DNA from: an uncultured Propionivibrio sp.
Lineage (GTDB): Bacteria > Pseudomonadota > Gammaproteobacteria > Burkholderiales > Rhodocyclaceae
DNA: 42,616 bases
Assembly (NCBI GenBank): GCA_937923255.1
Contig: CALAIL010000032.1
Coordinates: forward strand, 1 to 42,616
Direction of reading: 5' to 3'
The translations under genes and the position numbers were made by a program. Below the pieces are notes generated by a model. That model was not told the origin of the DNA, did not search any database, and saw only the letters and a list, made by a program, of their open reading frames with translations. Below, piece after piece: positions 1 through 42,616 of this stretch (positions are counted from its first letter, which is position 1; each line of letters begins with the position of its first letter).

Positions 1-98
1 GCCGCTCAGCGCAATAACTTCAAAAGAAGCCTTGTGGGCAGAAATCAACGCACAGGCTTTGGTGATTCTTGTTTTTAGTTTCGGAACATCTGCCCGCT

Positions 99-245
99 AG
101 CCCTTGTATTTAGGGCATCTCCGAGGGGGATGCTTTGAAACCCTTATAAACAGGGCATCTCCGTCACCCCTGCCCGCCAGCCCTTTATTTATAAGGGTTC
201 CAGAGGCATCTGTCCGAAAACGCCCTATCCACGCGGGTTTCCGGG
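99..245. repeat. cluster of imperfect palindromic intergenic repeats (cluster 1)
   Basis: Four consecutive units of a CCC/GGG-flanked imperfect palindrome begin near 101, 141, 181 and 220. Two share the block AGGGCATCTCC directly after the hairpin (112-122, 152-162). The last unit (220-244) starts ACGCCCT and ends GGGTTTCCGG, as does a 25-nt unit of identical length at 11657-11681. No convincing coding frame covers the stretch. The layout resembles REP/BIME-type intergenic repeats, but I do not recognise the family. It lies upstream of ubiB and could act in mRNA stability or termination; that is inference. Confidence 0.65.
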
Positions 246-333
246 GAGACGCCCTGAATGATGTTTCGGGGCGGGATGCAGTTTGCCCGCTGATTCGGGA
301 TAAACTTGTGTCTTTGCTTTTTCCATCAGTCCG

Positions 334-1893
334 ATGCGTCTTTTTCGCTTCATCAAGATTATCGCGGTGGCGCGCCGTTACGGCGTCGATACGCTGATCC
401 TCGAACAGGAACCGGGCGGCTGGCTGGGCCGGGCGGCTCGCTTTTTCCGCGTATTCGGCGCCCGCGCTGCCCCTTTGCCGCGCGGGGAGCGGATACGCCG
501 CATGCTGGAAGATCTCGGCCCGATTTTCGTTAAATTCGGCCAGGTGCTGTCAACGCGGCGCGACTTGTTGCCTGTCGATATCGCCGATGAGCTGGCGAAG
601 TTGCAGGATCGCGTGCCGCCGTTTTCTGCCGAACAGGTGCACGCGCAGATCGCCGCCGCTTATGGCGGGCGTCGGGCAAGCGAGGTGTTTGCCGAGTTCG
701 AGGAAACGCCGGTGGCCAGCGCTTCGGTGGCGCAGGTGCATTTTGCCCGCCTGCGGGCGGAGGATGGCGGTCACGAGGTTGCCGTCAAGATTCTGCGCCT
801 GGGTATGGAAAAAGTGGTCGCCAACGATCTGGCGCTGCTCGATTCGGCGGCGGGTCTGCTGGAAGCCGTCTGGGCCGATGGCCGACGGCTCAAGCCGCAC
901 GAAGTGGTGGCCGAATTCGCCAAATATCTGTATGACGAGTTCGACCTGATGCGCGAGTCGGCCAACGCTTCGCAGCTACGCCGCAACTTCGCCGGTTCCG
1001 CGCTGTTGCGTGTGCCGGAAGTGTATTGGGATCTATGCACGACGACCGTGATGGTCATGGAGCGCATGCATGGTCTGCCGATCAGCCAGAAGGAGGCGCT
1101 CGTGGCGGCCGGCGTCGACCTCAAGGCGCTTTCGCGCGCGGGGGTCGAGATTTTCTTCACGCAGGTATTCCGCGACGGTTTTTTCCATGCCGACATGCAT
1201 CCGGGCAATATCTTTGTTGCCGTCGATCCGGAACATTTCGGCAAATACATCGCGCTGGATTTCGGCATCGTGGGTACGCTGTCCGAGCGGGACAAGGATT
1301 ATCTGGCGCAGAATTTCCTTGCCTTCTTTCGCCGTGATTACCGGCGCGTTGCCGAAGCGCATATCGAAGCCGGCTGGGCGCCGCCGGAAACGCGCGTCGA
1401 TGAATTCGAGGCGGCCATTCGTGCCGTTTGCGAGCCGGTATTCGATCGTCCGCTGCGCGAAATTTCCTTTGGCAAGGTGTTATTGCGCTTGTTCCAGACG
1501 TCGCGCCGGTTCAAGGTCGAAATTCAGCCGCAGCTCGTCATGCTGGAAAAGACGTTGCTCAATGTTGAAGGCTTGGGGCGGCAGCTTGATCCCGATCTGG
1601 ATTTATGGACGACGGCCAAGCCTTTTCTCGAACGCTGGATGAGCGAACAGCTCGGCTGGCGTGCGTTGCTGCGTAATATGCAGCAGGAAATGCCGCTCTG
1701 GTCGCGCAGCCTGCCACAGTTGCCGCGCCTGGTGCATCGTGCCTTGGCGCATGGGTCGGCAGACGATCTGGCGCCGTTGCTGGCCGAATTCAACGCCAGC
1801 CAGCGCTGGCAAAATCGGCTGCTGGCGGCGATTGCCGTGCTGCTCGCGGCGGCGCTGGTATTCCTGTGCTTTTTCTTCCTGACGCTTCATTGA
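334..1893 (+). CDS. ubiB: UbiB/ABC1 family atypical kinase-like protein (ubiquinone biosynthesis)
   Basis: 519 aa, close to the usual 500-550 aa of UbiB. The family is an atypical protein-kinase-like ATPase needed for ubiquinone biosynthesis, probably by helping extract or present lipid precursors at the inner membrane. Visible hallmarks are KFGQ at residues 67-70 (the family's KxGQ motif), the Ala-rich nucleotide loop at about 128-136 (ending SVAQVH), the catalytic-type Lys at 152, the D-x-H-P-G-N segment at 287-292 and DFG at 309-311. A C-terminal hydrophobic segment (last ~25 residues) should anchor it in the membrane. The ATG at 334 gives the expected N-terminus. rep follows 31 bp downstream on the same strand. 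Confidence 0.93.
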
Positions 1894-1924
1894 TATTTCA
1901 CTGCCGCAACAAGGTTTCCCCGCG

Positions 1925-3928
1925 ATGTCCATACAACTCAATCCGCCTCAGCGGGAAGCGATTCATTATCTCGACGGCCCGCTGCTCGTGCTGGCCGGCG
2001 CGGGGTCGGGCAAGACGCGCGTCATCACGGAAAAAATTGCCTATCTGATCCGCGCGTGCGGCTTGTCGCCGGCGACGATCGCCGCCATCACCTTTACCAA
2101 CAAGGCGGCGCGGGAGATGCGGGAGCGCGTCGAAAAGTTGCTGGGTAGCCGGCCGGAGGGGCTGACCATTTCCACCTTCCACGCGCTGGGTATGCGCATT
2201 TTGCGCGAGGAGGCGCGGGCGCTCGGCTACAAGCCGAACTTTTCGATTTTTGATGCGGCCGATGCGTTGGGCATCGTGTCCGACTTTGCCGGCAGCGCCG
2301 ACAAGGCGACGATCCGCCGCCTGCAAACGCAAATCTCGCACTGGAAGAATGCGCTCGTTTCGCCCGATGCGGCACGCAGCGCCGCCGGCAACGAATCTGA
2401 AGCACGAGCGGCACAGGCGTATGCGGGCTATGTGGCGACGCTGAAGGCCTATCAGGCGGTGGATTTCGACGATCTGATCGCGTTGCCGGTCATGCTGTTC
2501 GAGACGTTTCCTAAAACGCTGGAAAAATGGCAGCATCGGCTGCGTTATTTGCTCATCGATGAATATCAGGATACGAATGCCTGCCAGTATCGCCTGCTCC
2601 GCCAGCTGGCCGGCGTGCGCGCCGCCTTTACCGCCGTGGGCGACGATGACCAGGCGATTTACGGCTGGCGCGGGGCGGATATCGAGAATCTGCGCGGCCT
2701 GCCGCGCGACTACCCGCAGCTCAAGATCATCAAGCTCGAACAGAATTACCGCTCGACGGTGCGCATCCTGAAAGCGGCCAATGCGCTGATCGCCAATAAC
2801 CAGAAGTTGTTCGAGAAGAAACTCTGGTCCGATCTGGGCTACGGCGATCCGATCCGCGTCACCGCTTGCAAGGACAATGAAAAAGAGGCCGAACAAGTAG
2901 TGATGAAGCTGCAAGCGCATCGGTTTGAGCATCAGGCGAAGTTTTCCGATTACGCGATTCTTTATCGCGGCAATTTCCAGGCGCGCCTGCTCGAACAGCA
3001 TTTGCGCGACCAGCGCGTGCCCTACATTCTGTCCGGCGGGCAGTCGTTTTTCGACAAAACGGAAATCAAGGACATCACGGCGTATCTGCGCCTGCTGACC
3101 AACCGCGACGATGACCCCGCTTTCATCCGTGCCGCGACCACCCCGCGGCGCGGCATCGGCAGCGCGACGCTGGAAGCGCTGGGAGCCTACGCCGGCGAGC
3201 GCCGCCGTTCGCTCTTCGCTGCCGTGGGTGAGGAGGGCTTTGCACAGCGCGTGCAGGCGCGCCAGTTATCGGCCTTGCAGGATTTTTGCCGGTTCATCGA
3301 CCGCCTCGAACAGCGCGCCCAGCGAGAACCGGTCGAACGGGTGATGAACGACCTGCTTGATGCCATTGGTTACGAAGCCTGGCTGCGCGGGGAAGACGAG
3401 CGCAAGGCGGCCGAGACGCGCTGGGCTAACGTGCAGGAACTGGTGCAATGGTTAGCGCGGCGCGGCGAGGAAGACGGAAAGACGCTGATTGAACTGACGC
3501 AGATGATTGCGCTGATCAATCTGCTCGATCGCCAGCAAGAGGGCAGCGCCGGCATGCCGGATGCCGTACAGCTTTCCACCCTGCATGCGGCCAAGGGCCT
3601 GGAGTTCGGGCACGTATTTCTGATCGGCGTCGAAGAAGGCGTGCTGCCGCACCGTGAATCGCTCGATCCGGCCAGGCTTGAAGAAGAACGCCGGCTGATG
3701 TACGTCGGCATCACGCGCGCGCGGCGTTCCCTGCATATCAGCTACGCCGAGCGGCGCAAGCAGGGGCGCGAGTTTTTGCCTTCCGCACCGTCGCGCTTCA
3801 TCGCTGAGATGGGCAAGGACGATCTGCGCTTTTCCGGCAGCGGCGCCAATGCCGCACCAACAGACAAGGCCAGCGGCAGCGCCCGGCTGGCCGCCATGCG
3901 GGCAATGCTGGCGGGAAAAGCAAAATAA
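1925..3928 (+). CDS. rep: ATP-dependent DNA helicase Rep (UvrD/SF1A)
   Basis: 667 aa superfamily 1A 3'-5' helicase, matching the length of E. coli Rep (~670 aa). It clears protein roadblocks ahead of replication forks and assists restart. Seen in order: Q-motif region near residues 5-12, Walker A GAGSGKT (25-31), TFTNKAAREM, Walker B DEYQDT (212-217), GDDDQAIYGWRGA, the QNYRST motif, the TLHAAKGLEF motif V region, and the motif VI segment ending VGITRARR. It starts 31 bp after ubiB and may be cotranscribed. Rep and UvrD are close; the N-terminal sequence and length favour Rep over UvrD or PcrA. Confidence 0.93.
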   Translation: MSIQLNPPQREAIHYLDGPLLVLAGAGSGKTRVITEKIAYLIRACGLSPATIAAITFTNKAAREMRERVEKLLGSRPEGLTISTFHALGMRILREEARALGYKPNFSIFDAADALGIVSDFAGSADKATIRRLQTQISHWKNALVSPDAARSAAGNESEARAAQAYAGYVATLKAYQAVDFDDLIALPVMLFETFPKTLEKWQHRLRYLLIDEYQDTNACQYRLLRQLAGVRAAFTAVGDDDQAIYGWRGADIENLRGLPRDYPQLKIIKLEQNYRSTVRILKAANALIANNQKLFEKKLWSDLGYGDPIRVTACKDNEKEAEQVVMKLQAHRFEHQAKFSDYAILYRGNFQARLLEQHLRDQRVPYILSGGQSFFDKTEIKDITAYLRLLTNRDDDPAFIRAATTPRRGIGSATLEALGAYAGERRRSLFAAVGEEGFAQRVQARQLSALQDFCRFIDRLEQRAQREPVERVMNDLLDAIGYEAWLRGEDERKAAETRWANVQELVQWLARRGEEDGKTLIELTQMIALINLLDRQQEGSAGMPDAVQLSTLHAAKGLEFGHVFLIGVEEGVLPHRESLDPARLEEERRLMYVGITRARRSLHISYAERRKQGREFLPSAPSRFIAEMGKDDLRFSGSGANAAPTDKASGSARLAAMRAMLAGKAK

Positions 3929-4490
3929 ATACAGTTTTCCGTGGGAGGCGGATACACTTTGCCGCCGCATCAAATGCGGCTCCGAGGCTCGCTGTTTCTT
4001 TCTGGCTATTCCGAACAGATCTTTCGCAATCCAGCAATCCGGACCGGCTCTGATCAGGCGACAACGCCTCTGACCGATAGGTATCGGGATGCCGATGTTG
4101 CATGTGTAGTCGTTGTCTGGAAGAGCGCGACCAGTGAGGTAAAAAACTCTCGTGCCGAGGCGTATTTGTATCTTTTTCCGCTTCGTTGGGAATATACTTT
4201 TGAAATAGTTGGAGACCTCATGCCGTCTGTTAGGGTGAAGGCATAGCCACTGACTGGAAAATTCGTGCACCCCAGTGTCCCCTGCCCTTCAAGGTGCATC
4301 TTTGCCAGATATCGACACGACACGGTGTTTTTGGGAACGGTGCCGTGTGTTTTGCGGGAGGGAATGGTGAAGCTAGAAATGACAAAAAAGTGCAGGAAAG
4401 TGTGAAATATTGCACAAAAATCGACCTATCTCCGGCCTATAATAAGCCGTCTGCAGCATCAATCAGTTATTTTCGGCAGAGAGCGAAATT
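3929..4490. other. 562-bp intergenic region with hairpin, no gene seen
   Basis: No coding frame with family resemblance on either strand. A perfect hairpin GCCGCAT-CAA-ATGCGGC (3964-3980) lies 36 bp after the rep stop but lacks a T-tract, so termination there is uncertain. A second short inverted repeat, TGCACC/GGTGCA, spans 4266-4299. The composition turns A+T-rich from about 4370 towards the next gene, where a TATAAT box lies at 4438-4443. Confidence 0.5.
4438..4443 (+). promoter_or_regulatory. putative -10 box for the G-protein module
   Basis: Perfect TATAAT, 48 bp upstream of the GTG start at 4491, in an A+T-rich stretch. No good -35 hexamer sits at 16-18 bp spacing, so the promoter may be activator-dependent, or the match may be chance. 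Confidence 0.35.
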
Positions 4491-5294
4491 GTGTTGTTCA
4501 ATGATTTAAGATCAAAAGACAGGCCGTGGGGAAAATGGTTTCGCCTTGGTCAATGGCAATTACCAGAATCAGAAATTTCATTAATTCGCGCTTATTTCCG
4601 TTTGTATGCCCAGAATCCGGGGTTTCGTTGGAATTTTGTTGAAGAACCGCCTTTTGATGCGTTATTGATTGATGAAAGCGTTACGGATATTAATAGCGTT
4701 CTGAAAAAATTTGCGCCGCGCGTTTCAATGCTTGTGACGTGGGAGCAAAAAAATAATTCGGTTTCTTTTTTGCAGCGACCTTTACGTTCGGATAATCTGG
4801 AAAAATGGCTCAGGCGAATAGAGTATGAAATTTCTCAACAGGAGTCTTCTTCAGAACGCTCTGTTTTAACCTCTGCCGCATCATCTACTATACAGGCAGC
4901 GAATCCCGCCTTGCCGACTTTTTCACGTCCAACCGGAATGGGGGGCGATGAGAAATCAGCCAGCCATTCTTCGGAATACTTCAAATTGCGTCGCTGGCCG
5001 CCTGCCATGCTTTTACAAAAAAATCCAGTGCGTACCCGGCTGGCAACCATGCTGTTGCGTCGTGCAATGCGGCTTGAAGAAATGACGGCTATAACACAAA
5101 GACCCTTACAGGAATGCGCCAGTTTTCTTAATTTGCTGAAAAATTCCGGTTTAATTGAAGTCTACGCGGAAGCTGTGCCAATACCCCAGCCTCAGCCTTC
5201 TGCCAGTAAATTACAGTCAGAAGAAGAAAAAATGCCAAAAATTCCTGTAGTAAAAGGATTTATTGCTATGTTTCGTCGTAAGTTAAGGTTATAA
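4491..5294 (+). CDS. hypothetical protein with receiver-like N-terminus and possible winged-helix C-terminus
   Basis: 267 aa, no named family recognised. Residues ~1-120 alternate hydrophobic strands and helices like a degenerate response-regulator receiver (DALLIDE, then VSMLVTW, then a QRPL segment where a receiver has its conserved Lys-Pro). I cannot point to a certain phospho-acceptor Asp. A Ser/Ala-rich linker (~120-165) follows, then a region (~170-230) whose LEEMT...ECASFLNLLKNSGLIEV pattern resembles a winged-helix effector. The end is basic. The GTG start at 4491 follows a GAGAG-type site. Only 8 bp separate it from the downstream GTPase, so it probably acts in the same system as sensor, scaffold or regulator. 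Base composition is richer in A+T than the flanking chromosome. Confidence 0.6.
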   Translation: MLFNDLRSKDRPWGKWFRLGQWQLPESEISLIRAYFRLYAQNPGFRWNFVEEPPFDALLIDESVTDINSVLKKFAPRVSMLVTWEQKNNSVSFLQRPLRSDNLEKWLRRIEYEISQQESSSERSVLTSAASSTIQAANPALPTFSRPTGMGGDEKSASHSSEYFKLRRWPPAMLLQKNPVRTRLATMLLRRAMRLEEMTAITQRPLQECASFLNLLKNSGLIEVYAEAVPIPQPQPSASKLQSEEEKMPKIPVVKGFIAMFRRKLRL

Positions 5295-5302
5295 TCCGTG
5301 CC

Positions 5303-5848
5303 ATGCGTGAATATAAAATCTTATTTACAGGGACAACAGGGGCGGGAAAAACAACGGCTATTAAGGCCGTCAGTGAAACAGCGCCAGTAGTTACTGACGT
5401 GGCGAATACGGATAGTTCCATTGTTAAAAAACAAACGACGGTTGGGCTGGATTTTGGTCTTTTGACGCTCGATAATGGTGATCGTATCCGTTTGTTTGGA
5501 ACACCGGGGCAGGGTCGTTTTAGTTTTTTATGGTCTATCCTTGCCGTTAATGCAATAGGTATGATTATCTTGATTGATAATTCACGCCCTGATCCTCGTG
5601 CCGATCTAAAAATGTATCTGGATGCTTTTGCAAAGTATCTTGCCAGCATACCCTGTGTTATTGGGGTCGGGCGGATAGATACCAATCCTCATCCAAATAT
5701 TGATGAATATGCAGATCTTTTGGCTCTGCGCAATTTGCCGCTACCGGTCATTGATGTTGATGTGCGTCAACGTGAAGACGTAATTCTAATGATCGATATG
5801 CTGCTTGCCCAGATTGAAGTTAATATGATGGAGTTGGGTAATGCGTAA
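5303..5848 (+). CDS. MglA-like / COG2229-type small P-loop GTPase
   Basis: 181 aa, the size of a small Ras-like or MglA-like GTPase. The P-loop is GTTGAGKTT at residues 10-18; a switch I-type Thr lies near 45-46; the G3 region reads GTPGQ (66-70), with the usual Asp of DxxG replaced. At the G4 position the sequence is GVGRID (121-126) rather than NKxD, which is atypical and raises doubt about strict guanine specificity. Relatives often pair with Roadblock/LC7 proteins (MglA-MglB logic in polarity and motility). Here the Roadblock gene starts inside this gene's last codons (8-nt overlap), so translational coupling is likely. The physiological role in this organism is inferred only from that pairing. 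Confidence 0.75.
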   Translation: MREYKILFTGTTGAGKTTAIKAVSETAPVVTDVANTDSSIVKKQTTVGLDFGLLTLDNGDRIRLFGTPGQGRFSFLWSILAVNAIGMIILIDNSRPDPRADLKMYLDAFAKYLASIPCVIGVGRIDTNPHPNIDEYADLLALRNLPLPVIDVDVRQREDVILMIDMLLAQIEVNMMELGNA

Positions 5849-6239
5849 TAAGCAATATCTTCCCAAGCCGGTTTTTGCTGTTGTCCAGAAAGAGGTTGAA
5901 AATATTGCCAAAGAGGTCAATGGTATTAAAGCAATTGTAATTGCGACCATTGATGGATTTGATATTATTTCTACTTCGCTTGATGATACGGATCCTAAGC
6001 GCATTGCAGCAATGGCCAGCTCTATTTCGGCAATCAGTCACGTTGTTGCTCAGGAAGCCGGGCTTGGATATGGTAAGAATATTATTATTAATACAACGAA
6101 TGGCTTTATTGTTGTACAGAATGTAAAGTTTCAGGATTATGAGATTGTTATTAATATTGTTGCAAAGGATTCTGCCATTCTTGGCCAGGTTTCTTATTAT
6201 GCGACGTATTTAGCGGGGGTTTTAATTTCTGCCGCCTAG
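5841..6239 (+). CDS. Roadblock/LC7 domain protein 1 (MglB-like)
   Basis: 132 aa, essentially one Roadblock/LC7 domain: an N-terminal helix (VQKEVENIAKEV), the strand pair with VIATIDGFDIIS, a long helix with MASSISAISHVVAQEAGL, then the strands FIVVQNV and IVINIVAK, and a C-terminal helix. Such proteins dimerise and regulate small GTPases as GAPs or effectors. The ATG at 5841 overlaps the end of the GTPase gene by 8 nt, strong evidence that the two act together. It is the better candidate for the MglB-type GAP of the pair. Confidence 0.75.
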   Translation: MRNKQYLPKPVFAVVQKEVENIAKEVNGIKAIVIATIDGFDIISTSLDDTDPKRIAAMASSISAISHVVAQEAGLGYGKNIIINTTNGFIVVQNVKFQDYEIVINIVAKDSAILGQVSYYATYLAGVLISAA

Positions 6240-6347
6240 TATGGTTTGTTAAATGGCTGGGTTTTTATTCCACGGATCAATACGACGGGTATGTTTTTAT
6301 ATGCTATGTCGGCTTGATAAATTAACTTTCATTTAAAGGAGAGAATA

Positions 6348-6713
6348 ATGGCTAGTGCAATTATCACCAAGTCACTTGAAGAACTGACAGCATTGGATGG
6401 CTTCATGTGTGCCGCCTTGGTCGACTCATCAAGCGGTATGATTCTTGGCTCGGTTGGTTCGGGTATTGATATTGAAGTCGCCGCAGCAGGCAATACAGAG
6501 GTCGTTCGTTCCAAGCTGAAAACAATGCGGGCGCTGGGACTTGACGATGTGATTGAAGACATTCTGATTACTTTGGGCAAGCAGTATCATATTATTCGCC
6601 CGTCGTCTAAGAAAGAAGGTATCTTTATTTATTGTGTACTTGATAAACAACGTGCCAACCTGGCATTGGCGCGCCGCAAAGTGCAAGATGTCGATAAAGA
6701 ACTTAATTTCTAG
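6348..6713 (+). CDS. Roadblock/LC7-like protein 2
   Basis: 121 aa with the same overall fold pattern as the preceding Roadblock protein (LVDSSSGMILGSV strand pair, then the helix with EVAAAGNTEVVRSKLK, then ILITLGKQYHIIRP and GIFIYCVLDK strands) but diverged in sequence. It is preceded by a strong ribosome binding site (AAAGGAGAG, about 6340) after a 108-bp gap, so it may be made in larger amounts than the upstream gene. A good terminator follows at 6783-6820. Two different Roadblock proteins with one GTPase suggest a heteromeric regulatory complex; that is inference. Confidence 0.65.
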   Translation: MASAIITKSLEELTALDGFMCAALVDSSSGMILGSVGSGIDIEVAAAGNTEVVRSKLKTMRALGLDDVIEDILITLGKQYHIIRPSSKKEGIFIYCVLDKQRANLALARRKVQDVDKELNF

Positions 6714-6782
6714 TCTTTACTTTAAATAATAATTGACAATTGCTGCCAGTGATATTGGCAGTATATTAGCTATTCCCGGTTG

Positions 6783-6820
6783 AATCCGCCTTACCGCATT
6801 ATTTGTGGTGGCGGATTTTT
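6783..6820 (+). terminator. Rho-independent terminator of the G-protein module
   Basis: AATCCGCC (6783-6790) pairs with GGCGGATT (6810-6817). The stem extends inward by ACC/GGT past a small bulge, and T residues run to 6820. Confidence 0.8.
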
Positions 6821-6938
6821 CTTGGCTGATTGCCGTATCCCAAATAATCATAGAAGTATTTGTGAAATCGTCTGGATTTGCCAGATTGCTAATTATTTTA
6901 TGGTAATTGCGAATCTAAACTATTAAAAGGCGCTTGTC

Positions 6939-8018
6939 ATGGCAAAAGCAGAAATTACAAACTGTTATCGTGCGGAATCCTTGCGGAAGTTTGCGGCATC
7001 TCTGTTTATTGCCGCGGGCATGGACGCCGATAAAGCCGTCGTGGTCGCCGAGGTGTTGGTGACGGGCGATATGGTTGGCCAGCGCACGCACGGTATAGCC
7101 TTGTGCCCACAGTATATCGACCAGATTGAACAAGGGTTGATGGCAACGCACGGCGAACCGTCGGTGATTCGCGACAGCGACAGCCTATTCGTCTGGGATG
7201 GCGCTTATCTGCCCGGGCCTTGGCTGGTATCGCAGGCCATTGGGCAAGCCTGCGAACGCGTCGGCGCGCAGAGCGTGGTCACCGGCGTCATTCGCCGTAG
7301 CCATCATATCGCCTGCCTGACGGCCTCGCTCAAACAGGCGACCGACCGCGGCTACCTCATTTTGCTGGCGTCTTCCGACCCGGCCTTTGGCTTTGTGGCG
7401 CCGCATGGCGGCAAGGAACCGTTGCTGACGCCGAATCCGGTTGCGTTTGGGTATCCGGGAACGCAGCAACCGGTCTGGATCGACATCAGCACCTCGATTA
7501 CCACGGTCGGCATGGCCCGGCAGAAGGCGGCGGCGGGCGAACGCTTTGCCCATCCCTGGCTGATGGATGCCGCAGGCCGGCCGAGCGATGACCCGCACGT
7601 CCTTGATCCCGGTGCGGGCGGGGCGCTGCTGCCGCTCGGCGGGCTGGAGTACGGGCACAAGGGCTTTGGCCTGGCGCTGATGGTCGAAATGCTCACGCAT
7701 GGATTGGCCGGCTTTGGCCGTCCGGATGCGGAAAAACGCTGGGGCGCCGGGGTATTCCTGCAAGTGCTCGATCCACAGGCCTTTGGCGGCCGCGAGGATT
7801 TCCTGCGCCTGGCGGATGACATGACGGCGCGTTGCCATGCCAATGCACCACGCGACCCGGCCAGCCCCGTGCGTTTGCCGGGGGAAATGGCGCAGCAGCG
7901 GATGCGTGAAGCCGAACGTTCGGGCATCGAGCTGGCCGCTCCGATACGCGCGGCGCTGGCGGACAAGGCCCGGCAGTATGGCGTGCCGTTGCCGGAGCCG
8001 ATAAATGCTCGCGTTTGA
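6939..8018 (+). CDS. Ldh2-family (malate/L-lactate/sulfolactate-type) NAD(P)-dependent dehydrogenase
   Basis: 359 aa, typical of the Ldh2/YlbC/ComC oxidoreductase family (malate, L-lactate, (R)-sulfolactate, ureidoglycolate or imine substrates). Seen: the N-terminal helix with AAGMDADKAVVVAEVL, the QRTHGI segment (active-site region), the RRSHHI block, the GFVAPHGGKEPLLTPNP block with the conserved TNP-like loop, and YGHKGFGLALMVEML near residue 235. The sequence does not settle the substrate, and no pathway neighbour helps. The ATG at 6939 follows an AAAAGG-like site. It is isolated, with ~450 bp of non-coding DNA downstream. Confidence 0.85.
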   Translation: MAKAEITNCYRAESLRKFAASLFIAAGMDADKAVVVAEVLVTGDMVGQRTHGIALCPQYIDQIEQGLMATHGEPSVIRDSDSLFVWDGAYLPGPWLVSQAIGQACERVGAQSVVTGVIRRSHHIACLTASLKQATDRGYLILLASSDPAFGFVAPHGGKEPLLTPNPVAFGYPGTQQPVWIDISTSITTVGMARQKAAAGERFAHPWLMDAAGRPSDDPHVLDPGAGGALLPLGGLEYGHKGFGLALMVEMLTHGLAGFGRPDAEKRWGAGVFLQVLDPQAFGGREDFLRLADDMTARCHANAPRDPASPVRLPGEMAQQRMREAERSGIELAAPIRAALADKARQYGVPLPEPINARV

Positions 8019-8469
8019 CGCAATGGCGCGATTTCATGTTTCCCCTCCCGGCGCAGCGCGGTGAAAGGTGTAACGAATTGCCTGCGGTGTTTGCCGAAGG
8101 CAGGTAAATACGCGGATGCGCCGATGTTCGGATCACAGGCCGAAAAATGTCGGCGGAGGCATGCGGTACATGCACAGTCACTGATTTCCAGAAGATTTGA
8201 TCCTGACACGAGGCGAACGCAATAGCCAAAAATTTCGACCGCCCTCTTGGCATTCGCCATAGAAATATTTATTTTTCTATGCGCTTAGCTGGGGTATGCC
8301 CCAGCCAACGTGGTAATGAATAATCGCAGCCGTCAGCCACGCGCGCTGCCCGTTTGTCCGCAAGGATAAGAAGCAATGGACGGTCTGCCCTGGTGAGCAA
8401 GCCTGTCCGATTTGATGTTTCTGAAAAGATGCAAACAGCCCTGGAAAATAAAACACTGCCGCAATCCCC
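8019..8469. other. 451-bp intergenic region, no gene seen
   Basis: No supported gene on either strand. The clearest element is a perfect hairpin GCTGGGG-TATG-CCCCAGC (8288-8305) without a T-tract on the sense strand. Minus-strand open frames here show no family resemblance. Confidence 0.5.
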
Positions 8470-9567
8470 GTGAATCCGCCCAAAGAATTTTCGTTCGCCG
8501 CCCGTCTGATCGCCTGGCAAAAATCGCAGGGGCGTCACGATTTGCCGTGGCAGGGCACAGGCGATGCGTACCGGATCTGGTTATCGGAAATTATGTTGCA
8601 ACAAACGCAGGTGGCGACAGTGATTCCGTACTTCCGGCGCTTTCTTGCCGATTTCCCGACAGTGACGGCACTGGCGCAGGCGCCGCTCAATGCCGTGTTG
8701 GAGCGCTGGGCGGGACTGGGCTATTACGCCCGGGCGCGCCACCTGCATCGCTGCGCGCAACAGGTGGCGGCGGCATACGGCGGCCGCTTTCCAGAAACGC
8801 CGGCAGAACTGGCGACCTTGCCGGGCATCGGCCGTTCGACGGCGGCGGCAATTGCCGTTTTCGCCTTTGGCACGCGCGCGGCGATTCTCGACGGCAACGT
8901 CAAGCGCGTGCTGGCACGCTGTTTCGGCATCGAAGGTTTTCCCGGCAGCGCGCCGGTCGAGCGTAGGTTGTGGGCTTTGGCCGAATCATTGCTGCCTGAT
9001 GCCGATCTCGAAGCCTATACGCAAGGCCTGATGGATCTGGGCGCAACGGTATGCCGGCGCAGCCGTCCGGTCTGCGAGAACTGCCCAGTACGCTTGGAGT
9101 GCGTCGCTTTCCGGAAGGGACGTCAGGCGGATTTGCCAACGCCGCGCCCGCGCAAGGCGTTGCCCGAGCGCAAGACGGCGATGCTGCTGTTGATGGATGA
9201 ACATACGCTGCTGCTTGAAAGACGGCCGGCATCCGGCATCTGGGGCGGTTTGTTAAGCCTGCCCGAGGCGGATTGGGACGCTGCGGATCAGGCCGCCGAT
9301 GCCCTGGCGGCATCGCATGGCTGCCGCATACTGGCGCGCGCGCTGTTGCCGGAAGTACGGCATGCTTTCACGCATTTCCGGCTCAATATCCGCATTCTTT
9401 CCTGCCGGGTCGAGCGCTTTCATGGCGAACGGGCGGCCTCCGAGGGGCATAAGGATTTCCCGGACCGCTTACACCAGATCTGGCTGCCGCGAACGGATGT
9501 GGCAAAAGCGGCGCTGCCCGCGCCGGTGCGCCGGGCGTTGGCGGCGGTCGTGGCAGAGGATTCGTAA
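8470..9567 (+). CDS. mutY: A/G-specific adenine DNA glycosylase MutY
   Basis: 365 aa, the usual MutY length. It removes adenine mispaired with 8-oxoguanine. Seen: the helix carrying catalytic Glu40 (IWLSEIMLQQTQV), the helix-hairpin-helix LPGIGRSTAAAI (118-129), catalytic Asp141 (ILDGNVKRV), and the [4Fe-4S] ligands Cys195-x6-Cys202-x2-Cys205-x5-Cys211. The C-terminal ~130 residues form the NUDIX-like domain that recognises 8-oxoG. A GTG start at 8470 gives a family-length N-terminus; no strong ribosome binding site is visible, so the start is less certain. A terminator follows directly. Confidence 0.94.
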   Translation: MNPPKEFSFAARLIAWQKSQGRHDLPWQGTGDAYRIWLSEIMLQQTQVATVIPYFRRFLADFPTVTALAQAPLNAVLERWAGLGYYARARHLHRCAQQVAAAYGGRFPETPAELATLPGIGRSTAAAIAVFAFGTRAAILDGNVKRVLARCFGIEGFPGSAPVERRLWALAESLLPDADLEAYTQGLMDLGATVCRRSRPVCENCPVRLECVAFRKGRQADLPTPRPRKALPERKTAMLLLMDEHTLLLERRPASGIWGGLLSLPEADWDAADQAADALAASHGCRILARALLPEVRHAFTHFRLNIRILSCRVERFHGERAASEGHKDFPDRLHQIWLPRTDVAKAALPAPVRRALAAVVAEDS

Positions 9568-9598
9568 GGCCCCTTAAACCGATGAGCGGGGTCTCTTT
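9567..9598 (+). terminator. terminator after mutY
   Basis: AGGCCCC (9567-9573) pairs with GGGGTCT (9588-9594, one G-T wobble). The short T-rich tail CTTT follows. It begins at the last base of the mutY stop codon. Confidence 0.6.
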
Positions 9599-10197
9599 GC
9601 CACGGGCCGCTTTATATGCTGCACTAACCTAGGCGCGTGAAATGACCTTGCCCGGCGGGAGGAAACTACGTGGTGAAAAACCCTTGCTCCGGCGACGAGC
9701 GCCGCTTGCGCTAAAGGTTGAAGCGCCATCGACCAGTTTTTGCGGAGGTCAAAGAGCCTGATTCGGTGCGCCCAAACGGTTTTTGAATCCGGCAGAAATG
9801 GGTGCCAAAGAGGGGCGACGAACATGGGCGCCAAAATATACGCGGGCAAATATATACGTGGGTGTTTACATCGCATTGCCAGCGCGGAGATGGCTTCGAT
9901 AGCTAGAGGCGGCTGGTTATGGTTGTTGCGTTGGCAGTGCCACGCGATGGTGACCTTGCTGGAACCACGGGTTGCGCTATTGTGTGTGAAAGCCGTCCTG
10001 AAATTTGCGCGGAGTCTTTCTGACCGACGTTGAAGCCGATCCCGCCGATGTCGGCGATGGGCAGAAAATATGAGGAAGCGATGAGGTAGTGGCGAGGCAG
10101 CGTTCAAGGCATGGGGAAGAAAATCGCAGGGCGCTGGCGACGAGGGCCGGGCGATAATACGCAATCAAACTGAAAATTACAGGAAAGGAGCGCATTC
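9599..10197. other. ~600-bp region without a supported gene
   Basis: A long open frame runs on the minus strand (9574-10164), but its translation is rich in Arg, His, Pro and Ala, shows no domain pattern, and overlaps the mutY terminator. It is best read as a shadow of GC-rich DNA or a decayed gene. A tandem-like pair (ATACGCGGGC / ATACGTGGGT, about 9837-9864) recalls the palindromic repeats at 99-245 and 11567-11731. The ribosome binding site of the next gene (AGGAAAGGAG) ends near 10190. Confidence 0.4.
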
Positions 10198-11040
10198 ATG
10201 GAAGCAATGAAAACCGTCGTCTTGCCCGATGGAAAACAGGTGCCTGCGCTAGGGATGGGAACCTGGATGATGGGTGAGAATCCAGCTTGCCGCACCCGTG
10301 AGATTGCCGCGCTGCAACACGGCATCGACTTGGGCATGCGCCTGATCGATACGGCCGAAATGTACGGCGAAGGCGCTTCGGAGGAACTGGTCGGGGAAGC
10401 CATTCGCGGACGGCGCGACCAGGTGTTCCTTGTCAGCAAAGCCTATCCGCACCACGCCGGGCGCAAAAGCGCCCCGATGGCCTGCGAGCGCAGCCTGGAA
10501 CGGCTGGGCGTGGAGTGTATCGACCTGTATTTGCTGCATTGGCGCGGCAGCATTCCGCTGGCCGAAACGGTGGAGGCTTTCGAAAAGCTGAAAGCCCAGG
10601 GCAAAATCCGGCGCTGGGGCGTTAGTAATCTCGACCTTGCCGATATGCGCGAGCTGTATGCCGTACCAGGCGGCAAGGCCACGGCCGTCGATCAGGTGCT
10701 GTACAACCTGACACGGCGCGGCATCGAGTGGGATCTGCTGCCCTGGCTCCAATCCCAGAAGACGGCGCTGATGGCCTATTCGCCGATCGAACAGGGGCGC
10801 TTGCTGCGGCACACCGCTTTTTGCCGGTTGGCCGAGCAGCATGGCTGGCGACCGGCGCAATTGGCGCTGGCTTGGGTCTTACGCCATGAAGGGGTCATCG
10901 CCATCCCCAAAGCTTCGCGGCGTGAGCATGTCGAGGAAAATTTTTCCGCGCTGCAATGTGCGCTCAGCCCGGAAATACTGGCGCAAATCGATCGCCTGTT
11001 GCCGCCACCCAAAGCGGCGACGCCGCTGGAGATGCTGTGA
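10198..11040 (+). CDS. aldo/keto reductase
   Basis: 280 aa NAD(P)H-dependent reductase of the AKR superfamily, acting on carbonyl substrates such as methylglyoxal or 2,5-diketo acids; the substrate is not readable from sequence. The catalytic tetrad is visible: Asp51 and Tyr56 in DTAEMYGEG, Lys81 in LVSKAY, His114 in LLHW. The (beta/alpha)8 strand order continues with WGVSNLD, DQVLYNLTRRGIE and the phosphate-binding IPKAS segment near residue 240. An exemplary site AGGAAAGGAG precedes the ATG at 10198. A small secreted-protein gene starts 28 bp after the stop. Confidence 0.9.
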   Translation: MEAMKTVVLPDGKQVPALGMGTWMMGENPACRTREIAALQHGIDLGMRLIDTAEMYGEGASEELVGEAIRGRRDQVFLVSKAYPHHAGRKSAPMACERSLERLGVECIDLYLLHWRGSIPLAETVEAFEKLKAQGKIRRWGVSNLDLADMRELYAVPGGKATAVDQVLYNLTRRGIEWDLLPWLQSQKTALMAYSPIEQGRLLRHTAFCRLAEQHGWRPAQLALAWVLRHEGVIAIPKASRREHVEENFSALQCALSPEILAQIDRLLPPPKAATPLEML

Positions 11041-11068
11041 TGATTCACTGCCTGGGGTGAACGGAAAA

Positions 11069-11563
11069 ATGATGAAATCGTGCCGATACGCGCACGCATT
11101 GCTGCCGGCGCTGATGGCGCTGGTGTTCAATGTTGCGCATGCCGGGGGCGAGGAAATAGCGCCGGAAAGTCACCGATTTTCTAAGGCGCGCAGCGCCGCC
11201 CTCATCAAAAAATGCGCGCAGAAGGACGCTGCTGCCTGCTACGAAATGGCGATGCGCTACCAATTCGGCAAGCAGGGCGTCATGCGCAACCGCCTCAAAG
11301 CGCAAGGCTATTTCGACAATGCCTGTGCGTTGGCAAACGGGGCGCTGAAAGAAGCCGCCTGCCTGCGCAATGCCGCCGCGCTCGAATCCTTCGCCAGCGG
11401 CGAATGCCGCAGCCTGGTCATCTACGACGCGCTCTGTGAAAGCGGATCGCCGCGCGCGTGCCAAAGCCTGGCCAGAATGAAACGCGACGGCTGGCACCCC
11501 AAAGAGCAATGCAGCGACGCGGTGGTTGCAAAATTCGGCGACGGCACAGCCAGGAGGGATTAA
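11069..11563 (+). CDS. small secreted Sel1-like / Cys-rich repeat protein
   Basis: 164 aa. The start at the double ATG (11069/11072) gives a clear signal peptide: basic MMKSCRYAH, hydrophobic ALLPALMALVF, and a probable cleavage after AHA (~residue 25). The mature part carries Sel1-type helix pairs with paired cysteines (CAQKDAAACYEMAMRYQFG, then KAQGYFDNACALANG), as in Cys-rich Sel1 proteins where disulfides tie repeats together. Such proteins are periplasmic or secreted scaffolds; no enzymatic role can be read. It may share a transcript with the upstream aldo/keto reductase. The longer open frame upstream of 11069 is inside that gene and is not used. Confidence 0.65.
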   Translation: MMKSCRYAHALLPALMALVFNVAHAGGEEIAPESHRFSKARSAALIKKCAQKDAAACYEMAMRYQFGKQGVMRNRLKAQGYFDNACALANGALKEAACLRNAAALESFASGECRSLVIYDALCESGSPRACQSLARMKRDGWHPKEQCSDAVVAKFGDGTARRD

Positions 11564-11566
11564 AAG

Positions 11567-11731
11567 GGATGCCCGCAACCCCGCGTGGATAGGGCATCTC
11601 TGGGCATCTCCTCGCAAACCCGCATGGATAAAGGATCTCCGGGTGCCACCTCTGAAACGCCCTGTTTATAAGGGTTTCCGGGCGCCTCCTCTGAGATGCC
11701 CGAAATACGCGGGCTTCAGGGCATCCCTTTG
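11567..11731. repeat. cluster of imperfect palindromic intergenic repeats (cluster 2)
   Basis: Same family as at 99-245. Four CCC/GGG-flanked units follow in series between the Sel1-like gene and mnmG. The block AGGGCATCTC (11591-11600) and the 25-nt unit ACGCCCT...GGGTTTCCGG (11657-11681) recur from cluster 1. Units alternate in orientation, as in mosaic BIME-type arrays. Confidence 0.65.
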
Positions 11732-11745
11732 GCGATGCGCTGACG

Positions 11746-11836
11746 GCACGCGCGGGCGGGCGGGGCGCCGCTGACATGGAACTGCTCGTTTTCCTCGGCA
11801 GCCTGCTGACTACACGCACGCGCGGGCGGGGCGCCG
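11746..11836. repeat. GC-rich direct repeat pair upstream of mnmG
   Basis: A near-identical block begins GCACGCGCGGGCGGG and ends GGCGCCG. Copy one is 25 nt (11746-11770) with one extra CGGG-like step; copy two is 21 nt (11816-11836). They are 70 bp apart in the mnmG 5' region. Function unknown. Confidence 0.6.
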
Positions 11837-11910
11837 CGGATTGCCGGCGAAGTGGCGTAAAATTCGACTCCTTGCCAAGGTCTTGGTTTCTCTTCGCTTT
11901 CTGATTTTTT

Positions 11911-13821
11911 ATGCAATTCTCTGACCGTTTCGACGTGATCGTGGTCGGCGGCGGCCATGCCGGCGCCGAGGCGGCGCTTGCCAGTGCGCGCATGGGAGTG
12001 AAAACGCTGCTGCTGACGCACAATCTCGATACGCTTGGCGCGATGAGCTGTAATCCGGCGATTGGCGGCATCGGCAAAGGGCATCTTGTCAAGGAGGTCG
12101 ACGCACTCGACGGCGCCATGGCCGCCGCAACGGATGAGGCGGGCATCCAGTTTCGCATTCTCAATGCTTCGAAAGGGCCGGCGGTGCGCGCCACGCGCGC
12201 GCAGGCCGACCGCGTCCTGTACCGGCAGGCGATCCGCACGCGGCTGGAAAACCAGCCAAATCTCACCCTGTTTGCGCAGGCATGTGATGACCTGATCGTT
12301 GAAAGCGGATGCGTCACCGGCGTGGTGACGCAGGATGGCATTCGCTTTGCCGCGCGCGCCGTGGTGCTGACGGCCGGCACTTTCCTCAATGGTAAGATCC
12401 ACGTTGGCCTGTCGCATTCGCCGGGCGGGCGTATGGGCGATCCGCCGGCCAATGCGCTGGCGGCGCGGCTGCGCGAGTTGCAGCTGCCCGTCGGGCGGCT
12501 GAAGACCGGCACGCCGCCGCGCCTGGACGCGAAGACCATCGACTTTTCAGCGCTGGCCGAGCAGCATTCGGACGAGCCGCTACCCGTGTTTTCTTTCCTC
12601 GGCCGGGCGGAGCAGCACCCGCGCCAAATGCCCTGCTGGGTGACGAATACCAATGCGCGCACGCACGAGATCATTCGCAGCGGCCTCGACCGATCGCCGA
12701 TGTACACCGGCGTCATTGAAGGCGTCGGGCCGCGTTACTGCCCGTCGATCGAAGACAAAATCCATCGGTTCGCGGCTAAGGAAAGCCATAATGTCTTTCT
12801 TGAGCCGGAAGGGCTGACGACGTGCGAAGTCTATCCAAACGGAATTTCAACGAGCCTGCCGTTCGACGTACAGCTGGCGTTGGTGCGCTCGATGAAAGGG
12901 CTGGAGAACTGCCATATCCTGCGCCCCGGTTACGCCATCGAGTACGATTATTTTGACCCAACCGGCCTGAAGACCTCGCTGGAAACGCGAGCCATCGACA
13001 ATCTTTTTTTTGCCGGCCAGATTAACGGCACGACGGGCTACGAGGAGGCAGCGGCGCAGGGCTTGCTGGCGGGGGCGAATGCGGCCCTGCGGGCGCAGGG
13101 AAAAGACGGTTGGTCGCCGCGTCGTGATGAGGCCTATCTTGGCGTGCTCGTCGATGATCTCGTTACGCGCGGCGTTTCCGAGCCGTACCGCATGTTTACC
13201 AGCCGTGCCGAATACCGGCTGTCTCTGCGCGAGGATAACGCCGACCTGCGTTTGACCGAACAGGGGCGGCGGCTTGGGCTGGTCGGAGATGTCCGCTGGG
13301 CCGCTTTTTGCGTCAAGCAGGAGGCTATCGCGCGCGAGCTGGCGCGCCTGCGCGCGACCTGGGCGCATCCGGCCAAGGTTGATCAGACGCGCGTCGAGCG
13401 TCTGCTGGGGCAGCCGATTGAGCGTGAATATACGCTCTATGACCTGTTGCGCCGTCCGGGCGTCAATCATGCCGGGCTGATGTCGCTTGGCATCGGCGCG
13501 GAAGCGGTTACGGACGATCCGCAGGTGATCGAGCAGATCGAGATTCAGGCCAGATATCAGGGGTATATCGACCGGCAGGCCGAGGAAGTGGCGCGCAGCC
13601 TCGATCAGGAGACGATGCCCCTGCCCGAGGATCTCGATTACGAGACCGTTGGCGGGCTGTCTGCCGAAGTGCGCCAGATCCTGATCCGGCGGCGGCCGCA
13701 GACCATCGGCCAGGCCTCGCGTATGCAGGGCATCACGCCGGCGGCAATTTCTATTTTGCTGGTACATCTCAAGCGTCTGGCATCCATCGCGGCATCTGAT
13801 GCGGCGTGTGCGCGATCATGA
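11911..13821 (+). CDS. mnmG: tRNA uridine-5-carboxymethylaminomethyl modification enzyme MnmG (GidA)
   Basis: 636 aa FAD protein that, with MnmE, installs the (carboxymethyl)aminomethyl group on U34 of certain tRNAs. Seen: the N-terminal dinucleotide-binding [10 protein letters not shown] (residues ~13-22), the [14 protein letters not shown] block, [12 protein letters not shown], the GTFLNG segment, [24 protein letters not shown] and the C-terminal helical domain. Length matches the family. It heads the conserved mnmG-rsmG-parA-parB cluster; the stop overlaps the rsmG start (ATGA at 13818-13821). Confidence 0.96.
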
Positions 13822-14483
13822 CGCCGGCGGCATCGCTTGCCGAAGGGCTACGTGCATTGGCGATCGATCTGCCCGCCTGCGCGCAGGAGAAGCTGCTGGC
13901 GTATCTGGCGCTGCTCGACAAGTGGAACCGCACGTACAGCCTGACCGCGCTGCGTGCGGCGGATAAGGCCGTCAGCCATCATTTGCTTGATTCGCTGGCT
14001 ATTCTGCCTTTTTTGCCACTTCCGGCGGACGGACGCTTGCTCGATGTGGGCAGTGGCGGCGGCATGCCGGGAATCCCGCTGGCGATTGCCTGCCCGGCGC
14101 GATCCGTTATGCTGCTCGACAGCAATGGCAAAAAAGCGGCCTTTCTCCGGCAGGCGGTGATTGAACTGGGGTTGCCCAATGTGGCGGTTCACGCCGGGCG
14201 GGTTGAACAGTATCATCCACAGTACGGCTTTGCTGTAATCGTTTCGCGCGCTTTTGCCAGCCTGGCCGATTTTGTCGCGCTATCGGCGCCTCTGCTGGCG
14301 CCGGGCGGAGTCTGGCTGGCGATGAAAGGCGCTTGTCCGCAGGCGGAAATCGCCCGCCTGCCGGCGGGCGTGGGCGTCGATGCCGTGCATCGGCTGACGG
14401 TGCCGGGCGTCGAGGGTGAGCGGCATCTGCTCGTCCTGCGCAAAACCTTGGATGAACCGCCGCAGGCGGATTCGGAGAAATGA
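13818..14483 (+). CDS. rsmG: 16S rRNA (guanine527-N7)-methyltransferase RsmG (GidB)
   Basis: 221 aa from the ATG at 13818, which overlaps the mnmG stop as ATGA. A GTG at 13806 is possible but would lie deeper in mnmG. It methylates N7 of G527 in 16S rRNA using S-adenosylmethionine. Seen: the WNRTYSLTA segment, the SAM-binding motif [17 protein letters not shown] (~73-89), the motif II strand with [14 protein letters not shown], and the C-terminal strands. Loss in other bacteria gives low-level streptomycin resistance. Confidence 0.95.
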
Positions 14484-14484
14484 A

Positions 14485-15309
14485 TTGGCAAGAATACTGG
14501 CAGTAACCAACCAGAAAGGCGGTGTCGGCAAGACGACGACGGCGGTGAATCTTTCGGCGTGTCTGGCAGCGCTGGGTCAGCGCGTGCTGATGATCGACCT
14601 CGACCCGCAAGGCAACGGCACGACGGGCTGCGGTATCATCAAGCGCGAGGCGTTGCCGACGGTGTATCAACTGCTGATCGGCCGTTCGACGTTGGCGCAG
14701 GCGCGCCTGAAGACGGATTTTGGCTTTGATATTCTGCCCGCCAACCGCGAGCTGGCGGGCGCGGAAGTTGACCTGATCGATATGGCGGGCCGCGAGTACC
14801 GGCTGCGTGACGCCCTGGCGCCGGCGTTGGGCGATTATGATTTCATCCTGATGGATTGTCCGCCGGCGCTGAATATGCTGACCGTGAATGGATTGGCCGC
14901 TGCCGATGCGGTCATGATTCCGATGCAGTGCGAATATTATGCGCTGGAAGGCTTGACCGACCTCGTGGCGACGCTGAAAAAAGTGCGCGTGCATCTCAAT
15001 GCACGGCTGGAGATCGAAGGGCTGCTGCGCACCATGTTCGATCCGCGCTCGACGCTGACGCAGCAGGTGTCGGGCGAACTGGTTGAGCATTTCGGCGACA
15101 AGGTGTATCGCACGATCATCCCGCGCAATGTACGGCTGGCGGAAGCGCCGTCCTATGGCAAGCCGGTGATCGCATTCGATCGTCTGTCGAAAGGTGCGCA
15201 GGCGTACTCGGCGCTGGCGCAGGAGCTGCTGGATCGTCAGGCGGCAATGGGCGCCGCGACAGCATTGACGGGGGCGTCTGGACAACCGGCGAAAGGAAAA
15301 TTGGCATGA
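14485..15309 (+). CDS. parA: chromosome partitioning ATPase ParA
   Basis: 274 aa from a TTG at 14485, chosen because the product then begins (M)ARILAVTNQKGGVGKTT, the canonical ParA N-terminus, and a GGAGAAA site lies just upstream. Deviant Walker A is KGGVGKTT with the signature Lys; Walker A' is MIDLDPQGN; Walker B is FILMDCPPAL. It forms nucleoid-bound ATP dimers that move ParB-bound origins. It starts 1 nt after the rsmG stop and overlaps parB by ATGA (15306-15309). Confidence 0.95.
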   Translation: MARILAVTNQKGGVGKTTTAVNLSACLAALGQRVLMIDLDPQGNGTTGCGIIKREALPTVYQLLIGRSTLAQARLKTDFGFDILPANRELAGAEVDLIDMAGREYRLRDALAPALGDYDFILMDCPPALNMLTVNGLAAADAVMIPMQCEYYALEGLTDLVATLKKVRVHLNARLEIEGLLRTMFDPRSTLTQQVSGELVEHFGDKVYRTIIPRNVRLAEAPSYGKPVIAFDRLSKGAQAYSALAQELLDRQAAMGAATALTGASGQPAKGKLA

Positions 15310-16154
15310 AAAAGAGGGAAAAAGGACTCGGCCGCGGCCTGGATGCTTTGCTGGCGGGGGATCGCGGCGTCGGGCAGGAGCAGCAGCGCGCCCTGCCGGT
15401 TGCCTGTTTGCAGGCGGGGAAATATCAGCCGCGCACGCATATGGACGCAGCCTCGCTCGAAGAGCTGGCGGCTTCGATCCGCGCCCAGGGGCTGATGCAG
15501 CCGATTCTCGTGCGGCCGCTCGGTGATACCGGCGATCGTTACGAAATTGTTGCCGGCGAACGGCGCTGGCGGGCGGCGCAGCTTGCCGGCCTGACTGAGG
15601 TCCCGACGCTGATCCGCGAAATTCCCGATGAATCGGCGCTGGCAATGGCGTTGATTGAGAACATTCAACGCGAGAATCTCAACCCGCTTGAGGAAGCGCA
15701 GGGTTTACAGCGCCTGGTTGATGAATTTTCCATGACACACCAGCAGGCGGCCGATGCCGTTGGCCGTTCGCGCCCGGCGGCGTCGAACCTGCTGCGTTTA
15801 TTGCAGCTCGCCAAACCCGTACAGGCGCTGCTGATGGAGGGCCGGCTCGACATGGGGCATGCGCGTGCGCTGTTGCCATTGCCTGCTGACGTACAGATAC
15901 AGCTGGCGCAGCGCATTGTGCAGAAGGCATTGTCCGTGCGCGAAGCGGAGCGGCTGGCGCAGCAAACGCTGAAACCGCCCAAAGTGCCGACTGACGCGCG
16001 GCCGGACCGTGATCTGTTGCGCTTGCAGGAGGAGCTGGCCGATCTGTTGGGCGCACCAGTGGAAATTCGCACCAACAAAAAGGGCGCCGGCCGTATACAG
16101 ATTGGCTTTGGCAATCTGGATCAACTGGAAGGCATTCTTCAGAAACTGAAATGA
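15306..16154 (+). CDS. parB: chromosome partitioning protein ParB (Spo0J)
   Basis: 282 aa CTP-dependent DNA clamp that loads at parS. Seen: KGLGRGLDALL at the N-terminus (ParA-stimulating region), the ParB/Srx CTP-binding core with GERRWRAA (~residues 80-90), ENIQRENLNPLEEAQ, the helix-turn-helix (TMTHQQAADAVGRSRPAASNL region, ~140-165) and a C-terminal dimerisation domain. ATGA overlap with parA indicates coupled translation. No consensus parS palindrome was found in this window. Confidence 0.95.
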   Translation: MKKREKGLGRGLDALLAGDRGVGQEQQRALPVACLQAGKYQPRTHMDAASLEELAASIRAQGLMQPILVRPLGDTGDRYEIVAGERRWRAAQLAGLTEVPTLIREIPDESALAMALIENIQRENLNPLEEAQGLQRLVDEFSMTHQQAADAVGRSRPAASNLLRLLQLAKPVQALLMEGRLDMGHARALLPLPADVQIQLAQRIVQKALSVREAERLAQQTLKPPKVPTDARPDRDLLRLQEELADLLGAPVEIRTNKKGAGRIQIGFGNLDQLEGILQKLK

Positions 16155-16214
16155 TGGGCAGGGCTTTCCCCCGGTAATCCGCCTTAACCCCGAATGCTTG
16201 CGGCGTGAGGGGTA

Positions 16215-16268
16215 CGGTTTGGCGTAGTGTGAAACAGCGCCGCCATTTTTGTGGAATTTGCCAAACCG
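16215..16268 (+). promoter_or_regulatory. long-range inverted repeat between parB and atpI
   Basis: CGGTTTGGC (16215-16223) and GCCAAACCG (16260-16268) are perfect 9-bp complements around a 36-nt loop. The element sits in the 269-bp leader region of the atp operon. It may be part of the parB terminator or a control element for atp; nothing in it settles which. Confidence 0.4.
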
Positions 16269-16423
16269 CGAATGTGGGTATCGGAAAACCGCAGTAGTTT
16301 GTTTTTTTTGGCTATGTTATAAAGCCGCCTGTTACAAACAGCGGGCGATTATCCTGTCGTCCTGGGCAAGCGGATCGGGGATATGGCGAATGACCGATAG
16401 GTGCAAACTTTTGGGAATAAGCC

Positions 16424-16765
16424 ATGTTTAGATTCATCCTGACGCAAGCTGCCGTCGTTGTCATCACCGCTATTGCCATGAGTGTATTCTTTGGCTGGCA
16501 GAGTGCTGTATCGGCGGGAATAGGCGGGGGTATCTGCGTGTTGCCGAACTTTCTTTTTGCTCTGCATCTGAAGTTTACAGCACACAGATTCGCTACAAGC
16601 GAGGCGGCGGGTTTCTTTATTGGCGAGTTCGTCAAGGTTGCGCTAACGCTCGGTTTGTTGGCTGTAGCAATAAAAAAATACGCCGATCTGCATTGGCCTT
16701 CACTGTTGGTCGGTATGGTGCTTGCTTTGCAGGCGGGGTTATTGGGTTTCTGGAAAAAGTCCTGA
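16424..16765 (+). CDS. atpI: ATP synthase subunit I (AtpI)
   Basis: 113 aa with four predicted membrane segments (residues ~5-25, 30-50, 65-85, 90-110), the typical AtpI layout. AtpI helps assemble the c-ring or import Mg2+ and is not part of the finished enzyme. It is the first gene of the atp operon; atpB begins 1 nt after its stop. Sequence conservation in this family is low, so the call rests mainly on position and topology. Confidence 0.85.
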   Translation: MFRFILTQAAVVVITAIAMSVFFGWQSAVSAGIGGGICVLPNFLFALHLKFTAHRFATSEAAGFFIGEFVKVALTLGLLAVAIKKYADLHWPSLLVGMVLALQAGLLGFWKKS

Positions 16766-16766
16766 T

Positions 16767-17639
16767 ATGGCGACAGGTCATGAGGTAGCTGCTGGCAATC
16801 CGCCCAGTGCGGGAGATTATGTTTTGCACCACCTGGGGAATTTCAATTCTGCCGGGCATCCGCAAACTGCCATCGTCGATTTCAGTATCTTCAATTACGA
16901 TACCTTTTTCTTCTCACTTGTGCTGGGGGCGGCTGCCTGCCTGGTGATGTGGCTGATTGCCCGCAAAGCCCGTTCAGGTGCGCCGGGACGCGCGCAAGCG
17001 GCGTTGGAAATCTTGGTCGAGATGGTTGATGGGCAGACCAAGATGATTGTGCATAATGAACAGTCGCGTCGATTTGTCGGGCCGTTGGCGCTGACTGTTT
17101 TTATATGGGTTTTCCTGATGAATTCGATGGATTTCCTGCCGGTCGATCTGTTGCCGACACTGTGGCAGAAAATCTCTGGGAATGACCATGCCTATCTGCG
17201 CGTGGTGCCGACGGCCGACCTGAGCGGCGCGATTGGTTTGTCGGCGGGCGTTCTGTTGATCTGTTTTTTCTACAACATCAAAATTAAGGGGCTGGGCGGC
17301 TGGGTGCATGAACTATTTACTGCGCCATTCGGTAACAGCCCTCTGTTTTATCTGCCTAATTTTGCTATGCAATGCGTTGAGTTCGCCGCTAAAACCATTT
17401 CGCACGGCATGCGGTTGTTCGGCAATATGTACGCGGGCGAGCTGCTGTTTCTGCTGATTGCGCTGATGGGCATGTTCGCCCCCGCCATGTCTACGTCAGG
17501 CGGCATCATGATGTGGTTGGGGCATGTGATCATCGGTTCGTTCTGGGCGCTTTTCCATATCTTCATCGTTGTGTTGCAGGCATTCATCTTCATGATGATG
17601 GCGTTGGTTTATGTTGGGCAGGCGCACGAAAGCCATTAA
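16767..17639 (+). CDS. atpB: F1Fo ATP synthase subunit a
   Basis: 290 aa from the ATG at 16767, directly after the atpI stop; a GTG or TTG further up would lie inside atpI. Subunit a forms the proton half-channels against the c-ring. The essential Arg lies in the segment KTISHGMRLFGNMYAGELL, followed by the conserved helices with WALFHIFIVVLQAFIFMMM. An N-terminal extension before the first membrane helix (~40 residues, with HHLGNFNSAG) is common in betaproteobacteria. Confidence 0.95.
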   Translation: MATGHEVAAGNPPSAGDYVLHHLGNFNSAGHPQTAIVDFSIFNYDTFFFSLVLGAAACLVMWLIARKARSGAPGRAQAALEILVEMVDGQTKMIVHNEQSRRFVGPLALTVFIWVFLMNSMDFLPVDLLPTLWQKISGNDHAYLRVVPTADLSGAIGLSAGVLLICFFYNIKIKGLGGWVHELFTAPFGNSPLFYLPNFAMQCVEFAAKTISHGMRLFGNMYAGELLFLLIALMGMFAPAMSTSGGIMMWLGHVIIGSFWALFHIFIVVLQAFIFMMMALVYVGQAHESH

Positions 17640-17699
17640 CGGATCGGAGTTTGTTTGGGCAGTAAGTTTTTTGATCGTCAATCCTATCTTGAGGAGTAA

Positions 17700-17945
<246 letters not shown>

Positions 17946-18013
17946 AGGATTCGTCCCGGTTTCCCAACGATTGGGGAGACTTCGTCTACTTTACTTACGG
18001 AAAGGTACCTGAC

Positions 18014-18484
18014 GTGTATCTGAACTCTACTTTATTTGCACAGATCGCGGTTTTCATCGTTCTAGCGCTGTTTACGATGAAGTTCGTCTGGCCGCCGATT
18101 GCCAAGGTGCTTGACGAGCGGGCGGCGAAAATTGCCGAAGGGCTGGCGGCCGCAGAGCAGAGTCGCAACGCCCTTAAGTCTGCTGAAAAACGTTCTGCCG
18201 AAACGGTGCGCGCTGGGCAGGAAAAAGTGGCCGAACTACTGCTGCAGGCGGAAAATCAGTCGCAGCGGATCATCGAAGCGGCTAAGGCGCAGGCGCAGGC
18301 TGAGGCCGAGAAAATTATTCTCGGCGCCAGAGCCGAAATCGAGCAAGAGGCCTTACGTGCCCGTGAAGCCTTACGCGAGCGAGTGGCCGATCTAGCCGTG
18401 GCGGGCGCGGAGAAGATTCTGCGCCGTGAGATCAACGCTGGTATACATGCTGATCTGCTTGCCCAAATCAGGCGGGATTTCTGA
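18014..18484 (+). CDS. atpF: F1Fo ATP synthase subunit b
   Basis: 156 aa. The start is GTG at 18014, preceded by GGAAAGG. One N-terminal membrane helix (residues ~5-27) is followed by a long charged, Ala-rich coiled coil (RAAKIAEGLAAAEQ onward) forming the peripheral stalk. A single b gene, so a homodimer is expected. The stop overlaps the atpH start by 1 nt (TGATG). Confidence 0.94.
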   Translation: MYLNSTLFAQIAVFIVLALFTMKFVWPPIAKVLDERAAKIAEGLAAAEQSRNALKSAEKRSAETVRAGQEKVAELLLQAENQSQRIIEAAKAQAQAEAEKIILGARAEIEQEALRAREALRERVADLAVAGAEKILRREINAGIHADLLAQIRRDF

Positions 18485-19020
18485 TGGTTGAGGCGATCAC
18501 TATTGCCCGGCCTTATGCCCAGGCGGTATTTCGGCTGGCCAAGGATACTAAGGCGCTAGACGCCTGGTCAGCGCGCCTCCGGCGTTTGGCCGAGATTGCC
18601 CAGGACCCACAGATGGCCCGGGCGATCGATAATCCGAAACTTTCACCGAAGCAGCTTGCCGAGTTGTTCGTTTCGCTTTCCGGCGAGCCGGGCAATGTTG
18701 AACTGGCCAATTTTGTTGGCATGCTGGCAGAAAACGAGCGTTTCAGCATGCTTCCCGATATTTGGGCGGCGTATGAACAAGCCAAGATGGCGGATGCGGG
18801 GGTCAAGATTGCGCTTATTAGCAGCGCCTATCCACTTGACGATGCGCAATTGAAAAATTTGACCAGGGAGTTCGAGGCGCATTTCGGTGTTCGTCTGGAA
18901 GCACAGGTTTCTGTCGATCCAAATCTGATTGCCGGCGTCAAGGTGACTGTCGGTGATCAGGTTCTCGACCTCTCCGTGCGCGGCAAGCTGGATGCAATGG
19001 CCGCAGCGCTCAAGAATTAG
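18484..19020 (+). CDS. atpH: F1Fo ATP synthase subunit delta
   Basis: 178 aa, the family length. The N-terminal six-helix domain starts ARPYAQAVFRLAKD; the C-terminal part carries the GVKVTVGDQVLDLSVRGKLDAM block typical of delta/OSCP. It links the peripheral stalk to the top of F1. It overlaps atpF by 1 nt and lies 9 bp upstream of atpA. Confidence 0.95.
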   Translation: MVEAITIARPYAQAVFRLAKDTKALDAWSARLRRLAEIAQDPQMARAIDNPKLSPKQLAELFVSLSGEPGNVELANFVGMLAENERFSMLPDIWAAYEQAKMADAGVKIALISSAYPLDDAQLKNLTREFEAHFGVRLEAQVSVDPNLIAGVKVTVGDQVLDLSVRGKLDAMAAALKN

Positions 19021-19029
19021 GAGAAATGC

Positions 19030-20568
19030 ATGCAATTGAATCCTTCCGAGATCAGTGAACTGATCAAGAGCAAGATTCAGAATCTGGATATGGGTTCCGA
19101 AACACGGACGCAAGGAACCGTTGTTTCGGTGACCGATGGTATCTGCCGGATCCACGGGCTGGCTGATGTCATGCAAGGTGAAATGCTTGAGTTTCCTGGC
19201 GGCACTTTCGGCATGGCGCTCAACCTCGAACGCGATTCTGTGGGCGCAGTGGTGCTTGGTGAATACGAGCAGATTTCTGAAGGCGATGCCGTGCGCACGA
19301 CCGGGCGCATTCTTGAAGTGCCGGTTGGCCCGGAACTTCTGGGTCGTGTGGTTAATTCATTGGGCCAGCCAATTGACGGCAAGGGGCCGGTGAATGCCAA
19401 ACTGACTGACAAGATCGAAAAAGTTGCGCCGGGCGTCATCTGGCGCAAATCGGTATCGCAGCCGGTTCAAACGGGCCTGAAGTCGATCGACTCGATGGTG
19501 CCGATTGGCCGGGGGCAGCGCGAACTCATCATCGGTGACCGGCAAACCGGTAAGACGGCGGTGGCGGTCGATACGATCATTAACCAAAAGGGCAAGGACC
19601 TGTTCTGCGTCTATGTGGCGGTCGGGCAGAAAGCCTCCACGGTAGCCAACGTCGTGCGCAAGCTCGAAGAGCACGGCGCCATGGAATACACTATCGTTGT
19701 TGCAGCCACGGCCTCGGAATCGGCGGCGCTGCAATACATTGCCCCCTATGCAGGTTGTACGATGGGCGAATATTTCCGCGATCGCGGACAGGATGCGCTG
19801 ATCATCTACGACGATCTGACCAAACAGGCCTGGGCATATCGCCAGGTCTCTTTGCTGTTACGTCGCCCGCCGGGGCGCGAAGCCTATCCGGGCGACGTGT
19901 TTTATCTGCATTCGCGCCTGCTTGAACGCGCCGCGCGTGTCAATGATGAATACGTCGAGCACTTTACCCAGGGCGAAGTCAAGGGGAAGACCGGCTCGCT
20001 GACGGCGCTGCCAATTATCGAAACGCAGGCGGGCGACGTTTCTGCGTTCGTGCCGACCAATGTGATTTCGATTACCGACGGCCAAATTTTCCTGGATACC
20101 GATCTGTTCAATTCAGGTGTGCGTCCGGCTATTGACGCCGGGATTTCCGTGTCGCGGGTGGGTGGCGCGGCGCAGACCAAAGTCATCAAGAAACTGGGCG
20201 GCGGCGTGCGTCTGGCCCTGGCGCAGTATCGCGAACTGGCGGCTTTTGCACAGTTCGCCTCTGACCTGGACGAAGCCACCCGCAAGCAGCTCGATCGTGG
20301 CCGTATGGTGACCGAGCTGATGAAGCAACCGCAGTATTCACCCATGTCTGTTTCGGAAATGGCCATCACGCTGCACGCTGTCAATCAAGGGTTCTTTGAT
20401 GATGTGGACGTCAAGAAAGCGCTAGAGATTGAAAAACAGATGCATGCTTTCATCAAGCAGAATTACGGCGATCTGGTCGATGCCATCGAAACCCGGAAAG
20501 ACCTTGATGCCGAGGCCGAGAAGGCTTTGACTGACGCGATCGGCGCATTCAAGGCTTCCATCGCCTGA
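19030..20568 (+). CDS. atpA: F1Fo ATP synthase subunit alpha
   Basis: 512 aa, close to E. coli AtpA (513). Walker A GDRQTGKT is at residues 169-176. Also seen: the [17 protein letters not shown]alker B region, the [24 protein letters not shown] block and the arginine-finger region with [10 protein letters not shown]. Alpha holds the non-catalytic nucleotide sites. Confidence 0.97.
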
Positions 20569-20581
20569 GCGGGGAATCGAT

Positions 20582-21451
20582 ATGGCGAGCGGCAAGGAAA
20601 TCCGCAACAAGATCAAAAGCGTCGAAAGCACACGCAAGATCACCAAGGCGATGGAGATGGTCGCCGCCTCGAAAATGCGTAAGGCGCAGGATCGCATGCG
20701 GGCGGCACGTCCCTATGGCGAGAAGATTCGGCGCGTGGCCGGTAATCTTTCCAATGCGTTGACCGAATACAGCCATCCTTTTCTTGAACCGAGGGAGACG
20801 GTCAACAACGTCGGCTTGATTGTGGTGACCTCCGATAAAGGACTGTGTGGCGGCCTAAACACCAACGTTCTGCGCTTGGCGCTGAGTCGGATGAAAACCT
20901 GGGATGCCGAGGGCAAACGCCTGCAGGTTTCGGCGATCGGCAACAAAGGTTTCAATTTCATGATGCGTGCCGGCGCCAATATCGTTTCACACTTGATCGG
21001 ACTGGGCGATACGCCGCGCCTGGAAGCGTTGATCGGTCCGGCCAAGGTGATGATCGACGCCTATCTGAACGGCGAGGTCGATGTCGTTTATATCGCCTAC
21101 ACGCGCTTCATTAATACGATGAAACAGGAGCCGGTCGTCGAACAGCTACTCCCATTGTCGGGTGATCTGGCAGAGAGGAGCGGAAGCGGGGCGTTGTGGG
21201 ATTATCTTTATGAGCCCAATCCGGAAGAGGTCGTCGATACCCTGCTATTGCGCTATGTCGAAGCGCTGCTGTATCAGTCGGTTGCCGAAAATATGGCCTC
21301 CGAACAGAGTGCGCGCATGGTGGCGATGAAATCGGCGTCCGACAACGCCAAGAGCGTAATAGGCGAACTCCGGCTGATGTATAACAAAGCGCGTCAGGCG
21401 GCAATTACCAAGGAGCTTTCGGAGATCGTCGGCGGCGCTGCAGCCGTCTGA
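20582..21451 (+). CDS. atpG: F1Fo ATP synthase subunit gamma
   Basis: 289 aa central rotor shaft. The N-terminal helix [24 protein letters not shown] and C-terminal helix ending in [16 protein letters not shown] form the coiled coil. The Rossmann-like middle has [13 protein letters not shown]. It lies 13 bp after atpA. Confidence 0.96.
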
Positions 21452-22900
<1,449 letters not shown>

Positions 22901-22933
22901 GGCAAGAAGCGACTATTCAAGGAGCGATCACTT

Positions 22934-23374
22934 ATGTCATCACAAAGGCTTCATGTCGATGTCGTCAGCGCCGAAGAGCAGATTTTTTCGGGTGAGGCCG
23001 AATTCGCCGTTTTTCCCGGCGTGCAGGGCGAGATCGGCGTTTATCCGCGGCATACGCCGCTGTTGACGCACCTGAAGTCGGGGACTATCCGCCTCAAACT
23101 TCCGGACCGGAAAACGCCAGAACTGGTCTATGTTTCCGGCGGCATTCTCGAAATCCAGCCGGAGCTGGTGACTGTGCTGGCGGATACGGCCATTCGCGCG
23201 CACGATCTGGATGAGGCCAAAGCCATTGCGGCTCGGCAGAACGCCGAAGCGTTGGCTGAAACACGGCAGACCAACGTTAATTACGCAGCGGCGGAAGCTG
23301 AGCTGATGCAATCGGTCGCCCGTCTGAAAGATATTTCAAAGCTTACCGGCAAGCGCCGTAGCGGGTACTCGTAG
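22934..23374 (+). CDS. atpC: F1Fo ATP synthase subunit epsilon
   Basis: 146 aa. The N-terminal beta-sandwich has VVSAEEQIFSGEAEF and the GEIGVYPRHTPLLTHLKSG block; the C-terminal two-helix inhibitory domain starts at about residue 90. It is the last gene of the operon, with an AGGAGCG site before the ATG and a strong terminator 120 bp downstream. Confidence 0.95.
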   Translation: MSSQRLHVDVVSAEEQIFSGEAEFAVFPGVQGEIGVYPRHTPLLTHLKSGTIRLKLPDRKTPELVYVSGGILEIQPELVTVLADTAIRAHDLDEAKAIAARQNAEALAETRQTNVNYAAAEAELMQSVARLKDISKLTGKRRSGYS

Positions 23375-23493
23375 CGCGTAGCGTATAGTGGGGCTGTTTT
23401 CTACGCGTATATGGGAACAGCCTGACCCAACCCGGATATCGAATATCACATCGCAGATAACAGATATCTACCCGTTCAGTATTCTGAAAATGT

Positions 23494-23531
23494 AAAGCCC
23501 CTTACTGGTTGCGTAAGGGGCTTTCGTTTTT
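23494..23531 (+). terminator. strong Rho-independent terminator of the atp operon
   Basis: A perfect 12-bp stem, AAAGCCCCTTAC (23494-23505) with GTAAGGGGCTTT (23513-23524), with a 7-nt loop. A T-tract follows. Because the stem starts with AAA, it could also work for minus-strand transcripts that leave the feo operon. Confidence 0.93.
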
Positions 23532-23557
23532 AATTGAATCTTTCTTTGCACCGTCTA

Positions 23558-23773
23558 TCATTTCTCAAACGTGATGGAATGCCGCAGCTCGTTTTCCTGC
23601 TGCGGTTTTCTGCTACAGCCTTTTGCCTTGCCGCAACTGGAGCAGGCGCAGCCCTTCTTGATAAAAAATTTACGCCACAAATAGAGGCAGGCGATGGTGG
23701 CGATGGCGATCAGTATTCCCCATTCCGTCCAGCCCAATGTGGTTTCTGCGCTTAGATCAATCGAGGGTGTCAT
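23558..23773 (-). CDS. FeoB-associated Cys-rich membrane peptide
   Basis: 71 aa from the ATG at 23773, preceded by GAGAG. One membrane helix (WGILIAIATIACLYLW) is followed by a basic, Cys-rich tail: CACSSCGKAKGC. This is the layout of the FeoB-associated Cys-rich peptides that take the place of FeoC in many bacteria. The cysteines could bind Fe2+ or an Fe-S cluster at the cytoplasmic mouth of FeoB. Last gene of the feo operon; role inferred from position and motif. Confidence 0.75.
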   Translation of the reverse strand: MTPSIDLSAETTLGWTEWGILIAIATIACLYLWRKFFIKKGCACSSCGKAKGCSRKPQQENELRHSITFEK

Positions 23774-23878
23774 GGTGATTTTCTCTCGGGTATCAAATGT
23801 CAAATAATCGACCTGCCCGCAAACGCCCGTGAATCATGGGCTGGCGGGCAGGGGTTATCAGTGTTCATCCATGCCGTT

Positions 23879-26386
23879 TCATGAAGAATATTCCGGTTGT
23901 CCCAGATGAACGCCAAAAGGCCGGCGGTATAGCCCGACGATCAGTAACAGCGCCAGACCAATGAAATACACCGCCGAGAAGGCCTGGATGCCGCTCAAGC
24001 CCAGCGCACTGCCTAAAGTATAGACGCCGCTGGCAACGAGCAGCCCCAGCGTGGTGGGGAAAATCATGGAAAACAGCATCCATTTGTAGGAGCCCGTCTG
24101 CACGCGAATCATGATGGTCGTTGCCAGGCAGGGCGGGTAGAGGGCAAAAAACAAAATCAGCGCAACGGCGGTGAGTGCATCGTAGCCATGAGCCTTCTGT
24201 TCTTCACCCATGCGCTCTTCCAGCGTGCGATTTTCTTCGTCATCCTGGCCGAACAGTACGCCCAGTGTCGCCACGCTACTCTCACGCGCCGAAAAGGAGC
24301 TAAGGAGGGCAACATTGATTTTCCAGTCAAAATTGGCAAATCGCGTGACGCTTTCCAGGCTACGCCCGACGCGCCCCAGAATACTGTTTTGAATGCGGAT
24401 TTCCTTCATTTCGCGGCGCATGTCTTTGCGGGCATCGTCCAGCTTTTTCAGGTTGCGCGCGGCCTTTTTAGCCATTACATCCCCGCCGCGTTGTAGGAAA
24501 GGATAGAAACCGGGATATTTGGCCGCGTAATCCTGGTCAAGCTGTTTGGCCGCTTTCGGGCCGGAGACATTGAGTTTCTGCGCGCGGTAGCTGTTATAGA
24601 CATTGACCAGATCAATCAGTTTTTTCTGATCATCGACAGCAGCCAGGTGCGGATTGCCTTGCATGCCTTTGTAGAATGCGGCAATGGCTGCTTCGGCCCT
24701 GCCGCGGTACTCTGCATCCTGCTGCGGAGTGAGACCAGGGAATTGCAGCAGAATGTACACCACCGTGGCGACGGCAACGACGATCGTGCCCACTTTCTTG
24801 ATATACAGCCAGGTGCGATCAAATGCACGGCGCAACACGCTTTTGATGCCCGGCAGATGGTAATGGGGCAGCTCCATGACGAAAGGTGCTGTCTCCATGT
24901 TGCGTAGCACCGAGACCGTGAGCAGCTTGGAAACGAGCAGCGCAATGATGATGGTAATGGTGGAAATGTAGAACAGGATCAGTCCCTTGTCTTCCGCAAA
25001 ATAAATGTTGACGAGTAAGACATACAGCGGCACTTTGGCCAGACAGTTCATAAAAGGTACGGTGAGAATGGTGGCCATGCGCGCGCGCGTATCGGGAATG
25101 CCCTTGGTCGCCATGACGCCGGGCACGGCGCAGCCGCCGGCGAATACGCCCGCCAGTATCAGCGGTAACGTGGACTGGCCGTGCATCCCAAAGCGGTGCA
25201 GGATACGATCGAGGATAAAGGCGATGCGCGCCATGTAGCCGCTGTCTTCCAGAATAGCGATGAGAGCAAACAGAATCAGGAAGATAGGCACGTAATTGAG
25301 CAGGGTATTGGCCGAATCGACCATCCATAGCCCCATCGAGCGTAATTGCGGATCGACCAGAAAGCCCGCGTCAGGCAGGATCGACGCCACCAGGTTGCGC
25401 AGACCGGCGAGAAGCGGCCAGGTGATTTTGGTCAGCTCGTAACCCTGTACGATGGAAAGCTGGTAGATCAGCCAGATCGTCAGGACCAAAAATACGGGCG
25501 CGAATACGCGGTTCAGCAAAACCCTGTCCAATCGTTCGGTGAAACCAATCTTGTTCGGCGTGTGCTGCTCGACTGCCGCTGCGCAAGCGGCTTCGGCCGC
25601 TTCATGGCGGAGGCGGAGTGCGGCATCGGCAAACGATTGCCCGGTGCTTTGCGTGTATTCTGTCGATAAGGCATCCGCGCCTTTTTTCAGGTTTTGCCAT
25701 ACTTCCGGCAGGGACTGATGTGCGGCATTGGCCAGGCTTTCATCATTTTCCAGCGTCAATACCGCCGCCCATCGGCGCGGATAGCCGGGCAACAATTCAG
25801 GGTGCTGCGCCCAGGCTTCCGTTTGCGCGTGGACGGCACCTTCCCATTCGCCATAGGGAAAAGATGGCGCAATTTGATTTCCTGTGGAAATTTCTGCGAT
25901 CTTGTTACGCAGTGCCTCGATACCCTGCCCTTTGCTGCCGATGGTGGCAATCACGGGAATACCGAGGTGCGCTTGCAGCTTGTCCGCATGGACGGCCAGC
26001 CCCAGCTGTTGCGCCACATCGACCATATTCAGCGCCAGCACAATCGGACGGTTGAGTTCCATGAGCTGGAAGGTCAGATGCAGGCTGCGCTCCAAATTGG
26101 CTGCATCAACGACATTGATGATGACGTCCGGCGCTTCGCCAAGCAGAAAGTCCCGGGCGACGCGTTCTTCCGGGGAAAATGAAGTCAGTGCATAAGCGCC
26201 TGGCAGATCTACGACTTCTACGCGCTGTCCGTCATGGCGGTAGAAGCCGCTTTTTTTGTCGACGGTCACGCCTGGATAATTGGCGATGTGTTGCTGCAAG
26301 CCGGTCAGGGCATTGAACAGCGTGGATTTTCCTGAGTTTTGCTGGCCGGCCAGAGCGACGAGCAGCCTGTCTTTCTTTTCCATCAT
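23879..26386 (-). CDS. feoB: ferrous iron transporter FeoB
   Basis: 835 aa, longer than E. coli FeoB (773). The N-terminal G domain has G1 GQQNSGKST (~14-22), G3 DLPG, G4 NMVD and the GDI helical domain. The membrane core has the Gate motif regions GGCAVPGVMATK and SFSARESSVATLGVLFG. Between these, residues ~545-670 form a hydrophilic insertion with many charged helices (PGLTPQQDAEYRG through KEIRIQNS), absent from the enteric protein. It transports Fe2+ across the inner membrane. It starts 1 nt after the feoA stop. Confidence 0.95.
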   Translation of the reverse strand: MMEKKDRLLVALAGQQNSGKSTLFNALTGLQQHIANYPGVTVDKKSGFYRHDGQRVEVVDLPGAYALTSFSPEERVARDFLLGEAPDVIINVVDAANLERSLHLTFQLMELNRPIVLALNMVDVAQQLGLAVHADKLQAHLGIPVIATIGSKGQGIEALRNKIAEISTGNQIAPSFPYGEWEGAVHAQTEAWAQHPELLPGYPRRWAAVLTLENDESLANAAHQSLPEVWQNLKKGADALSTEYTQSTGQSFADAALRLRHEAAEAACAAAVEQHTPNKIGFTERLDRVLLNRVFAPVFLVLTIWLIYQLSIVQGYELTKITWPLLAGLRNLVASILPDAGFLVDPQLRSMGLWMVDSANTLLNYVPIFLILFALIAILEDSGYMARIAFILDRILHRFGMHGQSTLPLILAGVFAGGCAVPGVMATKGIPDTRARMATILTVPFMNCLAKVPLYVLLVNIYFAEDKGLILFYISTITIIIALLVSKLLTVSVLRNMETAPFVMELPHYHLPGIKSVLRRAFDRTWLYIKKVGTIVVAVATVVYILLQFPGLTPQQDAEYRGRAEAAIAAFYKGMQGNPHLAAVDDQKKLIDLVNVYNSYRAQKLNVSGPKAAKQLDQDYAAKYPGFYPFLQRGGDVMAKKAARNLKKLDDARKDMRREMKEIRIQNSILGRVGRSLESVTRFANFDWKINVALLSSFSARESSVATLGVLFGQDDEENRTLEERMGEEQKAHGYDALTAVALILFFALYPPCLATTIMIRVQTGSYKWMLFSMIFPTTLGLLVASGVYTLGSALGLSGIQAFSAVYFIGLALLLIVGLYRRPFGVHLGQPEYSS

Positions 26387-26387
26387 T

Positions 26388-26705
26388 TTATAAAGCTACA
26401 GCCTCGATCAGATCCGCTTCCGATCGGCGCAGAGAGACAAAAGAATTCCCCACGCGGATTTCAATGGGGTCGTTCAGCGGGGCGACACGCAGCAGCGTGA
26501 TTTCGGCATCGGGAAAAATGCCCAGGTCCATGAGCCGGCGACGCATGATGCCGCTGCCGCCTACTGTATGGATACGGCAACGTTGCCCCGCGGGCAAATG
26601 GGATAAGGTCTGCCACGGAGCATGAGCCGTGCCCTCGCACCCGGATTGGGTTGTGGAGCGGTCGTCTGCAAAACCGGCGGACGTTTCGTAGGATCGTTCC
26701 GTCAT
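26388..26705 (-). CDS. feoA: FeoA domain protein, cytosolic partner of FeoB
   Basis: 105 aa from the ATG at 26705 (MTERSYET), with a GAGG site upstream. A longer frame to 26774 would read through the terminator hairpin of the preceding gene, so the shorter start is preferred. The C-terminal ~75 residues are a FeoA SH3-like barrel: LSHLPAGQRCRIHTVGG, then RRRLMDLGIFPDAEITLL, then DPIEIRVGNSFVSLRRSEADLIEA. The N-terminal ~30 residues are an extra polar tail. Confidence 0.9.
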   Translation of the reverse strand: MTERSYETSAGFADDRSTTQSGCEGTAHAPWQTLSHLPAGQRCRIHTVGGSGIMRRRLMDLGIFPDAEITLLRVAPLNDPIEIRVGNSFVSLRRSEADLIEAVAL

Positions 26706-26720
26706 GTAAGCCTCGTCAAA

Positions 26721-26756
26721 AACCAAAAACCTCCGCATTGCTGGCAATGCGGAGGT
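26721..26756 (-). terminator. intra-operon terminator between the DUF4198 gene and feoA
   Basis: A perfect 12-bp stem with 4-nt loop: ACCTCCGCATTG (26729-26740) and CAATGCGGAGGT (26745-26756). On the minus strand the stem is followed by TTTTTGGTTTTT, so it terminates transcripts of the upstream periplasmic genes, probably in part, lowering feoAB relative to them. Confidence 0.88.
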
Positions 26757-26822
26757 TCGCATCGGGAATCGCACTGCCTGTCCCGGCCGGAAAACGGTTG
26801 GCCGAGGACGATGCTGCTTAGC

Positions 26823-27620
26823 TTATTCCATTTTATCGGCGCGGATCCAGATAACGGCATCCTGGCTGAGTGCCTTGCCTTTGTATTCTTTTTGCGGTCC
26901 GGCGCCCAGCGCGGCAAAGCCCCAGAAACCTTCCTTGGGAATACCGAACGTAAATACGCCGTTAGCATCGGTTATGGCAACCAACGCGCCTCCCTTGGCC
27001 GAAGCTGATTTCTTGGAAGACGGACGGTTAGCCTTCACGTCAGGCGGAGCTGCGAGATATTCGATCTCGATTTCGACGCCAGCAGCCGGTTTGCCCTCCA
27101 TCAGCACCTGTCCTGAAAATGTGGAGCCGACCAGTACATTGGTGGGTTTGTTGAGCGGCACAATCTCGACCGGTAAACCAACGGGTTTTTCCCAACCGGA
27201 GGGAATGCCGCCCTTATTCACATAAGACTTGGTGATTTGCTGGATGTAGGTGTCCTCACTTTTTTCATAGTAAGGTGCCGGTTGTAAAACGAAGAGGTAG
27301 TCCCCGTTGCGGCGAATGTTAACCTCCGCTTCAAAGGCTTTGGCCCGGTTGTCTTTTCCCGTAAAGGAAATTGGTTTCAATGCCTTGGACAGATCGACCT
27401 TTTCGCCTTTAAAAACGTAGAAAAACTGTTCGGGTTGTTCCATATCCATGGCATGGCCGTTTTCCATCGGATGCCAGAATATCAGTTTGACGGGAATGTT
27501 TTTCGGCTTGTCGAGATTGACTTCCGGCGTATATACCAATTGGAAATGGGCATGCGCCGCACTTGCGGACAACGCCAACAGCAAGGCTGAAGAAAGGGAG
27601 GCCAGAAATTTTTGGCTCAT
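26823..27620 (-). CDS. periplasmic DUF4198-family protein
   Basis: 265 aa with a signal peptide (KFLASLSSALLLALSASAAHA, cleaved before HFQLVY). DUF4198 proteins have Ig-like/Cna-B-like beta domains and often sit beside nickel, cobalt or iron uptake genes as periplasmic accessory proteins. Seen: HFQLVYTPEVNLDKP at the mature N-terminus, a His/Met-containing stretch HPMENGHAMDME that could touch metal, and a C-terminal domain with VAITDANGVFTFGIP. A TAGGAGTG site precedes the ATG. Genomic context suggests a role in ferrous iron acquisition; inference. Confidence 0.75.
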   Translation of the reverse strand: MSQKFLASLSSALLLALSASAAHAHFQLVYTPEVNLDKPKNIPVKLIFWHPMENGHAMDMEQPEQFFYVFKGEKVDLSKALKPISFTGKDNRAKAFEAEVNIRRNGDYLFVLQPAPYYEKSEDTYIQQITKSYVNKGGIPSGWEKPVGLPVEIVPLNKPTNVLVGSTFSGQVLMEGKPAAGVEIEIEYLAAPPDVKANRPSSKKSASAKGGALVAITDANGVFTFGIPKEGFWGFAALGAGPQKEYKGKALSQDAVIWIRADKME

Positions 27621-27653
27621 AACGCACTCCTAAAAAATCATTAAACCTATCGA

Positions 27654-27974
27654 TTAGTTGATCTTTTCACCAGGGATAGTGATTTGATGTCCTTCACCGC
27701 CGTCGAACTGTACGGAATACTTGCCGGCCGGCTTTTTGAACGTGAACATGCTGTTTTTATCCATTTTGCCTTGCAACACGACCTTGCCGCTGGCGTCCAT
27801 GACATTCATCTTGACACCCGCGGCGGAAGAACCGTCCGAAAAACCGCCTTCGCATTCCACCGTGCCGTCGCCGTTATCGCTGCAATTGCACAGTGGCGTA
27901 TGGGCCAGTGCCGTACCTGCCCACAAGCATCCGGCAATCAGTAAAGCAGACGTTCCCAATTTGTATGTCTTCAT
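27654..27974 (-). CDS. small periplasmic protein, first gene of the feo operon
   Basis: 106 aa from the ATG at 27974, with a textbook AAAGGAGA site; a longer frame upstream lacks one. Signal peptide MKTYKLGTSALLIAGCLWAGTALA, then a Cys pair (PLCNCSDNG and VECEGGF), then a transthyretin-like/carboxypeptidase-regulatory-like beta domain (GVKMNVMDASGKVVLQGKMD...GKYSVQFDGGEGHQITI). I do not recognise a named family. Position between a Fur-box-like site and feoAB suggests an iron-linked periplasmic role. Confidence 0.65.
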   Translation of the reverse strand: MKTYKLGTSALLIAGCLWAGTALAHTPLCNCSDNGDGTVECEGGFSDGSSAAGVKMNVMDASGKVVLQGKMDKNSMFTFKKPAGKYSVQFDGGEGHQITIPGEKIN

Positions 27975-28101
27975 TGCAATTTCTCCTTTGAGTAAGGCAG
28001 GCGGCGCATTATTTTTGTGGCGTCGGTGCTGCCGATGACATCTGATAATTCCCTGAACAGGCCGCAGAGCGCCTGAAACAGACGGCAAAATAATACTCTT
28101 A

Positions 28102-28120
28102 GATAATGATATTTACTAGT
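28102..28120 (-). promoter_or_regulatory. Fur-box-like operator upstream of the feo operon
   Basis: GATAATGATA (28102-28111) matches the first half of the 19-bp Fur consensus perfectly. The second half matches at 4 of 9 positions, 14 of 19 overall. It lies 128 bp upstream of the first gene of the iron operon, in an A+T-rich stretch where a promoter is expected. Iron repression by Fur is the likely reading. Confidence 0.6.
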
Positions 28121-28255
28121 ATCGGCAGTGGGTGTTCATTGTGCGTGGATTCCAGGCGCCTCCAGCACCCTAGCATCTAAGGCGCATATATTCGGCATGG
28201 ACGGAGTTTGTCCTGACGGTACGGGAGGGTCTGAACGGGTGGTCTTGTGGTCGAT

Positions 28256-28999
28256 TCATGCAACGCCAGGTTGCGACCAGACACCTTGTGCGACCAATTG
28301 CGCGCTGGCGGCTTCCGCCCAGCCGCGGTTGGCCGCCGGATTGGCCGGGCTGGGATGCAGGATTTTACCGATGCGCAGCGGCATGCCCTGAAGCGCAGTT
28401 CTGGCGCGGGCTTCGGCAAAGCTGCCGACGCCGATGACCCACGCCGGCGCCAGTGCCGTGACGACTTCGCGCAGGTGCGCATCACAGGCGGCATAGAGCG
28501 GCGTGGTTTCCGTGTTCGGCAGCTTGTCCGGCGTCAGGTTGCGGCCCTGATCGAAAAAAGCAAGCGGGCAATAATTGGCGACAAAATGCTCGGCGAAAAA
28601 GGCTCCGGCCGTGCCGAAACGCGCACGGAACAGGCCCCATAAGCGGTGGCCGCTGACCTCGGCGCGCCGGCAGGTAAACCCTTCGATCGGGCGCTTGGGG
28701 TTCTCGTGCTGTGGTTTGCCGACGGGGGCGTCGATGCCCAGCCAGTTACGCACGGCGGCGATTTCGCCAAAAGGCACGCCGCATTGCACCATGCCGAAAG
28801 GGCCGGGATTCATGCCGAGAAAGATGACCTCTTTGGTTCCGTTACCAAAACGGCGCAGGTAAATTTCGTGCGGCGCCCAGGCGTAATCGAGCGGGTTGTA
28901 GACATGTGAGACGGGGGGCGAGAAAGTAAGCCGGCCGACGTCGGCCGAGAGCGTTTGTGCCGCCGCAATCAGGCGTGCGGCAATCGAAATGCTATCCAT
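28256..28999 (-). CDS. SMUG1-family uracil-DNA glycosylase
   Basis: 247 aa. Motif 1 is GMNPGPFGMVQCGVPFGE (residues ~61-78), almost identical to vertebrate SMUG1, including the Asn of the GMNPGPFGM block. Next come VRNWLGIDAPVG, the HPKRP-like NPKRPIEGF, and EVSGHRLWGLF. Motif 2 is HPSPANPAANRGW near the C-terminus with the catalytic-site His. It removes uracil and oxidised pyrimidines such as hydroxymethyluracil. It overlaps the upstream ampG-like gene by 8 nt, so the two are probably cotranscribed. Confidence 0.9.
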   Translation of the reverse strand: MDSISIAARLIAAAQTLSADVGRLTFSPPVSHVYNPLDYAWAPHEIYLRRFGNGTKEVIFLGMNPGPFGMVQCGVPFGEIAAVRNWLGIDAPVGKPQHENPKRPIEGFTCRRAEVSGHRLWGLFRARFGTAGAFFAEHFVANYCPLAFFDQGRNLTPDKLPNTETTPLYAACDAHLREVVTALAPAWVIGVGSFAEARARTALQGMPLRIGKILHPSPANPAANRGWAEAASAQLVAQGVWSQPGVA

Positions 29000-30521
29000 G
29001 ACGAGAGTCTTGTGTGGTGCCCGCCGATGAATTTTGCGAAAGCGTGATGAGCGGTACTTTCATCCGCCAGGTCATGACGACGCCGGGCAGAGCGATGACT
29101 ACTGAAAACAGATAAAACGCCTGCCAGCCGATGCTTTCCGTCAAAACACCGGCGACCGGGCTGACGTAGATACGCCCGACGGCGGCCAGTGCGGAGAGCA
29201 GGGCATAGTGGGTGGCAGTGAAGCGGCTGTTGCACAGCGCCATCAACAGGGCGACCAGCGCCACCGTGCCCATGCCGCCGGTGATGTTCTCAACGGCGAT
29301 GACGGTGAGCAGCAGAAAGTCAAGGGAAGCGCTTTCTCGCAGTGAAATGATGACCCAATCGAACGGCGGTACGGCAACGCTGCCCCAAGCGCCCTTGCCG
29401 AGTACGGCAATCAGATAAAAGCCGAAGTTCGAGACCAATTGCAGAATACCGAATAAGAGCAGCGCTCGATAAAGGCGCAGGCGCAGCATCAGCGCGCCGC
29501 CGACGATCGCGCCAAAAATCGTCAGCCAGATGCCGATGATCTTGTTGGCGATGCCGACCTCGGCTTGCGAGAACGCCAGCCCTTTGATCAGAAAGGCTGT
29601 AGTGAGACTGCCGGCAAAGGCATCTCCCAGCTTGTAGAGAACGATCAGCAGCAGAAACGAGGCGGCGCCCGGCTGTGCGAAATAACTGGTCAATGAGGCG
29701 TTGAGCGTTTCAAAGCGCGCCAGGCGGGCGAACCACCAGGCCAGCGGCAACGCGGCGGCGATCTCGGCCAGAACGAAAAGTAATTGAATCCAGTGATTGC
29801 CGCTGCCCGGATCGAATCCGAGTAAAGATAGCAGGCCGCGGGCCAGATAGTAGCCGGAAAAGACGCCGACTAGCATCGCCGCGAATCCGGCAATTTCCCT
29901 GACAGGGCTGGAGGCCAGCGGTTTCGATTCGCTGCGCACCGGCGGCAATAAAAACAGCGAGAGTGCGGCGGAGATGCCCATGATCGTTCCCATCAGTGCA
30001 TAGACGCGCGGCCAGGACGACCATTGGTCGGCCCAGATCAGCGCGATGCCGCCGGAAACGATCATTGCCAGGCGATAGCCAAAAACGTGCAGTGAAGCGC
30101 CGAGGCCGTGTTCGGCCTTGTCGTTGAGCGCGTCGGCACGGTAGGCATCGACGACGATATCCTGCGAGGCCGAGAGAAACGCGAGCAATACGGCCCATTG
30201 GGCAAAAAGCGTCGGCTGCCGGCTGGGCGAGAGGCTGGACATGATCAATAGCGTCAGCGCCAGGCCGCCTTGCGTGAGCGCCAGCCAGCCGCGCCTCCGA
30301 CCAAGCCAGGGCGGCTCGAAGCGATCCATCAGCGGTGCCCAGAGAAACTTGAAGGTGTAGGGGGCGCCGATGAGACCAAAGAAGCCGATCGTTGCGATAT
30401 CGACGCCGTCAACCGCTAGCCAGGCCTGTAAGGCCTGACCGGTCAGCGCCAGCGGCAACCCGGAAGCGAAGCCGAGAAAAAGCACAGCTGCCAGACGATG
30501 GCTTCGACCCAGGAAGTGCAT
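28992..30521 (-). CDS. ampG: AmpG-like MFS permease (muropeptide uptake)
   Basis: 509 aa with about 12-14 membrane helices. The N-terminus LFLGFASGLPLALTGQALQAWL and the APYTFKFLWAPLMDRF segment are characteristic of AmpG, the inner-membrane importer of anhydro-muropeptides for cell-wall recycling. Also seen: DIVVDAYRADAL in helix 4-5. It lies 4 bp after metW and overlaps the glycosylase gene. A general MFS assignment is certain; AmpG itself is probable. Confidence 0.85.
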   Translation of the reverse strand: MHFLGRSHRLAAVLFLGFASGLPLALTGQALQAWLAVDGVDIATIGFFGLIGAPYTFKFLWAPLMDRFEPPWLGRRRGWLALTQGGLALTLLIMSSLSPSRQPTLFAQWAVLLAFLSASQDIVVDAYRADALNDKAEHGLGASLHVFGYRLAMIVSGGIALIWADQWSSWPRVYALMGTIMGISAALSLFLLPPVRSESKPLASSPVREIAGFAAMLVGVFSGYYLARGLLSLLGFDPGSGNHWIQLLFVLAEIAAALPLAWWFARLARFETLNASLTSYFAQPGAASFLLLIVLYKLGDAFAGSLTTAFLIKGLAFSQAEVGIANKIIGIWLTIFGAIVGGALMLRLRLYRALLLFGILQLVSNFGFYLIAVLGKGAWGSVAVPPFDWVIISLRESASLDFLLLTVIAVENITGGMGTVALVALLMALCNSRFTATHYALLSALAAVGRIYVSPVAGVLTESIGWQAFYLFSVVIALPGVVMTWRMKVPLITLSQNSSAGTTQDSRHG

Positions 30522-30525
30522 CGGA

Positions 30526-31140
30526 CTATGCCCGGCCGAGCCGGTAAAAAGCCAGGCTGCCGTTCAAGTTCGGATCGTCGATGACGGGCCGGCCGTTGTC
30601 ATCGAAGGCGCGACGTTCGCGTATTTCGATGTCCAGCCGGCTGCACAGCGCCTCAAAATCGGCAATCGTGAAGAAGCGGACGTTCGGCGTGTCGTACCAT
30701 TCATAAGGCAGATCCTCGGATACCGGCACGTGGCCGCGGACAATAGCCTCGCGGTTAATCCGATAGGCAAAATTTGGAAAACTGACCACGGCCTCACGCG
30801 CCACGCGCAGCATTTCGTTCAGGATGCGCTCGGTTTCCAGCATGGTCTGCAGGGCCTGCGAAATGATGGCGTGATCGAATGATTGGTCTTCAAAACTGGA
30901 CAGTCCCTGGTCGATATTCATCTGAATGACGTCGATGCCGTTGCGGATGCAAGCCAGCACCTTATCGGGGGCGATTTCGACGCCGTAGCCGCTGATTTTG
31001 CGCGTCTCGCGCAGGTAGCGCAGCAGGTTGCCATCGCCGCAGCCGAGGTCGAGCACACGCTCGCCGGCGGGAATCCAGTCGGCAATGACGGCAAAATCGA
31101 AGCGTTCGCGTTCGTGCTTGCTAAGTTGGTTAAGATTCAT
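30526..31140 (-). CDS. metW: methionine biosynthesis protein MetW
   Basis: 204 aa class I methyltransferase-fold protein: SAM-motif [15 protein letters not shown] (~residues 30-44), [22 protein letters not shown], then the late strands with [12 protein letters not shown]. In proteobacteria MetW partners MetX and is needed for its activity. The ATG overlaps the metX stop as ATGA (31137-31140), so stoichiometric coupled translation is expected. Confidence 0.94.
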
Positions 31141-32282
31141 ACTGCAATATTCTCCAGGTACGCGCGCAGCACGGCGTGATAATGCGCGTCGTTGAGCAGG
31201 AAGGAATCATGCCCGGCGACGCAGTCGATTTCCGCATACGCTACACGGCGCTGGTTCTTGAGCAGCGCAAAGACGATTTCGCGCGAACGCGCGGGCGAGA
31301 AGCGCCAGTCGGTCGAAAAGCTGACGACGAGGAAATCCGCGCGCGCGCGCGCCAATGCAGCCGCCAGATCACCGCCGTAGGCATAGGCCGGGTCAAAATA
31401 ATCGAGCGTCTTGGTCGTCATCAGGTAAGTGTTGGCGTCAAAAAAACCTGCAAATTTGTCGCCTTGATAGCGCAGATAGGATTCGATTTCGAAGTCGACA
31501 TCATAATTGTAGGTGTGCTGGTCATAGCGCATCTGGCGGCCGAATTTCTCATTCATCTGATCGTCCGACAAATAGGTAATGTGACCGATCATGCGTGCCA
31601 GCCGCAGGCCGCGTTCCGGCACGACACCGTATTCAGCGTAATGGCCGTCATGGAAATCCGGGTCGGAGAGAATCGCCTGGCGGGCGATTTCGTTGAAAGC
31701 GATGTTTTGCGCCGAGAGTTTTGGCGCCGAGGCAATGGCAATAGTGTGGCGGATGCGCTCGGGAAACTGCAGCGACCACTCAAGGGCCTGCATGCCGCCG
31801 AGGCTGCCGCCGATGACGGCCGCCCAGGCCTCGATCCCTAGATGATCGGCCAAGCGTGCCTGTGCGGCCACCCAGTCTTCCACCATCACCAGCGGGAAAT
31901 CGGCGCCGTAGTGCTTGCCGGTTTCCGGATTACGCGAGAGCGGCCCGGTCGAACCAAAACAGCCGCCCAGATTGTTGACGCCAACAACGAAAAATTTTCG
32001 CGTGTCAAGTGGCTTGCCCGGGCCGACGAGATTGTCCCACCAGCCGAGATTTTTCGGGTTGTCGCTGGCGATACCGGCAACATGGTGGTTGCCGGAAAGT
32101 GCATGGCAGACCAGCACCGCGTTGCTGCGCGTGGCGTTGAGCGTGCCATAGGTTTCGAAGACGAGTTCGAAACCGGGTAACTGTGCGCCGCTTTTCAGCG
32201 TCAGCGGCACATCGGAATAAAAGCGTTGCGGCGCTACGACGCCGACGGAATTATCTGCAATCATCGTATGCGTATCGTGCAT
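31137..32282 (-). CDS. metX: homoserine O-acyltransferase MetX
   Basis: 381 aa from the ATG at 32282; a second ATG at 32264 gives 375 aa, and neither has a strong ribosome binding site. Alpha/beta-hydrolase fold: [15 protein letters not shown] (oxyanion region), nucleophile elbow [12 protein letters not shown], acid in [10 protein letters not shown], and the His in AGHDSFLL. It acylates homoserine in the first committed step of methionine synthesis; acetyl versus succinyl donor cannot be read with certainty. Upstream there is a SAM-II aptamer (32378-32430). Confidence 0.94.
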
Positions 32283-32310
32283 GTTGTACAGAGCGTACCA
32301 AAATAAATAA

Positions 32311-32373
32311 CGCCCAACCGGCTTGGCAATGTCCGGAAGAAGCCGGACAAACACCTGATAAGCGGGCTGGGCG
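32311..32373 (-). terminator. terminator-like expression platform of the metX leader
   Basis: On the minus strand CGCCCAGCC (complement of 32365-32373) pairs with GGTTGGGCG (complement of 32311-32319; one G-T pair). An inner hairpin GTCCGG-CTTCTT-CCGGAC (32331-32348) lies between. TTATTTATTTT follows the outer stem. The left arm starts 5 nt after the SAM-II core, so ligand binding could favour this terminator. Confidence 0.6.
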
Positions 32374-32377
32374 AATA

Positions 32378-32430
32378 CCGCTTTAGCCGAATTTATCGAG
32401 CGCCCGCAAGCTGATCCTCAAATCGGCGCT
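32378..32430 (-). promoter_or_regulatory. SAM-II riboswitch aptamer upstream of metX
   Basis: Read on the minus strand, the 53-nt core carries the SAM-II signatures in order: P1 5' arm AGCGCC, loop GATTTGA, an internal CTTGC segment, P1 3' arm GGCGCT, the conserved CGATAAAT, then GGCTAAA-GCGG. P1 pairs perfectly (6 bp). Length matches the ~52-nt SAM-II pseudoknot. It lies ~96 nt upstream of metX, a known SAM-II-controlled gene type, and would reduce metX-metW expression when S-adenosylmethionine is plentiful. Confidence 0.87.
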
Positions 32431-32773
32431 GGCTGGCAAATTAATGGCGCCGCCGGAAAATGTCAAGAAACCGTCGATGCGTATAAGACTCACTAAGTGG
32501 TGCCGGGTTCCGGCAGCTTGGATATTAGATATGCACGCCAGAACAAAGCGGATGCTTCGGAATTGTGAATAATCGAAATACGCAGAAAAGAGTTAAGTCA
32601 TCTAAACACGCCGTGCCAGGCGATGCCGATCGTGTGTGTGGGAATGGTATTTGACAGCACAAAAATTTGACTTGCCCGCTAGGGAGCACGTGTTTTTATT
32701 GACTAGCCTGTTTGCCCGGGGGATAGTTCCGGACGGGAGCAGTATTCTTAAATAGCAGACAGTGAGGCCGGTT
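32431..32773. other. boundary region between metX leader and CRISPR-cas locus
   Basis: 343 bp without a supported gene. Base composition shifts here from the GC-rich host to the A+T-richer cas region. A promoter candidate TTGACT-N17-GATAGT (32699-32727) faces the HD-domain gene. No tRNA, integrase or clear attachment-site duplication is visible, so how the locus entered cannot be read. Confidence 0.45.
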
Positions 32774-33346
32774 ATGAATGAGATCCTTGGCGGTATTTGC
32801 TATGCCCACTCCGGCGCCAGATCAGACCACGCTGACTGGCAATCTCTACAAAGCCACGGATACAAAGTTGGCGAGATGGCGGCTGCCTTTGCTGCTGCCT
32901 TCGGTGCGGAACAAATCGCCCGCTACACCGGGCAGCTGCATGACCTTGGTAAATACACACCGGAATTCAATGCGCGTTTACACGGCGGTTCGCGTGTTGA
33001 TCATGCTACTGCTGGTGCAAAAATCGCCTTTGAACGCTGGGGAAAAATCGCCATCGGCAAACTGATGGCATTTTGCATTGCGGGGCACCATGCCGGATTA
33101 GCAAATGGAAACGGTGAAGGTGATAACCGCCGCACGTTAAAGCAGCGTTTGGCTTTGCAATTCGGCGCAGATATTCCCGCTCTCGATAACCTGTGGCAAC
33201 AAGAAATCAAGCTCCCCAAAAACCTGTCTGCACCGCCACTCAAAGCCGATGCGCATCATCCTTTTTTCTCCTACGCCTTCTTTACCCACATGTTCTATTC
33301 CTTCCTAGTGGATGCCCATTACTTTGATACTGAAATGTTTGTATAA
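32774..33346 (+). CDS. stand-alone Cas3''-type HD nuclease domain (truncated or split cas3)
   Basis: 190 aa, alignable by eye to the HD domain (about residues 1-210) of the full Cas3 encoded at 33653. HD residues are all kept: His28 (LQSH), His56-Asp57 with Lys60 (LHDLGK), His77 in DHATAGA, His105-His106 (AGHHAGLA), and Asp180 in FLVDAHYFDTE. It ends by a stop just past that last block, where the intact protein continues to its helicase. It is diverged from the neighbouring Cas3, so it is not a recent duplicate. It is either an active Cas3''-like nuclease or the remnant of an older cas3. The ATG at 32774 has GAGG 7 bp upstream. Confidence 0.75.
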   Translation: MNEILGGICYAHSGARSDHADWQSLQSHGYKVGEMAAAFAAAFGAEQIARYTGQLHDLGKYTPEFNARLHGGSRVDHATAGAKIAFERWGKIAIGKLMAFCIAGHHAGLANGNGEGDNRRTLKQRLALQFGADIPALDNLWQQEIKLPKNLSAPPLKADAHHPFFSYAFFTHMFYSFLVDAHYFDTEMFV

Positions 33347-33462
33347 GACTGGAAAACAAGTCGATTATGTGTAAAAGCTATCAAAACTATTTTGTATAGT
33401 GCTGTTGCATCTGTTTTTAGGATGTTGGTAATTATTGGAATAGTAAATCTTGGAGAGATGTC

Positions 33463-33633
33463 TTGAATACTAACTACATCGCTCATATCCGTAAAACAGA
33501 CAAACAGCCGCAACCCCTGCAAACCCATTTAGCGGAAACGGCTGCTATCGCTAAAGCTTTTATGGGGAATTTGAAATGGGATAGAAAAGTTATGTTCTTC
33601 TATGCTGCTTCGAGAAATATTAATGTCTCTTAA
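33463..33633 (+). pseudogene. second cas3 N-terminal fragment
   Basis: A 56-codon frame from TTG at 33463, preceded by GGAGAG. Its first ~35 codons read YIAHIRKTDKQ, then LQTHLAETAAIAKAF, the same N-terminal pattern as Cas3 at 33653 (MIAHARQ, then LQKHLQEVAKLAKRF). After that the similarity ends, before the HD motif, and the frame closes at 33633. It is too short to be functional and differs in sequence from both neighbouring HD domains, so it is a third cas3-derived piece. Confidence 0.65.
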
Positions 33634-33652
33634 TTTTGTCGTGGAAATATAA

Positions 33653-36154
33653 ATGTCTGACATGATTGCACATGCCCGCCAAGATTCATCGGAAAATTGG
33701 CATTTCCACCCACTACAAAAACACTTACAAGAAGTGGCGAAACTCGCTAAACGTTTCGCGGGAAGTTATGGAGCGTTATTTGCCGAATATGCGGGTCTTT
33801 TGCACGATTTGGGAAAATTTCAGGCTGCCTTTCAGGAATATATCTGCAAAGTTTTGGGATTTGAACGGGAAAATGCTCATCTTGAAGATGTCGACTTTTC
33901 TAAGCCGCACAAACCCCCTCATTCCACTGCCGGTGCCAAATATGCGGTGGAACGCCTTAATCCGTTTTTCGGGCATTTGCTGGCGTATCTGATTGCTGGG
34001 CATCACGCGGGTCTGGCAGATTGGTACGACAAGGGCAGCCTGAAGCTTCGTCTGCAACAGGCAGATGACGAAGTGGCGGCATCTTTATCGGGCTTGGTGG
34101 AAAGTGGATTGTCTGAAGATTTTTTCCCGTTATCCGATGATGATCTGAAGCGGGATTTTTTTGCATTTTGGGAAGACGGGGCAAAGCTGGAAGAGTTGCA
34201 TATTTGGCTGCGTTTTCTCTTTTCCTGCTTGGTAGATGCCGATTTTTTGGATACCGAAGCCTTTATGAACGGTTATGCCGATGCAGATGCTGCGCAGGCT
34301 GCCGGATTGCGCCCAAAATTTCCCTGTTTGAATGAGTTGCACTGGCGATATGAGCAGTATATGGCGCAACTTCATGAAAAATCAGATAAAGATTCATTCT
34401 TAAATCAAGAACGCCATACCATTTTGCAGCAATGTTTTTCTGCCGCAGAAACCGATCGTACTTTGTTTTCTTTAACCGTGCCGACCGGCGGTGGAAAAAC
34501 TTTGGCGAGCTTGGGGTTCGCTTTGAAGCATGCGCTGGAATTCGGTAAAAAACGCATTATCTACGCCATTCCCTTCACCAGCATTATCGAGCAGAACGCC
34601 GATGTTTTCCGCAAAGCATTAGGTGATGATGTGGTATTGGAACACCACAGCAATTTGGAAGTGAAAGAAGACAAGGAAACTGCGAAAACCCGCCTTGCCA
34701 CGGAAAATTGGGACGCGCCGCTAATTGTTACCACCAACGTGCAACTGTTTGAAAGCTTGTTTGCGGCGAAAACCAGCCGCTGCCGCAAAATTCACAATAT
34801 TGCTGACAGCGTGGTGATTTTGGACGAAGCCCAGCAGCTTCCGCGCGATTTCCAAAAACCGATTACCGACATGATGCGGGTGCTGGCGCGTGATTACGGC
34901 GTTACCTTTGTGCTGTGCACGGCAACCCAACCGGAGCTTGGCAAAAATATCGACGCATTCGGTCGCACCATTTTGGAAGGGCTACCAGATGTGCGCGAAA
35001 TTGTGGCAGACAAAATTGCCTTATCGGAAAAACTGCGCCGCGTCCGCATCAAAATGCCGCCGCCAAACGGCGAAACGCAGAGCTGGCAGGAAATTGCCGA
35101 TGAAATTGCTATGCGTCCGTGTGTTTTGGCGGTGGTCAATACGAGAAAACACGCCCAAAAACTCTTTGCCGCCCTGCCTTCTAACGGAATCAAGCTACAT
35201 TTGTCTGCCAATATGTGCGCCACACACCGCAGCGAAGTCATTGCGCTGGTTCGCCGATATTTGACGTTGTATCGCGCAGGCAGCCTGCACAAGCCCTTGT
35301 GGCTGGTCAGCACGCAGTTGATTGAAGCAGGCGTAGATTTGGATTTCCCTTGCGTTTATCGGGCGATGGCAGGGCTGGACAGCATCGCCCAAGCGGCGGG
35401 GCGGTGCAACCGTGAAGGCAAACTGCCGCAGTTGGGCGAAGTAGTCGTATTCCGCGCCGAAGAAGGCGCGCCCAGCGGCAGCCTGAAACAGGGGCAGGAC
35501 ATTACCGAAGAGATGCTGAAAGCAGGGCTGCTTGACGACCCGCTTTCCCCGTCGGCATTTGCCGAATATTTCCGCCGATTTAACGGCAAAGGTGATGTGG
35601 ACAAACACGGTATCACAACGCTTTTGACGGCGGAATCATCAAATGAAAATCCGCTGACAATCAAATTCCGTACCGCTGCCGAACGTTTCCGCCTGATTGA
35701 TAACCAAGGCGTGGCACTGGTTGTGCCATTTATCCCGTTGGCTCATTGGAAAGCAAACGGCAATACGCAGATCGTCAAAGCAAACGAGCTGGACGATTTT
35801 TTCAGGCAACATTTGGACGGTGTGGAAGTTTCAGAATGGCAGGATGTTTTGGACAAACAACGCTTTCCGCAGCCGACCGACAACTCCTTCGGGCAAACTG
35901 ACCAACCGCCGCTGCCCGAGCCTTTTGAACGCTGGTTCAGCCTGCTGGAAAGCGACCCACTCAAATACAAATGGGTTTACCGCAAATTGCAACGCTACAC
36001 GATTACCGTGTACGAACATGAACTGAAAAAGCTGCCTGCACATGCCGTTTTTTCCAGAGCGGGATTGCTGGTGTTGGACAAGGGCTATTACAAAGCCGTG
36101 CTTGGCGCTGATTTTGATGATGCGACTTGGCGATCTGAAAATTCGGTTTTGTGA
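33653..36154 (+). CDS. cas3: CRISPR-associated helicase/nuclease Cas3 (type I-C)
   Basis: 833 aa. The N-terminal HD nuclease has His24, His51-Asp52 with Lys55 (LLHDLGK), His90 (HSTAGA) and His117-His118 (AGHHAGLAD). The SF2 helicase has Walker A PTGGGKT (~278-284), ILDEAQ (DEAH-box variant, ~390), LCTATQPEL (motif III) and the motif V-VI block STQLIEAGVDLDFP...QAAGRCNREG. It degrades target DNA once Cascade has bound. Start ATG 33653 has only a weak purine-rich upstream site. The cas5 gene begins 23 bp after the stop. Confidence 0.96.
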   Translation: MSDMIAHARQDSSENWHFHPLQKHLQEVAKLAKRFAGSYGALFAEYAGLLHDLGKFQAAFQEYICKVLGFERENAHLEDVDFSKPHKPPHSTAGAKYAVERLNPFFGHLLAYLIAGHHAGLADWYDKGSLKLRLQQADDEVAASLSGLVESGLSEDFFPLSDDDLKRDFFAFWEDGAKLEELHIWLRFLFSCLVDADFLDTEAFMNGYADADAAQAAGLRPKFPCLNELHWRYEQYMAQLHEKSDKDSFLNQERHTILQQCFSAAETDRTLFSLTVPTGGGKTLASLGFALKHALEFGKKRIIYAIPFTSIIEQNADVFRKALGDDVVLEHHSNLEVKEDKETAKTRLATENWDAPLIVTTNVQLFESLFAAKTSRCRKIHNIADSVVILDEAQQLPRDFQKPITDMMRVLARDYGVTFVLCTATQPELGKNIDAFGRTILEGLPDVREIVADKIALSEKLRRVRIKMPPPNGETQSWQEIADEIAMRPCVLAVVNTRKHAQKLFAALPSNGIKLHLSANMCATHRSEVIALVRRYLTLYRAGSLHKPLWLVSTQLIEAGVDLDFPCVYRAMAGLDSIAQAAGRCNREGKLPQLGEVVVFRAEEGAPSGSLKQGQDITEEMLKAGLLDDPLSPSAFAEYFRRFNGKGDVDKHGITTLLTAESSNENPLTIKFRTAAERFRLIDNQGVALVVPFIPLAHWKANGNTQIVKANELDDFFRQHLDGVEVSEWQDVLDKQRFPQPTDNSFGQTDQPPLPEPFERWFSLLESDPLKYKWVYRKLQRYTITVYEHELKKLPAHAVFSRAGLLVLDKGYYKAVLGADFDDATWRSENSVL

Positions 36155-36177
36155 AATGAAAGCAATAAGGAGATGAT

Positions 36178-36822
36178 ATGAGTTTCGTCTTGGAAATCAG
36201 CGGCGATTTAGCATGCTTCACCAGGCCCGAGCTTAAGGTGGAGAGGGTAAGTTACCCTGTTATCACGCCGTCAGCCGCCAGAAACATCTTAATGGCGATA
36301 TTGTGGAAGCCGGCCATTCGCTGGAAGGTCTTGAAGATAGAAATCCTGAAACCGATTCAGTGGACGAACATCCGCCGCAACGAAGTGGGAGCCAAGATGA
36401 GTGAGCGTAGCGGCTCGCTCTATATTGAAGATAACCGCCAGCAGCGCGCATCCATGCTGCTGAAAGACGTTGCCTATCGCATCCACGCCGATTTTGACAT
36501 GACAAGTGAAGCAGGAGAAAGCGACAACTACGTCAAGTTTGCCGAAATGTTTAAACGGCGGGCAAAAAAAGGGCAATATTTCCACCAACCTTATTTGGGC
36601 TGCCGCGAGTTTCCCTGTCATTTCAGGCTGCTTGAAAAGGTTGAAGACGGTTTGCCGCGCGAAGACATCACCCAAGATTTCGGCTTTATGTTGTACGACA
36701 TGGATTTCAGCAAATCCGCCCCACGCGATTCCAATAACGCCGAGCCGATGTTTTACCAATGCAAAGCGGTAAACGGCGTGATTACCGTGCCCCCAGCCGA
36801 CAGCGAGGAGGTGAAACGATGA
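36178..36822 (+). CDS. cas5c: Cas5c (Cas5d), crRNA-processing endoribonuclease and Cascade subunit
   Basis: 214 aa. Type I-C lacks Cas6, and Cas5c cuts the repeat at the 3' base of its stem-loop, leaving an 11-nt 5' handle. Seen: the N-terminal RAMP strand VLEISGDLACFTRPE, the PSAARNILMAILWKP helix, a Gly-rich-loop-like stretch, and the conserved HQPYLGCREFPCHF block (~138-152). AGGAGATG precedes the ATG. It overlaps cas8c by ATGA (36819-36822). Confidence 0.94.
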   Translation: MSFVLEISGDLACFTRPELKVERVSYPVITPSAARNILMAILWKPAIRWKVLKIEILKPIQWTNIRRNEVGAKMSERSGSLYIEDNRQQRASMLLKDVAYRIHADFDMTSEAGESDNYVKFAEMFKRRAKKGQYFHQPYLGCREFPCHFRLLEKVEDGLPREDITQDFGFMLYDMDFSKSAPRDSNNAEPMFYQCKAVNGVITVPPADSEEVKR

Positions 36823-38606
36823 TTCTGCACGCACTCACACAATACTACCAACGCAAAGCCAAAAGCGATGGCAGTGTTGCCCCAGAAGGATTTGAAAATA
36901 AAGAAATCCCGTTCATCATTGTTATAGACAAACAAGGCAAATTTATTCAGCTTGAAGATACCCGTGAGTTGAAAAACAAGAAAAAAATTGCCCGTACTTT
37001 TTTAGTGCCTAAAGGTTTGGGCAGAAGCGGCTCAAGATCCTATGAAGTAAGTAATTTATTGTGGGATCACTACGGCTATGTGCTTGCCTATGCCGGAGAA
37101 AAAGAGCAAGAGCAGGCAGATAAACAGCACGCCAGCTTTACTACCAAAGTAAACGAATTGAAACAGGCGCTGCCCGATGATGCAGGTGTTGCCGGGGTTG
37201 CTGCCTTTTTAGCTTCTGCGGAAGAAAAAAGCAAAGTCATGCAGGCTGCAAATTGGGCGGAATGCGCCAAAGTCAAAGGTTGCAATATCAGCTTCCGTTT
37301 GGTGGAAGAAGCGGTAGATTTGGTTTGTCAGTCAAAGGCTGTGCAAGACCATTTATTAAAAGGTAGTCAAGAATGTGTTGTTGGAGAAAAAAGCAAAGAT
37401 AAGTTTTATGGAACTTGTTTGGTAACAGGTAAAAAAACAAAAATTGCTAATTTACATACTGATATTAAAGGTATTAACAAAACACCAAAATCCCCTTTTG
37501 TTTCTGCAAATTTAGAAGCTTTTAAATCCTATGGGAAAGGTAACAATAAAGATAACGGGCTAATGTATCCGATTGGCGAACAAGCCATGTTTGAATATAC
37601 CACTGCCTTAAATACCCTGCTTGCCAGCGAAAACCGATTCCGTATCGGTGATGTAACAGCTGTATGTTGGAGCGCAAAACCGACTCCGTTGGAAGAAAGC
37701 CTTGCTTCGCTGATTAACGGCGGCGGCAAGGACAATCCCGATGCCCATATTGATGCGGTCAAGTCGCTTTATAAAAGCTTGTACAACGGGAAATACACAG
37801 AACCCGACGGCAAAGAAAAATTCTACCTTTTAGGCCTATCGCCCAATTCCGCGCGGGTTGTCGTCCGCTTTTGGCATGAAACCACCGTTGCCGCTTTATC
37901 CGAAAGCATTGCGGCGTGGTATGACGATTTGCAGATGGTGCGTGGCGAAAACTCGCCATACCCTGAATATATGCCGTTACCGCGCCTGCTGGGCAATTTG
38001 GTGTTGGATGGCAAAATGGAAAATCTGCCGTCCGATCTAATCGCCCAAGTAACCGATGCCGCATTAAACAACCGCGTTTTGCCCGTCAGCCTGTTGCAGA
38101 CTGCTTTACGTCGGGACAAAGCGGAACAGAAAATTACCTATGGCAGGGCAAGTTTGCTTAAAGCCTATATCAATCGCGCAATCCGCGCGGGTCGTCTGAA
38201 AAACATGAAGGAGCTAACTATGAGCTTAGATAGAAACCGTCAAGACATCGGCTATGTGCTGGGGCGGCTGTTTGCCGTACTGGAAAAAACACAGGCCGAA
38301 GCCAATCCCGGATTGAGCGCCACCATTGCCGACCGCTATTTCGGTTCGGCAAGTAGCACGCCGATTGCTGTGTTCGGCACACTGATGCGCTTGTTGCCGC
38401 ACCATTTGAACAAACTGGAATTTGAAGGACGCGCTGTGCAACTGCAATGGGAAATCCGCCAGATTTTGGAACATTGTCAGAGATTTCCCAACCATTTGAA
38501 TTTGGAACAGCAAGGCCTATTCGCCATCGGTTACTACCACGAAACCCAATTCCTGTTTACCAAAGACGCATTGAAAAATCTGTTCAACGAAGCGAAAACT
38601 GCATAA
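36819..38606 (+). CDS. cas8c: Cas8c (Csd1), large Cascade subunit
   Basis: 595 aa from the ATG at 36819, which overlaps the cas5c stop (ATGA); an in-frame codon at 36759 lies inside cas5c. The N-terminus ILHALTQYYQRKAK is typical of Csd1. It recognises the PAM and holds the non-target strand. Also seen: VGEKSKDKFYGTCLVTGKKTKIANLH, and the FYLLGLSPNSARVVVRFW block near residue 340. The C-terminal ~130 residues are also expected to be made separately as Cas11c from an internal start. Confidence 0.95.
   Translation: MILHALTQYYQRKAKSDGSVAPEGFENKEIPFIIVIDKQGKFIQLEDTRELKNKKKIARTFLVPKGLGRSGSRSYEVSNLLWDHYGYVLAYAGEKEQEQADKQHASFTTKVNELKQALPDDAGVAGVAAFLASAEEKSKVMQAANWAECAKVKGCNISFRLVEEAVDLVCQSKAVQDHLLKGSQECVVGEKSKDKFYGTCLVTGKKTKIANLHTDIKGINKTPKSPFVSANLEAFKSYGKGNNKDNGLMYPIGEQAMFEYTTALNTLLASENRFRIGDVTAVCWSAKPTPLEESLASLINGGGKDNPDAHIDAVKSLYKSLYNGKYTEPDGKEKFYLLGLSPNSARVVVRFWHETTVAALSESIAAWYDDLQMVRGENSPYPEYMPLPRLLGNLVLDGKMENLPSDLIAQVTDAALNNRVLPVSLLQTALRRDKAEQKITYGRASLLKAYINRAIRAGRLKNMKELTMSLDRNRQDIGYVLGRLFAVLEKTQAEANPGLSATIADRYFGSASSTPIAVFGTLMRLLPHHLNKLEFEGRAVQLQWEIRQILEHCQRFPNHLNLEQQGLFAIGYYHETQFLFTKDALKNLFNEAKTA
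38220..38606 (+). CDS. cas11c: Cas11c, internal translation product of cas8c (small subunit)
   Basis: An in-frame ATG at 38220 has AAGGAG at 38208-38213, 6 nt upstream: an ideal internal ribosome binding site inside cas8c. The product is 128 aa (MSLDRNRQDIGYVLGRL...), all-helical, ending with cas8c. Type I-C systems are known to make their Cas11 subunit this way from the 3' end of cas8c, and the size fits. The motif is visible; expression is inference from the family. Confidence 0.87.
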   Translation: MSLDRNRQDIGYVLGRLFAVLEKTQAEANPGLSATIADRYFGSASSTPIAVFGTLMRLLPHHLNKLEFEGRAVQLQWEIRQILEHCQRFPNHLNLEQQGLFAIGYYHETQFLFTKDALKNLFNEAKTA

Positions 38607-38618
38607 GGAGCAAACGCT

Positions 38619-39470
38619 ATGACTATTGAAAAACGCTACGACTTTGTCTTTTTATTTGACGTGCAAGACGGCAATCCCAACGGCGATCCCGACGCAGGCA
38701 ACCTGCCGCGTATTGACCCGCAAACCGGCGAAGGTTTGGTAACCGATGTTTGCCTGAAACGCAAAGTCCGCAACTTTATCCAAATGACCCAAAACAGCGA
38801 GCACCACGACATCTTCATCCGCGAAAAAGGCATTTTGAACAATCTGATTGACGAAGCCCACGAGCAGGAAAACGTAAAAGGCAAAGAAAAAGGCGAAAAA
38901 ACCGAAGCCGCCCGCCAATACATGTGCAGCCGTTATTACGACATTCGCACATTCGGCGCAGTGATGACCACCGGCAAAAATGCAGGACAAGTGCGCGGTC
39001 CCGTGCAACTGACCTTCTCCCGCTCTATCGATCCCGTCATGACCTTGGAACACAGTATTACCCGCATGGCGGTTACCAACGAAAAAGATGCCAGCGAAAC
39101 CGGCGACAACCGCACCATGGGTCGCAAATTCACCGTCCCCTATGGCCTATACCGCTGCCACGGCTTCATTTCTGCTCATTTCGCCAAACAAACAGGCTTT
39201 TCCGAAAACGATTTAGAGCTGTTTTGGCAGGCACTTGTCAATATGTTCGACCACGACCATTCCGCCGCCCGCGGACAAATGAACGCACGTGGGCTTTATG
39301 TGTTCGAACACAGCAATAATCTGGGCAACGCACCTGCCGACAGCCTCTTCAAACGCATTCAGGTAGCCAAAAAAGACGGCGTGGGAGTGGCAAGGAGTTT
39401 TGACGATTATGTTGTCAGCGTGGATGGCAATAATTTGGGCGAAATTAAGCTATTACGCAAATTAGGCTGA
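38619..39470 (+). CDS. cas7c: Cas7c (Csd2), Cascade backbone
   Basis: 283 aa. The Csd2 hallmark is at the N-terminus: [22 protein letters not shown], then [13 protein letters not shown]. Also seen: [25 protein letters not shown], the SRSIDPV block and [13 protein letters not shown]. Several copies coat the crRNA spacer, and thumb loops displace every sixth nucleotide. ATAAGGAG precedes the ATG. 12 bp after cas8c. Confidence 0.96.
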
Positions 39471-39511
39471 CGAGTGGCAAATAGTCTGCAAAATTTAGAA
39501 GAAAAATACCC

Positions 39512-40162
39512 GTGCTTTTGCTTGAAACCCGAGAGGGGAATCAGGACACGCGCCTGATTCCCCTTTCTGCCCTGCAACACTACGCCTTCTGTCCGCGCCA
39601 ATGCGCGTTGATTCACAACGAGCAGGCGTGGGCGGATAACTATTTGACCGCGCAGGGCAAAGCGCTGCATGAGCGAGTGGATTCGGGCGAGCCGGAAACG
39701 CGCAAGGGCATGCGTTTTGAGCGGACGGTGCATGTGTCAGCGGAGAAACTGGGCATCAGCGGCGTGTTGGATTTGGTGGAAGTGGACACGAAAACAGGCC
39801 GTCTGAAACCCGTGGAATACAAACGCGGCAAGCCCAAACCTGACTCAATGGACGAAATCCAGCTTTGCGCCCAAAGTTTGTGCTTGGAAGAAATGACGGG
39901 GCAAACCGTCTCTGAGGGCGCGTTGTGGTATATGCAAACCCGCCACCGCGTCCCTGTCGTGTTTTCAGACGACCTGCGCGCCCAAACACTCGCCACCATC
40001 GCCGCCGTGCGCGAACTCCTAAACAGTGGTCAAACCCCACCGCCCGACTACGGCAAACGCTGCAAAGCCTGCTCACTGGTGGAGATTTGCCAACCGGAGT
40101 TATTGGGGAAACGGGATAGGAGTGTGGGGTATGTGGCAGGATTTTATACAATAAATATTTAA
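39512..40162 (+). CDS. cas4: Cas4, CRISPR adaptation exonuclease
   Basis: 216 aa from a GTG at 39512 (no ATG gives the same N-terminus). RecB-like nuclease with a [4Fe-4S] cluster: Cys27 (FCPRQC) with Cys184, Cys187 and Cys193 (CKACSLVEIC). Catalytic residues are Asp87 (GVLDLVE), Glu102 and Lys104 (VEYKRG), followed by QLCAQSLCLEE. Cas4 trims prespacers and selects the PAM. Its last codons overlap the pseudo-protospacer at 40132-40163. Cas1 normally follows closely; here it is 604 bp away. Confidence 0.95.
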   Translation: MLLLETREGNQDTRLIPLSALQHYAFCPRQCALIHNEQAWADNYLTAQGKALHERVDSGEPETRKGMRFERTVHVSAEKLGISGVLDLVEVDTKTGRLKPVEYKRGKPKPDSMDEIQLCAQSLCLEEMTGQTVSEGALWYMQTRHRVPVVFSDDLRAQTLATIAAVRELLNSGQTPPPDYGKRCKACSLVEICQPELLGKRDRSVGYVAGFYTINI

Positions 40163-40166
40163 GGAA
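40132..40166 (-). promoter_or_regulatory. pseudo-protospacer with TTC PAM (target of the crRNA-like RNA)
   Basis: On the minus strand, 5'-TTC (complement of 40164-40166) is followed by CTTAAATATTTATTGTAT. It matches the pseudo-spacer at 40508-40539 at 15 of its first 18 positions. Mismatches are at 6, 12 and 17. Positions 6 and 12 are flipped out in type I Cascade and need not pair. TTC is the usual type I-C PAM. The rest of the 32 nt is largely unmatched, enough for binding but not for destruction in known CreTA systems. The PAM lies 1 bp from the -35 box at 40168. Confidence 0.82.
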
Positions 40167-40167
40167 C

Positions 40168-40196
40168 TTTACAGATGGCTTGAGATGGCTTATTAT
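40168..40196 (+). promoter_or_regulatory. sigma70-type promoter of the 54-aa ORF
   Basis: TTTACA (40168-40173), 17-bp spacer, TATTAT (40191-40196): 5 of 6 matches in each box. Start of transcription is expected near 40203, giving a ~31-nt leader to the ATG at 40234. Cascade bound at the adjacent PAM would block it. Confidence 0.75.
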
Positions 40197-40199
40197 GGA

Positions 40200-40223
40200 C
40201 TCCTGTAAATCTTGCAACAGGAG
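40200..40223 (+). promoter_or_regulatory. hairpin occluding the small ORF's ribosome binding site
   Basis: CTCCTGT (40200-40206) is a perfect complement of ACAGGAG (40217-40223), which holds the Shine-Dalgarno AGGAG. If transcription starts at or before 40200 the hairpin could dampen translation. A start at ~40203 would break part of it. Confidence 0.4.
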
Positions 40224-40233
40224 AAAATAAAGA

Positions 40234-40398
40234 ATGGCTAATCGAAACAAACATAGCTGGAAAATTCGTCTAGAAAAGAAAGGTGATGATGAGCTTTTAT
40301 TTTGTGTTAAGGGTTTAAGGCAGATTATTCACCTTCCAAGGTTGGCAATCTTGACGTTTGTCTATTGGGTATATGAACATCTCCGTATACTTTTTTGA
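40234..40398 (+). CDS. 54-aa small protein, candidate CreT-like toxin (function unknown)
   Basis: A 54-codon ORF, ATG 40234 to TGA 40398, with AGGAGA upstream and its own promoter. Residues 1-20 are basic and polar (MANRNKHSWKIRLEKKGDDE). Residues ~33-54 form a hydrophobic, aromatic-rich helix (HLPRLAILTFVYWVYEHL) that could insert in a membrane. No family recognised. Its promoter is the target of the crRNA-like unit downstream, so by analogy with CreTA it is the candidate toxin. The harmful agent could also be the RNA or its rare codons (CGA, CTA, two AGG). Toxicity is inference; the ORF, RBS and targeting are seen. Confidence 0.6.
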   Translation: MANRNKHSWKIRLEKKGDDELLFCVKGLRQIIHLPRLAILTFVYWVYEHLRILF

Positions 40399-40463
40399 AT
40401 CCAAAAGATATATTAATGATTAAGTTTAGTATTTTTCTTTTTAAAGGAGGTGGTATCTAGGAA

Positions 40464-40469
40464 TATAAT
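40464..40469 (+). promoter_or_regulatory. -10 box of the crRNA-like RNA
   Basis: Perfect TATAAT. The -35 candidate at 18 bp spacing is TTTAAA (40440-40445), 4 of 6. Transcription would begin near 40476, 4 nt before the pseudo-repeat stem. Confidence 0.6.
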
Positions 40470-40475
40470 TTTATG

Positions 40476-40578
40476 AATTCAGGTATTTTATATCTGTGTG
40501 TTGAAACCTTAATTATTTCTTGTTTGATTTTGATTGAGTGGTACTGCCTCTTTTTAGGGGCGGTACTTACTTTTATTT
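40476..40578 (+). ncRNA. CreA-like crRNA-like antitoxin RNA (degenerate mini-CRISPR)
   Basis: Three parts in order. Pseudo-repeat 1 (40480-40507): stem CAGGTA / TATCTG (one G-T pair), then TGTGTTGAAAC. The last 14 nt equal the 3' end of the real repeat (42538-42569), including the whole 11-nt crRNA handle, and the stem keeps its CAG...CTG base although the sequence differs. Pseudo-spacer (40508-40539, 32 nt; the real spacer is 35). Pseudo-repeat 2: hairpin GTACTGCC / GGCGGTAC (40541-40566) in the place of the real 3' stem, followed by a T-rich tail that may terminate. Its guide matches the promoter region at 40132-40166. Known concept: CreA RNAs guide Cascade to silence creT. Confidence 0.8.
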
Positions 40579-40594
40579 GGTCTATGTGGCAAGA

Positions 40595-40641
40595 GTAGCA
40601 ACTGTATTTTTGCCCGATGGGGTGAAAAATACAGTTGCTAC
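40595..40641. repeat. perfect 17-bp inverted repeat
   Basis: GTAGCAACTGTATTTTT (40595-40611) and its exact complement (40625-40641) flank a 13-nt loop with an inner CCC/GGG pairing. Because each arm ends in a T or A run, it could terminate in both directions. It separates the CreTA-like module from cas1. A small mobile repeat is an alternative. Confidence 0.75.
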
Positions 40642-40649
40642 CTGCTGTT

Positions 40650-40717
40650 TTCAGGCAGTCTGCACGATCTGCGTGAGTCGGATTCAAGACTCCGACCTAC
40701 CGTTTTTCAGGTAGCCC
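40650..40717. repeat. Neisseriaceae-like uptake-sequence variants and GTCGGA palindrome
   Basis: TTCAGGCAGTCT (40650-40661) differs at one base from the inverted Simonsiella-type uptake sequence. TTCAGGTAGCCC (40706-40717) differs at one base from the inverted Eikenella-type. Between them is GTCGGA...TCCGAC (40677-40696), a motif I associate with neisserial intergenic repeats. The pairs can fold into small hairpins (CTACC...GGTAG) typical of uptake-sequence terminators. Confidence 0.55.
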
Positions 40718-40766
40718 TCCCCTATTAAACGCCCCAAAACTGCGTTCAAACCCAAGGAATTTCCCC

Positions 40767-41780
40767 ATGCGCAAACTGCAAAACACGCTCTATATCACCA
40801 CCCAAGGCAGCTATCTGCATAAGGAGCGGGAGACGCTGGTGGTGGAGCAGGAGCGTAAGAAGGTGGCGCAGTTGCCGGTGCATTCCATCGGGCATATTTT
40901 CTGTTTTGGGAATGTGCTGGTGTCGCCGTTTTTGCTGGGGTTTTGCGGCGAAAATAATGTGAATTTGGCGTTTTTTACCGAAAACGGACGTTTCTTGGGG
41001 CGGCTTCAGGGGCGGCAGAGTGGCAATGTGCTGTTGCGTCGGGCGCAGTATCGGGTGTCGGAGCAAAATCCCGTGCCGATTGCGCGCAATATCATTGCGG
41101 CGAAGATTCAGGCGGGTAAGCGGGTGCTTCAGCGGCAGATTCGCAATTATGGCGAGGATGCGGCGATTCAAAGTGCGGTCGATTCTTTGAATATTTCGCT
41201 GCGGCAGTTGAAGGGCACGGCGGAGCTGGACGTGGTGCGCGGTATTGAGGGCGATGCGGCGGCGCGTTATTTCGGCGTGTTTGGGCAGCTTTTGAGCGAA
41301 AAAAGCGGTTTTTCTTTTAACGGGCGCAACCGCCGTCCGCCCAGAGACGGGGTGAACGCGCTACTGTCGTTTGTGTACAGCATTTTGGGCAAGGACATCA
41401 GCGGCGCGCTGCAAAGTGTGGGGCTAGATCCGCAGGTGGGCTTTCTGCACGCCGACCGGCCGGGGCGCGACAGTTTAGCGCAGGATATTTTGGAAGAATT
41501 CCGCGCGTGGTGGGCGGACAGGTTGGTGCTATCGCTGATTAACCGCGGGCAAATCAAACCGCAGGATTTTGTTACCGAGGCAAGCGGCGCGGTGAGCTTG
41601 AAAGCCGATGCGCGCAAGCTCGTGTTTCAGTCTTTGCAAGCGAAGAAGCAAGAGAAAATTGTGCATCCATTTTTGGGTGAAGAAGTGGAAATCGGATTGC
41701 TGCCGTATATTCAGGCGATGCTGTTGGCGCGCCATTTGCGTGGGGATTTGGCGGAATATCCGCCATTTTTGATGCGATAG
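40767..41780 (+). CDS. cas1: Cas1 (type I-C), CRISPR integrase
   Basis: 337 aa. N-terminal beta domain RKLQNTLYITTQGSYLHKERETLVVEQE; the catalytic C-terminal helical domain carries the metal-binding Glu/His/Asp set, seen in the DGVNALLSFVYSILGKDISGALQSVGLDPQVGFLHADRPGRDSLAQDILEEFR region. With Cas2 it inserts spacers. It starts after a 604-bp interval containing the CreTA-like module, so it probably has its own promoter or depends on readthrough. Confidence 0.96.
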   Translation: MRKLQNTLYITTQGSYLHKERETLVVEQERKKVAQLPVHSIGHIFCFGNVLVSPFLLGFCGENNVNLAFFTENGRFLGRLQGRQSGNVLLRRAQYRVSEQNPVPIARNIIAAKIQAGKRVLQRQIRNYGEDAAIQSAVDSLNISLRQLKGTAELDVVRGIEGDAAARYFGVFGQLLSEKSGFSFNGRNRRPPRDGVNALLSFVYSILGKDISGALQSVGLDPQVGFLHADRPGRDSLAQDILEEFRAWWADRLVLSLINRGQIKPQDFVTEASGAVSLKADARKLVFQSLQAKKQEKIVHPFLGEEVEIGLLPYIQAMLLARHLRGDLAEYPPFLMR

Positions 41781-42049
41781 TGCGTATTTTTCTAAACAAG
41801 TCTTTGTAATTAAGCCGTCTGAGGAGTATTTGAAGGGATAAGGGAAAATTTAACGGTGTTAAATCATTATTTTGTTTTAGCTTGTAGAAAATGATGTTTT
41901 CTATCAGAAGCTTCTAGGTCTTTAAGAAGACCATTTTCGATATAAGATGGCAAGCTCAGAAAATATAAATAGCACGGCAAAACGCAGCAATGTTGTTACG
42001 GAAAAATCAATGCATTTACTATATTTGAAGAAATGCTGATGAGAACGAT
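41781..42049. other. 269-bp A+T-rich interval between cas1 and cas2
   Basis: No supported gene. Several short palindromes occur: AGAAAA/TTTTCT (about 41887-41903) and GGTCTT/AAGACC (around 41920-41933). AAGCCGTCTGAG (41812-41823) resembles the Neisseria uptake sequence at 10 of 12 positions. cas1 and cas2 of I-C loci are usually adjacent, so the gap is unusual. Confidence 0.5.
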
Positions 42050-42343
42050 ATGTTAATGCTGATTACTTATGATATTTCGCTTGAAGACCGAGAAGGGCAG
42101 TCAAGGCTGCGGCGCGTGGCGAAATTGTGTCTGGATTACGGCGTGCGTGTGCAATATTCCGTATTTGAATGCGACATTGCGCCCGATCAGTGGGTGAAAC
42201 TGAAAGCCGGTTTACTCGATATTTTCAAGCCCGAGACGGACAGCCTGCGCTTTTATCATCTGGGCAGCAAATGGCGGGGCAAGGTGGAGCATCACGGTGC
42301 AAAACCGGCAATGGATGTATTCAAGGATTCACTGGTTATTTAG
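42050..42343 (+). CDS. cas2: Cas2 (type I-C)
   Basis: 97 aa ferredoxin-fold protein that bridges two Cas1 dimers. The N-terminal strand LITYDIS carries the conserved Asp; also seen are RRVAKLCLDYGVRVQYSVFEC and the C-terminal YHLGSKW segment. The ATG at 42050 or 42056 could serve; the upstream site is weak. Confidence 0.96.
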   Translation: MLMLITYDISLEDREGQSRLRRVAKLCLDYGVRVQYSVFECDIAPDQWVKLKAGLLDIFKPETDSLRFYHLGSKWRGKVEHHGAKPAMDVFKDSLVI

Positions 42344-42537
42344 CTTCGCTGACCGCTGGTTAGCATAAAAATGCGGGCAGGTTAGCGAACGCTATGGGTT
42401 CTTTCACAATTGGGTTATTTATATGGTTTGTATGGCGTAAATGCGGACGCTATACTGACCAGACTCTTTGCCATTGAAACAGGTTAGCGAAAAGTAGATA
42501 GTATCTATTTGATTTTTCGTGAGTTTTTAGGCACGGA
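42344..42537 (+). promoter_or_regulatory. CRISPR leader
   Basis: 194 bp of A+T-rich DNA between cas2 and the first repeat, the position of the leader that holds the array promoter and directs spacer insertion. It contains three copies of GGTTAGC (42358, 42380, 42482); the last two continue GAA. It also holds two copies of ACGCTAT (near 42390 and 42450). Confidence 0.75.
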
Positions 42538-42616
42538 GCAGCCGCCTTCGGGCGGCTGTGTGTTGAAACTTGGGCAATCAATGCCTGCATTTGCTGCCAT
42601 AGGTGCAGCCGCCTTC
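42538..42616 (+). CRISPR. type I-C CRISPR array, first unit (runs off the window)
   Basis: Repeat 1 is 32 nt (42538-42569): an 8-bp stem CAGCCGCC/GGCGGCTG with TTCG loop, then the 11-nt handle TGTGTTGAAAC. Spacer 1 is 35 nt (42570-42604). Repeat 2 starts at 42605 and is cut at the window end after 12 matching bases. Repeat and spacer lengths fit type I-C. Confidence 0.95.

What the first reader, a model, noticed from the sequence alone, without database searches (positions are those of the whole stretch)
40132..40580. CreTA-like CRISPR-repressed toxin-antitoxin module inside a type I-C locus
Seen: between cas4 and cas1 lie (1) a promoter TTTACA-N17-TATTAT driving a 54-aa ORF, (2) a solitary degenerate repeat-spacer-hairpin unit whose 3' 14 nt equal the array repeat, and (3) a match of its pseudo-spacer to the DNA beside that promoter's -35 box: 15 of the first 18 positions, mismatches at 6, 12 and 17, with a TTC PAM. 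Positions 6 and 12 are the flipped bases of type I Cascade. Established: CreTA systems (first known from haloarchaeal I-B) use such a guide so that Cascade silences a toxin, making Cascade loss harmful. Inference: this is an I-C version protecting the upstream cas5c-cas8c-cas7c genes. I do not recognise this toxin and do not know whether this family has been described.
Basis: partly seen in the sequence, partly recalled or inferred. Interest (0 to 1): 0.95.

Follow-up and report, generated by a model that had tools for sequence, protein, structure and literature searches.

The report
CRISPR-guarded toxin switch, type I-C
Between two CRISPR genes lies a small gene and, behind it, a decayed CRISPR-repeat unit whose guide matches the DNA beside that gene's predicted promoter, a match kept in six other genomes although the letters changed; the CRISPR machinery likely uses this guide to keep the gene, a predicted small membrane toxin, switched off, so that losing or blocking CRISPR would be punished.

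Summary
Between cas4 and cas1 of a type I-C locus lie a 54-aa ORF (40234-40398) with a predicted promoter (40168-40196) and a psiR1-psiS-hairpin unit (40476-40567). The first 16 nt of psiS match, on the minus strand, the DNA 1 bp from the -35 box except at positions 6 and 12, with a TTC PAM. It is the only such site in 42.6 kb; 0 of 20,000 shuffles equalled it. Homologous modules lie in six other genomes (Neisseriaceae, Pasteurellaceae). In all seven the pseudo-spacer fits its own target at 13-14 of 14 positions although letters differ between loci: guide and target changed together. The ORF belongs to an unannotated family of 34 protein clusters with a hydrophobic C-terminal half. Most likely this is a CreTA-like module in which I-C Cascade silences a small membrane toxin. 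Guide-target pairing is shown; transcription, repression and toxicity are inferred. Unexpected: the module travels with cas4-cas1, not with the effector genes, and related I-C loci carry such guides in front of other cargo, Kiwa genes included.

The parts
33653..36154 (+). cas3 (833 aa)
   Evidence: Pfam/NCBIfam
36178..36822 (+). cas5c, expected repeat processor and Cascade subunit
   Evidence: PF09704; processing role recalled
36759..38606 (+). cas8c (csd1); longest ORF, the true start may be later
   Evidence: PF09709, TIGR01863
38619..39470 (+). cas7c (csd2)
   Evidence: PF05107
39512..40162 (+). cas4; its 3' end is part of the target
   Evidence: PF01930
40146..40163 (-). protospacer (target of psiS), positions 1-18 read from 40163 downwards; matches 1-5, 7-11, 13-16, 18
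40164..40166 (-). PAM TTC (GAA on the + strand)
40168..40196 (+). predicted promoter TTTACA-N17-TATTAT of the small ORF; the -35 is 1 bp from the PAM
   Evidence: at the same place L047 and L081 read TTGACT and TTGACG
40219..40223 (+). ribosome-binding site AGGAG
   Evidence: sequence
40234..40398 (+). 54-aa ORF, predicted toxin: charged N-terminal half, hydrophobic C-terminal half
   Evidence: family of 34 protein clusters; no Pfam match at E 0.1, no PADLOC match at E 1e-10; hydrophobicity
40443..40452 (+). AAAGGAGGTG, a Shine-Dalgarno-like element without a start codon at normal distance; role unknown
   Evidence: AGGAGG also follows or ends the ORF in L047, L059, L081 and L082; in L033 it lies inside the ORF; not seen in L090 (by eye)
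40440..40469 (+). second promoter-like match TTTAAA-N18-TATAAT, candidate creA promoter
   Evidence: TATCAT in L081, so weakly supported
40476..40507 (+). psiR1: degenerate repeat with hairpin 40480-40496 and intact handle TGTGTTGAAAC
40508..40539 (+). psiS (pseudo-spacer, about 32 nt; the one array spacer in view is 35 nt)
40540..40577 (+). psiR2-like hairpin (40540-40567) with T-rich tail; terminator-like
   Evidence: 1 terminator-like site, shuffled mean 0.7
40595..40641 (+). perfect 17-nt inverted repeat between the module and cas1
   Evidence: I2
40767..41780 (+). cas1
   Evidence: PF01867
42050..42343 (+). cas2
   Evidence: PF09827
42538..42569 (+). first repeat of the CRISPR array in view

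Best explanation
The stretch between cas4 and cas1 carries a small ORF and a degenerate repeat/pseudo-spacer unit whose first 16 bases match, save positions 6 and 12, the DNA beside that ORF's predicted promoter, and it likely works as a CreTA-like module in which the crRNA-like RNA would guide the I-C Cascade to silence a predicted small membrane toxin. Inferred steps: Cas5c would cut the unit at the psiR1 hairpin, giving an RNA with the normal 5' handle. Cascade would load it and bind 40146-40163 next to the -35 box; pairing that ends at about position 16 would be too short for Cas3 to cut. RNA polymerase would be kept off. If Cascade is mutated, lost or blocked by an anti-CRISPR, the promoter would open and the small membrane protein would stop or kill the cell. 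Shown here: the parts, the guide-target match with PAM, its co-variation in seven loci, and a guide unit beside this ORF in each of the seven genomes where I could look. Not shown: transcription, processing, repression, toxicity.
For: (1) Match not chance: 14/14 in the window, 0 of 20,000 shuffles. A scan blind to the ORF over 49 stretches (44 cas4-cas1 intervals, 5 stretches upstream of cas1 without a detected cas4) hits exactly 6: window, L033, L047, L059, L081, L082; 100 shuffled sets gave mean 0.03, max 1. (2) Co-variation: in a 7x7 table each psiS fits its own target 14/14 (L059 13/14), other loci's targets 3-13/14; over the 14 scored positions every psiS difference in all 21 pairs is mirrored in the target. 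(3) Constant architecture: PAM TTC (4 of 7) or TTT (3 of 7); target 0-9 bp from the -35 as I read it by eye; position 6 mismatched in 7 of 7; matching ends at 16-18; psiR1 folds into a hairpin in 7 of 7 and a hairpin follows psiS in 7 of 7 (folds without shuffle control). (4) The handle follows the host array: TGAG in the hosts of L082 and L033, TGTG in those of the window, L081 and L047. (5) L082 and L090 were found by protein profiles that did not contain them (E 1.2e-6; 9.3e-7); both carry a fitting unit, L090's at another place, cas3-cas5. (6) dN below dS in 8 of 10 pairs of five loci, codons 1-32 (L047-L059 dS 2.6, dN 0.20). (7) Precedents: I-B and I-F CreTA (PMC8501985, PMC10097628), I-E CreT that must be translated (PMC12055562).
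Against: No experiment. The promoter scan is no richer than shuffles, and the window's -35 (TTTACA) is poorer than its relatives'. In the closest pair, window-L081, dN hardly differs from dS (0.10, 0.12); in window-L082 and L081-L082 dN exceeds dS. The window's hydrophobic stretch is the weakest of seven (17-residue mean 1.44), below the customary cut-off of 1.6 for a membrane helix (recalled). L033's ORF is a weak family member once left out of the profile (10 bits, E 0.002 for 81 loci). Position 12 matches in L033 and L090. L090's handle differs at one base from its array (TGTG against TGTA). The AlphaFold2 model is poor (pLDDT 67, pTM 0.32). The module is rare: an intact ORF in 3 of 83 genomes of G001's family and 3 of 140 of G002's; in a class-wide sample of 369 only in G001. 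No function-tested relative was found.
Confidence: 0.66

Rival explanations
1. The toxin is the RNA, not the protein: the Cascade-repressed transcript with its strong translation signals (AAAGGAGGTG at 40443) would titrate ribosomes or tRNAs, as the I-B and I-F CreT RNAs are reported to do.
For: Characterised CreTs of I-B and I-F are RNA toxins although their mini-ORFs look conserved (PMC8501985, PMC10097628). An AGGAGG element without a start codon at normal distance lies behind or at the end of the ORF in five loci.
Against: 47-63 codons instead of 6-11; a protein family recognisable across divergent DNA; dN below dS in 8 of 10 pairs; the element is absent in L090.
Confidence: 0.13
2. Regulation without a toxin (CreR-like): Cascade would tune a promoter that reads on into cas1-cas2, or into cas5-cas8-cas7 in L090.
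For: Three A-lineage loci carry a unit aimed at the predicted cas5 promoter itself (L101, L145, L151). The module precedes cas genes in all seven loci.
Against: In the window a terminator-like hairpin and a perfect inverted repeat separate the module from cas1 (one terminator-like site against 0.7 in shuffles). One ORF family lies between target and guide in all seven loci, at two different places.
Confidence: 0.07
3. The ORF is a guarded defence effector rather than an addiction toxin: a backup released when Cascade is blocked, harmful mainly to the phage.
For: In related loci the two gaps of the cas operon hold defence genes, and fitting guides lie in front of cargo such as the Kiwa genes.
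Against: A 54-aa protein with one hydrophobic stretch resembles known small membrane toxins more (recalled); no PADLOC match of three members at E 1e-10.
Confidence: 0.12
4. A decayed mini-array or self-targeting spacer, with a chance match.
For: psiR1 and psiR2 are degenerate.
Against: Co-variation in seven loci and shuffles; phage matches to psiS are weak (best E 0.03) and only one of 12 spans the seed.
Confidence: 0.02

Closest known systems
CreTA of type I-B (Haloarcula, Halobacterium) and I-F (Acinetobacter)
   Same: psiR-psiS-psiR unit in the cas locus; seed matches 1-5 and 7-11; PAM; target by the toxin promoter (PMC8501985: abstract and first third of Results read; PMC10097628: passages)
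   Different: subtype I-C, where Cas5c replaces Cas6 (recalled); 47-63 codon ORF of a protein family instead of a mini-ORF RNA toxin; carried with cas4-cas1
CreT of Citrobacter rodentium, type I-E (PMC12055562, passages read)
   Same: small ORF that must be translated; psiS target next to the promoter (UP element); adjacent PAM
   Different: subtype; 96-bp ORF without homologues in that paper; CreA on the opposite strand
CrePA (review PMC12737573, section 3.3 and passages read; original paper not held)
   Same: protein toxin under CreA-guided repression, released by anti-CRISPRs
   Different: CreP is described there as typically a KilA-N protein; this ORF has no Pfam domain
CreR (passages of reviews PMC12737573, PMC13131331; original not held)
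   Same: crRNA-like RNA and the CRISPR effector as transcriptional repressor
   Different: CreR targets cas promoters; here the target fronts the small ORF
Racr solitary repeat units (PMC10651486, start of abstract in a listing only)
   Same: solitary repeat unit
   Different: viral; here in a cas locus, and with a matching target

Membership tests
CreTA | degenerate repeat-like unit inside the cas locus with an intact 5' handle | tested here: met
CreTA | psiS matches 1-5 and 7-11 of a PAM-flanked target by the toxin promoter, partial match only | tested here: met
   co-varies in 7 loci; the promoter itself is predicted
CreTA | second degenerate repeat or terminator behind psiS | tested here: met
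   hairpin 40540-40567
CreTA | Cascade-dependent repression of the toxin promoter | not testable with these tools
   needs a reporter in cas deletion strains
CreTA | mature crRNA-like CreA RNA | not testable with these tools
   needs small-RNA sequencing
CreTA | product toxic to its host | not testable with these tools
   needs induction
CreTA | toxin is an RNA (I-B, I-F prototypes) | tested here: inconclusive
   protein family and dN<dS in 8 of 10 pairs, but not in window-L082 and L081-L082; rare codons not tested
CrePA | KilA-N type protein toxin | tested here: not met
   no Pfam match
CreR | target is the promoter of a cas gene | tested here: not met
   target fronts the small ORF; cas1 starts 604 bp after the target
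Racr | encoded by a phage or other mobile element | tested here: not met
   no phage match to 40100-40766; sits between cas4 and cas1

The most novel reading that the evidence does not exclude
Type I-C loci of Neisseriaceae and Pasteurellaceae have two exchangeable cargo slots (cas3-cas5 and cas4-cas1) in which crRNA-like guides make Cascade hold different cargo in reserve - small membrane toxins as here, DUF2188 proteins, even the Kiwa defence genes - so that any anti-CRISPR that blocks Cascade releases a toxin or a second, unrelated defence. Cascade would then be a general guard of stored defences, not only of one addiction toxin.
Probability: 0.45. Interest if true: 0.92.

Novelty: new variant of a known kind. 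Interest (0 to 1): 0.78.

Why it matters
It extends Cascade-repressed toxin modules to subtype I-C, with an unannotated protein family that can be searched for, and it supplies seven naturally co-varied guide/target pairs, direct material for a swap test of guide and promoter. The recombination between effector lineages shows that such a module can come to lie beside a different Cascade. If the wider pattern holds, CRISPR effectors act as guards that release stored defences when an anti-CRISPR disarms them; the same guides could be used to screen for I-C anti-CRISPRs.

Tried and rejected
Chance match: rejected by shuffles. Immune spacer: the 35-nt psiS query has only weak phage matches in 12 records, E 0.03 or worse, covering 54-80% of it; one of the 12 spans the seed. 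Decayed array: rejected by co-variation. Relatives in phage records and viral contigs: none. Plasmid collection: only two N. gonorrhoeae records, matching about 40595-40647 (the inverted repeat), not the module. Rfam: nothing in 40000-42616 at E 1. AlphaFold2 model of the ORF: low confidence, not used, no fold search made. Two marginal profile places (L089; L091/L093) have in-frame stops and no cas match nearby, dropped. 41-aa ORF 40473-40598: ends early in L081 and is missing in L047, so not counted as a part (by eye). Host: unnamed; the neighbouring gene 31137-32354 is at best 72% identical (885 bp) in 83 genomes of N. elongata's family and has only a 25-bp match in 12 genomes of Cardiobacterium's; Pasteurellaceae were not tested, and Neisseria uptake words are scarce; left open. 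One search masked repeated words and so missed L083, unmasked, found it. Weaker psiS/target hits in L026, L044 and L048 (handle only 6/8) were not counted. Of 93 Cas1 matches I fetched 80 loci (82 matches); 11 matches to short Cas1 pieces were left out. One search was capped (90 relatives, best 80 kept, 78 loci). Part of the output was cut (most of L141 and the end of L116 unseen).

Prior work on I-C: searches 'type I-C + CreA + creT' (whole word, 0 papers), 'type I-C + CRISPR + Neisseria elongata' (0), mixed terms with no I-C module in the listing, 'Kiwa + cas3 + cas5 + intergenic + type I-C + CRISPR' (0). The library lacks the original Science 2021, Cell Host Microbe 2023 and Nat Chem Biol papers, so an earlier prediction of I-C CreTA cannot be excluded.

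Full report
WHAT IS THERE. The window ends in a type I-C locus: cas3, cas5c, cas8c, cas7c, cas4, cas1, cas2 and the start of an array with repeat GCAGCCGCCTTCGGGCGGCTGTGTGTTGAAAC. Between cas4 (stop 40162) and cas1 (start 40767) lie, in order: a target with PAM TTC on the minus strand (40163 downwards, PAM 40164-40166), a predicted promoter (40168-40196), a 54-aa ORF (40234-40398), a Shine-Dalgarno-like word AAAGGAGGTG (40443-40452), psiR1 (40476-40507) with a hairpin and the exact 14-nt 3' end of the array repeat, psiS (40508-40539), and a hairpin with T-rich tail (40540-40577).

CHANCE. psiS 1-16 without positions 6 and 12 matches the target 14/14. No other place in the 42.6-kb window with a TTC/TTT PAM reaches 11/14. 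In 20,000 Markov shuffles of the 400 bp searched, none reached 14 and 0.02% reached 13.

RELATIVES. A scan of named genomes with Cas1 gave 78 loci (capped, 90 relatives, best 80 kept). A scan that knew nothing of the ORF asked for a handle (7/8 of GTTGAAAC), a TT[CT] PAM and 13/14 matches. A protein profile of the ORF found a seventh, L090 (unnamed, N. elongata's family), lying between cas3 and cas5 instead; there too a fitting unit is present. I call the two families Neisseriaceae and Pasteurellaceae from these named members; the tool prints no family names.

CO-VARIATION. Each of the seven pseudo-spacers fits its own target at 14 of 14 positions (L059: 13), other loci's targets at 3 to 13. 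Window and L081 differ at position 15 in both guide and target; window and L047 at 4 and 8 in both; L082 and L090 differ from the window at 7 and 10 positions, again in both. Over the 14 scored positions every guide difference in all 21 pairs is mirrored; the only unmirrored change is target position 7 of L059. Position 6 is mismatched in 7 of 7, position 12 in 5 of 7; matching ends at 16-18.

HANDLE AND HAIRPINS. psiR1 folds into a hairpin in 7 of 7 though stem letters vary (-4.9 to -11.7 kcal/mol against -18.1 for the array repeat), and a hairpin follows psiS in 7 of 7 (no shuffle control for these folds). The handle follows the host array: TGAG in the hosts of L082 and L033, whose arrays end TGAGTTGAAAC; TGTG in the window and in the hosts of L081 and L047. 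In both TGAG cases the last base of psiR1 is T instead of C. One exception: L090's host array reads TGTATTGAAAC, its psiR1 TGTGTTGAAAC. For L059 the array's 3' end was cut in my consensus and was not compared.

THE ORF. Profile searches found 24, then 34 protein clusters, the window's own included, without Pfam domain; one is named as a Pasteurellaceae hypothetical protein. In an alignment of 20 the core W.I..E...DDE.....KG is invariant; L033 and L090 keep it only in part. A hydrophobic stretch follows (17-residue Kyte-Doolittle mean 1.44-2.69 in seven sequences; the window's is the lowest and lies below the customary 1.6, recalled). Three members have no PADLOC match at E 1e-10. In codons 1-32 of five loci dN is below dS in 8 of 10 pairs (L047-L059 dS 2.6, dN 0.20), barely so in the closest pair (window-L081: dS 0.12, dN 0.10), and above it in window-L082 and L081-L082 (no significance test; L033 and L090 not included). 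L033's ORF joins only weakly when left out of the profile (10 bits); L090's joins clearly (35 bits). I take it as a protein, with the RNA-toxin rival open, because the characterised I-B and I-F CreTs are RNAs (PMC8501985, PMC10097628) while the I-E CreT of C. rodentium must be translated (PMC12055562).

WHICH CASCADE. By best cas7 match, three I-C effector lineages occur among 81 loci: A 6, B 42, C 28, 5 unassigned. Five of the seven modules sit with C effectors, one (L090) with B, the window with A. Window and L083 share 87.9% DNA identity from 39524 to 41780 and only patches upstream. So cas4-module-cas1 was joined to other effector genes. Function with A-type Cascade is plausible because the handle equals the array's, but it is not shown.

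THE WIDER PATTERN. The 81 loci are 80 of those found with Cas1 (short Cas1 pieces left out) and the window. The cas4-cas1 gap ranges from none to about 2.7 kb; in the named loci it holds genes with CBASS-like cyclase and SLATT, reverse-transcriptase (AbiP2/DRT), OLD/GajA, GmrSD and restriction domains (54 ORFs scanned, top families listed only). The cas3-cas5 gap of B-lineage loci is a second slot. The strict guide/target rule hits 6 of 64 cas4-cas1 gaps over 120 bp (20 shuffled sets: mean 0.05, max 1) and 13 of 36 cas3-cas5 gaps (mean 0.1, max 1). Of 32 B loci with a cas3-cas5 gap of 150 bp or more, 21 carry a handle-like unit just before cas5 and 11 do not; in 12 of the 21 the best target next to the end of cas3 reaches 12/14 or more (shuffle fraction 0.005 or less), in 9 it does not (one of the nine, L124, has a 13/14 target elsewhere in its gap). 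Behind such targets lie a DUF2188 protein (L108 by Pfam, L104 and L116 by similarity), KwaA-KwaB behind a 103-aa ORF (L122), an NA37-domain protein (L124), and a protein without a family match (L144). In A loci L101, L145 and L151 (3 of 6) the unit lies on the minus strand and its target covers the predicted promoter of cas5 itself, like CreR; the window has only 23 bp there and lacks it. These are sequence patterns without any test of function.

MECHANISM. Most likely Cas5c releases the guide, Cascade binds beside the -35 box without recruiting cleavage, and the toxin stays off; Cascade failure opens the promoter. Seed, PAM, position and co-variation are shown; everything from transcription onwards is inferred. 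Roles of Cas5c in I-C processing and of the flipped positions 6 and 12 are recalled.

NOVELTY. The kind is known (CreTA, CrePA, CreR; papers seen as passages, sections or abstracts as listed in Closest known systems). I found no paper on an I-C case, but three key originals are not held. Hence: new variant of a known kind, with high interest for the co-variation set and for the slot pattern.

Noticed in passing
L122, L129, L130, L141, L144, L097, L112, L146 (and L124): gap cas3-cas5: Handle-like unit just before cas5 whose guide fits a PAM-flanked target right behind cas3, in front of cargo that in L122 includes KwaA and KwaB (Kiwa); 12 of 21 B-lineage loci with a unit reach 12/14. Possible Cascade-guarded backup defences.
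   Followed up: partly
L104, L108, L116: gap cas3-cas5 (L120 and L154 carry the protein, with a weaker unit or match): A 76-aa DUF2188 protein between target and guide unit, a second candidate Cascade-repressed small protein.
   Followed up: partly
L101, L145, L151: gap cas3-cas5, minus strand: CreR-like unit whose guide fits the predicted cas5 promoter region at 13/14; the window's 23-bp gap lacks it.
   Followed up: partly
cas4-cas1 gap of L001-L078: Defence-cargo slot: 54 ORFs of 70 aa or more, with cyclase/SLATT, reverse transcriptase, OLD, GmrSD and restriction domains among them.
   Followed up: partly
window 32762-33346: 194-aa HD-domain piece of a second Cas3, 76-77% identical to the first of two tandem cas3 genes in L083 and L085.
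   Followed up: partly
window 40443-40452: AAAGGAGGTG, a strong Shine-Dalgarno-like word without a start codon at normal distance, also found (at least AGGAGG) behind or at the end of the ORF in four relatives; role unexplained.
   Followed up: partly
L059 3290-3377: Two repeat-like units in tandem before psiS, with another spacer-like stretch between them: possibly an earlier stage of degeneration.
   Followed up: no
L082 (reverse complement about 1300-1450): The target/promoter stretch seems to be partly duplicated upstream (by eye).
   Followed up: no
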